Shown one piece after another: positions 1-64,000 of a stretch of 64,000 nt of DNA. The stretch comes from Bifidobacterium breve (GTDB taxonomy: Bacteria > Actinomycetota > Actinomycetes > Nanopelagicales > Nanopelagicaceae), in the NCBI GenBank assembly GCA_945898065.1, contig CAMDHH010000002.1:1-64000 (forward strand), read 5' to 3'. Within the stretch, counting starts at the first letter, position 1, and the number at the start of each line of letters is the position of its first letter. Both the position numbers and the translations under genes were made by a program. The notes below the pieces were generated by a model that worked only from the letters and a program-made list of their open reading frames with translations, had not been told where the DNA came from and searched no databases.

Positions 1-963
1 TTAGGTAATGACAAAGATGGTAAGCCTGTTTATCTCAAAGATATTTGGCCTTCACCAGAAGAGATTCAAAGTGTCATCGATGCCTCCATCTCATCAGAGA
101 TGTTCACAAAGGATTATGCAAGCGTCTTCGATGGCGATCATCGTTGGAAATCACTTGCAACTCCAACAGGTAAAACTTTTGAGTGGGATACCAAGTCAAC
201 GTATGTTCGACGCCCACCATATTTCGACGGAATGCCAAAGCAGCCAATACCAGTAACTGATATTGCTGGAGCGCGCGTAATGGCAATTTTGGGTGATTCT
301 GTAACAACAGATCACATCTCACCTGCCGGAAATATCAAAGCCGATTCACCAGCTGGAAAATATTTAGCGGAGCACGGCGTAGATCGTAAAGATTTCAACT
401 CATATGGTTCACGTCGCGGTAATCACGAAATCATGATTCGTGGAACTTTTGCAAATATTCGCCTGAAGAACATGTTGCTAGATGGCGTCGAAGGCGGCTT
501 TACTCGCAATTTCTTACAAGGTGGAGCGCAATCAACTATTTACGATGCATCAGTTGAATATATCAATGCTGGTGTGCCGCTAGTCATTTTGGCTGGTAAA
601 GAATATGGATCTGGATCATCGCGTGACTGGGCAGCAAAGGGAACGGCACTCCTTGGTGTTCGCGCAGTAATTGCCGAAAGCTTTGAAAGAATTCACCGCT
701 CTAACTTGATTGGCATGGGCGTCCTGCCTTTGCAATTTCTTGATGGCCAGAATGCGCAATCACTTGGACTAACAGGTGAAGAAACATTTACGATTTCAGG
801 AATTGTCGAGCTCAATAGTGGTAGCACTCCTAAGACAGTGAGTGTTAGCGCGGGGGATAAGAAATTTAGTGCGAAAGTACGCATCGATACACCGGGTGAG
901 GCAGATTACTATCGCCATGGCGGAATCATGCAGTATGTATTGCGCTCACTACTCGCTAATTAG
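1..963 (+). CDS. acnA: Aconitate hydratase, C-terminal part (5' truncated by window edge)
   Basis: Frame 1 is open from base 1 ([23 protein letters not shown]...); C-terminal swivel-domain motifs [54 protein letters not shown]. Confidence 0.97.
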
Positions 964-998
964 TGCAAAATTGCGGGCGGCAAACTAGAATTGCGCGC

Positions 999-2918
999 AT
1001 GATTGAGTCGATAAAGTCCCCGCGTGATTTGGATGCGCTGACACACGATCAACTCAATGCACTAGCTGATGAGATTCGAACTTTCTTAGTTGAAAAAGTT
1101 TCTAAAACCGGCGGTCACTTAGGGCCCAACCTAGGCGTAGTTGAACTCACTATTGCCATCCATCGGGTCTTTGAATCACCTAAAGATGTTGTTCTCTTTG
1201 ATACTGGACATCAAAGTTATGTTCATAAAATTCTTACTGGTCGCGCAGATCGATTCGACATGTTGCGCCAACGCGGAGGTATTGCAGGCTATCCAAACCG
1301 CGCCGAGAGCGAGCACGATGTTATTGAAAACTCTCATGCATCTACTGCGCTGTCATGGGGAGATGGAATTTCTAGAGGTTTTTCACTCACACAACAAGAT
1401 GATCGCCATGTAGTAGTCGTTGTTGGAGATGGCGCACTTACTGGTGGAATGTCATGGGAGGCACTCAACAATATTGCTTCACAAGAGAGCCGTAACTTAG
1501 TAATTATCGTCAATGATAATGAACGCTCTTATTCACCAACTATTGGTGGCGTTGCTACATATCTTTCGACTCTTCGAGTTACTCAAGGTTATGAGCGCTT
1601 CCTTGATTGGGGTAAAGAAGTTCTCAGTAAGACTCCAGTAGTTGGAACACCTATTTATGACACTCTGCATGGAATGAAAAAAGGAATCAAGGATATTGTC
1701 GCTCCACAAGGAATGTTTGAAGATCTTGGTTTGAAATATATGGGTCCAATTGATGGTCACGATATTGCTGCCATGGAAAAAGCGCTCACTAAGGCAAAAG
1801 AGTTTGGTGAACCGGTATTGGTCCACGCCATCACTGAAAAGGGACGTGGCTACCAACCAGCAGTTCAAGATGAGGCAGAGAAGTTCCATGCTGTTGGCAT
1901 TGTTGATCCTGAAACAGGGGAGCCAATTGCAAAAAGTGGTACTAGCTGGACTCGAGTATTCTCAGATGAATTAGTTCGTATAGGTCATGAGCGCGAAGAT
2001 ATTGTTGCAATTACTGCAGCGATGCTTGGACCAACTGGCCTTGATGCTTTTCAAAAGCAATTCCCAGAGCGCACCATCGATGTTGGAATTGCAGAACAGC
2101 ACGCCGTAACAAGTGCTGCAGGAATGGCATTTGCAGGTCTGCACCCAGTAGTTGCTCTCTATTCAACATTTTTGAATCGTGCATTTGATCAGGTGCTCCT
2201 CGATGTTGCTCTTCATAAAGCTGGCGTCACATTTGTTTTAGATCGCTCTGGCATTACTGGTGATGATGGTCCATCGCATAATGGAATGTGGGACTTAGCC
2301 CTTACTGGAATTATTCCAACACTTCATGTTGCAGCTCCTCGCGATGGTGCACGATTGAAGGAGACTCTCAACGAGGCAGTAGCAATTAGTGATGCACCAT
2401 CACTTATTCGCTTCCCTAAAGGTGGCGTTATTGAGGATATTCCAGCATTTGAGCGTCGCGATGGAATCGATGTCTTATATCGCGGAGAGAGCGCCGATGT
2501 TTTATTAGTTAGCGTTGGAGCACTCGCTCACGTTGCAGTAGAGGCTGCGTCACAGGCATATCGCGAAGGCGTTGGCGTAACTGTTATTGATCCACGGTGG
2601 GTAAAGCCGCTACCGGTATCACTTATTACTATGGCTCAGCGATATAAGAGCGTTGTTGTACTAGAAGATGGAATTCGCCACGGTGGAATTGCGAGCACGA
2701 TTTCTGAAATGTTTAGAGATGCAGGACTTCTGGTTCCAATTCATTCCATTGGTGTGCCACTTGAATTTATCGAACATTCAAAGCGCGCAGAAGTTTTGAA
2801 CGATTTAGGAATTACCGCTCAGAACATCACACGCAGCGTTGTAGAATGGAGCAGCTCCCTTAGAGAAGGGATGCAACTCCAGGAGCATGAAAACGTTGAC
2901 CGCAAACAGAATCGCTAA
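999..2918 (+). CDS. dxs: 1-deoxy-D-xylulose-5-phosphate synthase
   Basis: [71 protein letters not shown] at 999 ([11 protein letters not shown]) preferred over the upstream GTG. Confidence 0.97.
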
Positions 2919-4971
2919 CTCCTTCGCGATCTAAGTACGGCAAGATTCCACCTAAGTGCATTGGCCAACCAGCGCCCATCAACATACATAAATCAATCTC
3001 TGCAGGTGTTGAAACAACTCCTTCATCGAGCATCATGCGTGCTTCTTCTGCAATTGCAGTTAGTGCGCGCAAGCGAACTTGTTCTGCAGTTGAGGCCTTG
3101 TCACCTTTTTCAACGAGTGCAAGTGCGGCAGGGTTGGCTGAAAAAGTTCCAGCATCATTTTTGATGTAGAAAGTGCGAACACCTTCTTTGACCATGCGCT
3201 GCATTGAGGGTGAGATTCGATAACGTGGCCCTAAATTCTTATTGAGAGTCTCAGAAACATGGAGTGCAACACCAGGGCCAACGAGGCCAAGTAATTCAAA
3301 TGGCGACATTGGGAAACCAATACTGCGCATCGCACCATCTGCAACATCAGGGGCTGTGCCCTCATCCATCGCATCGGTGATCTCGCCCATAAAACGTGTG
3401 AGCAAGCGATTGACGACAAAACCTGGTGCATCCTTTGTAATCACCATTGTCTTCTTGAGTTCTATACCAACAGCTACAGCAGTTGCAGTTGTTACATCAT
3501 CGGTCGCACTTGTGCGCGCAACTTCAAGTAGCGGCATGACTGCAACAGGATTGAAGAAGTGGAAGCCAATGACGCGCTCAGGATTGCTCATACCTTGACT
3601 CATCGCCTCAACAGAGAGTGAAGAAGTATTAGTTGCGATTACGCATTCAGGGGAGACAATCGCCTCTAATTTCTTGAAGAGATCTTGCTTGAGTGATAGC
3701 TCTTCAAAAATTGCTTCAATCACGAAGTCACACCCTGTAAAGACGCTCTGATCAGCAGAACCACTAATGAGTCCGACTAGGCGCGCTGCCGCTTCTGGAT
3801 GCATACGCTTTTTCTCAACTAGTTTGGCAATTTCTGCCTTGACCCAAGTAACTCCTTTATCGGCGCGCTCTTGATCGATATCTGTCATAACTACTGGACA
3901 CTTGAGATTGCGTAAAAGCAATAGCGCTAATTGAGATGCCATAAGGCCAGCGCCAACAACGCCGACGCGAGTCACCTTGCGAGCAAGGGCTGGCTTTGGT
4001 GCGCCTTCAACTTTCTTGCGCTTCTTTTGAATCAAATTGAATGCATATAAAGATGCGCGAAGTGGATCACTCATTGTGAGATCAGCAAGTGCCTGATCTT
4101 CTGCATCAAAGCCTTGGCCTAGTGTGCATTTTTGCGCCGCAGCAATGAGTTCAAGTGCGCGAGTAGGCGATGCTATTTCTGCGCCCCCATATTTTTTCAA
4201 AGCAGCAGCGCGACCAGTTGCAACCGCCTTTCCCCAACCAGGATCATTTGAATAATCAGTGCGCTCAATCTTCTTAGAACCATTGAGAACTGATGCTGCA
4301 AATGAGATAGAGCGTTCCAAGAAATCAGAAGGTTCATAGACTGCATCGACAACACCGAGTGCAAGTGCATCTTTTGGCTTCATCATGGTGTTGTTGTTCA
4401 GTGCATTGAGCATGATTACTTGAACCGCGCGCTCTGGACCGATGAGTTTAGGCAAAATCGTTGCGCCACCCCATCCAGGAACGAGTCCTAGAAATACTTC
4501 TGGAAGTCCAGTAAAGGCAGTCGTTGCAAGAGTGCGATAGTTGCAATGCAATCCAACTTCTAGGCCACCACCGAGTGCGAGTCCATTGATAAATGCAAAT
4601 GTTGGTGTGCCGCATTCATTGAGGCGACGAAATACATCGTGACCTATTTTTCCAATAGCCAGAGATTGTTCGCGCTTGGTTATAAATGAAAGGGCTGAGA
4701 GATCAGCACCTGCTGCAAAGATGAATGGCTTTCCAGTAATTGCAATCGCTGCAGGTTTGCGTGAGAGAGCCTCAGTTATTGCTGCGTCGAGTGCCATGAG
4801 TGATTGCGGACCGAAAGTATTGGGACGTGTGTGGTCTAGCCCGTTATCTAAAGTAATAAGGGCCAAGGTGCCTTTGTGGCCAAATGAGCCAAGATCAACA
4901 TCTCGTACAAGTGCATTAGTAACAACTTCCTCCGGTGCACCTTCTGGCATCTCAATTTTGACGGTAGTCAT
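2860..4971 (-). CDS. Multifunctional fatty-acid oxidation protein (enoyl-CoA hydratase / 3-hydroxyacyl-CoA dehydrogenase)
   Basis: N-terminal crotonase domain ([13 protein letters not shown]), Rossmann [57 protein letters not shown]; start ATG 4971 just after the thiolase stop. Confidence 0.93.
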
Positions 4972-6161
4972 TATTTTGAACCTCCGACAAAGTGTGGATT
5001 TTCCCAAATAACTGTGCCACCCATTCCAAGGCCAATACACATCGTTGTAATGCCATAACGCACCTCGGGGTGCTCTTCAAATGTTCGCGCTAAGTTGAGC
5101 ATCAAGCGCACGCCAGAGGATGCAAGTGGATGGCCTACTGCAATTGCGCCACCGTATGGATTTACGCGCGCATCATCGTCGGCAATTCCAAAGTGATCTA
5201 GAAATGCAATAACTTGAACAGCAAATGCTTCGTTGATTTCAAATGCTCCGATATCAGCAATGGTCAGTCCTGCTTTTGCAAGTGCTTTGATTGTTGATGG
5301 AACTGGTCCATATCCCATTACTTCCGGCTCGACTCCAGCAAATGCAAATGTAACAAGGCGTGCTTTGATAGTTAGCCCTAACTCTTTGGCCTTATCTTCA
5401 TCGGCCAAAATTGCAGCAGTGGCACCATCATTGAGTCCTGATGAATTACCAGGTGTAACGCGACCTGCTGGGCGAAATGGAGTCTTGAGTCCTGCAAGGC
5501 CCTCCATTGTCGTCGTTGGTCGTGGTGACTCATCTGCAGTTGCAACGCCCCAACCAAGTTCGGCGCTTCGCGCAGCAGTTGGAATCAAATCACGTTGAAT
5601 CTTTCCATCTGCATATGCTTGTGCAGTCTTGAGTTGTGAATTCATTGCATAGCGATCTGCGCGCTCTTTTGTCAGTTGTGGGAAGCGATCATGTAAACGC
5701 TCAGCAGTTGCACCCATTGCAAGGGCATCTTGATCAACAATTTTTTCTGCTAAGTAGCGCGGGTTGGGATCCATGCCTTCACCCATTGGATGATTTCCCA
5801 TATGTTCAACGCCACCTGCAATTGCAATGTCATATGCACCTAGCGCAATCGCACCACTAATAGTTGTTACCGCTGTCATTGCACCAGCACACCAGCGATC
5901 AATTGAATAACCAGGAACAGTATTTGGCAGACCTGCAAGGAGTGAAACGCTTCGACCAATATTCATTCCTTGATCACCGCTTTGTGTTGCAGCAGCAATT
6001 GCAACATCATCGATTGCCTTGGGATCTAGCTTTGGATTTCGCTCGAGGAGTCCGCGAATAGCGCGCACCATCAAATCATCTGCGCGAGTACCGGCATACA
6101 TGCTGCCCGCTTTTCCAAATGGAGTTCTAACTGCATCTACTAAAACAACGCTGCGTGACAT
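4971..6161 (-). CDS. fadA: Acetyl-CoA C-acyltransferase (thiolase)
   Basis: VDAVRTPFGKAGS, DRWCAGAMTAV active-site Cys, NEAFAVQVI, NPYGGAIAVGHPLASSGVR, CIGLGMGG. Confidence 0.95.
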   Translation of the reverse strand: MSRSVVLVDAVRTPFGKAGSMYAGTRADDLMVRAIRGLLERNPKLDPKAIDDVAIAAATQSGDQGMNIGRSVSLLAGLPNTVPGYSIDRWCAGAMTAVTTISGAIALGAYDIAIAGGVEHMGNHPMGEGMDPNPRYLAEKIVDQDALAMGATAERLHDRFPQLTKERADRYAMNSQLKTAQAYADGKIQRDLIPTAARSAELGWGVATADESPRPTTTMEGLAGLKTPFRPAGRVTPGNSSGLNDGATAAILADEDKAKELGLTIKARLVTFAFAGVEPEVMGYGPVPSTIKALAKAGLTIADIGAFEINEAFAVQVIAFLDHFGIADDDARVNPYGGAIAVGHPLASSGVRLMLNLARTFEEHPEVRYGITTMCIGLGMGGTVIWENPHFVGGSK

Positions 6162-6222
6162 TGAAAGTCCTTACCTAAGATCGCCTTACGGGATATAGGT
6201 AATGTTACTCAGCAGTAGGTAT

Positions 6223-7038
6223 TTAGGAAACTAGCGCCTTTGAGCGTGCGGGGCGAAGGTATGGAATCAAGACTGCGCCTAGGTAGATCGCCCAAATAGC
6301 CAATTGCAGCCATGAAGTGGTCGTATCAAAGCCCACAGTGCCACTGAGAAGACCAGCCACTAGTGACTCCTTAGGAAGCCATGAGGTCACATCCCATACA
6401 AATGCATCAACGCCAGGAAGCCATCCGAGCTCCTGGAACTCATGGATACCGTAGGAAAGAACACCGGCTGCAACAACGATTAATGCAATTCCTGTATATG
6501 TAAAGAATTTACTGAGGTTCAATCTGATTGCACTCTTAAAGATTGCCCAACCAAGTGCAATTGCAATTGCAAAACCTAATAGCAGGCCAATAGTTGCCGA
6601 CGCTTTGCCATCAACTGTTCGAAAGTTTGCATAAACAAAGAGTGATGTTTCAAGGCCTTCACGAAGAACAGCGAAAAAAGCCACGCCTGCTAGCGTGAGA
6701 GGCCCTGTTGCTACGGCTGTATCTACTTTTCCATGAAGTTCACTCTTGAGAACGCGCGCTGTGCGCTTCATCCAAAAAACCATCCATGTAACAAGTCCTA
6801 CTGCAATAAAAGATGTGATTCCGGCAAACATTTCATTTCCGCGATCTGAAAGTTCAGCAGCTGTGAATGTAAGGATCGTGCCAAGGCTCAGACTCGCAAA
6901 CAATGCCGCGCTCACGCCTATCCATAATGGCTTGAGCAGAGAACGGCGATCAGTTTTGATGATGTACGCCGCCAAAATACCGACGATCAGAGCAGCCTCT
7001 AACCCTTCGCGAAGGGCGATGATGAATGTACTGAGCAT
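6223..7038 (-). CDS. efeU: FTR1-family high-affinity iron permease
   Basis: MLSTFIIALREGLEAALIVGIL and second REGLET motif (FFAVLREGLETSLF); multiple TM segments. Confidence 0.9.
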   Translation of the reverse strand: MLSTFIIALREGLEAALIVGILAAYIIKTDRRSLLKPLWIGVSAALFASLSLGTILTFTAAELSDRGNEMFAGITSFIAVGLVTWMVFWMKRTARVLKSELHGKVDTAVATGPLTLAGVAFFAVLREGLETSLFVYANFRTVDGKASATIGLLLGFAIAIALGWAIFKSAIRLNLSKFFTYTGIALIVVAAGVLSYGIHEFQELGWLPGVDAFVWDVTSWLPKESLVAGLLSGTVGFDTTTSWLQLAIWAIYLGAVLIPYLRPARSKALVS

Positions 7039-7097
7039 TCGATAAACCTAAGGCAGTCCAACCATTAACGCAACTCTTATGTTGCGTAATTCAGCAT

Positions 7098-8399
7098 TTA
7101 CGCGTGAGTCTCCTCACTCGCAGCCTCTTCCTCCACCTTCGGCTCAGGCAAGGCCTCTTTCTCGAGAAGGGCCAGAGCAATAAGTGGTCCGACGATATCG
7201 ATCTGCCACTGGCGCGCCCCTAGGGCGGCTAGCTTTTCGCGCACAGCGCCTTCATCCAGTGTTTCGGTAGCACCGATTGGTGGCTCCCAACATAGGCGGC
7301 GGATGTAATCGGGAGTAATCAAGTTCTCTAGGGGGATAGAAAGTTCTTGCGCTCGCAATTCAATGGTGGCGCGCGCGTGAGTAAGAGGCGCGTATTTATC
7401 GGGGAAGCGATCTCGCCAGAGTTTTACAGGTGGCATTGAATTATCAGAATGTGAACGAAGCGGTGGCCATTGATCTTCTGGGATGGTCGCTGATTCTAAA
7501 ATTACTTTGAGCCAGGTATCGATATTTTCCAACCATCGCGCTCGCAAACCTAGAGGACGTAGCGACTTTTCAAATTCTTTCTTGTTCTTCGGCATAGACA
7601 TTGCAAGTTCAACGATTGCGTAATCGTTGAGTAATTTTCCAGCGGCCATATCGTCCCTTTGTGCAATCGAATCTCGCGTGATCCATAATTCCTTGATCGT
7701 TGCTAAGTGATCACGACGCTTTATTTTGTGCATCCCTGATGTACGTCGCCAAGGATCAACACGAGGCGGTGATGGTGGAGCAGCAAGTATCGAATCGAAT
7801 TCTTGCAACGCCCATTCTAATTTTCCAGAGGATTTGAGAAGTTCATATATTTTCTCGCGCAGTTCAACGAGTAATTCAACATCGAGGGCTGCATACGTTA
7901 GCCATGCAACAGGTAATGGGCGAACAGACCAGTCTGCGGCGCTATGTTCTTTAGCGAGTGATACGCCCATCTGTGATTCTAAAAGCGGGCCAAGGCCAAC
8001 ACGGGGTAGTCCTGCAATGCGACCGCCTAATTCAGTATCAAATAACTTCGCAGGATGAATTCCGAGTTCGCGCAAACACGGTAAATCTTGGGTACTGGCA
8101 TGCAAAATAACTTCATCCGAATTCAGTAAGTCATTGAGTTGGGCAAAGAGTTTATGTCCCGGTCCAAATGGAATCGGATCAACGAGATGCAGCCCACCAC
8201 CTGCGCGCTTTATCTGAATCAGGTATGCACGAGCGCTATATCGAAAGCCAGATGCACGCTCTGCATCTACTGCAAAGGGCCCACTTCCTTTTGCTAATTG
8301 TTCTAGCGCTTTTTCAAATGCTTTCTCGGTATCAATGACATCGGGAGTACCAGCACTGGGAGTGAGCAGGGGGACAGAGGTAACTTCGTCTTCGCTCAT
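7098..8399 (-). CDS. rnd: Ribonuclease D (3'-5' exonuclease + HRDC)
   Basis: DEDD exonuclease motifs (FAVDAERASGFRYSARAYLIQI, LHASTQDLPCLRELGI, YAALDVELLVELR); located next to DUF3000 as in actinobacteria. Confidence 0.9.
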   Translation of the reverse strand: MSEDEVTSVPLLTPSAGTPDVIDTEKAFEKALEQLAKGSGPFAVDAERASGFRYSARAYLIQIKRAGGGLHLVDPIPFGPGHKLFAQLNDLLNSDEVILHASTQDLPCLRELGIHPAKLFDTELGGRIAGLPRVGLGPLLESQMGVSLAKEHSAADWSVRPLPVAWLTYAALDVELLVELREKIYELLKSSGKLEWALQEFDSILAAPPSPPRVDPWRRTSGMHKIKRRDHLATIKELWITRDSIAQRDDMAAGKLLNDYAIVELAMSMPKNKKEFEKSLRPLGLRARWLENIDTWLKVILESATIPEDQWPPLRSHSDNSMPPVKLWRDRFPDKYAPLTHARATIELRAQELSIPLENLITPDYIRRLCWEPPIGATETLDEGAVREKLAALGARQWQIDIVGPLIALALLEKEALPEPKVEEEAASEETHA

Positions 8400-8401
8400 A
8401 C

Positions 8402-8980
8402 TTATCGACGTTTAGCAGATGTTATTGCAGAAACACCCTCAGGAATGGGAGGAAGCGCTGCGATTTCAGAGATCAAATTGCACCAGCCAGTTATATGTTT
8501 CATGATTTCATTGGCAGAAGAAATTATTGGTGTCCACGATGCACGAATTTCAATCTCTGCTTCATCACTTCGCGGAGATAGTTTTCCAAATGAAGAACTG
8601 GCAACACGTGTCACTGTTCCACTTGGCGCAGTGAGTTCACACCCTGCGGTATCTAAGGCTTCTAGAAACCAGTTCCAGCCATTTTCTGGCAACATGGGAT
8701 CTTCTTGCATAATGGAATCAACATCTGCTCGCACAAAAGTAACGCAGCGATATTCACCATCCCATGTGTCTTGTCCACCGGGTTCGTGCAATAAAACAAA
8801 GCGCCCTGATGCAACTTCATCTTCGGCATCGCCAAGTAAGCCATTGCTGACATCGGCTGAGAATGCGAAGGAATATGTAGCAAGTTTTTGAGGGGCGGGA
8901 ACTTCTTCCAAAATAATTTCAGATCGTGGAGTAAATGTGCGTACTAAATCAATCATTCGATTGAATTCGTTGATATCCAC
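8402..8980 (-). CDS. DUF3000 family protein
   Basis: Size, sequence style and position directly upstream of RNase D match the actinobacterial DUF3000 context; no motif-level proof. Confidence 0.7.
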   Translation of the reverse strand: MDINEFNRMIDLVRTFTPRSEIILEEVPAPQKLATYSFAFSADVSNGLLGDAEDEVASGRFVLLHEPGGQDTWDGEYRCVTFVRADVDSIMQEDPMLPENGWNWFLEALDTAGCELTAPSGTVTRVASSSFGKLSPRSDEAEIEIRASWTPIISSANEIMKHITGWCNLISEIAALPPIPEGVSAITSAKRR

Positions 8981-9040
8981 TCTCTAAATGTAAAGAATGC
9001 AGTGCGCTATATGTGGGAGGCTGGGCTGTAACCTTGCTCA

Positions 9041-9880
9041 ATGGCTACTTTGCTTGCACTCGTCTCAAGTCTTTTATGGGGTAGCGCCGATTTTGAAGCA
9101 GGACGCCTTAGTAAAAAATATCCAGCACTTGTAGTTCTAGGTATTAGCCAAATCATCGGTTTGTTCACAGGAATCACAATCATCATTGTCTCTGGTGGAT
9201 GGATAGCACCATCTATTTCAACAGCAAGTTATTTCATCCCCGGTATTTGCGCAGGTATCACTGGATATTTAGGCCTGCTCTGTTTATATGCAGGTCTATC
9301 AACGGGGCGAATGGGAGTTGTCTCACCGATTAGTGCACTCGGTGCAATTATTCCGCTCAGTTACGCAATTTATAACGGCGATCGTTTATCTTTGATTACA
9401 ACAATTGGTGTTGTGCTAGCTCTCACTGGTGCATTTTGTGCAAGCGGACCAGAACTTGGAAATGGTCTGCCAATCAAGCCACTCATCCTGGCACTGGGTG
9501 CAATGTTTGGTTTTGGAATCACTCTAATTTTTATGTCAATCGGTTCTGAAACCAGTTCGCTGATGACAATGACAACGATGCGAGCAGCAACTGCAGTAAT
9601 GACGCTTTCATTGTTCTGGAAATTTAGAGGTATAGGCGCTATTTCGCCATCACTCTACCCACGATTTATTTTGGTCGGCGTTGCTGATTTTCTAGCAAAC
9701 TTACTTCTCGGGGTTGCCTGCACTAAAGGCTTAGTCTCCCTTGCAATGGTGCTCGGCTCTCTTTACCCCGTTGCAACAGTTGTACTTGCCTATAAGTTGC
9801 TTCATGAGCGCCTGCACAAAGTTCAATATGTTGGAGTTGCACTAGCTGTTGCTGGAGTGGCAGTTATTTCTGCTTTTTGA
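9041..9880 (+). CDS. EamA/DMT-family transporter
   Basis: About 10 hydrophobic segments; SSLLWGSADFEAGRLSKK..., two-repeat architecture. Confidence 0.85.
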   Translation: MATLLALVSSLLWGSADFEAGRLSKKYPALVVLGISQIIGLFTGITIIIVSGGWIAPSISTASYFIPGICAGITGYLGLLCLYAGLSTGRMGVVSPISALGAIIPLSYAIYNGDRLSLITTIGVVLALTGAFCASGPELGNGLPIKPLILALGAMFGFGITLIFMSIGSETSSLMTMTTMRAATAVMTLSLFWKFRGIGAISPSLYPRFILVGVADFLANLLLGVACTKGLVSLAMVLGSLYPVATVVLAYKLLHERLHKVQYVGVALAVAGVAVISAF

Positions 9881-10364
9881 TTGCGTGATAGAAAAACGTT
9901 CCATCATCTTCGCTTATTTCATGCGAATCAAAACGGGCAATAAGTTCTTTCCAATCAATAAATCCTTCTCCGCCATTCTCTGGGGTAACGCTGAGTTCTA
10001 AGCCATCTAATAGATTTGCATCCAATAATTCAGAGATCATTGAATAGCCACCTTCAATAAGAATATTAGAACCAAATTTACGTGTTGCTCGATCTACTGC
10101 CTCTGCAGGAGAGGCATTCCACATCAGTGCTAAATGATTACCGATTACTGGATTTACTAGTGAGCGAGATAGAACTACAAGGGGTACTGGAGTTCTGTTA
10201 TATGGCTCATTACGCGCTGTATTTCCACCAATAATGATGCAATCCACATTGCGCCTACGCGCTAGAAATGAACGACGATCTGCGGGGGAGCTCACACCTG
10301 CAGATTTTGAATCTTTACTAGTGGATCCATCAGAGCCAACAACCATGCTTGCAATAACACTCAT
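9864..10364 (-). CDS. RibD C-terminal/dihydrofolate-reductase-like pyrimidine reductase family protein
   Basis: DCIIIGGNTARNEPYNRTPVPLVVLSR, ILIEGGYSMISELLDANLLDGLELSVTP; ATG at 10364 (MSVIASMVVGSDGSTS) likely; 17-nt tail-to-tail overlap with EamA gene. Confidence 0.8.
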   Translation of the reverse strand: MSVIASMVVGSDGSTSKDSKSAGVSSPADRRSFLARRRNVDCIIIGGNTARNEPYNRTPVPLVVLSRSLVNPVIGNHLALMWNASPAEAVDRATRKFGSNILIEGGYSMISELLDANLLDGLELSVTPENGGEGFIDWKELIARFDSHEISEDDGTFFYHAIKKQK

Positions 10365-10483
10365 GAGCGCTACGTTACGCGAGAAGATTAGCCTCTTCCA
10401 GTAGCCATGCACATGCGTGTGAGTGTCTAGACAAAATTAGTTGCAATGTTGAATACTGACTCTCACATTAGGGAGAGATATAC

Positions 10484-10975
10484 ATGGCAATGATTCCAAA
10501 AGCCGGGATTTCAAAGACTGGCAATAAAGCTGAAGATCTCTTTCGATCTTTGACATCTTCACTGAAACCAGGTGAAGCCAGGCTAGGTGATGCCGTAAAG
10601 AATGGTAATTATGCTGAAGTGAAGAAAGTCAGCGGAGATACTCTCAATCAAGTTCGTGCAGTCAAGTACACAACCCTTGTTGCTTACGATGCTGAAAATG
10701 ATGCTTGGTATGTAGTTCCTGCATGCGATGTTGTTGCACTCATTGCAGGTAAAGAGCGCGGACAACACACAGAAAATCCATTTGAGAGTTCGACACTCTC
10801 ACTTCGAAATCTTGGTCCCTATAAAGTTTCGAGTGCTAATTTATCTACAGCATGGGATGCCGCAGTTGTAAAAAGTGATGGAAAACCATTACTCAAGCAG
10901 AAGATGAAAGATATTTTGCAAGAGTGTAAAGAACTTTCAACGGCTCATAAAAACGCAGTTCGAAAACTTGTTTAG
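10484..10975 (+). CDS. Uncharacterised 163-aa protein, candidate PD-(D/E)XK-type restriction endonuclease
   Basis: AEDLFRSLT ... RLGDAVKNGNYAEVKKVSGDTLNQVRAVKYTTLVAYDAENDAWYVVPACDVV: GD-x6-EVK spacing and mixed alpha/beta pattern typical of PD-(D/E)XK enzymes; convergent with a DNA methyltransferase. Confidence 0.6.
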   Translation: MAMIPKAGISKTGNKAEDLFRSLTSSLKPGEARLGDAVKNGNYAEVKKVSGDTLNQVRAVKYTTLVAYDAENDAWYVVPACDVVALIAGKERGQHTENPFESSTLSLRNLGPYKVSSANLSTAWDAAVVKSDGKPLLKQKMKDILQECKELSTAHKNAVRKLV

Positions 10976-11856
10976 GACTCAAAAGAGACATACTCAACGC
11001 TACCGTTGAGATCTCCATCGCCAATTCTCTTCTGGATTACTTCAATTGCCTCTGGGTTTTGATCGATTGTAAGAAACTTTCGACCCAACTTATGGGCAAC
11101 TGCTGCTGTAGTTCCACTTCCGGCAAAGAAATCCATAACCCAATCGCCCTCGTTACTACTTGCGTGAATTACTCGGCGCAAAATACCTTCAGGCTTTTGT
11201 GTTGCATAGCCTGTCTTTTCTTTACCTGTTGGCGAAACAATGGTGTGCCACCAAACATCGGTAGGTAATTTTCCTTTTTCTGCCTTTTCAGGAGTAACCA
11301 AACCAGGTGCCATATATGGCTCGCGATCAACGGCCTCATTATTGAAGGTGTAATTCTCTGGATCTTTTACATAGACCAAAATATTGTCATGTTTTGCAGG
11401 CCACTTTTTCTTTGCACGTGCGCCGTAGTCGTATGCCCAGATAATTTCATTGAGGAAACATTCGCGACCAAAGAGGGCATCGAGTAAAACTTTTGCGTAA
11501 TGAACTTCGCGAAAATCTAAATGCAAATAGAGAGTGCCATTTGGCTTGAGAATGCGCCAGGCCTCTTCAAGACGTGGTTCAAGAAATGCCCAGTAATCAA
11601 CAAAGTCATCGTTATACGAAGTAACAATTCCTTTTACGGTTTCATAGCTCTGACCCTTGAAACCAACACGTCCGCCTTCGGTGCTTCGAACAGTTTTGAT
11701 TGCTTGGCGCTTTTGCACTTTGCCTGTATTGAATGGGGGATCTATATAAATTAGATCAATGCAGGCATCAGGCATGGATTTCAAAACTCCAAAATTATCG
11801 CCAAATACAACAGTGCTTGGACCATCGGCTGACCATGGCGTGGAGGTTGATTGCAT
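10972..11856 (-). CDS. Site-specific DNA methyltransferase (N4/N6, beta-type motif order)
   Basis: IDLIYIDPPFNTGK (motif IV DPPF) upstream of C-terminal DFFAGSGTTAAVAHKLGR (motif I); YATQKPEGILRRVI. Confidence 0.95.
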   Translation of the reverse strand: MQSTSTPWSADGPSTVVFGDNFGVLKSMPDACIDLIYIDPPFNTGKVQKRQAIKTVRSTEGGRVGFKGQSYETVKGIVTSYNDDFVDYWAFLEPRLEEAWRILKPNGTLYLHLDFREVHYAKVLLDALFGRECFLNEIIWAYDYGARAKKKWPAKHDNILVYVKDPENYTFNNEAVDREPYMAPGLVTPEKAEKGKLPTDVWWHTIVSPTGKEKTGYATQKPEGILRRVIHASSNEGDWVMDFFAGSGTTAAVAHKLGRKFLTIDQNPEAIEVIQKRIGDGDLNGSVEYVSFES

Positions 11857-11927
11857 TTGCTCACAATATCAGCGCCATACGACAACTAAGGCCATCGGAG
11901 AAGAATTGAACTAAACTATTGCTCACA

Positions 11928-13127
11928 ATGAGGCCAAAAATCTTTTCAAAAGTATTTCACCTATTCGCCGATCGAAAAGTCTGGGTGCGCCAAATTGCAG
12001 TCGCCGGCCTCGCTGGCGCAGTTTCGTGGCAAGTTGGAGATTTACTTATTACAGATGGCGGTGTAGTCGCAGCCATTGTTTGCTCATTGAGTATTCGGGT
12101 TTCATTACATAAATCAATCCGTGAAGGTTTTGGCCAAATTGTTGGAACTGTAATTGGCGCTTCTGTTGCTCTCTTTGCTGTATCTGTCTTCAACATGGGA
12201 TTTATTGCAATCGGTATCACCGTTGTTATGTGCTCTGTTGTTGCCCGAGCGCTACACCTTGGTGAAGTTGCCTCAGTCAACGTTCCAGTAACTGCCCTCA
12301 TTGTTATTGGTCCAGGCCTATCTGGTACGACCGCTCTACATCGCCTTGGTTCCACACTGATCGGTGCTGCAATAGCAATCGTCTTTTCATACTTCTCGCA
12401 TCCGAAGACTCCAGTTGGTCGAGCAATAGATCTAATAACAAATGTGAGTCACAAAGCAGCCAATCTTTTAGCTGAGATGTCTGAAGGTGTTGCTGCTGGC
12501 TACACACAAAAAGAGGCAGGCAATTGGTTAGCGAAGGCTCGTTTACTCATTGAAGACATTCCAGCCCTTCGCTCTCAATCTGTTGAAGCACGTGGACATG
12601 CACGGTGGTTTCCAACTGCCGAAAAAGATGAAGCAGAAGATGTCTATATCCGTGGAATCGCCTTGGAACATACCGTTGTTCAAGTTCGAACTATTGCGCG
12701 CACGCTCTTTGATTCAGCAGTCAGTGGTGGAATTGCAGATTCAACAAAGAAGCAAATAGCCGTGGCACTCTCTGCTGCTAGTTTTGCAATCTCATCTAAG
12801 TTTGACGAAGAAAATTTCAGCGCTGATGATTCAAATCAGAGTGCGACTGAGGATGCTCGAGAAGCAGGAGCCGCCCTTGCAGAATCCTTGATCGAAGATG
12901 CTAAAGATGCTGACCAAGAACAGATTGTTCGTGGCCTTTCCATGGTCGCCAATATCGACCGAATTGCTGATTCTCTGGATCAAAATTCACCAGCACTCAA
13001 AGATGTATCAACACCGGATGAACCTTCTCAACAAAAGGTAATGGCAATCTCACCTATTGATCAGACCTTAAATTTGAGTAAACGGGTTAGAAGGAGTTTC
13101 AAAAAACTCTTTGGTAAGTATTTCTGA
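11928..13127 (+). CDS. FUSC-like/aromatic acid exporter family membrane protein
   Basis: Hydrophobic N-terminal half with VRQIAVAGLAGAVSWQVGD, GFGQIVGTVIGASVALF; charged C-terminal half. Confidence 0.7.
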   Translation: MRPKIFSKVFHLFADRKVWVRQIAVAGLAGAVSWQVGDLLITDGGVVAAIVCSLSIRVSLHKSIREGFGQIVGTVIGASVALFAVSVFNMGFIAIGITVVMCSVVARALHLGEVASVNVPVTALIVIGPGLSGTTALHRLGSTLIGAAIAIVFSYFSHPKTPVGRAIDLITNVSHKAANLLAEMSEGVAAGYTQKEAGNWLAKARLLIEDIPALRSQSVEARGHARWFPTAEKDEAEDVYIRGIALEHTVVQVRTIARTLFDSAVSGGIADSTKKQIAVALSAASFAISSKFDEENFSADDSNQSATEDAREAGAALAESLIEDAKDADQEQIVRGLSMVANIDRIADSLDQNSPALKDVSTPDEPSQQKVMAISPIDQTLNLSKRVRRSFKKLFGKYF

Positions 13128-13183
13128 CCATTTTATTAGCTCTTTTATCTTTACATATCCAAGCGAGGTATTAGTATTATCAA

Positions 13184-14029
13184 ATGAAATCTCCTGTGCA
13201 TATATATAAGAGCAAATCAGATGGTTGGATCATAAATCAGGGAGAAGAGAATAAATCTTTGGATATCTCTCTTTCACAACTATTGCAATTGAATATAGAG
13301 GATGCACGCAAACATATTTCTAAAGCAAGTAAAGAAGTCTCACCGATAGCGCACCGTGACCATCTTGCTCCAATTGACGATAATCAAGAAGTATGGGCAT
13401 GCGGAGTTACTTATCTGCGAAGCAAGGTAGGCCGAATGGAAGAGTCTGATCTCCCCGATCTTTATAGTCGCGTCTATGATGCAGCAAGGCCAGAGATATT
13501 CTTCAAAAGTTCTGGTTGGCGTGCAGTGGGAAATAAAGAGGCTGTAGGAATTCGCGCAGATTCTGGGTGGGATGTTCCTGAAGGCGAAGTTGGTTTAGTC
13601 GTTAATGCACATGGAGAAATATTTGGATATGTGATTGGCAACGATATGAGTTCGCGCTCTATCGAAGGTGAGAATGCGCTCTATTTACCTCAGGCAAAAT
13701 GCTATGAAAAATCTTGCGCACTGGGTCCCTACATCGTTCCTGCGTGGGAAATAGATGAAGCAGTCTTTCCTATCAAAGTAAGCATCAAGCGAGACGGTTC
13801 AGAAGTTTTCACAGGTGAGACTTCTAGCGGCCAGATGAAACGCAACTTTCCTGAATTAGTTGAATGGCTCTTCAAGACGCTACCAATGCCCGAAGGTGCA
13901 ATTGTCCTTACCGGCACCGGTGTTGTTCCAGATAGTTCATTCACTCTTAACATCGGTGATGTTGTAGATATTTCAATTCAGTCACTGGGAACATTGAGTA
14001 ATCATGTCGTTTCAGTAGGAAGTAAATAG
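13184..14029 (+). CDS. Fumarylacetoacetate-hydrolase family protein (2-keto-3-deoxy-sugar-acid dehydratase-like)
   Basis: EIFFKSSGWRAVG, VPEGEVGLVVNAHGEIFGYVIGNDMSSRSIEGENALYLPQAKCY, LTGTGVVPDSSFTLNIGD. Confidence 0.85.
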   Translation: MKSPVHIYKSKSDGWIINQGEENKSLDISLSQLLQLNIEDARKHISKASKEVSPIAHRDHLAPIDDNQEVWACGVTYLRSKVGRMEESDLPDLYSRVYDAARPEIFFKSSGWRAVGNKEAVGIRADSGWDVPEGEVGLVVNAHGEIFGYVIGNDMSSRSIEGENALYLPQAKCYEKSCALGPYIVPAWEIDEAVFPIKVSIKRDGSEVFTGETSSGQMKRNFPELVEWLFKTLPMPEGAIVLTGTGVVPDSSFTLNIGDVVDISIQSLGTLSNHVVSVGSK

Positions 14030-15463
14030 ATGAACTCCTCAACGGATACCGCTGTAAAGGATGCAGTTGCTGCGTGGAAGATTTATCGAACTTGGAAGCC
14101 CCAGAGAATCATTGAACTTCTCCATGCAATTGCAGATCAATTAGATGGGGCTAAAGAGCATTTAGTCCCCGTTGCGATGGCAGAGACTCACTTGCCACAA
14201 GCACGACTTGAGGGAGAAGTAGGACGCGCATCAGGTCAATTTAGATTAATGGCACAAGCTGTAGCAGATTCAACATATTTAGAGATTGTTATTGATAAAG
14301 AAAATTTAGCCCTAACTCCACCCCGGCCAGAACTTCGCTCCATGACAATGCCTTTGGGAGTTGTAGGAATATTTGGCGCAAGTAATTTTCCATTTGCCTT
14401 TGGTGTCGCAGGTGGAGATACAGCATCAGCTCTTGCGGCGGGATGCGCAGTTGTAATTAAAATAAATCCGGGCCACCCAGAAGTCTCTACGATGGTTGGA
14501 GAACTGATGGTCCGAGCAGCGAATTCTGTCGGTGCACCAAAAGGATTGATTTCGATTATCAGTGGGCTAGAGGCTGGAATGGAATTGGTAAAACATAAAG
14601 ATCTACGCGCAGTTGCATTTACTGGTTCCACGCACGGTGGCCGCGCACTCTTTGATGCAATCAATGCACGAGAAATTCCTATTCCTTTTTATGGCGAACT
14701 AGGCGGACTCAATCCTATGTTTGTAACGCAGAGTGCAATCAATGCGCGCGCAAAAGCAATTGCAGAGGGATTTCTAGCCTCGATTACTTTAGGTGCAGGG
14801 CAATTTTGCACCAAGCCAGGCTTCCTAATTGCTGTTGGAGCAAGTGCTCTCAATAAAGAGTTGTCACTATTAGTTGCAGCAGCATCACCTCAGAAGATGT
14901 TGAATCAACGAACTCAGGGGCTCCATGATTCAATCAGAGATGAAATGCTCAGCGTTCAAGGAATGAAACTTGTGGCTTCGAGCAAGTCAGATGCTGTAGA
15001 TGCATCAGTGACTGTGATGACAATTAGCGCGCAAGATTTCCTCAAGAATAAAGAAGGTGCAATGCGTGAAGTCTTCGGTCCAACAGCTGTTGTCATTGAT
15101 TGTGCTTCCAAAGAAGAACTTATCGCTATCGCTCGATCATTTTCGGGAACACTTGCTAGCGGAATTCATGGTGAAGAGAATGATTCAACGTTACCTGCCG
15201 AGTTGCTTTCAATTCTGGAAGATATTTCGGGACGCATCGTTTGGAATCAGTGGCCAACAGGACTAGCAGTTACCTGGGCAATGCATCACGGTGGTCCGTA
15301 TCCTGCGTCCACGAATCCACTCTTTACATCGGTGGGCGCGCGAGCACTACTTCGCTTTAGGCGTCCAATCGTTTATCAGAATTTCCCAGATGTCTTGCTT
15401 CCAGCACCACTTCATAGTGATTCGCCTGAATTGAAAAGCGCGCGAATCGATGGGAAGCGCTAA
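14030..15463 (+). CDS. Aldehyde dehydrogenase (alpha-ketoglutaric-semialdehyde-dehydrogenase-like)
   Basis: LGVVGIFGASNFPFAFGVAGGDTASALAAGCAVVIKINPGHP, AFTGSTHGGRALF, GELGGLNP, LGAGQFCTKPG; start immediately follows FAH stop. Confidence 0.88.
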   Translation: MNSSTDTAVKDAVAAWKIYRTWKPQRIIELLHAIADQLDGAKEHLVPVAMAETHLPQARLEGEVGRASGQFRLMAQAVADSTYLEIVIDKENLALTPPRPELRSMTMPLGVVGIFGASNFPFAFGVAGGDTASALAAGCAVVIKINPGHPEVSTMVGELMVRAANSVGAPKGLISIISGLEAGMELVKHKDLRAVAFTGSTHGGRALFDAINAREIPIPFYGELGGLNPMFVTQSAINARAKAIAEGFLASITLGAGQFCTKPGFLIAVGASALNKELSLLVAAASPQKMLNQRTQGLHDSIRDEMLSVQGMKLVASSKSDAVDASVTVMTISAQDFLKNKEGAMREVFGPTAVVIDCASKEELIAIARSFSGTLASGIHGEENDSTLPAELLSILEDISGRIVWNQWPTGLAVTWAMHHGGPYPASTNPLFTSVGARALLRFRRPIVYQNFPDVLLPAPLHSDSPELKSARIDGKR

Positions 15464-16569
15464 GGCAAAATAACTTGCCTGACAACTTCACCACCATGGA
15501 GTGCATCCATTGCTTCATTTACTTCACTCATGGGACGAGTGAGAGAAACTAATTTCTCAACTGGTAATTTTCCTTCTCGCCAATATTGAACGAATTCGGG
15601 AATATCTTTACGCGGATCACCTGATCCCATATACGAGCCTTGAAGAGTCTTTACTTCAGTAACCAAAGATGCAGCGGGAATACCAAGAAGGGCTGAAGGA
15701 TCTGGTAATCCAATTGTTGTTACTACACCACCTCTAATAGTCATTTCATATGCTTGTTGCAGTGCTTCTACGCGTCCAACAGTTTCGATTGAATAATCGA
15801 CACCATCTTTTACATATTCGCGCACGTTATCCGTCGGTGCTATCGCGATATCGGCACCTAATTCCAGTGCCAATTCACGTTTCATTGCAACTGGGTCTAT
15901 TGCAATAATGGGGGATGCCTTGGAAATAACAGCGCCTATGAGTGCTGCAAGTCCAACTCCACCAAGGCCCCAAATTCCCACCGATGCACCTGATGGAACT
16001 TTTGCTCCATTTCTTACCGCACCAATTCCTGTTAGAAGTGCACAACCAAATATTGCAGTGCTTGAAAGTGGTAGATCAGATGGAATTTTTACAAGTGAGC
16101 GTCTATCCAGCACCATATGTTGGCTGTAGCAAGAAACTCCGTTGTAGTGATGAATTAGTTTACCGTTGAATGAGATGCGCGATCCACCACGCGACATTTC
16201 ACCTCTAACATTTGCTGCTGAACCGACTGAACAATATGCAGGGATTCCATGTAGACATTGTCTGCACTCTCCGCAGGGCGGCATAAAAATGATTGAGACT
16301 GTGTCACCAATTTTTAGATCTTTGACTCCAGCGCCAAGTTCTTCAACCACCCCAACACCTTCGTGACCACCGATGAGTGGAATAGGTCTTGGACGCGATC
16401 CATTGACAATAGATAAATCAGAATGACAAATACCCGCACCTGTTATGCGTAGAAGTACTTCTCCTTCGCGGGGCTTCTCTAAATCAATTTCAACAAGTTC
16501 AAAAGGTTTTGACTGGGCATAAGGCATGGGAAGTCCATTTTTCATAAGAAGAGCCGCAACAGTTTTCAT
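15460..16569 (-). CDS. Zinc-dependent alcohol dehydrogenase (MDR superfamily)
   Basis: GAGICHSDLSIVNG, GHEGVGVVEELGAGV, PPCGECRQCLHGIPAYC, GLGGVGLAALIGA. Confidence 0.92.
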   Translation of the reverse strand: MKTVAALLMKNGLPMPYAQSKPFELVEIDLEKPREGEVLLRITGAGICHSDLSIVNGSRPRPIPLIGGHEGVGVVEELGAGVKDLKIGDTVSIIFMPPCGECRQCLHGIPAYCSVGSAANVRGEMSRGGSRISFNGKLIHHYNGVSCYSQHMVLDRRSLVKIPSDLPLSSTAIFGCALLTGIGAVRNGAKVPSGASVGIWGLGGVGLAALIGAVISKASPIIAIDPVAMKRELALELGADIAIAPTDNVREYVKDGVDYSIETVGRVEALQQAYEMTIRGGVVTTIGLPDPSALLGIPAASLVTEVKTLQGSYMGSGDPRKDIPEFVQYWREGKLPVEKLVSLTRPMSEVNEAMDALHGGEVVRQVILP

Positions 16570-16591
16570 AAAATATCTAACTTCCCATCAC

Positions 16592-17644
16592 CTAGAGTTG
16601 AACACCAATTTGTCTGCGAATCTCTTCGCCAATTCCAATAATTGCAACTGTTTGCTCATGTGTGTGCAAGGGAGATTCAAGCAATCCTTCAGAGACATAT
16701 TTAGATAAATAGTTTGCCTGATATGCAAGACCTTCATGGCCAACAACACCTGTTTGATCTTTCCAGTTTGGTCCCTTGCCATTGAATACTGCTTCGCGAA
16801 GACCAAGCCCAGATGGAGTAAAAAAGGGTGAATCAATAAGTAGAACGCCTTCAGTACCCGATACAGATGCACGAGTTGGAACATGGCTATAACCAGTTGT
16901 TGTAATAACGGCTCGAGCACCTGATTCGTATTCAAATACAGCAGATGCCATCGCCTCTGAATGTGGACTATGTAATTGACCTGTTGCGCTAATTTTCTTT
17001 GGTAATCCAAGAATCGATTCAGTAAATGCAATCGGGTAGATACCCATATCTTGAACAATGCTCGCACCCGGTAGCCACAAACGCGCAACATCGCGAGCAT
17101 CTTGGCCAAAGTCAGCTTGGATCAATTCAATCTTGCCCAGTAATCCACGTTCGAACATTTGGCGCATCATGTCGGCCTGTGGCAAATAACGAGTCCACAT
17201 TGCCTCCATTGCAAAGACATTTGCCTTCTTTGCAGCCTCATACAAAGTCTTTGATTCAGCCTTACTAATTGTCGAAGGTTTTTCAATGAGTAGATGCTTG
17301 CCAGCATTTATCGCAATGAGGGAATCCGCAAGGTGAGTATTTGGCAAAGTGGCAATGTAAATAACATCGATATCTTTTTGGCCGCAAAGCTCTTCATAAG
17401 AGTTATAGGTCATATCAACCCCATGTTTTGCAGCAAGTATTGCTGCCTTACCTGGGGTCTTTGATGCAATACCCATTACTTGTTGTTTCGTGTGTTTCTT
17501 GAGCGTATTGATAAAGACATCAGCAATATCGCCAGCCCCAACAATTCCCCATCGAAGTGATGGAACAGAAGCAGGATCTAGGAGCCTAGCCTTTGGAAAG
17601 TCGGACTCAGAGAAATTCTTTACAACATCTGAAAACATAGCCAT
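16592..17644 (-). CDS. Gfo/Idh/MocA family oxidoreductase
   Basis: RWGIVGAGDIADVFINTLKKH, DVIYIATLPNTHLADSLIAINAGKHLLIEKPSTIS. Confidence 0.92.
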   Translation of the reverse strand: MAMFSDVVKNFSESDFPKARLLDPASVPSLRWGIVGAGDIADVFINTLKKHTKQQVMGIASKTPGKAAILAAKHGVDMTYNSYEELCGQKDIDVIYIATLPNTHLADSLIAINAGKHLLIEKPSTISKAESKTLYEAAKKANVFAMEAMWTRYLPQADMMRQMFERGLLGKIELIQADFGQDARDVARLWLPGASIVQDMGIYPIAFTESILGLPKKISATGQLHSPHSEAMASAVFEYESGARAVITTTGYSHVPTRASVSGTEGVLLIDSPFFTPSGLGLREAVFNGKGPNWKDQTGVVGHEGLAYQANYLSKYVSEGLLESPLHTHEQTVAIIGIGEEIRRQIGVQL

Positions 17645-17672
17645 GAGATGAGCCTATTGCCTAAAAAAGAAT

Positions 17673-20369
17673 TTAGGGAGTAACAGTAAATCCATCGAAA
17701 TTGAAGTCTGCTCCATAGGAATTTTCAATATAGATCGGCCCCGATGTCGCACCACTTTGCACCACGGCGGTAACCGAAGTTGGACTCACTCCTGTAACAC
17801 TTGCCATATCCTCAAAGTTCAACCGGACCACAGTGACTCCGTTGAGTCCTGTGCCAGTGATAGTAATGGTTGTTCCAACTGGGCCTGATGAAGGTGTGAA
17901 ACTTGAAATTGAAGGCGATGCCGTTGCGTTCTTGCTCCACGGAGTTCCACCACCTGTTATGACAATTCCATGACTAGAGCTAGTTGATGGCGTTGAAGCC
18001 GTAGTTAGCACTTCGTAAGTTCTAAAAGTGATTGTTACGCTCGAGCTCTTCGCGTTGTAATTTGTGCTCTGCTCTCTCGTGAAAGCAACTATGCACGTTC
18101 CTGCCGATGTTGCGATCAATACAGTGAGGGTAATAGAACAGCCAGAGGCCGTGCCACCCGTTACAAGATAGGAAACATTTCCCGTTCCACTACCACCAGA
18201 TACGTAGAGAGAATACGAATTGCCAACAACAGCCTCAGCAGTTGAGTAGTTCAAGAACCCAGAATCTTCGGCGCGATTGATAGTTAGAACGCCGCTTACG
18301 TAGTTGATAGCTGCGTAATTTCCTTGATGAGAATCTGTCAGCGTCACCGCACTTGGCACTATGTAATACGTGCCGGCATTAGTTGGAATAGATGCAGAAG
18401 TCGTTGCTGTATCAACGCCATATTGATAGGTAATTGCTGTCACCGTATCACCTGCTAATAAACCACTGGCCGAGTAGGAATTCGTCAGAGATATTCCAGA
18501 GGGCGAATAAGTAAAGGCGTTCGGCGTTGCCACCGTTATCGTGATCGCAGCCGCCGTTGAAACACTAATAACTATCGCTAACGAAGCGGTAGCACTGAGA
18601 GAATCCACCGCATTGATACTTACAGAATACGTACCCGTCGTCGCACCGGCTCCAACCCGTAAGACGGCAACATTTGCAGTCGAGGTATCGATTGAGATAT
18701 TTGTTTCACCTGTCAGGTTTGTCAGAGTTAGTGTTTTATTTCCAGTACCTAAAGTGGCAGTTATCGTATCTGTGGCAACAACTCCGTAGATTTTTGTGAC
18801 GGATTCAGTAGCTGGGGTGAGAGTAATCGCTTGTGCAACGGTTACAGTAATTACGAAGGTAGAACTAATTGATGATGCATCTCTTGCCGTAACCGTTTCT
18901 ATATAAACACCAGAGGCAGTCGAAATTCCAACGGTAAGAACAGCTGTATTAGCGGTTTGTGTATCGATTGTGATTCCAGCAGGACCATTTCCAGTCAAGG
19001 TAAAACTAATCGGCGTGTTACTCGATGTTGCAGTGACCGTGTCGTATGCAATCTTGCCACTAGTGGCCAATAATGATTGCGTGGTTCCGGTTAGAACTGG
19101 GGGAGCAAAGTATGTATACGCTGAAGTTGCAGTAACAGATCCCGATGGATTTGTAATGACAATATTTTGAGCACCAGCAGTTCCCGCAGGCGTAGTAATG
19201 GCAACAGTTGTCGCTGTAATTGTTTCAAGAGTTGCTGCAACACCACCCACTGTGATACTCGTGGTTCCCGTTAGATTTGTTCCAGTAATTACCGTAGAGG
19301 TTCCACCCAAAGTTGAACCAGCACTTACCGAAATTGAGCTGTAAGTTGGTGGCGTAGGTGTTGTATACGCAACGATGATTATTCCTGACCCACCGGCTCC
19401 TGCTGGATCATTACTGCCCGCCCAACCGGAACCACCACCTCCACCACCTGTATTAGCAGTTCCAGCATTTCCTGTGCGTGCCGATGAAAGAGTTGTGCAA
19501 TTGGTGCGGCAGGTTCCCGCAAGATTATCTTTGCTTCCTCCGGCTCCTCCGCCACCACTTCCGCCGTTTCCTCCTTTGTCATCCCATGACCCACCCCCAC
19601 CTCCACCGGCATAGGATGTTGCTACCCCTGTAATCGAATAAGAAAGTCCGTCGCCACCTTTACCAGCTGTATTAACTGCGTCATCCCAATTGCTTCCAGC
19701 TACTCCCGCACCACCACCACCACCACCTTGTTGAGAACCAGTCACAATTTTTCCACCGGCATACCCTTGCAAAGTGGTTCCTGAACCAGTGCCCGCGCCA
19801 CCATTTGGTCGAGGCGACATTCCGTTTCCATAACCACCACCACCTCCAGAACCACCTAGTTGTGCTGTGTTTGTATTGTTGCGACTATTTCCACCACCAC
19901 CACCAATGGCTGTGTATTGAGTTCCTGATGCAAGTCTCAAATAACTATCGCCACCATTTACGCCTCTGCCGGTTGTTTGACTTGAAAAAGGAGTACTAAG
20001 ACTCGTTGCACCTGTTCCACCTGCACCAACGACAATCGTGTGAATGTTTCCAGGAGTAACAGATATGGCAGCACCATTGGGAGTTTTAGGCGTTTCGGTT
20101 CCGTAATAGAGCAAACCACCTGCTCCACCTCCACCTGCAACGTCAAATCCACCGCCACCACCACCTGCAACGATGAGTGTGATTATGGTTGTGACACCTG
20201 TTGGAACAGTCCAATCACAAGTAGTTACAGTCGTAAATTTAACAACTGTAAATACACCTGATGTTGAAGTAGTTGGCGAGCATGCAACTGCATTTGCTTT
20301 TTCGCTTAGAGATAAAGAAGAAAGTAGCGTTGAGCAAACAACTACAAATATTCTTAGTCGACTCGACAT
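17673..20369 (-). CDS. Secreted glycine-rich surface protein with IPT/TIG-like and MBG-like repeats
   Basis: Signal peptide MSSRLRIFVVVCSTLLSSLSLSEKANA; long GGGGG-rich segment; TIG-like PSISSFTPSSGPVGTTITITGTGLNGV; MBG-like SGVLTINRAED. Confidence 0.8.
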   Translation of the reverse strand: MSSRLRIFVVVCSTLLSSLSLSEKANAVACSPTTSTSGVFTVVKFTTVTTCDWTVPTGVTTIITLIVAGGGGGGFDVAGGGGAGGLLYYGTETPKTPNGAAISVTPGNIHTIVVGAGGTGATSLSTPFSSQTTGRGVNGGDSYLRLASGTQYTAIGGGGGNSRNNTNTAQLGGSGGGGGYGNGMSPRPNGGAGTGSGTTLQGYAGGKIVTGSQQGGGGGGAGVAGSNWDDAVNTAGKGGDGLSYSITGVATSYAGGGGGGSWDDKGGNGGSGGGGAGGSKDNLAGTCRTNCTTLSSARTGNAGTANTGGGGGGSGWAGSNDPAGAGGSGIIIVAYTTPTPPTYSSISVSAGSTLGGTSTVITGTNLTGTTSITVGGVAATLETITATTVAITTPAGTAGAQNIVITNPSGSVTATSAYTYFAPPVLTGTTQSLLATSGKIAYDTVTATSSNTPISFTLTGNGPAGITIDTQTANTAVLTVGISTASGVYIETVTARDASSISSTFVITVTVAQAITLTPATESVTKIYGVVATDTITATLGTGNKTLTLTNLTGETNISIDTSTANVAVLRVGAGATTGTYSVSINAVDSLSATASLAIVISVSTAAAITITVATPNAFTYSPSGISLTNSYSASGLLAGDTVTAITYQYGVDTATTSASIPTNAGTYYIVPSAVTLTDSHQGNYAAINYVSGVLTINRAEDSGFLNYSTAEAVVGNSYSLYVSGGSGTGNVSYLVTGGTASGCSITLTVLIATSAGTCIVAFTREQSTNYNAKSSSVTITFRTYEVLTTASTPSTSSSHGIVITGGGTPWSKNATASPSISSFTPSSGPVGTTITITGTGLNGVTVVRLNFEDMASVTGVSPTSVTAVVQSGATSGPIYIENSYGADFNFDGFTVTP

Positions 20370-20388
20370 CCTCAACGACTGCATCTAT

Positions 20389-21024
20389 CTAACCCGCAAG
20401 GGAACTCTCAAAGTTCACACCCGTTACGTCAGCCATACGCGCTAAAGGATAAGCAAAGACCAACGTATAAACAGATGTGGCTGTTGTGTAGTTCAGATAT
20501 TGATAAGCATTAGCTCTACCAATGTTTTGACCGTTACCATCGATAATTGTTAGGGCAAGGGATCGCGCAGTATCGGCATTGCTATTGACTGTTAGAAGTG
20601 CCCTAGAGACTACGAGTGAACCAGTATCTGTAAAGATAGGAAGAGCGGTAGTGGTCTCATTATTAGTAAGTGTGAATTTTATATTCTTACCCGAACAACG
20701 CTGGGTATCAAGGCCAGAAATCTGAATACTCTTTACGCGCGACTCTGATGTGTATGAATCACCATTGATGCTAGTTCCTGAATATGTTGAAGAAGACGGG
20801 TTGAGTTGTATTCCAACCCATGTATCGCAGGCAACGACTTGGAAGTAGCCTTGTCCGAATTCCACTCCAGCATCTGGCCCCAGAGTAATACGCTGCGCTA
20901 AAACGGTTCCGAATGTGGCAAATGCTAGAAGTATGCAGCCGATGATAAAACTTGGACTCTTGAGAAATGCATTACGGTCTACATTTTCAGAGTGCTCATC
21001 TTGGTATTTTCCCAAGTGTGTCAC
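20389..21024 (-). CDS. Exported protein of unknown function, probable operon partner of the glycine-rich surface protein
   Basis: Single N-terminal TM (PSFIIGCILLAFATFGTVLA) followed by QRITLGPDAGVEFGQGYFQVVACDTWVGIQL; same strand, 19-nt gap to next gene. Confidence 0.65.
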   Translation of the reverse strand: MTHLGKYQDEHSENVDRNAFLKSPSFIIGCILLAFATFGTVLAQRITLGPDAGVEFGQGYFQVVACDTWVGIQLNPSSSTYSGTSINGDSYTSESRVKSIQISGLDTQRCSGKNIKFTLTNNETTTALPIFTDTGSLVVSRALLTVNSNADTARSLALTIIDGNGQNIGRANAYQYLNYTTATSVYTLVFAYPLARMADVTGVNFESSLAG

Positions 21025-21150
21025 CCCGTCCGATGTGATATATCACGATTACAAAAGATTGACTAAGTCGAATTGTAACGGATGAGAACTTTTTGCCTCG
21101 ACTAGATGGCAATATTGACCGAACATTGAGAGCCCATTTATTATCTGCGC

Positions 21151-22203
21151 ATGGCTGTCGTCAAACTCCCCGTTTCTCGCTTCATCAAAGGACATAAAGC
21201 TGTTCGCGATGCCCTTCGAGATACTCAGACTTACTCCTCAGATTTACAAGGAGACTCTGATGTTCGCACATACAGACAACTTCCTTTGGAGGTAGATCCT
21301 CCGCGCCACCATCTGTATAGAAGCGCCCTTGCTCCAATATTTGTAAAGCCCGCGATTGAAAAATGCGAAGTAGCTTTTGCGCAAAGTACAAAGAAATTAC
21401 TTGCCGAATTTCTCACCGATCCATCGCGCGATGTGATTCCACATCTTGCACTTCCAATCGTGATGCATAACCTAGGAATCTTGTATGGCCGTGAAAAAGA
21501 TGTAACTGAATGGATTTCTTGGGGACCAGATGTTTGGACTGCAACTGGGCCAGAGCGCGATGGCAGTGTTCTCCATGCTTACATTGATCGCGTCTATGAA
21601 GAGAGCATGAATATTGAAAGCAATGATGTCTGGCATCGCATCGCTCGTATGGAAATTGAAGGACGACAAGTAAGCCCGATTGAATTTAGAGGAATCGTTA
21701 GTGTCATGTTGGCCGGTGGCCGAGACACAATGGTGAAGATGATTGCAGGAATTTTGCTCCACCTTGGAAATAATCCAGCCGATAAAGAGATGCTCATCAC
21801 CGAACCAGAACTCATCGATAGCGCTGTTCAAGAGTTCTTGCGCTACCTCACACCAATTCCTTGGATGGGAAGAACAACTGTTCCTGAAACTGGCGCTATT
21901 GATTTACCTGACGATAGATATGTCAATATCAGTTTCGTTTCTGGAAACTTTGATCCTGAAGTTTTCCCAGATCCAACAAGAATCAATTTGCGCAGAGAAC
22001 GAAATGCTCACGTTGCATTTGGCTTTGGTCCACACACCTGCATCGGTAATCACTTAGCCGAATTTGAAGTCAGAGTCTTTCTTCAAGTATTACTTTCCAG
22101 CAATATTAATTGGAACATCTCACCCGATACAGCCATCATGCGATACCCAGATGAGCTCAGTTCGGTGCCTCTAGTAATTGAGAAGCTCTACATCAGCCTG
22201 TAA
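21151..22203 (+). CDS. Cytochrome P450
   Basis: Heme-binding FGFGPHTCIGNHLAEFEVRVF; I-helix region VSVMLAGGRDTMVKM; PRHHLYRSALAPIF. Confidence 0.9.
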   Translation: MAVVKLPVSRFIKGHKAVRDALRDTQTYSSDLQGDSDVRTYRQLPLEVDPPRHHLYRSALAPIFVKPAIEKCEVAFAQSTKKLLAEFLTDPSRDVIPHLALPIVMHNLGILYGREKDVTEWISWGPDVWTATGPERDGSVLHAYIDRVYEESMNIESNDVWHRIARMEIEGRQVSPIEFRGIVSVMLAGGRDTMVKMIAGILLHLGNNPADKEMLITEPELIDSAVQEFLRYLTPIPWMGRTTVPETGAIDLPDDRYVNISFVSGNFDPEVFPDPTRINLRRERNAHVAFGFGPHTCIGNHLAEFEVRVFLQVLLSSNINWNISPDTAIMRYPDELSSVPLVIEKLYISL

Positions 22204-22239
22204 GCCTCTTTTGTCAGCCCTTGGGTTCACAATGGCTCT

Positions 22240-22635
22240 ATGTTCGAATTACTTTTCTTCACAGTCCTGATCTATCTATTTCTCAATCGCACTAAAAAGC
22301 GCAAGAAATTGCGCGGCCTCGATGCCGAATTGCGAGAACTCGTTGAAAGCTCCAATGATGCAACTGGCATTGGCTTAGATATCAAGCGCTTTTTGCTTAG
22401 CGTAATTGATGATGACAATAACGATGTTGAAAAATTTAGTGATCGCCAATTGGCCGAGGCGCAGCGAATCCTTGATCGAGCCGGACCTGGCGCCTTCTAC
22501 TGGATGACAGAGATTGCAGCCCAACTCGCTTTTTTAGGGGCTGCACAAATCAATGGAATTCCAACGAATGTAAATCACGAACTAGGGGATTCGGCAACAG
22601 CTGCCGATGTTGTCAGGGTAGTTATTCGGCCATAG
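22240..22635 (+). CDS. Hypothetical protein with N-terminal TM segment
   Basis: ORF with MFELLFFTVLIYLFL TM followed by basic stretch; good codon pattern. Confidence 0.55.
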   Translation: MFELLFFTVLIYLFLNRTKKRKKLRGLDAELRELVESSNDATGIGLDIKRFLLSVIDDDNNDVEKFSDRQLAEAQRILDRAGPGAFYWMTEIAAQLAFLGAAQINGIPTNVNHELGDSATAADVVRVVIRP

Positions 22636-22648
22636 TTAGCTAAAAAAA

Positions 22649-23653
22649 CTAATTATTTTCTATCACTAAGACAACTTTGCCACGGGGTGCAGGTGCGTTT
22701 TCTAGCGCTTTGATTGCATCTTCGTAATTATCGAAATTAAATTTGTGTGTCACTAAGTATGAAAGGTCGAGTTCGCCAGAATTCATAAGGGAAACAGCTT
22801 TTTCCCAAGCAGGTGCGGTAGATGCAAATGCTCCAAAAATACTGAGATCTCCGTTGACGACATTATCAATCATGAGCGGAACCATTACGCCAAAACCTGG
22901 ATATCCAATAATGAGAAGTGTTCCACCGCGCACGAGCTGTTTGATTGTTCCAGTGATACGTTCGGCTGAACCCGCTGCCTCGACTATGAGGTCGTAGCGA
23001 TCTTGTGAAGGCTCAGTCATAAATAAATCAACGCCAGCCTTTTTTGCTAATTCTTTCTGGCCTTCTTTTTGTCCGAGCATATGAACTGTAGAAGGTGAAA
23101 ATGTGCGCGCTAAGTTCGCAGCAATGAGACCGATAGTTCCATCGCCAATAATGAGAATTTTTGCACCTGCTTTAGGCGGAGCTTTCAAAAATGCCTGAGC
23201 AACAACGGCGGTAGGTTCTGCAAGAACTGCAGTATCCATCGAAACGGAATCTGCTATGGAATGTGCTAAAAATGCTGGAACAGCAACGAGTTCTGCTGCA
23301 GCACCTGGGCGAGTAAAACCAATTTCGCTATATGTAAGACATCGATTTGTTGCACCCGCAATACATTCAAAACATGTCTTACATGGAATAAGTCCTGAGA
23401 CAACAATGCGCGTACCAACTGCAGGCTCACTTACTCCAGGGCCATGGGCTACAACTCTTCCAACCCATTCATGACCAAGGGTGAGCGGGAATACCGTGAA
23501 ATCAGGATCAAGGTTGCCATTTAATACTTCGATATCGGTGCGGCAGAGTCCAACATATATTGGTGCAACGAGTATTTCACCTGTAACTAAAACGGGTTCG
23601 GCAACATCGAGAATCGCAACTGATTTTTTGCCTGAAGTAACTAGCGCTTTCAT
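22649..23653 (-). CDS. Zinc-binding alcohol dehydrogenase (MDR superfamily)
   Basis: YVGLCRTDIEVLNG, LGHEWVGRVVAHGPGV, GLIPCKTCFECIAGATNRC, IIGDGTIGLIAANLA. Confidence 0.9.
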   Translation of the reverse strand: MKALVTSGKKSVAILDVAEPVLVTGEILVAPIYVGLCRTDIEVLNGNLDPDFTVFPLTLGHEWVGRVVAHGPGVSEPAVGTRIVVSGLIPCKTCFECIAGATNRCLTYSEIGFTRPGAAAELVAVPAFLAHSIADSVSMDTAVLAEPTAVVAQAFLKAPPKAGAKILIIGDGTIGLIAANLARTFSPSTVHMLGQKEGQKELAKKAGVDLFMTEPSQDRYDLIVEAAGSAERITGTIKQLVRGGTLLIIGYPGFGVMVPLMIDNVVNGDLSIFGAFASTAPAWEKAVSLMNSGELDLSYLVTHKFNFDNYEDAIKALENAPAPRGKVVLVIENN

Positions 23654-23677
23654 ATGTGTAGACCTTATTCCTTCACA

Positions 23678-24364
23678 CTAGATTGTTCGTGCAATTGAGA
23701 AACCTTGGTCAACAAAAATACTCTGTCCAGAAATAGCAGTATTGGTTTCGCATCCCAATAGATATATTGCATTTGCAACATCGACTGGAGTAGCAAGTTT
23801 TCCACCAGGTGTTTGACCAACAACATTTGCAATTTGCTGTGGGCTCAGAGTTCGTTCAACCATGGGGCTCATAACAATTCCGGGAAGAATTGCATTGACA
23901 AGAATTCCTTTTGCGCGACCAAGGTCGACGGCAAGGGAGCGCACTAAGCCACCGACGGCAGCCTTAGTAACAGAATATGCAAATTTTTCCTGGCGAGTGA
24001 GTTGTTCCCAAAGCGAAGAGATAATGACAACGCGCCCGCCTTGTGCGATGAGATCATGTTTCATCATCGCGGCGATTGTTTCGGCAATCATGGTCACATT
24101 TGCTTCAAAGAGTTCCTCAAGTTGCTGTCGTGGATTTTCCATAACGGAGCCATTGAGATTGGCGCCTTGAGCGAAGACAACGGCATCAAAAGATTTTCCT
24201 TCAAGGCCTGCGGGAACAGTGTGAATATCAAAGGGAAGTTGTACGTCGTATGAATTGACGACCTTGCGTACTCCGCAGGTGATGTTCCAGCCTTGCGCTT
24301 CGAATTTCTCGAGCGTGGCTTTCCCCAAGGTTCCAGTGGATCCAAAAATCATCAATTCGGGCAT
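23678..24364 (-). CDS. SDR family oxidoreductase
   Basis: MIFGSTGTLGKATLEKF, VVIISSLW, YSVTKAAVGGLVRSLAVDLG, NAILPGIVMSPM. Confidence 0.9.
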   Translation of the reverse strand: MPELMIFGSTGTLGKATLEKFEAQGWNITCGVRKVVNSYDVQLPFDIHTVPAGLEGKSFDAVVFAQGANLNGSVMENPRQQLEELFEANVTMIAETIAAMMKHDLIAQGGRVVIISSLWEQLTRQEKFAYSVTKAAVGGLVRSLAVDLGRAKGILVNAILPGIVMSPMVERTLSPQQIANVVGQTPGGKLATPVDVANAIYLLGCETNTAISGQSIFVDQGFSIARTI

Positions 24365-24440
24365 GGGGCGAGTCTAAGTCCAAGGATGGGTAGGTGCGCA
24401 CGGCGAGGAATATGTCAGTGGCTGGCCTTACCGTAATTCC

Positions 24441-24626
24441 ATGATCATTAATTGTCAGACCTGCACCATGCGCGCTATTGCCTGTGGCGATTGCGTTGTC
24501 TCATTCTTTCTCGATACTCCCGCGGTAGAACCAGATCGCGAGATCACACCTGCAACAGTTGCAGCCCTTGAACTCTTAGCCACTAATGAATTGGTCAAGC
24601 CACTTCGCTTTGTTTCAGGTGGTTAG
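24441..24626 (+). CDS. Small conserved-looking Cys-rich protein (61 aa)
   Basis: MIINCQTCTMRAIACGDCVVSFFLDTP: CxxC-x6-CxxC pattern consistent with a small metal-binding protein. Confidence 0.65.
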   Translation: MIINCQTCTMRAIACGDCVVSFFLDTPAVEPDREITPATVAALELLATNELVKPLRFVSGG

Positions 24627-24719
24627 AAAAGTTTTTCTCCACCGACAACTTCGCTCCAAATATCGAATCGAGAAGACACCAACGGTTGATTTGGGCCGAT
24701 TAACCTTGCTATTCAAAAA

Positions 24720-26000
24720 ATGAACGAAAATCACTACCCTCAGAGAATGAATCGGAGAGTTCTCTGGATTAGCCTCGCTGTTTTTTCAATCTCCGCACTT
24801 CCTATTGGCATAGCAAAAGCCGACGTAACTCCGATTGTGGAGATTGCTCAGAGTACAAGTGGGCGATCAGCCCTTAGACCGTGCGCATCACCTACGCATC
24901 TGACATGTATCGAATCCCTCAGTGCAATTTTGCCTAACGGAACGACAAATGAGTTCAAACTTCTTCAAGCCCCAACTGGAAGTTACTTAGATTCTAAGAA
25001 TCAAGTTACCGAAAATAGCGGTTACTCGTGGAGCTTTATCGATGTTGATGGAACTACTCGCCAAATCTATACGGATGGACATCTTAGTGGCGAGAATTAT
25101 AAAGGCGAGCAAGTAAATTTCAATTTACAACCAAAGATGACCTTTGTATTTATTGATCCTCCCGTCAAAGATGTTACTTCAGGTATTAAGTTTAAATTTG
25201 TATTCAGAAGTTCGTGGGTGGTTCCAGTAGCAGCTTTTCTCATGGCATCAAATGCAGAGTATAAAGACGAAAAAATAGAAAATGGACACCGGTACACATA
25301 CATAGGATCCCCATTCATTGGCACAAATTATACGAGTGGCCCACTCTCAGGATTATCTAATGAAGCTGCGGATCTGACGAAATCAGATTCTGAAAATATT
25401 CGAATGTATTTCCTTATCGATCATGCAAGTTCTATCCCAGGTGGCTCGTACGGAGATACGCGATGTAGCAAATTAGGTTATCCAGTGACATCACATAATG
25501 CCTACGGCGGTGGCACTCCACACTTAGTTGATAATGACACGATGAAGTTTGAAATCTATTCCCCTCATTTGTTATCTACAGGGGCTCTCTCTAAAGGATT
25601 TTTTAGTACCTATATGTCTGTAGGTTGGATGGATTGCATGTGGCCGGGAAATAATGTTTCAAAATCTCCTAAAGTTGAAGTGTCAGTAATTAATTCAGAT
25701 GGAACAACGCAGGTTGCAACCACGTCATTCAAAATTGAGAATAGTTTTCTCGTAGTTCATGCTCGGGGATTTCACTTCAGTGCACCCACAGTTCAACTCA
25801 AAGCAATAAAGTCAGAGAGCCCAACTCCAGCCGTTAGCGCTTCACCTGAGCCCGCACCTGTGGCGAGTGAGAAGGAAGTGGCTTCAGTTCCCGTCATAAA
25901 GTCTGCAAAAAAAGTTACGATCAGCTGCATAAAATCGAAGATATTGAAAAAAATCACAGGTATTAATCCTAAATGCCCTCCTGGATATAAAAAGAAGTGA
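24720..26000 (+). CDS. Secreted protein with C-terminal 'CxKxKxxKKxTxxNPKCPxGYKKK' tail
   Basis: Signal peptide (ISLAVFSISALPIGIAKA), HLTCIESLSAILPNG near N-terminus, C-terminus ISCIKSKILKKITGINPKCPPGYKKK. Confidence 0.8.
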   Translation: MNENHYPQRMNRRVLWISLAVFSISALPIGIAKADVTPIVEIAQSTSGRSALRPCASPTHLTCIESLSAILPNGTTNEFKLLQAPTGSYLDSKNQVTENSGYSWSFIDVDGTTRQIYTDGHLSGENYKGEQVNFNLQPKMTFVFIDPPVKDVTSGIKFKFVFRSSWVVPVAAFLMASNAEYKDEKIENGHRYTYIGSPFIGTNYTSGPLSGLSNEAADLTKSDSENIRMYFLIDHASSIPGGSYGDTRCSKLGYPVTSHNAYGGGTPHLVDNDTMKFEIYSPHLLSTGALSKGFFSTYMSVGWMDCMWPGNNVSKSPKVEVSVINSDGTTQVATTSFKIENSFLVVHARGFHFSAPTVQLKAIKSESPTPAVSASPEPAPVASEKEVASVPVIKSAKKVTISCIKSKILKKITGINPKCPPGYKKK

Positions 26001-26074
26001 TTGATAATTACTCTTGTTCTTGACTCACCACTTTCCTTATTCCCTACTTGGCTAAACCTTGATACTTTGGTCCA

Positions 26075-27361
26075 ATGAAACTGGAGAGATTTGCTCGAGG
26101 TTTAGCAGTACTTGCATTTGGCATAGTCGCCACAAGTATCAATGCTCCAACAGCGTATGCTGCTCTCTCTATTCCAAAAGGTGCCTTTCAAGCATGTTCA
26201 GTTGCACCAGTTGATTACTGCATCGAAAGCGTTTCACTCACACCCGTTGGCGCAAAAGCAATTGCGCTTTCATGGGTTGCAACGGGTGGTGCAGGAGGCA
26301 GTGCTGGAAATACAAATAACGTTGCAGCAGGTAGCGAATTACCAGGGCGCTGGAGTGCAGCCGATGCATTTGCTGCCGAGAATTACGACGGGCTCTACCT
26401 AGAAGCCAAGAATGCAAATGAGTTTGTTCCATGGATCATTGTTGATGCAAAACCTACATATTCACCAGGAAATAAGGTCTCACTGGCAGCCCTAACTACT
26501 AGTGCAACAACTCCTGTGAACTTGAACTCCGAAGTTGCCATTACTCTGAGAATGCGAATCTCTGATTTTCAAGTTGGCGTGACATTTGGTGTTGTCACCG
26601 ATGCAACAGTAAATATCACATCTGCCGGTGGTAAGAACGTTTTTGAATTCTCTGGCTACCCTGTCAAAGTCCCAACTGCTAAGAGCTCAAAGGATTGCAC
26701 AGGAGATAAAGGCGTCGCAGCAACAGTTGTTACTCAATTCCAAAGTGTGATCGTTCCATCCAATGACCCAATGGGCTTTTCGATCCCTGGAAGTGCTGGA
26801 AAAATCTATGTTGGCTCTAACGGAATTTGCAAACTCTCAACACCAGTGTGGAATGCAGATAAGAAAGCATTTACCTACAAAGCAAGTGCCCCACGTCTTG
26901 CACCAGATGGCACATCAGTAAATACAGGTTTCTATTACGCATCCATTTCATTTGCTGATGCGATCGCGCTCTGGAATCTAACCCGGCCAGAAGATGCTGC
27001 AACAGCACTCGTCGTATCTGTTCGCACAGGTGCTGGTGGCTCAACTGCAGCGATTGCAAATGTATCTGCTAAAAATGGAAAAATTGTTATTCAAGTATCT
27101 GGTTTTGAATTCCCAGATCCAATGCTCGATATCTCACTCAATCCAACGTATAACGCACTAGGCAAGCCATCAACTGATAGCAATATGACCGTCGAAGCAT
27201 CAGAGCAACAGATGAGCACACCTAAGAAATCCACTACTGCTACAAGTAGAGGAAGCGTTGCAAAAGCTAAAACCATCACTATTTCTTGCGTAAAGGGAAA
27301 GACAACAAAGAAGGTAACGGCTGTAAAGCCTGTGTGCCCAGCTGGGTTCAAGAAGGCTTAG
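26075..27361 (+). CDS. Secreted protein with same C-terminal tail family
   Basis: Signal peptide to APTAYA; DYCIESVSLTPVG; C-terminus ISCVKGKTTKKVTAVKPVCPAGFKKA. Confidence 0.82.
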   Translation: MKLERFARGLAVLAFGIVATSINAPTAYAALSIPKGAFQACSVAPVDYCIESVSLTPVGAKAIALSWVATGGAGGSAGNTNNVAAGSELPGRWSAADAFAAENYDGLYLEAKNANEFVPWIIVDAKPTYSPGNKVSLAALTTSATTPVNLNSEVAITLRMRISDFQVGVTFGVVTDATVNITSAGGKNVFEFSGYPVKVPTAKSSKDCTGDKGVAATVVTQFQSVIVPSNDPMGFSIPGSAGKIYVGSNGICKLSTPVWNADKKAFTYKASAPRLAPDGTSVNTGFYYASISFADAIALWNLTRPEDAATALVVSVRTGAGGSTAAIANVSAKNGKIVIQVSGFEFPDPMLDISLNPTYNALGKPSTDSNMTVEASEQQMSTPKKSTTATSRGSVAKAKTITISCVKGKTTKKVTAVKPVCPAGFKKA

Positions 27362-27371
27362 AGAGTTTTCT

Positions 27372-28343
27372 TTACAACCATTTCTCTTTTTTGAATCGAT
27401 AGAAAAGATATGCACTCAGCGTTGCAATAACGCCAAGTACTAGCGGATATCCAAACTTCCACGTTAGTTCTGGCATTGTTTCAAAATTCATTCCATATAG
27501 ACCTGCGATCATCGTTGGCCCTGCAGCAAGTGCAACCCAAGCAGATATTCGTCGCACATCTTCATTTTGACGTACCTGCACATGCGCAAGATCGGCTTGT
27601 AAAACAGTTGTCAAGAGTGAGTCCATACCCGTTGCATGCTCATATGCATGTTGCAGGTGATCAATGGTGTCGCGGAAAAAGGGCTTGATTGCAGCCGGGG
27701 CTGCAGTGAAGCTATCTGATGAAACTTTTTGCAATGGAAGAATGAGGGGCTCAATTGCATGGCGATATTCAATAACTTCACGCTTGAGGAAATAAATCTC
27801 TTGGCTATATGTCTTTCTCTTCCCACTAAAGACCTTAGTTTCAATATTGATTACGTCATTCTCTAATTCAGCTGCGATTTTTGTGTATTCATCTATCACT
27901 CGGTCAGCGACCGCGTGCAAAACAGCAAAGGGGCCCATATTTAGTTGATCTGGTTTTGCCTCAATGTCATGGCGAACTGTCCTTAGCGGAGTACCTTCGC
28001 CATGTCGAACAATGACAATAAAGTGTTCGTCAACGAAACACATAAGTTCGCCAGTAGAAATTTCAGAACGAGCTTCGTTATAGAACACCGTTTTTATTAC
28101 AAAAAATGTTAGCCCGTCATAATCTTCAATCTTAGGCCGCTGTCTAGCCGAGACTGCATCCTCTATAGCTAGTGGATGAAAGTTGAGTTCTCCTACGACA
28201 TGGTCAAATTCTTCTTGTGTTGGCTCCGCTAATCCAACCCAAACAAATCCACCATTTTTACGTGCGATATCTACTTGGTCAGAGATATCAGTGGGGCCAT
28301 CTACGCGGCGTCCTTCTTGATACAGGGCTACGTCTACGATCAC
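27372..28343 (-). CDS. corA: CorA-type magnesium/cobalt transporter
   Basis: C-terminal YGMNF motif (IAGLYGMNFETMPELTWKFGYPLVLGVIATLSAYLFYRFKK); FHPLAIEDAV. Confidence 0.93.
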   Translation of the reverse strand: MIVDVALYQEGRRVDGPTDISDQVDIARKNGGFVWVGLAEPTQEEFDHVVGELNFHPLAIEDAVSARQRPKIEDYDGLTFFVIKTVFYNEARSEISTGELMCFVDEHFIVIVRHGEGTPLRTVRHDIEAKPDQLNMGPFAVLHAVADRVIDEYTKIAAELENDVINIETKVFSGKRKTYSQEIYFLKREVIEYRHAIEPLILPLQKVSSDSFTAAPAAIKPFFRDTIDHLQHAYEHATGMDSLLTTVLQADLAHVQVRQNEDVRRISAWVALAAGPTMIAGLYGMNFETMPELTWKFGYPLVLGVIATLSAYLFYRFKKEKWL

Positions 28344-28490
28344 GAAGGTAAGTATGCAGTAGGAATCAGGCTTGCGAAACGCCTAATTTCGCGTGTCGCA
28401 CATTAGTAGACACTCTAGTTCACCGAAATTTCATACTAAGTATATGCAAAGCACCTTTAATTCCTGGAAAAGATTTTCTAAGTTTAGGCC

Positions 28491-29726
28491 ATGACACAAT
28501 CAGGTTCATCAGCATTTGCAGAAGTGAATGAAAAAGTTGCACAAGCAGGAGAGCTCTTATCTCTAAAGCCAGGACTTATCAGAGCATTGAGCAGTTGCGA
28601 ACGTGAAGTTGTCATATCAATACCACTTCGTCGTGGCGACGATATTGAAGTACTCACAGGGTATCGAGTGCAACATTCAAGTGCTCGCGGCCCACGCAAA
28701 GGCGGCATCCGTTTTCATCAAGATGTAAATCTCGATGAAGTCCGCGCTTTGGCATCACTGATGACTTGGAAAACTGCGCTAATTGATGTTCCATTTGGGG
28801 GAGCAAAAGGTGGCGTGGCAGTTGATGCATCAAAACTATCTCCAATCGAAAAAGAGGAAATCATCCGGCGTTGGACGCGTTCCCTAGTTCACGTCTTAGG
28901 CCATCATCGAGATATTCCAGCCCCAGATATGGGAACAGATGCTCGAACAATGGCTTGGTTGATGGATGAGTTCCATCGACTCGAGGGCTTTCAACCTGCG
29001 TGCGTCACGGGAAAACCTGTTGAACTCTTTGGCGCACCAGGTCGGGAAGAAGCAACAGGTCGCGGGGTTGCACAGATTGCTGCAGCAACGTTGGAAAAAA
29101 ATAATGTGAAAGTCAAGGGGGCAACTGTTGCAATACAGGGCTTCGGAAATGTTGGGCGATATGCAGCGCTTGTATGTCAAGAATTGGGTATGAAAGTCAT
29201 TGCTATCTCTGACGTTTCTGGAGGAATCGTTGATAAAAAAGGAATTGATATTGCCTCGATTTTTGCACACAAGACTTTAGAGAATGTGCAAACAGATCAG
29301 CGAATTGGATCCGCTGAGGTTCTAGAAATTGAGTGCGATGTCCTTATCCCTGCAGCACTGGGTGGAGTCATCAATGAAGCCAATGTCTCTCGTATCAATG
29401 CAGCCTTCATTATTGAAGGAGCTAATCAACCCATAACCATTTCCGCAGATCGCGAACTTCGCCTACAAGGGGTTGTAATCGTGCCAGATATTTTGGCTAA
29501 TGCTGGTGGTGTAATGGGTTCATATTTTGAATGGACTCAAAATATTCAAGAATTTAGTTGGCCACTGGAGAAGTTTCGACGAGAGCTAGATGCCCGTATG
29601 GAAAAGGCATTTGGCAATGTCCATAAGGTCTCGAAACAATATTCTGTGGATTTGCGCACAGCAGCATTTGTTGTCTCTGTTGGACGCGTTGCAGAGGCAT
29701 TTGAAATGAGGGGATCATTAGTGTGA
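28491..29726 (+). CDS. gdhA: Glu/Leu/Phe/Val-type (glutamate) dehydrogenase
   Basis: GGIRFHQDVNLDEVRALASLMTWKTALIDVPFGGAKGGV, APDMGTDARTMAWLMDEF, IQGFGNVGRYAA, PDILANAGGVMGSYFEWTQN. Confidence 0.95.
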   Translation: MTQSGSSAFAEVNEKVAQAGELLSLKPGLIRALSSCEREVVISIPLRRGDDIEVLTGYRVQHSSARGPRKGGIRFHQDVNLDEVRALASLMTWKTALIDVPFGGAKGGVAVDASKLSPIEKEEIIRRWTRSLVHVLGHHRDIPAPDMGTDARTMAWLMDEFHRLEGFQPACVTGKPVELFGAPGREEATGRGVAQIAAATLEKNNVKVKGATVAIQGFGNVGRYAALVCQELGMKVIAISDVSGGIVDKKGIDIASIFAHKTLENVQTDQRIGSAEVLEIECDVLIPAALGGVINEANVSRINAAFIIEGANQPITISADRELRLQGVVIVPDILANAGGVMGSYFEWTQNIQEFSWPLEKFRRELDARMEKAFGNVHKVSKQYSVDLRTAAFVVSVGRVAEAFEMRGSLV

Positions 29727-29836
29727 TGAAATTTTTCAAGGATTTGATTGGCAATCTACGCCATGCAATACAAAGCCAACGATTCAAAAAGAACCGATTC
29801 AAAACAGGACGCGGCGAAGACTTCCACCACGAGTAA
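29726..29836 (+). CDS. Putative 36-aa basic mini-protein ending in TGRGEDFHHE
   Basis: ATG overlaps gdhA TGA by one base; translation MKFFKDLIGNLRHAIQSQRFKKNRFKTGRGEDFHHE*; C-terminal motif recurs at 34319..34444. Confidence 0.55.
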   Translation: MKFFKDLIGNLRHAIQSQRFKKNRFKTGRGEDFHHE

Positions 29837-29851
29837 CTTGAGATGTGGAGT

Positions 29852-30022
29852 TTATGAAGCGATATTGACGCGGATATCTGAACTCAACTCTTCATATGAT
29901 GCGATCCATGAATAACCACATTCGCAACACATAGTCATTGGGCCAAACTCTTCGTTAGAGATGATTTCCAAGTCGACTGAACGACAGACGTAACACGTTG
30001 GAAAATCAAGCATTTGAGGCAT
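29852..30022 (-). CDS. Putative 56-aa zinc-ribbon mini-protein (not in ORF track)
   Basis: Reverse-strand translation MPQMLDFPTCYVCRSVDLEIISNEEFGPMTMCCECGYSWIASYEELSSDIRVNIAS*; two CxxC knuckles. Confidence 0.7.
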   Translation of the reverse strand: MPQMLDFPTCYVCRSVDLEIISNEEFGPMTMCCECGYSWIASYEELSSDIRVNIAS

Positions 30023-30158
30023 GAGAACTTCCCTTCGCTATATCTGGAACTCGAATGGGGAAGCAGTAATAGTTTCGACCTCAGAGCTCAAAGAAATGGC
30101 TTGGTGAAAGTGTATGTATTATGAATTTCGGTCAAACACTGGCGCAGGGATTTTGTAG

Positions 30159-30347
30159 CTATCCAAGCTTGCGAGAGTAGAACAAGATTTCTAGGAAACT
30201 TCTCTCGCGGCGCAGTTCTATTTCAATGGCCTCAATCGCTTTGCGTGAGCGACTAAAGAGGGCCCGCTCATCAGCCTCGAATTGCGAGTTCTCCTTAGCG
30301 CTATCGCGAGGAGCATTGAAGATAAATGGTGAGTGAAAGGGATCCAT
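30159..30347 (-). CDS. Putative short hypothetical protein (62 aa)
   Basis: MDPFHSPFIFNAPRDSAKENSQFEADERALFSRSRKAIEAIEIELRRERSFLEILFYSRKLG; amphipathic helix-rich; start inferred. Confidence 0.4.
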   Translation of the reverse strand: MDPFHSPFIFNAPRDSAKENSQFEADERALFSRSRKAIEAIEIELRRERSFLEILFYSRKLG

Positions 30348-30395
30348 GTTCAGATGATGGGGGATTGAGCCAAACAGGGCGCATGTCCAAAGTGA

Positions 30396-30605
30396 ATGTG
30401 CGGTGAGATGCCGGTGAAGGTTCGGAACGCGCCATATAGGCCTCTTGGTCTGCCCGAACATCTGTTCGAATTCTCTGCTACTCTGCGCTTCCCCCAAAAG
30501 AAACACCCTCAGGACGCCCCTATACCTGAGGCTGATTTGTCAGCCCCGCAGAGTAACTTCTCCACTCCGTCCGAAGCTCTATTGCCTCAAGAAAGGCCAC
30601 GGTGA
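30396..30605 (+). CDS. Putative 69-aa protein coupled to the TPR gene
   Basis: MCGEMPVKVRNAPYRPLGLPEHLFEFSATLRFPQKK...; stop overlaps the downstream GTG start (GTGA), suggesting translational coupling. Confidence 0.4.
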   Translation: MCGEMPVKVRNAPYRPLGLPEHLFEFSATLRFPQKKHPQDAPIPEADLSAPQSNFSTPSEALLPQERPR

Positions 30606-31522
30606 GTACAGAAAACAAACCCGATGAGAAAGAACTCTGGAAGAAAATTCCAGCAAGTGTTGGAACAGAGCGCGCAGAAACATTTATTGAACTTAGCCAT
30701 TTGGCATATGACCGTGGGGATCACAAGGCAGCACTTGCCTTATGTCAAAGCGCTCGCGAAATTTATGAAGGTCAATCAACATTCGTTGGAACATCGCGAA
30801 TGCTCCATGTCTACGAAGGAATCACCTGGTCACTTCGCAAATTAGATCGCGACGGCGAAGCTGCCCAAGTTGCACTCGATGCAGCCGAATTACTCAAAGA
30901 TGAAGATGCTGCTGCATCAATTGAAATGTTTCGAGATGCTGGCCGTTTTTACTATGCCGCAGGTGAATATGAAAAATCACTTGAGTGCCACACCAAAGCG
31001 TTAGAAAATGTTGATCCGGATTTATCAGATCTAACAAATGGAATTGATTATTACAACGTTGGTTCTGCATATGTACAACTTGCACGATATCCAGAAGCGC
31101 TCGCTGCCTTGCAAAGCGCTCGCTCCTATTTCAAGAAAGAGAAAGAGCCAGAGCGTGTTTTCTATTGCGATGAATACATCGCTGTTTGCTTCATTGAATT
31201 AGGCAATAGCGTTGAAGCGATGCGCCATGCACAAAAAACTTTAGACTTTGCAATTACTTCCCAGAGGACACTCCTTGAGACTTGGGCCCGCTATCGCATG
31301 GGTTGCGCCAAGATTCTTATCGGTGAAGCCGATGAGGCCGAAGAAGAACTTCGCCAAGCACTTTCTATGAATGCAAGTGCTTGTCACACCGACTGGGATC
31401 TAGCAATACTTTTAGAACAACAGATTGCCAAACTCCTTGTTTCAAAGGGACGTATCGAAGAATCCGATGAAATCCTGCGCCGCATTGCCAACCTTGAAGA
31501 AATCATGGACGACGAGGAGTGA
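30602..31522 (+). CDS. Tetratricopeptide repeat protein
   Basis: Repeated helical TPR-like units (AYDRGDHKAALALCQSAREIYEG; YYAAGEYEKSLECHTKALENV; AYVQLARYPEALAALQSARSYF). Confidence 0.8.
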   Translation: MSTENKPDEKELWKKIPASVGTERAETFIELSHLAYDRGDHKAALALCQSAREIYEGQSTFVGTSRMLHVYEGITWSLRKLDRDGEAAQVALDAAELLKDEDAAASIEMFRDAGRFYYAAGEYEKSLECHTKALENVDPDLSDLTNGIDYYNVGSAYVQLARYPEALAALQSARSYFKKEKEPERVFYCDEYIAVCFIELGNSVEAMRHAQKTLDFAITSQRTLLETWARYRMGCAKILIGEADEAEEELRQALSMNASACHTDWDLAILLEQQIAKLLVSKGRIEESDEILRRIANLEEIMDDEE

Positions 31523-32076
31523 GCCTTTCGCGGCGCGCACTCCTTTCCATAGTTCTATTTCTAACATTTTGGGCAGTGACCTTTGCCTTCAGTGCGCTAC
31601 AAGAGCGCCTGCCTATTTCTAGTTCTCTAGATTACGAATCTGTTGAAACAGATTTTCTACTGGAGCCAGAGCGCACATTTCTGCCTGCATCAGATTCCAT
31701 CTCTTCTGCAGAACTTTGGACGTATGTATGCGAGTTGGAAGAACAACGCCCTGGCACAATAACAAATACCTGCGCCGATTTTGGTGAAGTCGTGCACTCC
31801 ATTAAGTGGTCCACCTGGGCTAAAGGCAGTGCAACGGGAACAGGAATCTACTCAATAAATGATTGCGACCCAGATTGTGCCAATGGAACCCGCCATGAGG
31901 CTCCGGTAAATGTAGAACTCAAGGATCTGACTCGCAATGGCAATAAATATTTCCTCAACACCCTTACCCTCACATCAAAGATGAAGGAAAATTTACCGAA
32001 GAAAAATAGCACCGCAGGTTCTTGGGATATTTCAGAGTTCTACCGAATGGTTCCCGGAATGCGCGAGGGCAGGTAG
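31519..32076 (+). CDS. Membrane-anchored/secreted hypothetical protein
   Basis: N-terminal TM (ALLSIVLFLTFWAVTFAFS); GTG start overlapping TPR stop. Confidence 0.65.
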   Translation: MSLSRRALLSIVLFLTFWAVTFAFSALQERLPISSSLDYESVETDFLLEPERTFLPASDSISSAELWTYVCELEEQRPGTITNTCADFGEVVHSIKWSTWAKGSATGTGIYSINDCDPDCANGTRHEAPVNVELKDLTRNGNKYFLNTLTLTSKMKENLPKKNSTAGSWDISEFYRMVPGMREGR

Positions 32077-32131
32077 TTAGTTTCATACAGGTCACCGACA
32101 AAGAGGGAAAAGTTATCCAGAGGTAAAAGAA

Positions 32132-32695
32132 CTACTCAGCTAAACGAGCTTTCACCATCGCCACTATGAGTTTGGCATCGACGTCCCAGTCATTGGGAAT
32201 GCGGATGGTCTTCTTCAATAGAACTAAATCTTTCATCTTCGGTGCAAACTTTGCGATCACATCGGTGCTCCATGGCGACATTGAGATGTGATTCTTCGAA
32301 GCAGATAGTCCAAATACGTACTTTCCATCAATGTGCATCATCGGTTGGTTCCAAGCAATAACTAATTGCGCATCAGGATATTTATATGAAATTGCCTTGA
32401 AGATTGTACGAGCCGTCTTTGCCTGTTTTGCATCAATACTTTTGTAGTACTGCGCTGGAGTTTCAAAGCGTTTAGCCGAGACTGAGCCACGCGAATACAT
32501 CACGAGTGCGTTGGCATGGGCTTGTGAGAATCCGTAATTCTCGCGAAGGTGAGCGATCTGCTGCGGATATTTCTCGTCAGAGATTTTTGCCATTACTGCA
32601 AACCAAAATTTCATGGGCTCGCCATGCTTTTTTTCTATTGCAGGGAAATGAGACTCGCGGGTTGAATCCTTGCTCACACGCTTTTCATCTTTCAT
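32132..32695 (-). CDS. DUF4287/DUF1801-like protein
   Basis: N-terminal HLRENYGFSQAHANALVMYSRG (DUF4287-like) and C-terminal YPDAQLVIAWNQPMMHIDGKYVFGLSASKNHISMSP (YdhG/DUF1801-like). Confidence 0.65.
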   Translation of the reverse strand: MKDEKRVSKDSTRESHFPAIEKKHGEPMKFWFAVMAKISDEKYPQQIAHLRENYGFSQAHANALVMYSRGSVSAKRFETPAQYYKSIDAKQAKTARTIFKAISYKYPDAQLVIAWNQPMMHIDGKYVFGLSASKNHISMSPWSTDVIAKFAPKMKDLVLLKKTIRIPNDWDVDAKLIVAMVKARLAE

Positions 32696-32703
32696 ATTTA
32701 GGC

Positions 32704-33384
32704 CTACTCGATCGCTAATTGCTTTGAGGGTAGCGCAAGTATTGGCTTCTCAATCGCAATACGTTTTTCCATTTCATGTAATTCTTTGAGAACTGCTTCA
32801 AAACCTGATTCATTCGCTGCGGCAGCAGAGCCTAAAAATCGATTGAACTCTCGACCAGTAGCTGGACCAAAGCGCACACCAGATGTCTTTTGTCGGTTAG
32901 AAACGTTTATAAAATAATCTGATTCATCAGGAGTAGTTGAGAGCATCAACAACTTATCAAAATGCCATTCTTGCGTCTTGATGGGACCTGTGAAAATAAG
33001 TCGCTCATTAGTGAGCATGACAATGCCTTCATCTTTATCCATCTGTAATTCTTGACCAGGTACTGCTGCGCCTTTCATTGCACCAACACGAAAGCGAACA
33101 CCGCCACCAATGGGAATGCTGACCCCAGTAGATCCGCCCACGTATTGCGTTGGCGTGCGTCCTGCCTCGTGAAAGATTGCTCGCTCGCTCCAGAGAGTAT
33201 GTTCACCAGGTTTTTGCATCAGGGTATTAGGAACGGAATCTTCGCCCTTTGATGCAGCAGTAAATACAGTAATCAATTTCTTGAGTTGCTCAACATCTTC
33301 TTCCCACATCAATTGAAGATGATTGAATGTGGCAGTCGCAGCCTTATCGGCGCGCTTTGCTTTCCAATTTGCGAAAAAACCCAT
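32704..33384 (-). CDS. Hypothetical protein with possible PH-like domain
   Basis: GEHTLWSERAIFHEAGRT...DEGIVMLTNERLIFTGPIKTQEWHFDKLLML pattern; speculative family. Confidence 0.6.
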   Translation of the reverse strand: MGFFANWKAKRADKAATATFNHLQLMWEEDVEQLKKLITVFTAASKGEDSVPNTLMQKPGEHTLWSERAIFHEAGRTPTQYVGGSTGVSIPIGGGVRFRVGAMKGAAVPGQELQMDKDEGIVMLTNERLIFTGPIKTQEWHFDKLLMLSTTPDESDYFINVSNRQKTSGVRFGPATGREFNRFLGSAAAANESGFEAVLKELHEMEKRIAIEKPILALPSKQLAIE

Positions 33385-33437
33385 AGATAGAGAGTAGTTG
33401 ACCTAACTGACAAAGGGGAGAGGAAGCGATGAACGCC

Positions 33438-33809
33438 TTACTTCCGAAGTAGGGCTATGAGATAAGCAAGTGAGAAAGCAAAGCCAATTGCTGCATATAA
33501 GTATGTAAACCAGGCTAATGGTGCGGGGATCATCAGAGTCAATACTCCAAGGCCAGCGGCGCTAACGCACATTATCTTTGCAACGCTTGCAACTCTTTGA
33601 TCATTGCGTTGCTGCGAGTTGTTCCACATATTTCCAGTCAGTGCAACAAGAGTTATGCCAATCATGCGCATTGACCAGACCATGCCATCACTTGTTTCTA
33701 GCTGAAGTAAATCTAGGAATGTGCGAGGAAAAATAATCAAGAATATGGCGGATAGCCCAAATACGCTCGAGCCCGCTTTTAGAATAGTTCTCATAGCATT
33801 GATATTCAC
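33438..33809 (-). CDS. Small membrane protein (123 aa)
   Basis: Four hydrophobic segments. Confidence 0.6.
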   Translation of the reverse strand: MNINAMRTILKAGSSVFGLSAIFLIIFPRTFLDLLQLETSDGMVWSMRMIGITLVALTGNMWNNSQQRNDQRVASVAKIMCVSAAGLGVLTLMIPAPLAWFTYLYAAIGFAFSLAYLIALLRK

Positions 33810-33941
33810 AGAAAAAGGTTACATCCTCGCTCAGCCAGATGAGCGCGTGGCAGCTTTCGACTGGCGCTACCTCTCTCTAGAATTTAGCCTTATCCCAAGG
33901 CTCACGCGGGGTCTTGTTTTCTATATGAATGGATTGACTCG

Positions 33942-34319
33942 ATGAACGAATTAGCTCTATTGAAGTTATGGAATCAGAAGCGCACACAAATTATTCAGGC
34001 TCAAGTTGCTCCAGCACTTGTCCTTATCGCAGTAATGGTTCTCGCCGCATTAGGCCTTTTTGAAAAGGCCAGTGATGGGGCTAAGTACCTCGCACTCGGA
34101 GTTGCTGCAGTCACTGGAATTCTTTCAATAATTACTCAGTATGCAACTATCCGTGAAGCAGAAGTACTCATAGTTGATCTCAAAAGAACAAAAGATTCTT
34201 CAGAGCTATCTAAAAAGATTGCAGATTCACGCGGGCTTGTCTCATTGACTGCCATCGCAATTGTTGGAATGGGAATCGCAATCTTCGCACTTGTTACTTG
34301 GGCAGTCCTCGGTAGCTAA
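33942..34319 (+). CDS. Small membrane protein (125 aa)
   Basis: TM segments VALVLIAVMVLAALGLF, YLALGVAAVTGILSII, LTAIAIVGMGIAIFALVTWAVLG. Confidence 0.65.
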   Translation: MNELALLKLWNQKRTQIIQAQVAPALVLIAVMVLAALGLFEKASDGAKYLALGVAAVTGILSIITQYATIREAEVLIVDLKRTKDSSELSKKIADSRGLVSLTAIAIVGMGIAIFALVTWAVLGS

Positions 34320-34444
34320 TGAATGCAGCTTTCGCAATTATTGGGCTTTATACCGTTGCGACAATTGTCCTCATATTTGTTTATGAGAAGCCAAAGCGTA
34401 ATCGCAGAAAGATAACGGGGCGTGGTGGTGATTTCGAAAGTTAA
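34319..34444 (+). CDS. Putative 41-aa single-TM mini-protein ending in TGRGGDFES (not in ORF track)
   Basis: ATG overlaps upstream stop; MNAAFAIIGLYTVATIVLIFVYEKPKRNRRKITGRGGDFES*. Confidence 0.65.
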   Translation: MNAAFAIIGLYTVATIVLIFVYEKPKRNRRKITGRGGDFES

Positions 34445-34466
34445 TCTCCATTACGTCGCAGCCCCG

Positions 34467-35315
34467 ATGCGGCGCACTCTGCTTCTGCTAATCACTGTGG
34501 TGTTGGCAGGTGCAGTCATCCCTATTGCATCTGCTCACCAACCAGTGCAATTGCTCGATACTGACACCACACCAAAGGCTGGTCCACTTCTAGTCGATGG
34601 CACTATCTCATTTGCTGTACGAGCCTCCTTTACTAAATCAGGTCAGAAGAAAGCATTTCGCGCTGCGCTCAAAGAAGGCGATCAATTAGCAGTGCAGTAC
34701 CTCATTGTTGATAAGAAGCCTGAGAGCGCACTAAAGAATGCGCAATTGCCACAACTCGTTATTACTTCACCAACAGGTAAGAAAATCACAATAAAAATAA
34801 ATGAGCGTTCGCCTTTCTATGAACCATATGGCGGCACTAACTACTTCTATCTTGCTCGCTATGTGGCACCTGCTGAAGAAGGTATCTATCAATTCCTCGT
34901 TACATCTCGTGCTAAAGCGGGAATTACTATTGCAGTCGGTGAAAAAGAGATCCGTGGAGAAGTCTTACGCGGGCCTGCTCCTGTATCAACACCGACTCCA
35001 ACAGCAGCACCAGCTGCGGCAAAACCCACTCCAGAGCCATCTGTCTCAAGTACTCCTAAAGCCGAAGCAACTGCGCAATCTGGTTACACAATGGCAGATG
35101 TTCGAGCCAATAATTCTGAAACAAGTTGCTGGTCAGCAATTAGTGGCAATGTTTATAACCTCACCCAATGGATTAATTCACATCCGGGAGGCGCATCTCG
35201 TATTCGCGCACTCTGTGGAACAGATGGAACATCATCTTTTAGTGCCCAACATGGCTCTCGAGGTTCACCAACTAGCACACTTGCGAACTATCTTCTCGGC
35301 CCACTAGCCAAATAA
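34467..35315 (+). CDS. Secreted protein with C-terminal cytochrome b5-like heme-binding domain
   Basis: Signal peptide MRRTLLLLITVVLAGAVIPIASA; b5 core YTMADVRANNSETSCWSAISGNVYNLTQWINSHPGGASRIRALCGTDGTSSFSAQHG (HPGG and QHG ligands). Confidence 0.85.
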   Translation: MRRTLLLLITVVLAGAVIPIASAHQPVQLLDTDTTPKAGPLLVDGTISFAVRASFTKSGQKKAFRAALKEGDQLAVQYLIVDKKPESALKNAQLPQLVITSPTGKKITIKINERSPFYEPYGGTNYFYLARYVAPAEEGIYQFLVTSRAKAGITIAVGEKEIRGEVLRGPAPVSTPTPTAAPAAAKPTPEPSVSSTPKAEATAQSGYTMADVRANNSETSCWSAISGNVYNLTQWINSHPGGASRIRALCGTDGTSSFSAQHGSRGSPTSTLANYLLGPLAK

Positions 35316-35378
35316 ATTCTGCTTAGACTCTGCACTTCCTATAAGATTGCATCAACATTTCAAGAGAAAGAGGAAATC

Positions 35379-35528
35379 ATGGGCGCTTGTGTATGCGGTT
35401 ACACCAGAGATGAAGAGAAGAATTGCGATGGAACACATAAGGTCGTCAAGGCTGTCAAGGCAGATATCGCAGAGAAGCTTGAAGCAAATGGCTTCCCTCA
35501 CGCATCTGAATTCGTAAACAAGAACTAA
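35379..35528 (+). CDS. 49-aa CDGSH-like iron-sulfur mini-protein (not in ORF track)
   Basis: MGACVCGYTRDEEKNCDGTHKVVKAVKADIAEKLEANGFPHASEFVNKN*; CxC...CDGTH signature with one extra residue versus the canonical spacing; RBS-like GAAAGAGGAAATC upstream. Confidence 0.65.
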   Translation: MGACVCGYTRDEEKNCDGTHKVVKAVKADIAEKLEANGFPHASEFVNKN

Positions 35529-35555
35529 TTACTTTTTCTCTCGCTAATCATCAAA

Positions 35556-35903
35556 GTGAGTGAAATCTTTGTTATCTATGATGGCCAATGTCAATTGTGC
35601 AAAAATTCAATTACTTGGGTCAGCAAGAAACTAGTTATTACCCCTCTTGATTTTCACACAGCCGAACTCTCTCGATTTGGCTTGAGCCTTGAGCAATGTT
35701 CACGTGAGGTTTTTGTCATTACTGATCAAGGCCAGTTCATCGGTGCTGGCGGCGTAGCACTCTTACTCAATCGCCGTGGAAATAAAGTTCTCTCCACTCT
35801 TATTACATTTTCAGGCCCGATTGCCCGCTCTGGTTATAAGTGGGTGGCAAGCCACAGAAATTCATTGCCAGTAAAGATTCTCTCTCGCTTACTTAGAGGT
35901 TGA
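35556..35903 (+). CDS. DUF393 / DCC-family thiol-disulfide oxidoreductase-like protein
   Basis: FVIYDGQCQLCKNSITWV (YDGxCxLC), FIGAGGVALLL. Confidence 0.88.
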   Translation: MSEIFVIYDGQCQLCKNSITWVSKKLVITPLDFHTAELSRFGLSLEQCSREVFVITDQGQFIGAGGVALLLNRRGNKVLSTLITFSGPIARSGYKWVASHRNSLPVKILSRLLRG

Positions 35904-36998
35904 AACGATACCGAGACACATTTCATCTGATGATCCCTCACCCCATGTGACATATCGAGGTTCAAGAGTTTTTAGTTGAGGAATTTTCTGTCTCAGAGTG
36001 GGATCAAAGGTGCATTCAATGCGAATTGTGTCGCCAGTTTTTACGGCGATAGGGCTCTTGAGCAGGGTTGAGGATTGATCATCGAAGTTGTAATTCGCAA
36101 CATTGAGAATTGTTTGCTCAGTCGAAGTTCCTGGGTTAAGAGTTAGTTTGAGGGAGCGTCCCAGCAAATGCATATGCGGCCCGGCAGAGATGATGTTGAA
36201 ACTTGATCTCATCACCTTGTCACAACGAGAGGTCAATGAAGGAATTGGCTTATAGGGATTTTGTCTACACAAAGCATTTATCCCTACTGACTCAAGGGCG
36301 CTCTTTGAAGTCGTTCGAGTTGCAAGATCAATGAGTGATTGATCGCGATCGCATAGGGGACCAGTGACATCGGGAGGACAGGCTAATTCAACTGGAGCTG
36401 GGAATAGTTCAATACCTAATTGCTTGATATTTGAACCCTTGGCTGGGATTGCGTCGATGAGGATTTTTGATTGATCTGTTTCAAGTACACCACCTGATGC
36501 AGCCAACAAGTTGTAATGAACTTGCAAAACTATTCGTTCGCCTTTTTTAATCGGAGTTCCATATCCGGCTGGTGAAATATCTTTACCACGACCAGGAGCC
36601 CATGAACTTAGCCATGGGGATGAGATAAATGATGAGAGCATTCCACCAAGGCCTGTGCCACCAAAACATGGCCATCCAATTCCACTTTTATCTGATTCAA
36701 GTGCTTCAACGAGATCAGTATCGGTTACGCGAAAGATAATTGCGTGGTGCACATAATTTTTACGCTGGGGGATAAATTCGATACTTCGAATAATTGAATC
36801 TGCGCTGACTTTTGGATCAAGTAAAAAACATCGATAATCATCTGTACCTTTATTTGGGGCAGCGGGTAGGTATGCCTTCTTCATCGTGACGCTATATTTC
36901 TTGACCTTAGGAGCCTTGGCTGCATCTGCAACTTGTGGCATAAAGGATGTAAGCAATACTGCTGCTACCGCTGGAACGAAAAGCTTTCGCATATTCAT
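35889..36998 (-). CDS. Secreted PHM/DBM-like copper type II monooxygenase-related protein
   Basis: Signal peptide; candidate copper ligands NYVHHAIIF (HH), VLQVHYN (H), GPHMHLLGRSL (HxH), GEGSSDEMC (M) in the order found in peptidylglycine/dopamine monooxygenases. Confidence 0.75.
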   Translation of the reverse strand: MNMRKLFVPAVAAVLLTSFMPQVADAAKAPKVKKYSVTMKKAYLPAAPNKGTDDYRCFLLDPKVSADSIIRSIEFIPQRKNYVHHAIIFRVTDTDLVEALESDKSGIGWPCFGGTGLGGMLSSFISSPWLSSWAPGRGKDISPAGYGTPIKKGERIVLQVHYNLLAASGGVLETDQSKILIDAIPAKGSNIKQLGIELFPAPVELACPPDVTGPLCDRDQSLIDLATRTTSKSALESVGINALCRQNPYKPIPSLTSRCDKVMRSSFNIISAGPHMHLLGRSLKLTLNPGTSTEQTILNVANYNFDDQSSTLLKSPIAVKTGDTIRIECTFDPTLRQKIPQLKTLEPRYVTWGEGSSDEMCLGIVSTSK

Positions 36999-37035
36999 AA
37001 TACAAAGAGTACCGAATCTCTCAAGAGGCAACAAT

Positions 37036-38508
37036 TTAGATTTTTCCTGCCTCTAGACCCTTCAAAACTTCTTGTGCACGTACCTTCAATTCAGGTAGAT
37101 CAGATAAACGGTTTAAACCGAATACCTGTTGGCTCATTCGATGATTTTTGGCAAAACTCTCTTTATGGCGATCAAGAAAATCCCAATAGAGAGTCGTAAA
37201 GGGACAGGCACTCTCACCAATGCGCAGCTTTGGATTGTAGGAACAGCCCTTGCAGTAGTTAGACATTCGCGAAATGTAAGCACCACCTGCTGCATAAGGC
37301 TTAGTCATCATCCTTCCACCGTCTGCATGTACGCCCATACCAATAACGTTGGGAACCATTACCCATTCACTTGCATCGATAAATACTTCTCGCATCCAGT
37401 CCAAAAATTCTTGTGGGTTAGTCCCAGTCACTAATGCAAGATTAGATAACAACATAAGGCGAGGAATATGGTGAACCCACGCACGTTCATTGATATCGCT
37501 TACAGTTTGCTTGATGCAGTTCATCGAAGTTTTATTGGGGTCGCTAAATAAAGGTAGTAACGGGCGGTTTGCGCCGAGTTCATTATTTTCGCGATAGTCA
37601 GGTCCTAGAAACCAATACATTCCGTTGACATATTCACGCCAGCCGATGATTTGGCGAACGAAACCTTCAGCAGATTCAATAGGAACCGATCCTGTCTTGT
37701 AGGCCTTCATTGCCCCAGAAACAACTTCACTCGCATGTAGTAATCCATTATTGATATAAGGCGAAAGTAAAGAATGGTGAAGAGCCCAGTTCTCACTAGT
37801 CATCGCATCTTCTAGCGGTCCAAATTCGTCAAAGTGATTATCAAAAAAATTCTTCATCTGTGCCAGCGCACCCTTGCGTGTTGTTGCCCATGTAGTCGTT
37901 GGCTTATGACCTAACTCTGTGGCAACAGCACTATCAATTTCATCACACTTATGTTCTAAATAAGGTGGACCTTCATATTTCTTTGGAGGAGGCAGTCGAT
38001 TCTCTTTATCGAAGTTCCAGGAACCACCTTCGGGCTCTTTGCCGTTCATCAGCACACCAAGGCGAACACGTTGCTTTCTGTAAAAACTTTCCATAAGGAA
38101 ACTCTTTTGATCCTTAGCCCAATCCATAAAAAGTGGCCGGGGTGTGAGGAAGAAATCATTTTCTATAAAGCTCACTCCGTATTCTTTGAGCGCTTCGAAT
38201 TGCCTAAAGGAAGATGGCTCAGCGCAAACAATGGGAAGCTTGGGATATTTCTTTTCAACAACCTTCAGGCCATCAATAGTTGTTGCCGCTTTCACATATT
38301 CAACGCTAAAGCCTTCTTCTTCTAGCGATTGCGCGAAATGGCGAGCACTAGAGATAAGAAAGAAGAGGCGCTCCTTATGCCAATTGCGTCCCGTAGTCAT
38401 ACGGGCACTTTCAACTAAAACGATTACATCTTCTTGCGGATTAGCACCCTTGAGTGCACCAAATTTTCTATGCAGATGATCAAAGGGAATATAGATAATG
38501 CGCTTCAT
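37036..38508 (-). CDS. Cryptochrome/photolyase family protein, Fe-S bacterial type (deoxyribodipyrimidine photolyase-related)
   Basis: [80 protein letters not shown]. Confidence 0.93.
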
Positions 38509-38648
38509 TTATTTTCTCGGCAACGCTCGCTGCAATATTTCACTTCGTTCCAGTTTTTAGCCCACTTTTTGCGCCATTCAAATTCAAGGCCACAGCGCAC
38601 GCAGGTCTTCGGTGTAAACCCATTTTTATCTTTTGCTATGCGTGGCAT
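38505..38648 (-). CDS. DUF2256 family protein (47 aa, not in ORF track)
   Basis: [51 protein letters not shown] overlap with the photolyase start; typical photolyase neighbour. Confidence 0.9.
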
Positions 38649-38715
38649 AGCGCAGAGAATACTGTTGAATCTCTCGATTCTCTTATTATTGTGAAAGGCG
38701 CTAGAATTGGGTTGT

Positions 38716-38837
38716 TGTTATCGGGGTCGATGTAATTTCGAACCGGCGGTTATAGTCCGCGACCCGCACATATCCAATGGGCGGTTGACTCAGTGAAACT
38801 CTGAGACCGACGGTTAAAGTCCGGATGAGAGATAACA
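38716..38837 (+). promoter_or_regulatory. FMN riboswitch (RFN element)
   Basis: Conserved segments GAACCGGCGGTTATAGTCCGCGA ... GACTCAGTGAAACTCTGAGACCGACGGTTAAAGTCCGGATGAGAG, closed by P1 TGTTATC/GATAACA; directly upstream of ribD. Confidence 0.97.
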
Positions 38838-38853
38838 GCGGAATCGGTGCACC

Positions 38854-39849
38854 TTGTTTATCGATGACGCCTACGCGCATCTGTGCTCGCTCAGCCTTGC
38901 CGGCTTAGGAGTGAGTACTCCCAACCCAAATGTTTCTGCTGCCATTTATTCACCCGATGGCGCACTCATTGCATCTGGTTTTCATAACCGAAAGATTTCA
39001 CCCGATCACGCAGAAGTAATTGCACTCAAAGGCGCACAATCCCTCGCGCGCGGAGCAACAATGATTGTTTCCCTTGAACCGTGTGCGCATACAGGAACAA
39101 CTCCGCCATGTACTCAAGCAATCATTGATGCGGGTATCGCAAAAGTTATTTATGCAGTGAGCGACCCCAACCCCATTGCAGCCGGGGGAGCGCAGGTTCT
39201 GAGATCTGCTGGAATCGAAGTTGAATATATCCATTCTGCCGAACTCGAATTCGTTCAACGTGCCTGGTTACATAAAGTACAAAGTGGCAAGCCATTGATG
39301 GTTTGGAAAGTTGCTACAACTCTTGATGGAAAAGTTGCAGCAAGTGATTCAACGTCGCAATGGATTAGTGGGCCGCAATCTCGCGAAGATGTTCAACTAC
39401 TACGTGCGCAATCTGATGCAATTTTGGTTGGTACCAATACAGCCATCGTCGATAACCCACATCTGATTCCACGCGGTCATAGCGCAAGGCCTGTGCGCAT
39501 CGTTTGTGGTGAGCAAGAAGTGCCGGCCGCTAATAAGGTCTTTGATAACGCGGCTCGCACAGTTGTAGTCAAAAGCAAATCAATTCCAGATCTTATGAAT
39601 CAATTGATTCAAGAAGAATTCAATCAAGTCCTAGTTGAAGCTGGTCCCACCTTTGGTTCTGCGCTCTTGAAATCAGGAAATATTGACGAACTCGTTATTT
39701 ATCAGGCACCAAAAGTACTTGGCGCAGGAAAAGACTTCGTGAGCAACCTTGGAATTACAACCCTTGATGATCATCTTGATCTAGAACTCATCTCTGTGCA
39801 GCGCTGCGGCAGCGATATCAAATCCCACTATGCAGTGAAGGGGCGCTAA
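38854..39849 (+). CDS. ribD: Bifunctional riboflavin deaminase/reductase
   Basis: [57 protein letters not shown] start likely. Confidence 0.95.
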
Positions 39850-40461
39850 ATGTTTACAGGATTAGTGAGCGAACTTGGAATAGTAAAAGAGATCACGCGC
39901 GGCGAGAGTTCAGCAATTTTCACAATCACCGCTCCTAAGTCAGTACTCGGCCTATCCCTGGGTGATTCCATCGCAGTCAATGGGACATGTCTGACAGCTA
40001 CATCTATTGCTGGCGACTCATTCACCGCAGATGTCATGGTGCAAACACTTTCACTTACCTCCCTTGCTCAATTAGAAGTTGGTTCACTTGTAAACCTAGA
40101 ACTTGCTGCCACATTAGATATGCGCATGGGCGGCCATATTGTTCAAGGTCATGTTGATGGCACTGCAACGATGGTGCAATTACTACCGGGGGATAAGTGG
40201 GCACAATTTGATATCAAAGCCCCAGAACATCTTTTGAAATATGTTGTTGCGCAAGGATCAATTACTCTCGATGGAGTATCTCTAACAGTTGGATCTATCG
40301 ATGATGCAAAACAGATAATCACTGTCTGGCTTATCCCTGAAACTCTTTCCAAAACAAATCTCTCCAAGAAGAAGCCAGGTGATCTCATCAATATCGAAGT
40401 AGATATCTTGGCTAAATATGTTGAGCGCCTTATCTCTAAGGGGGCCATCGATGGAAAATAA
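39850..40461 (+). CDS. ribE: Riboflavin synthase alpha chain
   Basis: MFTGLVSELGIV, SIAVNGTCLTA, MGGHIVQGHVDGTA, GSITLDGVSLTV. Confidence 0.96.
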   Translation: MFTGLVSELGIVKEITRGESSAIFTITAPKSVLGLSLGDSIAVNGTCLTATSIAGDSFTADVMVQTLSLTSLAQLEVGSLVNLELAATLDMRMGGHIVQGHVDGTATMVQLLPGDKWAQFDIKAPEHLLKYVVAQGSITLDGVSLTVGSIDDAKQIITVWLIPETLSKTNLSKKKPGDLINIEVDILAKYVERLISKGAIDGK

Positions 40462-41674
40462 TTTCAAAGATGCCCTAGAGCGCTTTGCTCGTGGCGAAAT
40501 GGTTATTGTTATCGATGATCTAGATCGTGAAAACGAGGGCGACATCATCATGTTGGCAGAATATGCAACTGCAGAAAAGACTGCCTTCATGGTTCGCCAC
40601 ACCACTGGAATTTTGTGCGTTGCTATCACTGCACAGCGTGCTCATGAATTGCACTTGCCTTATATGGTGGAAAATAATCAAGATAAACGAAAGACAGCTT
40701 TTACAGTCTCCATAGATTTCATCGAAGGTCTAACTACTGGCGTAAGTGCAACGGAGCGAAGCGCAACAATCAAAGCCATGGCTAATCCAAAATCGCAACC
40801 AACAGATTTCATTCGTCCTGGCCATATCTATCCACTGATTGCACACCCTGATGGATTGCGTACACGAAGCGGTCACACCGAAGCAGGCGTTGCACTTGCC
40901 GAGTTAGCAGGAAAATATCCAGCAGCGCTGCTCTCTGAAATTGTTGCCGAAGATGGCTCAATGGCTAAGGGAGATGTTCTCAAAGAGTTTGCACACAAAT
41001 TCAACATTCCAATTATTTCAATTGCGCAAATTAAGGAATACCAAGCAACTCTTGCGCTATCTCCAAAGATCGTAACTTTTCCTGCCCATGATTTTGAGTG
41101 GGTAGATGTTCAACTAGAAAATGGCATCTGGTCACTTGCCACATATCCATCCCTCAAACATCGCGAGCAAGTAGTGATGCGCTTTGGTCAGGGCAATAAA
41201 GTCCCATTGGTTCGCATCCACTCCGAATGTTTCACAGGAGATGTCATTGGTTCACAGCGCTGTGATTGCGGCGCGCAATTACAAAAATCTATTGCAGCTA
41301 TCGAAGAATATGGTTACGGATACGTGCTCTATCTTCGCGATCATGAAGGCCGAGGCATTGGACTCACAGAAAAGCTCAAGGCCTATGGCCTGCAAAATCA
41401 AGGCCGGGACACAGTCGATGCAAACCTTGAACTTGGCCATCAAGTTGATTCGCGTGATTGGTCTGAAGCGATTTCAATTCTGAAAAACCTCAACCTGACT
41501 TCTATCAAGTTATTGACGAGTAATCCTAAAAAGATTGAAGCCGTCACTAGCAATGGCATTACATGTGAACAAATCTCACTTGAGATTGCTCCTAATGAAT
41601 TTAGCGCAAAGTACTTAGCAACAAAGGCAGATCGCCTTGGACATATTTCAACACAAGTAACTGGAGGAAAATAA
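40451..41674 (+). CDS. ribBA: Bifunctional DHBP synthase / GTP cyclohydrolase II
   Basis: VIDDLDRENEGDIIMLAE, GHIYPLIAHPDGLRTRSGHTEAGV, VRIHSECFTGDVIGSQRCDCGAQL, LRDHEGRGIGL. Confidence 0.97.
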   Translation: MENNFKDALERFARGEMVIVIDDLDRENEGDIIMLAEYATAEKTAFMVRHTTGILCVAITAQRAHELHLPYMVENNQDKRKTAFTVSIDFIEGLTTGVSATERSATIKAMANPKSQPTDFIRPGHIYPLIAHPDGLRTRSGHTEAGVALAELAGKYPAALLSEIVAEDGSMAKGDVLKEFAHKFNIPIISIAQIKEYQATLALSPKIVTFPAHDFEWVDVQLENGIWSLATYPSLKHREQVVMRFGQGNKVPLVRIHSECFTGDVIGSQRCDCGAQLQKSIAAIEEYGYGYVLYLRDHEGRGIGLTEKLKAYGLQNQGRDTVDANLELGHQVDSRDWSEAISILKNLNLTSIKLLTSNPKKIEAVTSNGITCEQISLEIAPNEFSAKYLATKADRLGHISTQVTGGK

Positions 41675-42129
41675 TGGCTGGCCACGCACCCGATATCTCA
41701 ATCCCGCATCTACCCAATGCAAAAGTTGCCATCATCTCTTCATCCTGGCATTTAGATATTTGCAACGATCTCATCGCAGGTGCTATCCGCGCACTGGATG
41801 AGGCAAAGGTAGGAAAAATTGAGGTCATATTTGTTCCAGGTTCTTTTGAGATTCCACTTGCTTCGCAAAAGGCATTTGAAAAAGGTTTCGATGCAGTCGT
41901 TGCCCTTGGCCTAGTACTCAAAGGTGAGACTCCACATTTTGATTATGTCTGCCAAGGTGTCACACAAGGCATCATCGATGTTCAACTCAAGTTCTCAAGG
42001 CCCATTGGCTACGGAGTCTTGATGTGTAATGACCTTGATCAAGCGATCGCGCGCTCTGGACGTGCTGGAAGCAAAGAAGATAAAGGCTATGACAGCGCAA
42101 TGGCTGCCCTCAAACTAGTTGAGTTATAA
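41674..42129 (+). CDS. ribH: 6,7-dimethyl-8-ribityllumazine synthase
   Basis: FVPGSFEIPLASQKA, VVALGLVLKGETPHFDYVCQGVTQGI, GYGVLMCNDLDQA. Confidence 0.96.
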   Translation: MAGHAPDISIPHLPNAKVAIISSSWHLDICNDLIAGAIRALDEAKVGKIEVIFVPGSFEIPLASQKAFEKGFDAVVALGLVLKGETPHFDYVCQGVTQGIIDVQLKFSRPIGYGVLMCNDLDQAIARSGRAGSKEDKGYDSAMAALKLVEL

Positions 42130-42139
42130 GTTATCGCAC

Positions 42140-42547
42140 ATGCAACTTCTTCGAAGAGTTCCTCAAATCATTCTTGGGCTCGCACTTGCCTATGCAGGCA
42201 TCGGACACCTGACAACGAGTCGCCAAGAGTTTCAAGCACAAGTTCCAACTCTGTTCAAAGATTATGCAGATTTTGTAGTTCTAGCATCTGGTGTAGTCGA
42301 AATTGTCTTAGGGCTGAGCCTCATTGCATTATGGAAATACCGTGTTCAAGTTGGCGCTTTAGTTGCACTATTTTTTGTCGCAATCTTTTGGGGAAACATT
42401 TCGCAATACATCAACAAAGTCGATGCTTTCGGATTAGATAGCGATCAAGCACGCTTCATACGTTTACTCTTTCAGCCATTACTGGTTATCTGGGCACTGG
42501 GAAGCACCGGAGCCTGGCGTGCTTATAGAAGTTCTAGAAGTAAGTAA
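42140..42547 (+). CDS. DoxX-like membrane protein
   Basis: Four hydrophobic helices; IILGLALAYAGIGHLTTSRQEF. Confidence 0.7.
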   Translation: MQLLRRVPQIILGLALAYAGIGHLTTSRQEFQAQVPTLFKDYADFVVLASGVVEIVLGLSLIALWKYRVQVGALVALFFVAIFWGNISQYINKVDAFGLDSDQARFIRLLFQPLLVIWALGSTGAWRAYRSSRSK

Positions 42548-42552
42548 GACCC

Positions 42553-44214
42553 TTACTTCTTCTTATAACCAGTTGGGCACTTAGGATTTGCGCCAGTTAC
42601 TTTCTTACTGGTCTTTCCCTTCACGCAGGTAATAGAAATCGATTTCTTTGCAACCGATTTTGTTGGCCCCGCGATAACTACATCCTGGGATAACTTCACG
42701 TTGATGAGAGGAGTAGAGAAAGTAAATCCTTTGGCCGATAAATAAAGCCATCCGTTTTTCTCGTTGACAGTAGTTGTTGCAACCTTCTTCTCACCCTCTG
42801 ATGAAGTAATCGAAATCTCAGCCCTAATCGGCGCTTTACTAAATCCGTAAATGCAACGAGCGACATCGCTGCGCAAGCTCAGATCATAAGATCCCGATGC
42901 CTCAATTCCGCTAGCTTCAAAGTGTGGTGATGAAACCTTGTATGAAAGTGAACTAGTTTCCTTATCAAATACTGGTGGACCAGCTGCATATGCCAAAGCA
43001 TTTGTAGTTACTAATCCCGCTAGGTTTCCACTTTTATCAGAGCACTTGCGCGTTGATTCATCTTGTCCGTAGCCGTAGTTCAGCGTTTTGAAAGACCAGT
43101 AATAATCTGTCGTTGTTGCCTTATCTTTATAAGAAGGTACGAAGCCTGAAACGAGTGCCAAAGCTCTAGGCCCTGACAGCATTTCAGAGATCTTTGTTGA
43201 GCCAATTCCATCGCCCTGTACACCAAAGGATTCATAAGTGAGTATTAAATCGCGAATCTTCTGAGGGATCTCTGCATTTGGAACTGTGAAATCGAGCGAA
43301 GGTACTTTTACTGGCTCTGCTTCAATTGAGATTTCTGCGCCGCTCTTCCAATCCTTTGTCACAATTGTAGGAAGATAGAGGCGGCCGTGATACCAACCCT
43401 CAGGCTTTTTTCCCATTCGAAGTGTTATTCCAAATCGATACCCTGTCGGAAATTCTCGAATAGCTTGACAGACATTTAGATCAGTTGCTACGCACGTTGA
43501 TCCATCGGGTGCGTACTGCCTGCCATTGCTACCGTAGATTCCTACACCATCTCTATTATCGGTGGCTGTAGTCAATCGGAACGTTCCCGAAATTTCTTCG
43601 ACTGGCAAAATTCCTGCAGTCATGTCACTCAATTTTAATTTTATATCTGCAACTGGTGTACCCGAAGACTTTCGTTGGCTCATTATTGATTGTACAGAAA
43701 CAAAATAAGTGTCTTTGCCCGCGCTATTTATTACACCTGGCAGTTTCCACACAGCGCCCATACCTGTGCTCTGAGGCAAGTTGATAGAAGAATTTTCTTT
43801 GACTATATATCGAGGATCATTGGGAGCAGTCTTTACATACTGTCCAGCGGTTCTATTTCCGCTGGCATCGACTGCCCAGATTTCGGCAATACACGCAATG
43901 TTTGTTGTATCTGAACAAATATCCCAATTGGTATAGCCAAACATTTCGGGAGCATCCGTGCAAATTTTGTCAGCGAGATCTTGGCATATCAGCCAACTCT
44001 CTTTAACATTGATATCGCCTTGAGCATAGAGAACCGATGGCATTGTCCCAAGTTCATTATTTTCTTTGAATGCCAATCCAAGACTTGCAACATCTGGTGA
44101 GATCTTCATGCCAGCCTGTGCAACATTGGCCTGCATAGTCGATGCCAAGAGAAGGGCTGCAAGCATCGTTACCCCGAATTTACGGACTGACTTCATCTGC
44201 CCCACCTTTGCCAT
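42553..44214 (-). CDS. Secreted protein with C-terminal 'ITCVKGKTSKKVTGANPKCPTGYKKK' tail
   Basis: Signal peptide region TMLAALLLASTMQANVAQA; C-terminal tail; full-length similarity to 53914..55524 product (e.g. DLSLRSDVARCIYGFSKAPIRAEISI). Confidence 0.82.
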   Translation of the reverse strand: MAKVGQMKSVRKFGVTMLAALLLASTMQANVAQAGMKISPDVASLGLAFKENNELGTMPSVLYAQGDINVKESWLICQDLADKICTDAPEMFGYTNWDICSDTTNIACIAEIWAVDASGNRTAGQYVKTAPNDPRYIVKENSSINLPQSTGMGAVWKLPGVINSAGKDTYFVSVQSIMSQRKSSGTPVADIKLKLSDMTAGILPVEEISGTFRLTTATDNRDGVGIYGSNGRQYAPDGSTCVATDLNVCQAIREFPTGYRFGITLRMGKKPEGWYHGRLYLPTIVTKDWKSGAEISIEAEPVKVPSLDFTVPNAEIPQKIRDLILTYESFGVQGDGIGSTKISEMLSGPRALALVSGFVPSYKDKATTTDYYWSFKTLNYGYGQDESTRKCSDKSGNLAGLVTTNALAYAAGPPVFDKETSSLSYKVSSPHFEASGIEASGSYDLSLRSDVARCIYGFSKAPIRAEISITSSEGEKKVATTTVNEKNGWLYLSAKGFTFSTPLINVKLSQDVVIAGPTKSVAKKSISITCVKGKTSKKVTGANPKCPTGYKKK

Positions 44215-44348
44215 CTCTATGCCGAGAAGCCTAATAAGACTCTTATCTACTCCGTCAAGTGAGTCGGCTATTTATGCAGGCAATGTGGAGTTCCCTCATA
44301 GCTTGAGCCTTCACGGCTACCCCAGGTAGAAGTTCTAGGGCAATCCCA

Positions 44349-44401
44349 TTGACAGCCAATCTACATGAGAGTTTAATAATGGTGACTGGAATCATTTCCA
44401 G
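44349..44401 (+). promoter_or_regulatory. Candidate promoter/operator of the sugar ABC operon
   Basis: TTGACA, then TAATAAT, then perfect inverted repeat CTGGAA-TCAT-TTCCAG (44386..44401) just upstream of the permease gene. Confidence 0.5.
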
Positions 44402-44428
44402 AAACCTTCCATGAAGGGTGAGCACTTG

Positions 44429-45415
44429 ATGCCTATGCGCGGTGCTTCCAAATCACGTCGTTTCAAATTTCCTGAAGAGACGAGCGTTATTTTTGCGCTG
44501 CTTCTTCTTGTTGCAATTGTTGGCTCCTTGCGTCCAATATTTCTCAAGCCCGAAAATCTTCTCAACTTGGCTGCGAGCTACTCAATATCTGCACTCCTTG
44601 CAGGCTGCATCGTTTATTTACTGTCAATGGGAGAAATTGATCTCTCCTTTGGTTGGATTCTCAATCTCTCTGCTGTAATCGCTGGAGTTTTAATGATTGC
44701 AGGAGTTCCAGTGTGGATTGCAATCATCATCGGAATCATCGCCGGTGGAGTAATGGGTGCAATCAACGGTGTTCTCACAGTTGTCATGCGACTTCCGCTC
44801 ATCATTGTCACTTTAGGTACGGCATCGGTGTATCAGGGAGTATCACTTATTACTAATAAGTCTGGTTCAGTTGTTCCAACGGATGAAAAAATTACTACGA
44901 ATATCTTCTTTAGAGCACTCGGTGGTGATATCGAGACTCCCATCCCAATAATTCTTATTTTTGTTGTACTTGCATTTGTAGTTCTGCATTTAGTACTTCA
45001 TAAGACTCGTTTTGGTTATCGAATTCTTGCAATAGGAAGTAATCCAGAAGCGGCTCGATTAGCAGGTATCCCAATAAAGCAGACAAAGATTCTTGTCTGT
45101 GCTCTCATGGGATTTGTCTCAGGAATTGGCGGAGTTCTCTTCCTTGGTTTTCGCGGCGCTGTTGATCCAACAACTGGAGCCAACTTATTACTTCCCGTTG
45201 TTGCTGCTGCAATTATCGGTGGAACAGCGCTATCAGGTGGAGCAGGAACAGTGTGGGGCTCGCTCTACGGAGCACTCATCGTTGGCGTAATTGGAGTAGG
45301 CGTTGTATTTCTGGGTATCGATGCAGTGTGGAGCACCCTTGTCACTGGACTTGTTATTTTATTTGCAATTGGTGTTGATCAAATTGTTCGAGTTAGAAAA
45401 AATCGAGCAGGTTAG
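44429..45415 (+). CDS. Sugar ABC transporter permease (RbsC/XylH type)
   Basis: GCIVYLLSMGEIDLSFGWILNLSAV, IVTLGTASVYQGVSL, AIGSNPEAARLAGIPI, AAIIGGTALSGGAGTVWGSLYGALIVG; ATG 44429 has AAGGG upstream. Confidence 0.92.
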   Translation: MPMRGASKSRRFKFPEETSVIFALLLLVAIVGSLRPIFLKPENLLNLAASYSISALLAGCIVYLLSMGEIDLSFGWILNLSAVIAGVLMIAGVPVWIAIIIGIIAGGVMGAINGVLTVVMRLPLIIVTLGTASVYQGVSLITNKSGSVVPTDEKITTNIFFRALGGDIETPIPIILIFVVLAFVVLHLVLHKTRFGYRILAIGSNPEAARLAGIPIKQTKILVCALMGFVSGIGGVLFLGFRGAVDPTTGANLLLPVVAAAIIGGTALSGGAGTVWGSLYGALIVGVIGVGVVFLGIDAVWSTLVTGLVILFAIGVDQIVRVRKNRAG

Positions 45416-45474
45416 AAAAATAGAATTCAACCTTGTTCATTAGGGACATTGCTTGAATAACAAAGGGGAGAAAG

Positions 45475-46572
45475 ATGGAAAGTAAGAGCCGGAAAGCACG
45501 TTGGAGTGCGATAGCACTTACGACAGGAATGGTACTGACAGCCAATGGAGTTGCAACTCCTGCGCAAGCAGCAGAGAAGAAACTCACGATTGGTTTCGTC
45601 GTACACGCAGTTGGTAACCCATTTATAAATCAAATTATCGAAGGCGCCAAAGCGGCTGCCAAAGATCTCAAAATAACACTCAAGGTAACTGGCCCAGCAG
45701 GTGCTGAAGGCGATGCTCAACTCACCGCTGTACAGAATCTAGCTGCAGTTGGTGTTGACGGAATTGCTACTTCGGTTCCTTCAGCATCCATGATGAAAGG
45801 CCTCAATGCTGTTATCAAAGCTGGAACACCTATCGTTCAATTCAACGGATTCGTTGATGGCGTAAATGCGCCATACGTTGGCGAGAAGTCAGTTGAGTCC
45901 GGACGTCTTCTAGGAAAGATGGTTTTGGAAAAGATTGGCGGAGCCAGTGCTAAGGGCAGTGTCATCATGGGAAACTGTTTCCCAGGATTCCCAGTTCTTG
46001 AAAACCGTTCCAAGGGTGTTCAAGAAAGCCTCGCCAAGGCACCTGGTATTAAGATCATTGGACCATCAGATGTAAAGGTTGATGCTGCAGCAAACTTCGC
46101 TGCATGGCAGGGACTTCTTGCAGCTAATCCAGATGCACTTGCAATGGTTGGTCTTTGTGCTCCAGATGTTGAGAGCATCGGAAAAGTCAATGCAGCAGTA
46201 GCTGGATCTAAGACAATCGGTGCAGGTTATGACCTCACAGCAGGAAACCTTGAAGCTCTAAAAAATGGAACTGCACATATCAGCCTAGGACAGACACCAT
46301 TTATTCAGGGATACCTTCCTGTTTACATGTTGGTTGACAGCATCCGTAACAAGATCAAAATCAATAAGTCAGGCTTTATCGATGCCGGAACTGAAATTGT
46401 TACTGCAACTTCCGTTACCGAACCATTTGGTTCAGCCCCACTTACATTCGCAAAATTGCAGAAGATGTCAACATCACCTTCAGCAACTCGCACCTACTAC
46501 GACAAAATCGTAAAGGGGTATATCAAGAATTGGCAGAAGAATTTGAAGCCAATTGCTGCTGAATCTGCTTAA
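45475..46572 (+). CDS. Sugar ABC transporter periplasmic-type substrate-binding protein
   Basis: Signal peptide; KLTIGFVVHAVGNPFINQIIEGAKAAAKDL, DGIATSVPSASMMKGLNAVIKAGTPIVQFN. Confidence 0.92.
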   Translation: MESKSRKARWSAIALTTGMVLTANGVATPAQAAEKKLTIGFVVHAVGNPFINQIIEGAKAAAKDLKITLKVTGPAGAEGDAQLTAVQNLAAVGVDGIATSVPSASMMKGLNAVIKAGTPIVQFNGFVDGVNAPYVGEKSVESGRLLGKMVLEKIGGASAKGSVIMGNCFPGFPVLENRSKGVQESLAKAPGIKIIGPSDVKVDAAANFAAWQGLLAANPDALAMVGLCAPDVESIGKVNAAVAGSKTIGAGYDLTAGNLEALKNGTAHISLGQTPFIQGYLPVYMLVDSIRNKIKINKSGFIDAGTEIVTATSVTEPFGSAPLTFAKLQKMSTSPSATRTYYDKIVKGYIKNWQKNLKPIAAESA

Positions 46573-46616
46573 TAAAAGTAGATAACTAAGTCATAAATAC
46601 GAACGGAGGTCGCGCG

Positions 46617-48122
46617 ATGAATTCCCATTCAATTGATAACGTGATCTCCGTTCGTGGCTTGGCTAAGCGTTACGGCGGAGTCAAAGCCTTGAATGGCTTA
46701 GATTTGGATTTAGAGGCAAATAAAGTCCATGCCATTGTCGGTGAAAATGGCGCAGGTAAGTCAACTTTTATGAAAATTCTCTCGGGTGGAGTTACCCCAG
46801 ATGAGGGCAGCATTGAGGTCATGGGGCAGAAGTTCTCATCCTTTAGCGTGCAGTCGGCAGCAAAATTGGGAATCGGAATCATGTATCAAGAATTGCGGTT
46901 GTTTCAACATCGCGATGTACTGACTAATCTATTTCCAAACCGTGAAATGACAGTCGGGCCTTTTATAGCTAAAAAGAAAATGGCAGAAATAGCGATACCC
47001 GTTTTGAAGTCGATTGGACTTGAGGTTGATTTGTATCAAAAGGTTGGCGAACTCACCCTCTCTGATCAGCAACTCATTGAACTTGCCCGAGTTCTTATTG
47101 AAAAACCTAAACTTCTTATTTTAGATGAGCCAACATCAGCGCTCAATGCGCGCGAAAGTAAGCGCCTACTTGATTTGGTGAAGTTATTACCAGCCCAGGG
47201 CACAACCGTTCTCTACGTTTCCCACAGATTAGATGAAGTCTTTGACGTTGCTCAGCAGATAACTATTTTGCGCAATGGCTCATTAGTTCTTTCTAAGCCA
47301 GCGAAAGATCTAGATATTCCCACCGTTATCGCAGGAATTGTCGGTGAAAAATCATCAGTATCAATTGGGAAGAAGGCAGGAAGTGCCGATCTTTATTCAA
47401 AGAAAGAGAAGGTCCTAGAAGTTCACAACTTGAGTAATGGCCGTCAAATTCTTGACATATCCCTCAATGTTTCTGCCGGTGAAATTGTTGGAGTTGCAGG
47501 CCTCATTGGATCTGGAGCCGATGAACTTTTGGAGACTCTCTTTGGTGCACGTTCAAAAGTTTCAGGAACGGTGAAGGTACAAGGTATTGAAAAAGAAAAT
47601 TTGAGTCCTCAAAATTCAGTACGAGATGGCGTTGCACTTATTCCCGCAGATCGCAAAAGAGTTGGATTGATGATGGAGAGAAGTGTTTCTGATAATTTAT
47701 CTCACGTATCGGTCGGTGGATACAAGCAGGGGAGCACACTTCTTTCAAAATCTGCACTCATGGCTACTGCAACAAAGTTAGTTGAGAAATTCACTATAAA
47801 GGCTGAAAATGTCAATGTTCGAGTCGGCAATCTCTCAGGCGGTAACCAACAAAAAGTTGTTATTGGAAAATGGCTAGAAATTGCCCCAGGCCTTGTATTA
47901 CTCGATGACCCCACGCGTGGGGTTGATATCGGCGCCAAAGTCGAACTCTTCCGTCTCGTTCGAGAAATTGCGGCGGAGGGAAAAGGTATTTTGTTTAGAT
48001 CTACAGAAATTTCTGAACTAACAGCCTTGTGCGACCGTATTGTCATAGTCAAAGATGGGGCTAGTACACGAGAAGTCAGCGGTGTCGATGATGCCGAACT
48101 CATAAGATTAATAAATGAATAA
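46617..48122 (+). CDS. Sugar ABC transporter ATP-binding protein (two nucleotide-binding domains)
   Basis: GENGAGKSTFMKILSG, LILDEPTSALNARES, second NBD LSGGNQQKVVIGKWLEIAPGLVLLDDPTRGVDIGAK. Confidence 0.95.
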   Translation: MNSHSIDNVISVRGLAKRYGGVKALNGLDLDLEANKVHAIVGENGAGKSTFMKILSGGVTPDEGSIEVMGQKFSSFSVQSAAKLGIGIMYQELRLFQHRDVLTNLFPNREMTVGPFIAKKKMAEIAIPVLKSIGLEVDLYQKVGELTLSDQQLIELARVLIEKPKLLILDEPTSALNARESKRLLDLVKLLPAQGTTVLYVSHRLDEVFDVAQQITILRNGSLVLSKPAKDLDIPTVIAGIVGEKSSVSIGKKAGSADLYSKKEKVLEVHNLSNGRQILDISLNVSAGEIVGVAGLIGSGADELLETLFGARSKVSGTVKVQGIEKENLSPQNSVRDGVALIPADRKRVGLMMERSVSDNLSHVSVGGYKQGSTLLSKSALMATATKLVEKFTIKAENVNVRVGNLSGGNQQKVVIGKWLEIAPGLVLLDDPTRGVDIGAKVELFRLVREIAAEGKGILFRSTEISELTALCDRIVIVKDGASTREVSGVDDAELIRLINE

Positions 48123-48167
48123 CTCAACCTCCACAATCCAAACCAAGTGCACTAGAAAGAGGAAGTA

Positions 48168-48491
48168 ATGATCAGAAGAGCCTTTATTATGAAATTAAAG
48201 CCAGGAGGTTTGGCAACATATAAGAAGCACCATGATGAAATTTGGGGAGAGTTAGTAGCCGAGATTGAAAAGTCAGGTATCGCTGAAATAACTATCTTTG
48301 AAAACGATCCAGTACTCGTTCTTTATTCAGTTATTTCTAATGTTGAAGCCTGGGACCGTTTGTGGCACTCAGAAGTCCACGATCGCTGGGGAGTTTTGAT
48401 GAATCCATTGATGGAGTTCAATGCAGAGGGCATCGTAAATTCGACGGAACTTCGTGAAGTTTTCCATCTTCAAACGAGCGCAGGTAAATAG
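48168..48491 (+). CDS. L-rhamnose mutarotase family protein
   Basis: RRAFIMKLKPGGLATYKKHHDEIWGELVAEIEKSGI, EAWDRLWHSEVHDRW. Confidence 0.88.
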   Translation: MIRRAFIMKLKPGGLATYKKHHDEIWGELVAEIEKSGIAEITIFENDPVLVLYSVISNVEAWDRLWHSEVHDRWGVLMNPLMEFNAEGIVNSTELREVFHLQTSAGK

Positions 48492-48496
48492 GAACG

Positions 48497-49303
48497 ATGT
48501 CTGAAAAAAAACTTGCTCTAGTAACTGGGGCTAGCCGCGGCATTGGACGACAGATTGCACTAGGTCTAGCCGATGATGGCCATAAAGTTATTGCAGTCTC
48601 TCGCTCTGCCATGGAAACGAGTGATCTCTCTGCTTCTCAAAAATCTCTGATTATTAGTATAAGAGGCGATGTGAGTGATGCTTCATTCATTGAAAGATTA
48701 GAGAAGCAAGTATCAAAAGAACATGGCGTTGTTCAAATTCTTGTCAATGCTGCAGGAGTCTTTGGTCCCATCGATTTAGTTCATAACAGTGATCCTGCCC
48801 AGTGGACTCAAACAATAGTTATCGATGCCATCGCTCCGTATTACACAGCGCACTATTTCTTGCCCGCAATGCTCAAAAGCAAGTGGGGCCGAATCATTAA
48901 TCTCAGCTCTGCAGCAGCGCTACATCCACCAGGGCCACTGAATAGCGCCTATGGCACATCAAAGGTTGCACTCAACCAACTCACTCGCCATATTGCTGCC
49001 GAAATTGCAGGCTCTGGCGTAACTGCAAATGTTATTCATCCAGGCGATGTTCAAAGTGATATGTGGGCTGATATCAAAATCAAAGCAGAAGCACTGGGTG
49101 AAGTCGGCAAAGATTACAAAGCGTGGGTGGATTGGGTAGAAAAAACTGGTGGAGATGATCCAAAGAAAGCAATGGATCTTGTTCTCAAGTTAGTTAGTAC
49201 CGAAAGTGATTCGGTCAATGGAAGATTCTGTTGGATTGATCAGCCACTTCAAGCACCGATTCCAAGTTGGGAAGATCCAATAGATGCTAGACCTTGGGGT
49301 TAG
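48497..49303 (+). CDS. SDR family oxidoreductase
   Basis: ALVTGASRGIGRQIALGLAD, VNAAGVFGPIDL, NLSSAAALHPPGPLNSAYGTSKVALNQL. Confidence 0.92.
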   Translation: MSEKKLALVTGASRGIGRQIALGLADDGHKVIAVSRSAMETSDLSASQKSLIISIRGDVSDASFIERLEKQVSKEHGVVQILVNAAGVFGPIDLVHNSDPAQWTQTIVIDAIAPYYTAHYFLPAMLKSKWGRIINLSSAAALHPPGPLNSAYGTSKVALNQLTRHIAAEIAGSGVTANVIHPGDVQSDMWADIKIKAEALGEVGKDYKAWVDWVEKTGGDDPKKAMDLVLKLVSTESDSVNGRFCWIDQPLQAPIPSWEDPIDARPWG

Positions 49304-49366
49304 CAGTATTTGACTAGCTAAAGCACGGAGATTGATCTCAAAACCCTTCACCGCTCTATGCACACC

Positions 49367-49390
49367 TCGTACAAGATGTCGTACAAGGTG
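49367..49390 (+). repeat. Tandem 12-bp repeat TCGTACAAGATG/TCGTACAAGGTG upstream of yefM/yoeB (candidate operator)
   Basis: Two adjacent copies, 11/12 identical, about 30 bp upstream of the antitoxin ATG. Confidence 0.7.
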
Positions 49391-49420
49391 CTAGTCTTGC
49401 CAAAGACTAAAGGAGTCCAC

Positions 49421-49765
49421 ATGATCATCTCTGCATCCAAGGCACGCGAGAAGTTATTCCCACTCATCGAGCAGGTCAACGCCGATCAAGCCAGCATCAC
49501 CATCACTTCCAATAACGGCAACGCTGTATTGGTTTCCGAGAGTGAATGGGAATCGATGATTGAGACTGCCTTCCTGTTGCGCACCGCATCGAATCGAAAG
49601 TATCTCGATAAAGCCCTAGCCGAGATTGAATCTGGCAAAGGCGTGAAAGTCACATATAAGAAAGGTCAGACTCTTGACCAAATCTTGAAGTTAGCAAATG
49701 TCAAAAAGACACCTGAAAAGAAATCCCCAAAGAAAAGCGTTGCCACAAAAGCTCGAAGCAAATAA
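49421..49765 (+). CDS. yefM: Phd/YefM family antitoxin with Lys-rich C-terminal extension
   Basis: MIISASKAREKLFPLIEQVNADQASITITSNNGNAVLVSESEWESMIETAFLLR; tail KKTPEKKSPKKSVATKARSK. Confidence 0.92.
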   Translation: MIISASKAREKLFPLIEQVNADQASITITSNNGNAVLVSESEWESMIETAFLLRTASNRKYLDKALAEIESGKGVKVTYKKGQTLDQILKLANVKKTPEKKSPKKSVATKARSK

Positions 49766-49780
49766 GCACAGGATTCATTC

Positions 49781-50062
49781 ATGCCTGCAGCTCCTGCACT
49801 AACGTCCATATTTTTCACGAATCAAGCAATTGCCGATCTCGAGTATTGGGCCAAGCACAATCCCGACAGGTTAGTAAAAATTCAGCAACTCATTGATCAT
49901 GTCATGAAGAATCCTCGAAAAGGTATTGGATTACCTAAACCTTTGAAATACAGTCTTGAGGGATTGTGGTCACGAAGAATTACGCTAGAGCATCGCCTTG
50001 TTTATTCCTTTGATAAAACCACTCTCAACATAATTCAAGCCCGCCATCATTACGAAGATTGA
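49781..50062 (+). CDS. yoeB: Txe/YoeB family toxin
   Basis: FFTNQAIADLEYWAKHNPDRLVKIQQLIDHVMKNPRKGIGLPKPLKYSLEGLWSRRITLEHRLVYSF...IIQARHHYED. Confidence 0.95.
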   Translation: MPAAPALTSIFFTNQAIADLEYWAKHNPDRLVKIQQLIDHVMKNPRKGIGLPKPLKYSLEGLWSRRITLEHRLVYSFDKTTLNIIQARHHYED

Positions 50063-50079
50063 ACTTTTCTAGGAATACA

Positions 50080-50112
50080 GAAAGCCCCGCAGATTTCTCT
50101 AGCGGGGCTTTC
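50080..50112 (+). terminator. Intrinsic terminator after yoeB
   Basis: GAAAGCCCCGC-AGATTTCTCTA-GCGGGGCTTTC perfect 11-bp stem. Confidence 0.85.
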
Positions 50113-50275
50113 AACTGTAACTCTTGCAGATCTGCAATTCCATTGACTATGGAGCTGCAGATTAGCACGAGCACCCTCTTGACTGAAGTTTTGTAATCAT
50201 AACACCGAAGTTATCAACAACATCTGAAAAACTAAATATTCATCTAGTCCTGTACATCTAAGTTTCAACTTGCGT

Positions 50276-50349
50276 ACCGCTGTAGCTCAGCGGATAGAGC
50301 ACCCTTTTGACTGAAGGGATGGTCGCGAGTTCGAATCTCGCCAGCGGTA
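50276..50349 (+). tRNA. tRNA-like gene, anticodon uncertain (loop TTGACTG; geometry gives GAC)
   Basis: ACCGCTG/CAGCGGT acceptor, TA GCTC-AGCGGATA-GAGC D arm, CCCTT-TTGACTG-AAGGG anticodon arm, GCGAG-TTCGAAT-CTCGC T arm; 74 nt with a 6-nt variable region. Confidence 0.65.
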
Positions 50350-50359
50350 CTCACACAAG

Positions 50360-50394
50360 ATGGCTCTTGGCTTAGTCACCAAGGGCCATTTTGC
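50360..50394 (+). terminator. Terminator-like hairpin after first tRNA-like gene
   Basis: ATGGCTCTTGG-CTTAGTCA-CCAAGGGCCATTTTG. Confidence 0.7.
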
Positions 50395-50453
50395 ATGTTC
50401 AGTGTCCGTACTGAGACACATCGGAGACTCGCTATTAGTAATCTTTTCTATGA

Positions 50454-50678
50454 CTACGAGTTAGTCACCGTAATAAGTTTGCCCGAATCAGGAAGGGCAA
50501 TAACGTTTAGTTCGCCTTCTTTTTGTGCCAACTTAATTAGTGCAGCCATGCCGCCAACATCCTTAGCGGAGGTAGCTTTAGCAGGGGCTTTAGTTGCGGC
50601 CTGTGCCGGTAGAGCAGTTGATGTAAGCGCAAATGCAAGCACGGTGCCTACAACTGCGCTAATGATCTTCTTGTTCAT
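50454..50678 (-). pseudogene. Truncated N-terminal fragment resembling an ABC transporter solute-binding protein
   Basis: MNKKIISAVVGTVLAFALTSTALPAQAATKAPAKATSAKDVGGMAALIKLAQKEGELNVIALPDSGKLITVTNS*: signal peptide plus 'LIKLAQKEGELNVIALP' first strand of SBPs, then abrupt stop. Confidence 0.5.
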
Positions 50679-50996
50679 GTTTCTCCTTAGTTAGGGAGAG
50701 GCGAGCAAAACGCTTGAATGTAAAGAATCGCCAATCGTGAGCCAACGAGCCACTGAATAGCGAATGAATAGATAGTTGCTGCAGAAAAATATTTGAGCAA
50801 CCTACAACTATGGCACTCCCGAGTGAATTCGAATTTCTGGGAGATTTTCACATCTTGGCGATGATATTTTGCCAGAAGTTAAATCTTTGTTCACCTAAGT
50901 AAGTCATTTATATTCACGGTTGAAAATTACTCTCTCGCTGACTCAAGGGCCCCTCCCGAGAGTAAATGAAGTTCACCCGAAACTTACTTAGACCTC

Positions 50997-52994
50997 ATGG
51001 AGGACACTTTGAAAATCAAGAATGCCGTAGCGGCATTAGCAGTAACTACACTATTTGCTCCGATGTCAATCGCTGATGCAAGCATGTACTCAGATTCAGG
51101 AAGAGCCGTAACCCTTACTATTTTGCATAATAACGATGGCGAATCTGCTCTTTTGCCCGAACAGTCTTACGCACTCCCACAAGGAAAATTAATCTACGGA
51201 AGTGCTGCAGCATTTTCAACAGTGATGAAGCGAGAAATTTCCGCAGCCAAGCAAGCAAATAATGCTGTGCTCTCTGTCTACGCTGGAGATTCATTCCTTG
51301 CTAGCAAGAACTTAATCTGTTCAGAGCCTGCAAATCCCACTTCGACTATCCCTGTATATGACGGTCTCGCACAATCATTGATGCCTTATGACGTTCACAT
51401 CTTAGGAAACCATGAATTTGATTATGGAACAGGATTCCTCAAGCGCTATATCGACTCTTTCTCACAAAAGGTTCGCTATCAGTTCATTTCAGGAAACCTA
51501 GATTTTTCGGCTAACACTGATCTTTCATCAGTGTCCGTAAAGTCAAAGCCGATTCTTCGTGGAAGAGTTGTTGGTAAGAAAGTTGGAGAGTCCTACATTC
51601 ACAAGGATTACACAACGGGTGCAATCTTTGGAGTTGTCAGTGCTATTACTCCAACCCTTCGAACAATCTCTTCACCAGGAACAGCTAAAGTCACAACTAT
51701 TGATATCAAGGCCACAGCCGAGTTAATCAATAAGCAGGTCGAATCGCTAGAAAAACAGGGCGTCAATAAGATCATTCTCGTTAGCCACCTACAAGGTGTT
51801 GCATACGACAAGGAGCTAGTAGCCCTGTTGAAGAATGTGGATGTCGCTGTCGCCGGTGGTGGAGATGATCTATTGACTAGCCCAGATGTTGCCGAAAGCA
51901 TTCAAGTTATTCCAGGTGAAGGTAAGGCTGTCGGTAAGTATCCCGAGATGGTCAAGGATGCCAATGGCGTCGATGTTCCACTGATTACAACTAAAGGAAA
52001 TTACAACTACCTCGGTCGCTTCGATGTCTCATTTGATGAAGATGGCAAGTTGAGCTCATATAACAAAACCACTTCATATCCACGACGCGTTGTTCCAGCA
52101 TCTACTGTTGCTGGCTCACTTGCTATCAAAGATGTCGTCAACCCAGATAAGCGCATCGTTGATTCAGTTGAAAAGCCACTCAACGCTTGCTTAGTTGGAT
52201 TTTCTAAGTCAATTGCTTCAAGTCAGATCGTATTTGCCACAGATCGCGGCAGTGCAACTGTTCTTGGAGTTAGAACTGCAGAAACCAATGGTGGAAATTT
52301 AGTTACTGATGCATTTATGCAGGCATACTCCACACGAGCTGCAGCAGTTGGCTTACCTGCGGCCGGAAGTGCTAACCCTGTCGTTGCCGTACAAAACGGT
52401 GGTGGAATTAGACAAGGTGGTGGAACAACACTTCCAACAAATGGTCTTGTCGGGGCAATAAACCGAGGCAATACCTTTGATCTACTTCCCTTCGATAATC
52501 GCCTTGTTGCGGTGACAAATGTCAGCGCCGCAGATATGAAAGATATTTTCGAGCGATCATGTTCGGTCAGCACAGCAGGTGGTGGACAGTTCCTTCAAAT
52601 CAGCGGTATGAAGGTTTCGTGTTCACGTACTGAGAGTGCAACTGTAATCTCAACGCCAACAGGAGATGCCTATGCCGGAACAATTACATTACCTGGCAAG
52701 CGAGTAAAGGAAATCACACTCGCTGATGGTCGCGCCATTGTCAAAGATGGAGCAGTTGTCGCAGGTGCGCCAGCTGTCACAATCGTTACAAATCAATTCA
52801 CTGCCGATGGTGGAGATAACTATCCAACATTCGTGAAATTGACCAAGGTTGCATTTGGAGTCTCTTACGAGCAGGCTCTCTATGACTATCTCTTGAGCTT
52901 TGCAAAGAACGCCGCAGGCCTACCAGAGGTACCATCAACTGATACACGCTATATACAGAGAACTGGTGAGGGTCGCTTCACCTGGTTGCCATAA
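50997..52994 (+). CDS. Secreted 5'-nucleotidase / bifunctional metallophosphatase
   Basis: LTILHNNDGES, VYAGDSFLAS, ILGNHEFDYGTGFLKRYI, VSHLQGVAYDKEL, NGGGIRQGG, DGGDNYPTF. Confidence 0.9.
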   Translation: MEDTLKIKNAVAALAVTTLFAPMSIADASMYSDSGRAVTLTILHNNDGESALLPEQSYALPQGKLIYGSAAAFSTVMKREISAAKQANNAVLSVYAGDSFLASKNLICSEPANPTSTIPVYDGLAQSLMPYDVHILGNHEFDYGTGFLKRYIDSFSQKVRYQFISGNLDFSANTDLSSVSVKSKPILRGRVVGKKVGESYIHKDYTTGAIFGVVSAITPTLRTISSPGTAKVTTIDIKATAELINKQVESLEKQGVNKIILVSHLQGVAYDKELVALLKNVDVAVAGGGDDLLTSPDVAESIQVIPGEGKAVGKYPEMVKDANGVDVPLITTKGNYNYLGRFDVSFDEDGKLSSYNKTTSYPRRVVPASTVAGSLAIKDVVNPDKRIVDSVEKPLNACLVGFSKSIASSQIVFATDRGSATVLGVRTAETNGGNLVTDAFMQAYSTRAAAVGLPAAGSANPVVAVQNGGGIRQGGGTTLPTNGLVGAINRGNTFDLLPFDNRLVAVTNVSAADMKDIFERSCSVSTAGGGQFLQISGMKVSCSRTESATVISTPTGDAYAGTITLPGKRVKEITLADGRAIVKDGAVVAGAPAVTIVTNQFTADGGDNYPTFVKLTKVAFGVSYEQALYDYLLSFAKNAAGLPEVPSTDTRYIQRTGEGRFTWLP

Positions 52995-53007
52995 TCTAGC
53001 AAGTTAG

Positions 53008-53060
53008 AAAATCCCCGCTAATACTGAGTGCGAAAGTGCTCATGTGTTAGCGGGGATTTT
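53008..53060. terminator. Strong terminator hairpin downstream of the nucleotidase
   Basis: AAAATCCCCGCTAA ... TTAGCGGGGATTTT 14-bp stem, followed by T. Confidence 0.85.
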
Positions 53061-53120
53061 TGCATCCGTGTAAGTCAATATTCAAAATCAATATGTGGTC
53101 ACATCTTCGTGCTCGAAATA

Positions 53121-53561
53121 CTAAGTAGCTAATTGAGTATCAGTTTCACCAACAACGGCTGAATCAACCCCAAGAACCGACTCCTTTACCGAGAGCATGT
53201 ATGTGAGATTAGTTGGCCCACTTTCACTCGTGACTCCAACCTCCTGAGTAATCTCGTTATTAGTAATAGTGCAGCCATTGAACTCATAGCCCTGATTCTC
53301 AACGAGCATTCCATACTCAGAACTGATGATGGAAACAAAGCGGTTAATATCGACTGCCATTCTAAAAGATGGTGAAGCGAATGAGTAAGCAGAATCCCAT
53401 TCCTCTTTTGCAATCGCATCTATCTGCCCCGAAATATGTTCTTCAACTAACTGCGCTTGCTTATTTGTACAGGTGCCATCGACCATCTCTTCGAATGCAG
53501 CCTTTTGAGAACATCCACTGAGCACCAGCGCCACTACAACTATTGCAATCCAATGCTTCAT
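53121..53561 (-). CDS. Putative lipoprotein (146 aa)
   Basis: MKHWIAIVVVALVLSGCSQK lipobox (LSGC). Confidence 0.75.
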   Translation of the reverse strand: MKHWIAIVVVALVLSGCSQKAAFEEMVDGTCTNKQAQLVEEHISGQIDAIAKEEWDSAYSFASPSFRMAVDINRFVSIISSEYGMLVENQGYEFNGCTITNNEITQEVGVTSESGPTNLTYMLSVKESVLGVDSAVVGETDTQLAT

Positions 53562-53641
53562 TGCTCAATTCTAATCAACGCCTAGATGAGTTGTCTTAGC
53601 GAAAGTAAATAGCACCCTAGATATCCACAGTAAAAGCAAAA

Positions 53642-53674
53642 AACCTAAATCGGTTGTATCAACTGATTTAGGTT
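53642..53674 (-). terminator. Minus-strand intrinsic-terminator-like hairpin
   Basis: AACCTAAATC...GATTTAGGTT perfect 10-bp stem with A-rich left flank (T-rich on minus strand). Confidence 0.6.
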
Positions 53675-53685
53675 CTGCCTTGCGT

Positions 53686-53759
53686 ACCGCTGTAGCTCAA
53701 TGGATAGAGCGACTCCATAACTAAGAGAATGGTAGCGGGTTCGATTCCCGCCAGCGGTA
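53686..53759 (+). tRNA. tRNA-like gene with degenerate anticodon stem (anticodon not assigned)
   Basis: Same acceptor (ACCGCTG/CAGCGGT, extended to GCGTACCGCTG/CAGCGGTACGC), D arm GCTC-AATGGATA-GAGC and T arm GCGGG-TTCGATT-CCCGC as the 50276 element; only 3 of 5 canonical anticodon-stem pairs. Confidence 0.5.
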
Positions 53760-53768
53760 CGCACCGCG

Positions 53769-53806
53769 AGTGGCCTCACGCTAGTTACGTGGGGCCACTT
53801 TGTTTT
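53769..53806 (+). terminator. Terminator-like hairpin after second tRNA-like gene
   Basis: AGTGGCCTCACG-CTAGTTA-CGTGGGGCCACTTTGTTTT. Confidence 0.75.
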
Positions 53807-53913
53807 AACTACTTTGCGTAATAACTGAACAACGTGGCGCTACAGACCAGTGATAACCCCAGGATAAGTTCTACAATCACACCAACAAACACGGGAGTTA
53901 TTCGGGGAGTCCA

Positions 53914-55524
53914 ATGAGAAAAAGCATGAGGGTTATTTTCACCCTGCTTCTCTCCACCAGCGTTGCAGCATCTGTTGTCACCGGAATCCTTCCAGCACAC
54001 TCTGCAACTTCGTCGCTGCCAAGTACGTGGCCGACTGTGCCCTCCATTGGATTTTCATCCAGTGATGACAGCCTGATCGAAACATTTTCATACATCACAG
54101 GTTTTTCATACGCCGAAGGTGCCACCAGCGGTATCTACACCCGCACCGTCTCCTGCTCATCTGTCGATGATGCAGCATGCGCCGGCTCAGATTCCATCTT
54201 TGCGCAAATGATCTTGCCGCCATGTTCGCCCACCGCTACAGAAATGTGTATCGAATCATTAGAAGTCTCGGATAAACAAGGTGTATTGAAAAAAGCGACC
54301 TATGGATATGAATTACAAGGAGTGAAATATCCAGCGAGCACAGTTCGAAATTCTCCAGCAGGTTCTTCTGCAAGTGTGTGGAACGCAAAAGAATCCCTGA
54401 ATTCATCAGGCGCTGATGAATATGCAGTAGTAGTGAGTGCAACTTTGCAAAACTATCAAAACAAGGGTTGCACGCAATTTCTCACCACACCATGTGCCTT
54501 CACCCGAGGTTTCCGCGCGAGGGTTTATCCAATCAATCGCGTTGCAAGCAGCGCCACAAACCAAGATTGTCTTTGGGTAGAAGGACAAAATTGTGCGAAG
54601 AAAGTTGATTTCGCCCCCGGAGCACGCGCAGCCCTGACCGTGCGAATTGATAATTCACTTACCGGTTTTCTCTTTGGCCGAATAAAGAACGTGGGCCTTG
54701 AACTAACCCCACTTTCAACAACTGCCAACATACTTCGAGTCGAAGCAGATCCAATCGATGTTCCCAAGATTTATGCCTACGTTGCCAAAAGTGAACTCAG
54801 TAAATATCCCAAAATCGTGGAGTACTGGAAAACTCGCAGACAGCAATTAGCTGCAACAGATTTCACAAGTAACGACACAGTTGATACCGGACCAGCCCCA
54901 GAATGGGCGATGGGGGATTTCCAAGCATTTGAGGAACTCGTAAAATCAGGCCCACTTGTTAGTTCAATCTGGAGATTTGGCACGCAAGCAGGAAGTGGAA
55001 CTGGCAGTAAATGCTTCGATGATAAAAGCAAACTTCAAGGCTTAGTCACCACCAATGCACCCACATATCTTCCCAGCCCTCCTGTATTTGAAAATGATGA
55101 ACTCGCATACAAAGTTGCAGGAGCACATCACTTAGCCGACGGCGTGACCTTGTTCAAGGGCTCCTACGATCTAGTTCTTCGCAGTGATTTTGCGCGATGC
55201 CTCTATGGCTTCACGAGTGCGCCAATACGAGCAAAAGTTTCAGTTGTCTCCACCGATGGTTCAACGCAAGATATTGCCACTGAATCATTGCGCGAAGATG
55301 CCGCTCGTCAATGGCTATACCTGAGTGCAAGGAATTTCACCTTCTCATCTCCAACCATCAAAGTGAAATTAACCCAAGATGCACCAGCCCCACAAGCAAC
55401 TGCGCAAGCAACAACTAAACCTGCACCAATTGCTAAGAAGAGCATTACCTGCGTCAAGGGCAAGACAACAAAGAAAGTTACGGCAACTAACCCAGCATGC
55501 CCAAAGGGTTATAAGAAGAAGTAA
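53914..55524 (+). CDS. Secreted protein with C-terminal 'ITCVKGKTTKKVTATNPACPKGYKKK' tail
   Basis: Signal peptide (FTLLLSTSVAASVVTGILPAHSA); EMCIESLEVSD; paralogous to the 42553..44214 product. Confidence 0.82.
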   Translation: MRKSMRVIFTLLLSTSVAASVVTGILPAHSATSSLPSTWPTVPSIGFSSSDDSLIETFSYITGFSYAEGATSGIYTRTVSCSSVDDAACAGSDSIFAQMILPPCSPTATEMCIESLEVSDKQGVLKKATYGYELQGVKYPASTVRNSPAGSSASVWNAKESLNSSGADEYAVVVSATLQNYQNKGCTQFLTTPCAFTRGFRARVYPINRVASSATNQDCLWVEGQNCAKKVDFAPGARAALTVRIDNSLTGFLFGRIKNVGLELTPLSTTANILRVEADPIDVPKIYAYVAKSELSKYPKIVEYWKTRRQQLAATDFTSNDTVDTGPAPEWAMGDFQAFEELVKSGPLVSSIWRFGTQAGSGTGSKCFDDKSKLQGLVTTNAPTYLPSPPVFENDELAYKVAGAHHLADGVTLFKGSYDLVLRSDFARCLYGFTSAPIRAKVSVVSTDGSTQDIATESLREDAARQWLYLSARNFTFSSPTIKVKLTQDAPAPQATAQATTKPAPIAKKSITCVKGKTTKKVTATNPACPKGYKKK

Positions 55525-55572
55525 CTTTCCCTTTCAGTCTCCAATGTCAGCCCCCAGCGATACATTGGATAT

Positions 55573-55704
55573 ATGAAGCAAATCCCAGGAAGTGATGACA
55601 AGGCTCTATTTGTCGAAGTCCCCACACCAGTCAATGCGATGAGCGCTGAAGAAAAAAGAGATTTTGCTGAAGAGATCCTAAGAGCACTGGAGGGCAAAAA
55701 ATGA
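55573..55704 (+). CDS. Putative 43-aa mini-protein coupled to zinc-ribbon gene
   Basis: MKQIPGSDDKALFVEVPTPVNAMSAEEKRDFAEEILRALEGKK*; ATGA overlap with 55701 CDS. Confidence 0.6.
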   Translation: MKQIPGSDDKALFVEVPTPVNAMSAEEKRDFAEEILRALEGKK

Positions 55705-56000
55705 AATGTCCAAACTGTAAATCATCAGATGGTGTTAGAGAAATAATCTATGGACTACCCATGCAGCCATTCGATGAAGAGAAATATGCCATTGGCGGCT
55801 GCTGTATCTCAGATGAAGATCCAACTCGCAGATGCATTCAATGCGGCTGGCAGGGTCGATACATAAAGAGAAACTTAGGTCTGGGTAGTGAAATTAAAGT
55901 TGTAGAGCTCAAAGATATTTCCACGATGAGTGATACCGAGATTGATTCTTATGCACAGCAGATATGGAAAAAACTAGATAAGCCAAAGAAAGGGGAGTGA
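55701..56000 (+). CDS. Zinc-ribbon-like small protein
   Basis: MKCPNCKSSDGVREIIYGLP...GGCCISDEDPTRRCIQCGWQGRYIKRN with CPNC/CIQC knuckles. Confidence 0.75.
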   Translation: MKCPNCKSSDGVREIIYGLPMQPFDEEKYAIGGCCISDEDPTRRCIQCGWQGRYIKRNLGLGSEIKVVELKDISTMSDTEIDSYAQQIWKKLDKPKKGE

Positions 56001-56002
56001 TC

Positions 56003-56176
56003 ATGACAATTCCTAGACCCGAAAAATTGAGAATTCTTCAAAGAGTCTATGCACAGTGGTCACAACTCTATGATGATTTCGATAGCGCGGAGTCCAATGA
56101 TGCTTACTTCAACATGTATGAAGAAGCGATGGCTGCGGCTGAAGAGAAATATAAAGATAGGCCTGCGAATTCCTAA
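56003..56176 (+). CDS. Putative 57-aa acidic helical mini-protein
   Basis: MTIPRPEKLRILQRVYAQWSQLYDDFDSAESNDAYFNMYEEAMAAAEEKYKDRPANS*; follows zinc-ribbon gene with RBS-like AGGGGAG. Confidence 0.6.
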   Translation: MTIPRPEKLRILQRVYAQWSQLYDDFDSAESNDAYFNMYEEAMAAAEEKYKDRPANS

Positions 56177-56179
56177 AAC

Positions 56180-57193
56180 CTACTTCTCGCCGGCCTCTAT
56201 CGCTCTAACTAAGGATTCCAAGAATGGAACATCGTCTTTATCAGGATATCCATCCACAAAGTGCATCTTGCGATTCATATAAAAGAGAGCACCTTTGAGT
56301 TGATCTAAATCTGTTGGAAATGACTTATCTTCATACCATTGCTCCTCAATTGCATGAGCAATAAAGGTCAATTCCTCTCCCAGGACTTTATATCCATCGA
56401 AATTCTTGAGTGTTCTAAGGGCTGCAACGCCATCAGGATGGGGATTCGGAAGTTCAATAAACTTCTTTCGCTCCCCGCCAATGTGGCGATCAGTTGGAAC
56501 AATCCTTTGAAGCACAATCATCTTTTCGCTCCATTCTTCCCACTTGCTTCCATCAGCCAGTATTGCCTCACCGGTTTTCATATTTACTAATCCAACAACT
56601 CTGTCGTTCATTCTTTCATCATCGGGCAGAGTCATTGCATAAATAAGCGCCGACCAGTCAGATCCGCGATAAGGCGCATCCATCGCTTTCCATGAATCTG
56701 GAATGCGAACTTGTTCTAACAAGCTATTAGCTGGCCCAACTGCGTATGCACCATCCTCCCAACAGCATCGCGCTTTACCTAAACCTTTAGAAAGTTTGCG
56801 CACCCAATATGCAATTCGATTACAAGTAACTATTAAATCCTTATTACGTTTCTCCGCTTCCTCATCAACATATAACCCAAGCTCTGAAAGAATATAAAGC
56901 GCAGCCTCGTCCGTATCTTCAATGGCTGCGCGTTCCCAAATCCCATGGATGCTCTCACCGCCACCTGTTGCAGATGTTCCATTGCGGTTGAGCATCAACA
57001 CAATATCTGGCTCAGATGTCACAAGAGATAAGCAGTCGTATTGCCCACCACCGGGTTGTAAGTCAGCTATGACTAGATCGCCATCTATTCGCTCAAGGAT
57101 GTGGGCCATGACTCTCCACGATAAGTACTCAATCTGATTGGGTGTCAGTTCTTTATCGGCCATACGGGCAATTATTGCAGTGAGGGCAGACAT
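56180..57193 (-). CDS. Hypothetical protein (337 aa)
   Basis: Long ORF without a recognised domain; LTPNQIEYLSWRVMAHILERIDGDLVIADLQPGGGQYDCLSLVT. Confidence 0.7.
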   Translation of the reverse strand: MSALTAIIARMADKELTPNQIEYLSWRVMAHILERIDGDLVIADLQPGGGQYDCLSLVTSEPDIVLMLNRNGTSATGGGESIHGIWERAAIEDTDEAALYILSELGLYVDEEAEKRNKDLIVTCNRIAYWVRKLSKGLGKARCCWEDGAYAVGPANSLLEQVRIPDSWKAMDAPYRGSDWSALIYAMTLPDDERMNDRVVGLVNMKTGEAILADGSKWEEWSEKMIVLQRIVPTDRHIGGERKKFIELPNPHPDGVAALRTLKNFDGYKVLGEELTFIAHAIEEQWYEDKSFPTDLDQLKGALFYMNRKMHFVDGYPDKDDVPFLESLVRAIEAGEK

Positions 57194-57270
57194 CTAAAAG
57201 GGGCTTGTCAGCCCCCACTGTTATATTTTCCCCACCTAGAAATAGGCAGATCTAGACACTGGAGAGAGCA

Positions 57271-57489
57271 ATGGCATCGATTCCTGAAATCGAAGTAGGC
57301 AATGTGAGTGAAACGAATGCAGGTATGCCTTTGCGCGAATATGACAAAAAAGAGCCCGAGATAGAGACTGAATTAGATCCAGACCAGTATTCACCTGAGG
57401 TTATTGCTGCTTATCGCAAAATTATGGAAGTTGCTGAAGAAGATCCGAATACAGATTCCTATTTTCCTGAAGATGAAGAGACGCTATGA
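57271..57489 (+). CDS. Hypothetical acidic protein (72 aa)
   Basis: ATGA overlap with next ORF; RBS-like GGAGAG upstream. Confidence 0.65.
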   Translation: MASIPEIEVGNVSETNAGMPLREYDKKEPEIETELDPDQYSPEVIAAYRKIMEVAEEDPNTDSYFPEDEETL

Positions 57490-58859
57490 AACTCTCTGAC
57501 GCCCAAGACTATCCAGTTGAGAATATGTCCTTGGTCTATTCAAGTACAACAAATGATGTCTACCAGGCTGTTTTTCAAACTGAAAAATATGGAACATTCA
57601 CAAGAGTTGACGGAGAATGGCTCGCTCTTTCTCCGGAGGATACGAGCCTTGAAAATCTATCTATCATCGACATTCTTCCCGAAGACTACAAAGTCGTAAC
57701 AGAAATGTTTGATGCTGCTCAAAAGGCAAATAGATACCTTAGGTATGACGAAGTCAAAGAATATGAAGTTGTCTATTCTTTCGATGGAAGCGCTGATGCC
57801 TTGTTAGAGGCAGAAAATGAGAACGGACCATTGAGCAAAGGCTTTCATGCCTTTAAAGGTCTCGATATTGCCAAACTAGATATTGAGCGCGCTCGCACCG
57901 ATGGTGCTGGTCAATTACCTCGAATCTATAGCTTTAGTAAGTCAAAGCGCGATGTGAGGTACTACAAAATAAATGGATCAAATTCCATTACTAATTCAAA
58001 AATCCTTGAGGGTGAACTCCTACTTTCTATTACCTATAAGTTGATTTCAACACGAGATGCTGCCGAGGTCTATAACCTGCGTCAGATCTATCAACTAGGT
58101 GAAGATACTTACATCTATTTAGAAAGTAAATACCGCCAAGATCATGACCAGCAAATTGATAAAGAAAAAGAGAAGACTCAAAACCTAGAAGGCTTGATTA
58201 TTCGCGGGACACTGTATGAAATTTTGGAATCCTTCACTCTTTGGCTAGTTGAAGTAGATCCGATTGGATTTGAATTACTACGGCGAATGAACAGAGATGG
58301 CTTCACCGATAAATTAGCCATAAATGAAGACTTGTTGATGATGCATGTCTCTGATGATCTTATGGACAAGTGGTTTCATAAGATGACCGATTACGCAGAT
58401 TTGATAGAGCTAGGAATTGAACTTAATACAGATAATCATGGTTTTATTCGTGCGCTAGAAAGTGAAGTCAGTAGCGCCAATTCATTTACCAAAAGTGACT
58501 TCTTTGAACGCCATCGAAGACAAGATTGGGTGCATCCACGAGGGCGAAACTCAAACGAAGATGGCGATGACGATGACGACGATGAAGAATTACCAGATTT
58601 AACGGATGAAGATATTGAGCAACTGAGAAAAGAAGCTCGCGCACGCCTGAAAGAGTCAGAACAACTCACCTTCGCAGATGTGCCCCCAGCACTGCAAGAA
58701 CTCATTCATGACTTGATTCAAAGAGTCGAGAATACAATTGGTTTAGAAGAAGCCGAAGAATGCTCATTCGACCTGAGAGGATTTATCGAGGGTCGATACA
58801 AATACACACAGCCCGAGTTATCTTCTCAAATGGCAAAACATCTCCGATTGCTTACGTAG
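57486..58859 (+). CDS. Hypothetical protein (457 aa) with acidic low-complexity segment
   Basis: Coupled to upstream ORF; NSNEDGDDDDDDEELPDLTDEDIEQLRKEARARL. Confidence 0.75.
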   Translation: MKLSDAQDYPVENMSLVYSSTTNDVYQAVFQTEKYGTFTRVDGEWLALSPEDTSLENLSIIDILPEDYKVVTEMFDAAQKANRYLRYDEVKEYEVVYSFDGSADALLEAENENGPLSKGFHAFKGLDIAKLDIERARTDGAGQLPRIYSFSKSKRDVRYYKINGSNSITNSKILEGELLLSITYKLISTRDAAEVYNLRQIYQLGEDTYIYLESKYRQDHDQQIDKEKEKTQNLEGLIIRGTLYEILESFTLWLVEVDPIGFELLRRMNRDGFTDKLAINEDLLMMHVSDDLMDKWFHKMTDYADLIELGIELNTDNHGFIRALESEVSSANSFTKSDFFERHRRQDWVHPRGRNSNEDGDDDDDDEELPDLTDEDIEQLRKEARARLKESEQLTFADVPPALQELIHDLIQRVENTIGLEEAEECSFDLRGFIEGRYKYTQPELSSQMAKHLRLLT

Positions 58860-58865
58860 CTAACC

Positions 58866-59357
58866 CTAACTTTTAGCCTTCCAACCTTGCAGATACCGAG
58901 TGAAGTATTCATTAGATAGCGCCCACTCACTTCGTTTCTTGCGAATCAGAGTAATCGCATCATCTGCGCTCATACCATCGCGCATCAAGAGCAGTGCCAC
59001 GACTAGTCCTGATCTATTCATCCCTGCCTGACAGCGCACCAAACATTTCTTACCTGCCTTCCAATCAAGATAGGCATAGTCAGCTATTTTCTCGAGTTCA
59101 CTATAAATCTCATCACTCGTTGGTCCATCGGTAAACCCAAATCGATATTCCTTGACCATCCAACCCATAGGCAATGAGTAGGCACTCAGTGATACAACAA
59201 CATCAAATTCTTTGTAATCACCATGTATTGGCAATCGCCCTGAACCTTTATGAACCAGGTCATCATCATCGGTGCCACCTTGCCAGAGGTTAGGAAGGAT
59301 CTCTGAATACAAGGGTGGGTCGTCATCGAGCATTGAGTCTCCTAATCCCGAATCCAA
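58866..59357 (-). CDS. Dual-specificity / tyrosine phosphatase-like protein
   Basis: NLWQGGTDDDD, KKCLVRCQAGMNRSGLVVALLLMRDGMSADDAITLIRKKRS (CX5R signature). Confidence 0.85.
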   Translation of the reverse strand: MDSGLGDSMLDDDPPLYSEILPNLWQGGTDDDDLVHKGSGRLPIHGDYKEFDVVVSLSAYSLPMGWMVKEYRFGFTDGPTSDEIYSELEKIADYAYLDWKAGKKCLVRCQAGMNRSGLVVALLLMRDGMSADDAITLIRKKRSEWALSNEYFTRYLQGWKAKS

Positions 59358-60085
59358 TAGAACTCACCATCGCACTTCAAGATCTTTTCACACATAGCAT
59401 TGAGTGACATTGCTCCGTTGTATTGCTCTTTTTTATGGCCCCAACTAGTTGTACCCACCACCAAACCTTCATTATCGATAAGTGGGCCACCGCTGTTTCC
59501 ATGTGAAGTATTTGCCGTAATGAAAATTTCGGTATTAGTTGTATTTAGAACCGAACCGAATGAAACAGAGCCTTCATACCCATCCGCACTTCCCAAGACC
59601 ATAATCCAATAACCAGGCCAGGGTTCTGATTGCGATAAACCCAAAGGCTTCAACTTCAATCCTGTTGCTAATACAGCTAAGTCATTTTCCTTATCCCACT
59701 TCACAATGTATGCCGGAACCTCAACTTTCCAAAGTTCTGCAACAGTCAACGTGCCCTTGCCGCCGATGCAGTCCTCGATCACATGGTGGTTTGTAATCAA
59801 GGTAGTTGGATTCTTCTTATCCATTCCATTCTTTAGTTCAATCGCCCACGCAGTTCCCATTCCGCCGCCAACTTTTCCAACGTCGCAAAAGACACTAACT
59901 GTGGATGCTTGAATTTTCTCCACAAGATCACCAACGCTTCTAGGTTGCACATAACCATCAAATTCTGGATCTGATTTATGGAATTGATCCGATGGCGACC
60001 ATGCAAGCACGAAGGCCCCAAGTGCAAATGGCACAGCAATAATGGCAAGCATGGCAACGAACTTGTTGGATGGTGATTCATTCAT
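59342..60085 (-). CDS. Membrane-anchored trypsin-like serine protease
   Basis: N-terminal TM; TTLITNHHVIEDC (His), NDLAVLATG (Asp), TANTSHGNSGGPLIDNEGLVVG (Ser). Confidence 0.9.
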   Translation of the reverse strand: MNESPSNKFVAMLAIIAVPFALGAFVLAWSPSDQFHKSDPEFDGYVQPRSVGDLVEKIQASTVSVFCDVGKVGGGMGTAWAIELKNGMDKKNPTTLITNHHVIEDCIGGKGTLTVAELWKVEVPAYIVKWDKENDLAVLATGLKLKPLGLSQSEPWPGYWIMVLGSADGYEGSVSFGSVLNTTNTEIFITANTSHGNSGGPLIDNEGLVVGTTSWGHKKEQYNGAMSLNAMCEKILKCDGEFYWIRD

Positions 60086-60191
60086 ACTCTCGAGGGTAGG
60101 GCAGGGGAGTGACAGATTGATGGAGCGGTCATTTGAAGCAGATAGAGCCCTCATTTATTGACACTGCTATGAGCCTGATTAGACTTTTTCC

Positions 60192-61493
60192 ATGACAACA
60201 CCGCAGAGTTCAATCCCAGCCGTCGGTCCTCGCATCGAGGTTGGAGATGGTTTTGTCCATATTCAAGATTTCATAATTCAAGATCCAGAATTAGCCAACT
60301 CATTGCGTGGATTACCCCGCGAACTTCAAATCCAGATGATGGACTCGATTTTGTCTCGAGGAGTTGAGACTCAGCGCTTGATGAACACCACTGCCGCAGC
60401 AGAATCCCTTGAGAAAGTTGCACTCAAGATTTCCAATGACATCGAAGAGAAGAGAAAGAGCCTCGTCGATGGTGTGCACAGCATTGCAGAACAAATCGTT
60501 GCAGAGACGGGCGAATTGAGTATGCCTGGAATATTGGCAACATGGCGAACAAGTTTCAAAGCGCTTCTAGATAATCAATTTGACCCACTGAACGCCGAAA
60601 GTATTCTCACAAAATTTGATCAAATGATTGAAACTAAGTCCAAGACTCAAAATTCACAGATTTCGGATAAGTTGGACTTCAATATCGCTGAGAGCACAGT
60701 CAATCTCTTGCAGAAAAATATCAAGGATCACCTCACAACTGAAATCACAAGTTTCAAAGAGAAGTTTGAAGAAGTAACTCGTGCGCTAGGCATTGACTCT
60801 GCAGTCACTGATGAAAAGAAATTGCAGGCAAATAGAGGAAATGTCTTCGAGGATGTTTTCTATGACATTATCTGCGAACTCGCACGCGAAAAAAACGACA
60901 CTGCTGATAATCCTGGAAAGCGTAAGGTCAGCGGACTCAGTGGAAATAATGAAGGAGACGTTGTTGTCACGATAAATCCTGAGAGTACTCGGGGAGAAAC
61001 AAAATCTTTTGTAATTGAGTGCAAACTCAGAAAAGATGGTATCAGCGATAAGAAGGCAATGGAAGAATTACAACTCGGTATGGATAATCGAGGCTGCAGC
61101 GTAGGTTTCATTGTTAGTGAACCATCAAATTCTCGAACTCTCGATGATTTCAACTTCTTCTATGAAAAGCCAAATGGGCGAGCAATTCTTGTCGTTGACT
61201 CCCTAAACCCTGATCTAAATGCGATCAGATTTGCTTACATTTGGGCCAGATGGATGTGCATTCGTGAAGGGAATAGCGAACTCAATACGCAATCGGTTGA
61301 AGATGCGGTAAGTGGAATACGTCAGAGTATTGATTCCTTCACGACTTTGATGCAAAAGAACACCAGAGCAATCAATTTGCTCTCTGAAAATGATGGCCTT
61401 ATGGGTAGTATGAAAAAGGCAATAGCACGTGAACTCGATAGTCTCACAGAGATGATTGAAGAAGCCTCCGAGACCACGGGTACAGATGCATAA
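60192..61493 (+). CDS. Hypothetical coiled-coil protein with possible PD-(D/E)XK nuclease-like domain
   Basis: Helical N-terminal half then GNVFEDVFYDIICELAREK...NNEGDVVVTINPESTRGETKSFVIECKLRKDG (GD ... ECK pattern). Confidence 0.7.
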   Translation: MTTPQSSIPAVGPRIEVGDGFVHIQDFIIQDPELANSLRGLPRELQIQMMDSILSRGVETQRLMNTTAAAESLEKVALKISNDIEEKRKSLVDGVHSIAEQIVAETGELSMPGILATWRTSFKALLDNQFDPLNAESILTKFDQMIETKSKTQNSQISDKLDFNIAESTVNLLQKNIKDHLTTEITSFKEKFEEVTRALGIDSAVTDEKKLQANRGNVFEDVFYDIICELAREKNDTADNPGKRKVSGLSGNNEGDVVVTINPESTRGETKSFVIECKLRKDGISDKKAMEELQLGMDNRGCSVGFIVSEPSNSRTLDDFNFFYEKPNGRAILVVDSLNPDLNAIRFAYIWARWMCIREGNSELNTQSVEDAVSGIRQSIDSFTTLMQKNTRAINLLSENDGLMGSMKKAIARELDSLTEMIEEASETTGTDA

Positions 61494-61581
61494 TGGAACA
61501 CAACGACTGGAAGGCAAGCGAGACCCTTGGTTCAAGAATTTGATATCGATAAGTTATCTTGAGCTGAAGTAGCATTTTGAT

Positions 61582-63018
61582 ATGAGGAAATCGATTGTGC
61601 TGCTATTGGCTTCGCTCTTTCTTCTCTCAGGCACTCAGACTCTTTCTGCAGCCCAGAAGGTTTGCACAAGTGCTCAATTGAGCAAGATTAATAAGCTCGT
61701 CTCCGATTTCAATGAGAATCGAAGCTTGATAAATAGGTATGTGGTCAATATTGATCTTTCGGCCTCTCGACTTGAAGAGGCCCAAGGAGCAAGCGATGTA
61801 AATAGCGTGAAGCTTTGGACAATCAACTTGAATACCGCCACAACTGAGGTGAAGAAATTGACGGTAGTTGAGAATCGAATCCTCAAATCGATAAAGAGCG
61901 CGTTTAATTGTTCTGGTTACGGAACTAGCGTTAATGCGAAGACCGGATATATCGAAGTCAAGAAGAGCGTAAAGACGAAAGCGTGGCCGGCTAGTGTGCC
62001 TTTGACGGCGGCACCTGGGGGTAAGGAACCCGCTGCTCCTGCTGCACCCGCAAAAAGTCCGGCAAACGATTGCAGCTTTAACAGGAGCCGCGTTTATGTA
62101 GAAGCTGAAAGTTTCGTAAAGAGTGGTTTCCGGGTTTATTCGTTGGAGAATAAGAGTGATTGTGTTGTGTTCTTTAATCTGACCTTCGACGTGTACTGCC
62201 CAGATAGAAATACCAATCTGCTGACTAATCCGGAATTTCCTTACCGCGTGAGTTTTGCAGGTGGATATTCATTAGGGCCTCGTCAAGTTTGGGAACTTCA
62301 GGAAGATGGTTTTGCTGCAAAGGTTGGCGACAAGTGCTACACGATCACAAAGCGCTGGCCTAACTATGTGCAATTTCAGAGTGCTCGCCCCAAAATTGAT
62401 ATTGCAGCAGTGCAGGTTCCTGAGGTTGTTTTAACTCCAGCTCAAGCGCAGGCTGCTAGAAAACCGTGTGTTGTCGACGGCAGTTGCCCAATTGGAAGTA
62501 AAGGGCCAGCCGGTGGAGTTGTTTTTTATGATGCGGGAAGTCGGCAATCGTGGGGCAGATATTTAGAGGTAGCACCCAATGGTTGGTCGGGAACGCCTAA
62601 GGATCCGAAAGTAACGTGGTGTGACGCGGGAAGCGATTACGGAAATTTCCAGAAGAAGCCTGGCTCTTTTGGCCTTGAAGCAATTGAATCTTTTCTTGGA
62701 GAAGAAATCGGTACAAGCGTTCAGAACACAGCTTTAATGGTTGCTAAGTGCACACAGGGTGCGGCACATCTTGCGCGAAGTTACACCGGTGGCGGGAAGA
62801 GTGATTGGTCGCTTCCTTCGCGTGGAGATATGGATTTGCTCTTTAAATATGCGATGACAGACAAGTATTTGGTCGAGGGCGGCTCGGGATCATTCTGGAT
62901 GTCTACTGAGTGGGGATATCACTATGCATTGTGCCAATCCCTTGGCAGCTCATATGCAGGTTTATATGCAGACGGAAAGAACACTACTAAGAATGTTCGC
63001 CCAATAAGAGCTTTTTAA
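61582..63018 (+). CDS. Secreted protein with C-terminal DUF1566-like domain
   Basis: Signal peptide MRKSIVLLLASLFLLSGTQTLSAAQ; C-terminal GPAGGVVFYDAGSRQSWGRYLEVAP...SDWSLPSRGDMDLLF...SFWMSTEWG...NVRPIRAF. Confidence 0.8.
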   Translation: MRKSIVLLLASLFLLSGTQTLSAAQKVCTSAQLSKINKLVSDFNENRSLINRYVVNIDLSASRLEEAQGASDVNSVKLWTINLNTATTEVKKLTVVENRILKSIKSAFNCSGYGTSVNAKTGYIEVKKSVKTKAWPASVPLTAAPGGKEPAAPAAPAKSPANDCSFNRSRVYVEAESFVKSGFRVYSLENKSDCVVFFNLTFDVYCPDRNTNLLTNPEFPYRVSFAGGYSLGPRQVWELQEDGFAAKVGDKCYTITKRWPNYVQFQSARPKIDIAAVQVPEVVLTPAQAQAARKPCVVDGSCPIGSKGPAGGVVFYDAGSRQSWGRYLEVAPNGWSGTPKDPKVTWCDAGSDYGNFQKKPGSFGLEAIESFLGEEIGTSVQNTALMVAKCTQGAAHLARSYTGGGKSDWSLPSRGDMDLLFKYAMTDKYLVEGGSGSFWMSTEWGYHYALCQSLGSSYAGLYADGKNTTKNVRPIRAF

Positions 63019-63079
63019 GAGTTGAGTGGCGATGAGGGAGACAGTGTCGATTCTTAAGTCGAGAACTAGGAGAATAATT

Positions 63080-63577
63080 ATGGCCAAGATTTTTACTCAA
63101 TGTATTTCCCAACCACATTTAGAGAAGGATCAGCTAACACCATCTCTTTTGCCTTGGCATCGAATACAAAGAAGGAATATCTAGATCTGTATACGGATTT
63201 CATTCGGGAGAAGAAGCAGCAAACGGAAGTAAAGCTCTTTGCAACCCTGACTTCGACAGCAGCCGTTGAAAGCGCTTTGAAGAAGATTGAGGATAAGCGC
63301 AAATTCTCTGAGGCCCATGAGGCTTCATATTCACTTGGCTCACTACTTTATGAGTGGCTCATATGAGTGGGGCATTGCTGAATACGGGTTTGCTGCATAT
63401 AAGAAAATTATTGAGAATCAAATGATCGGAAGTAAATTTGAAGACAACATCAAGGCTTCTTTAGGCATGCCGGTTAGCGAGCTCTATAAGAGGGCCGCGC
63501 CTCACATACTTTCGGCATTCAGCGCACGATACTGCAACCGAGAGACTCACTCCTCAAAATCGTCCACCCGCAAGTAA
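63080..63577 (+). pseudogene. Frameshifted hypothetical gene (13-nt slippage duplication)
   Basis: ORF 63100..63366 (frame 1) continues as frame 2 at 63371 (GIAEYGFAAYKKIIENQM...) if the 13 nt 63358..63370 are removed; the best RBS/ATG (63080) is in a different frame from the 63100 ORF. Confidence 0.6.
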
Positions 63578-64000
63578 TCCTTAAATGCCTGCACGGATCT
63601 ACTAGTCGCTTTCAGCTTCGAGAGATGAAACTTCGCCTCCCAAGTGCTCGTGAGAATAAATGGCTCCTTTCGCCACATCGGCACTGACTCAAAGAGCAAC
63701 CGCGCCTGAAGCGTTCCCCAATCAGAGATACTTCCGGCCACATCGAGGAAGTGAAGTAGATCCTTCGCTGCCTCTTCTTGAATCCTCTTCGTAGCATTCA
63801 TCGGAATCCCAAGCCCATTCATGATCGAATGCCTTCCAAGTGGAAGGCTGACACCGTAAGTACTTCCCAACTTGCGATTGAACTTCAAGCATACTTCGCA
63901 GACATTCCACGAGTATCGCCCGGTTCCACCTGCAACAGATGAAGCACACATGATGCACAAGTGATAACCGCTAGGGCAATCGACTCCGGGATACGGTTTA
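63547..64000 (-). CDS. Partial Cys-rich (zinc-binding-like) hypothetical protein, 5' end beyond window
   Basis: Frame remains open to the window edge: KPYPGVDCPSGYHLCIMCASSVAGGTGRYSWNVCEVCLKFNRKLG...; CIMC/CEVC knuckles. Confidence 0.6.
   Translation of the reverse strand, partial: KPYPGVDCPSGYHLCIMCASSVAGGTGRYSWNVCEVCLKFNRKLGSTYGVSLPLGRHSIMNGLGIPMNATKRIQEEAAKDLLHFLDVAGSISDWGTLQARLLFESVPMWRKEPFILTSTWEAKFHLSKLKATSRSVQAFKDYLRVDDFEE

Follow-up and report, generated by a model that had tools for sequence, protein, structure and literature searches.

In T-box riboswitches, a hairpin loop presents a codon-like triplet that is complementary to the anticodon loop. A tRNA-shaped RNA is also represented by tRNA-Other of Bacillus cereus, a pseudo-tRNA with a Trp anticodon that is reported to lie within a larger transcript, to be non-translational, and to affect stress genes (PMC3399842). 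Antagonistic RNA pairs include RNA I and RNA II of ColE1, two oppositely transcribed structured RNAs that make their first contact by loop-loop kissing and of which one inhibits the other (PMC11012335). They also include type VIII toxin-antitoxin systems such as CreTA, in which both partners are RNAs matched by complementarity; CreT acts by sequestration of tRNA(UCU), and CreA acts via Cascade at a promoter (PMC12737573).

The window (the whole stretch of 64,000 nucleotides that was analyzed) contains two genes for members of what appears to be an undescribed family of tRNA-shaped, non-coding RNAs from freshwater acI actinobacteria. With a probability of roughly 70%, each of these loci specifies a tRNA-folded RNA that does not serve translation (RNA-T), and about half of them also encode its antagonist, a divergent antisense RNA (RNA-S).

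Two tRNA-like genes with an extended acceptor helix

The tRNA-like domains of the window comprise the following features:

50276..50349, plus strand: tRNA-like domain 1 (copy 1); sequence, ARAGORN (Val-gac), Rfam, family alignment A1
50302-50306/50314-50318, plus strand: anticodon stem of copy 1; sequence, alignment A1
50307-50313, plus strand: anticodon loop TTGACTG of copy 1; sequence
50319-50324, plus strand: variable loop of copy 1, 6 nt; sequence, alignment A1
50271..50275, plus strand: 5' extension TGCGT of copy 1, pairs with 50349-50353; sequence, covariation of A1 columns 8-12/87-91
53686..53759, plus strand: tRNA-like domain 2 (copy 2); sequence, ARAGORN (Val-aac), Rfam
53717-53723, plus strand: anticodon loop ATAACTA of copy 2; sequence
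53681..53685, plus strand: 5' extension TGCGT of copy 2, pairs with 53759-53763; sequence, fold

The two tRNA-fold genes proposed in the initial annotation were recovered by ARAGORN as tRNA-Val(gac) (50276-50350) and tRNA-Val(aac) (53686-53760) and by the Rfam tRNA model (copy 1, 55.2 bits, E 3.8e-9; copy 2, 48.5 bits, E 2.5e-7); tRNA was the only Rfam family recognized for the element. The copies are 77% identical, so that the earlier term "near-identical bodies" was loose. The 24-nt spacing of the D and T stems described for both genes is evident from the sequence, as are the well-paired anticodon stem of copy 1 (CCCTT/AAGGG), whose loop has a pyrimidine (T37) at position 37, and the anticodon stem of copy 2 (ACTCC/AGAGA), which retains only three of five pairs. 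The acceptor helix of copy 2 does extend beyond 7 bp, albeit to a perfect helix of 12 bp (TGCGTACCGCTG/CAGCGGTACGCA) instead of the 11 bp previously assigned, and that of copy 1 comprises 12 bp with one mismatch. Folds of the two loci in the window, compared with shuffled sequences, had z-scores of -7.0 (copy 1) and -6.6 (copy 2), so that the structures are not due to chance. The same genome (1.39 Mb in 77 contigs, 85% complete) also encodes ordinary tRNAs for Val(GAC) and Val(TAC).

The two copies are members of a larger family. A DNA search yielded relatives in 46 of the 61 genomes of the genus, with ordinary tRNA-Arg genes among the weaker matches. The covariance model R1, built for the complete element, scored true members at about 70-140 bits and ordinary tRNAs at no more than about 68 bits. 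It detected members in 96 of the 201 genomes of the order and in 11 of the 16 genera searched; individual genomes carry 0-7 copies (family cut-off, E <= 1e-15). The named carriers are acI actinobacteria from freshwater, among them Planktophila, Nanopelagicus, IMCC25003, and IMCC26077; the cultured strains with elements also comprise MMS-21-148. Several complete genomes carried no element, which indicates that the element is dispensable.

The 24-nt spacing recurs in 100 of 139 members, so that a sequencing error, considered in the initial annotation, can be rejected. In most of these 24-nt members, the anticodon stem is bulged or mismatched; an anticodon loop of eight nucleotides proved a poorer fit than one of 7 nt plus a single bulged nucleotide. 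A35 and C36 are nearly invariant, and position 37 is T or G.

In a covariation alignment of 67 elements (A1), where significance was assessed by shuffling and relatedness is only partly corrected for, 91% of the cells were paired and two-sided changes numbered 432 versus 133 after shuffling, which supports the acceptor, T, anticodon, and terminator stems. The acceptor helix covaries past position 73 to a length of 12 bp (extension 93% paired), and also the Levitt pair 15-48 covaries (GC 46, AU 10, UA 7). Covariation of the stems and of the Levitt pair argues for selection on an L-shaped RNA. The cloverleaf and the tertiary pairs of a canonical elongator tRNA are present; its 7-bp acceptor stem with a free 3' end for CCA is replaced by the covarying 12-bp helix, and the combination of a 5-bp anticodon stem with a purine at position 37 is missing.

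Pairing between the anticodon loop and the terminator loop

A terminator-like hairpin follows each gene, in agreement with the initial annotation, which contained neither the complementarity of the terminator loop nor the upstream divergent antisense unit:

50357..50393, plus strand: terminator hairpin B of copy 1; sequence, loop-loop covariation, fold
50371-50378, plus strand: loop CTTAGTCA of hairpin B of copy 1; sequence
53769..53801, plus strand: terminator hairpin B of copy 2; sequence, loop-loop covariation
53781-53787, plus strand: loop CTAGTTA of hairpin B of copy 2; sequence

The anticodon loop is complementary to the loop of this hairpin, which is located 8-10 nt downstream of the tRNA-like domain. 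The contact comprises TGACT (50308-50312) and AGTCA (50374-50378) in copy 1 and the 6 bp between TAACTA (53718-53723) and TAGTTA in copy 2. Among the 67 elements of A1, the loop-loop helix is 93% paired, compared with 8-50% in slid registers, and contains 37 two-sided cells versus 12.7 after shuffling (0 of 500 shuffles). The pairs are GC (53), AU (11), and CG (1) at position 34, UA (34) and GC (21) at position 37, and AU (45) plus others at position 38. At position 34, all four bases are compensated (GAC/GTC, AAC/GTT, CAC/GTG, TAC/GTA), and further pairs of anticodon and terminator loop were found at L278 (TAC/GTA), at L246 (GGC/GCC), and in IMCC26077 (CAC/GTG).

In 122 non-redundant members, complementary runs average 5.13 nt versus 4.06+-0.10 nt with shuffled partners, and thinning to 39 members gave 5.15 versus 3.80 nt; ordinary tRNAs with terminators (n = 15) lack the signal (2.67 versus 3.01 nt). 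Within genomes, perfect pairing was observed for 13 of 21 own hairpins but only for 4 of 38 hairpins of other copies. The hairpin loops of the close relatives L205 and L207 read TAGTTA and TAGTAA, respectively, and that of L205 fits its own AAC loop; the hairpin loop of L206, which has a TAC anticodon, matches as GTA. At some loci, loop-loop complementarity is absent.

The anticodon arms vary far more strongly than other parts of the element. In the near-identical genomes of L206 and L207, the arm differs at 10 of 23 positions, compared with 3 of 278 in the upstream flank, and its stem is still paired. Mosaic loci (L111 and L114; L205 versus L206) show that recombination contributes to this variability. 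Close relatives have elements at the same place. A fixed partner gene was rejected, as the recurring neighbors, which by sequence include glutaredoxin, TspO, heliorhodopsin, and photolyase-related, DoxX-like, and LexA-like proteins, vary between loci; no target or effector protein was found.

A wide presence in the class received no support. Of the matches examined in the class but beyond the order, most were ordinary tRNA-Arg genes followed by terminators, and the few tRNA-Val-like genes among them lacked the loop pairing. Omnitrophota were rejected as well: of the loci retrieved there, from 145 genomes and an additional MAG, only two have the same loop pairing. A phage origin was likewise rejected, as the only matching viral contig belongs to a proteobacterial-looking phage, whose odd tRNA lacks the loop pairing.

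A candidate divergent antisense RNA

The regions upstream of the two tRNA-like genes contain the following elements, with putative promoters in both orientations at copy 1:

50259..50264, plus strand: candidate -10 box TAAGTT of the copy 1 tRNA-like gene; TANNNT enrichment
50211..50219, plus strand: DnaA-box-like motif variant TTATCAACA (TTWTNCACA) between the divergent promoters; motif enrichment
50196..50204, minus strand: putative extended -10 box TGTTATGAT of the divergent RNA; TGNTANNNT motif
50075..50189, minus strand: candidate divergent small RNA (RNA-S) of copy 1; upstream copy, promoter motif, duplex, fold
50159..50167, minus strand: second, nested extended -10 box TGCTAATCT, which would yield a shorter RNA-S starting at about 50152; sequence, same motif
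50080..50112, no strand assigned: hairpin A (GAAAGCCCCGC..GCGGGGCTTTC), putative minus-strand terminator of RNA-S; sequence, conservation next to the unit
53621..53629, plus strand: ATATCCACA box upstream of copy 2; sequence

TANNNT occupies positions -17 to -12 at 54 of 118 loci, compared with a mean of about 1.8 at other positions, so that the tRNA-like transcript would begin exactly where the 12-bp helix begins; from its -10 box, the transcript of copy 1 is predicted to start at about 50270-50271. The strict motif TTWTNCACA is found at positions -65 to -61 at 44 of 118 loci versus 4 in the remaining 230 nt upstream; it is similar to a DnaA box and, in strict or slightly altered form, represents a putative site between the two promoters. 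On the plus strand, hairpin A may also terminate yoeB.

Part of positions 26-40, i.e., of the 5' strand and loop of the anticodon arm, is repeated exactly over 9-15 nt in the upstream region of 66 of the 118 loci, usually at a distance of 90-140 nt (mean longest match, 8.9 versus 5.6 nt in shuffled sequences). On the strand opposite to the tRNA-like gene, the extended -10 box TGNTANNNT precedes this seed by 7-8 nt at 34 loci and lies within 24 nt of it at 55 of the 66 loci (4 expected); it occurs in only 2 of 236 control windows and is absent in the opposite orientation. The candidate RNA-S comprises the seed, a small hairpin, and its own terminator. All 54 candidates fold at z < -2 relative to shuffled sequences, and their duplexes with the anticodon arm average -23.3 kcal/mol for cognate and -11.4 kcal/mol for non-cognate partners, with the cognate partner being the best of all for 42 of the 54. 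In copy 1, the seed (50188->50170) is antisense to 50298-50316 at 18 of 19 nt and is followed by small hairpins and, at the 3' end, by hairpin A; the RNA-S region (50192->50070) folds with a z-score of -7.6 relative to shuffles. For copy 2, an antisense copy of the anticodon arm was found neither at the locus nor elsewhere in the 85%-complete genome; such a copy is absent at about 40% of the loci, including this one.

The upstream copy resembles half a tRNA; on the opposite strand, it would be the 5' start of an RNA. Half-tRNA units as a genome-wide repeat were rejected, as they occur almost only beside intact elements.

The tRNA fold, the extended helix, the loop-loop pairing, the antisense complementarity, and the promoter- and terminator-like elements are supported by sequence comparison. 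We infer that both RNAs are transcribed, that kissing takes place in cis rather than between molecules, that RNA-S is inhibitory, and that RNA-T has the role outlined below. RNA-T (about 125 nt) would start at the 5' end of the 12-bp acceptor helix and end in an intrinsic terminator, whose loop would kiss the anticodon loop; by an estimate from standard helix geometry, the 12-bp helix, a short linker, and a hairpin of 12-13 bp could span the distance. At about half of the loci, including copy 1, the divergent promoter would produce RNA-S (about 80-115 nt), with a 5' seed of 9-19 nt antisense to the 5' strand and loop of the anticodon arm and a terminator at its end. Strand invasion of the anticodon arm by RNA-S would open the stem and displace the contact with the terminator loop, whereby RNA-T would be silenced or destabilized. 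The tRNA mimicry would be the active part, and the hypervariable pairing arms would keep the modules orthogonal.

Alternative readings and comparison with known systems

The pairing of the anticodon loop with the terminator, together with the back-to-back small RNA, suggests a regulatory RNA pair rather than tRNAs of translation. Of the three possibilities raised in the initial annotation, regulatory tRNA-like RNAs fit the extended acceptor, the terminator loop-loop covariation, the divergent antisense RNA, and the presence in many genomes. Decaying copies can be rejected, because compensatory changes maintain both structure and pairing, and also variant decoders find no support. The latter would correspond to a condition-specific, antisense-controlled set of translational tRNAs with Val anticodons that arose from a tRNA-Arg body, which is quite unlikely in view of T or G at position 37, bulged or broken anticodon stems (broken in copy 2), an acceptor end paired past position 73, anticodon arms that vary much more than the remaining sequence, and the ordinary Val(GAC) and Val(TAC) tRNAs of the genome. 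Acceptance by ARAGORN and Rfam and the preservation of the tRNA fold, including its tertiary pairs, agree with a function in translation, and the nearly invariant A35 and C36 would suit charging by valyl-tRNA synthetase; these valine-like bases are compatible with synthetase binding but equally required by the kissing contact.

The tRNA-like genes might instead be integration sites, with the upstream partial tRNAs as displaced 5' halves, left over from recombination within the anticodon loop, and the common core as the identity block of an attachment site. The similarity of the upstream copies to the tRNA-like gene, which includes D-arm-like and anticodon-arm sequence, the shared upstream flank of L111 and L114 with differences downstream of the box, the replacement of the arms between L206 and L207, and the occurrence of elements in tandem would all fit. 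However, integration predicts neither a divergent extended -10 box at a fixed distance nor the terminator-loop covariation and the stable fold of the divergent RNA, elements occupy the same place in close relatives, and a non-systematic look at their neighbors revealed no integrase; we consider this reading unlikely. Very improbable is a mere tRNA-shaped terminator or processing unit stabilized by kissing and accompanied by functionless upstream copies, which would agree with the strong terminators, the stable folds, and the loci without an antisense copy but leaves unexplained why locus-specific exact copies lie behind a consensus promoter and why the own partner is the best match at 42 of 54 loci.

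The preferred reading, a regulator RNA and its antagonist, perhaps akin to toxin-antitoxin pairs, is the most likely role suggested by the sequences and our leading guess. It is possible, though doubtful, that the pair forms an RNA-only toxin-antitoxin-like or immunity module, in which a kissing-locked tRNA mimic acts on the translation machinery and is neutralized by the divergent antisense RNA, with fast-evolving arms that maintain partner specificity.

Since gene finders label the genes as tRNA-Val, a family of structured regulatory RNAs seems to have been hidden in plain sight in a group that is among the most abundant freshwater bacteria; annotation probably inflates both the tRNA count and the anticodon assignments of these genomes. 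The element allows direct tests of tRNA mimics outside translation and of the diversification of RNA-RNA specificity, because its pairing arm is hypervariable yet co-evolving. No description of the element was found in Rfam or in the open-access literature searched.

With hypervariable arms that pair specifically with their partner, several copies in a genome, and a scattered distribution, the elements are reminiscent of plasmid and toxin-antitoxin modules under antisense control. As in ColE1, two oppositely transcribed structured RNAs, here deduced from sequence, show locus-specific complementarity, and one would inhibit the other; by contrast, the genes are divergent, non-overlapping, and chromosomal, and the partner is not a replication primer or mRNA but a tRNA-like RNA with a true tRNA fold and its own terminator. 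No replication primer or plasmid origin was seen at the element loci. The adjacent complementary RNA partners of type VIII systems are matched here at the sequence level only, and unlike in CreTA, the RNAs would pair directly, with no Cas genes noticed nearby. Extended acceptor, terminator-loop kissing, and a divergent antisense gene are not mentioned for tRNA-Other of B. cereus in the parts of the report considered. In contrast to T-box riboswitches, the pairing partner is located in cis, and the element is not the leader of a downstream gene; Rfam scans gave no T-box match, and a leader with Stem I and antiterminator is lacking. Although its parts resemble known systems, the element, which would unite a full tRNA fold, a codon-anticodon-like kissing contact with its terminator in cis, and a divergent antisense partner, matches none of the systems found in this combination and thus appears to be new as an RNA class.

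Surroundings of the antisense unit

A YefM/YoeB type II toxin-antitoxin pair (49358-50062, +; Pfam PF02604 and PF06769) lies immediately upstream of the antisense unit of the first tRNA-like gene, a candidate divergent small RNA. The terminator of the latter (hairpin A) may be common to both. The window also contains the following features:

38713-38840, +, FMN riboswitch (104 bits)
42553-44214, -, large secreted-looking protein, paralogue 1
53914-55524, +, large secreted-looking protein, paralogue 2

Both paralogues carry a C-terminal motif of the type SITCVKGKT..KKVT..NP.CP.GYKKK; Pfam yielded no match for the second. Elsewhere in the same genome, the same Glu-Asp-Phe tRNA cluster is present on two contigs (C5:2196-2523 and C25:15845-16175), reflecting either an assembly artefact or a true duplication.

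A second antisense-type unit in close relatives

The related locus L205 possesses a second hairpin A with an antisense-type unit (~15850-15900), located 3' of the tRNA-like gene and 5' of a glutaredoxin gene, which occurs at the same position in L206 and L207. Its hypervariable core matches neither of the two tRNA-like RNAs seen in that genome, and its sequence raises the possibility of an orphan antisense RNA.

Unusual tRNA genes in other lineages

Odd tRNA genes with four-base anticodons (gacg and aacg, according to ARAGORN) are found in a Rhodospirillales MAG (L117) and an IMG/VR contig (L307). In L117, the gene is preceded by a partial tRNA with an identical TTCTGACGAA core and an adjoining terminator-like hairpin. 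Outside the phylum of the window, the tRNA-like genes of two Candidatus Omnitrophota MAGs have a terminator loop (TGAGTCAAGG) that is complementary to CCTTGACTCA of the anticodon arm (10 nt in L169, 8 nt in L172), a pairing attributable to either transfer or convergence.
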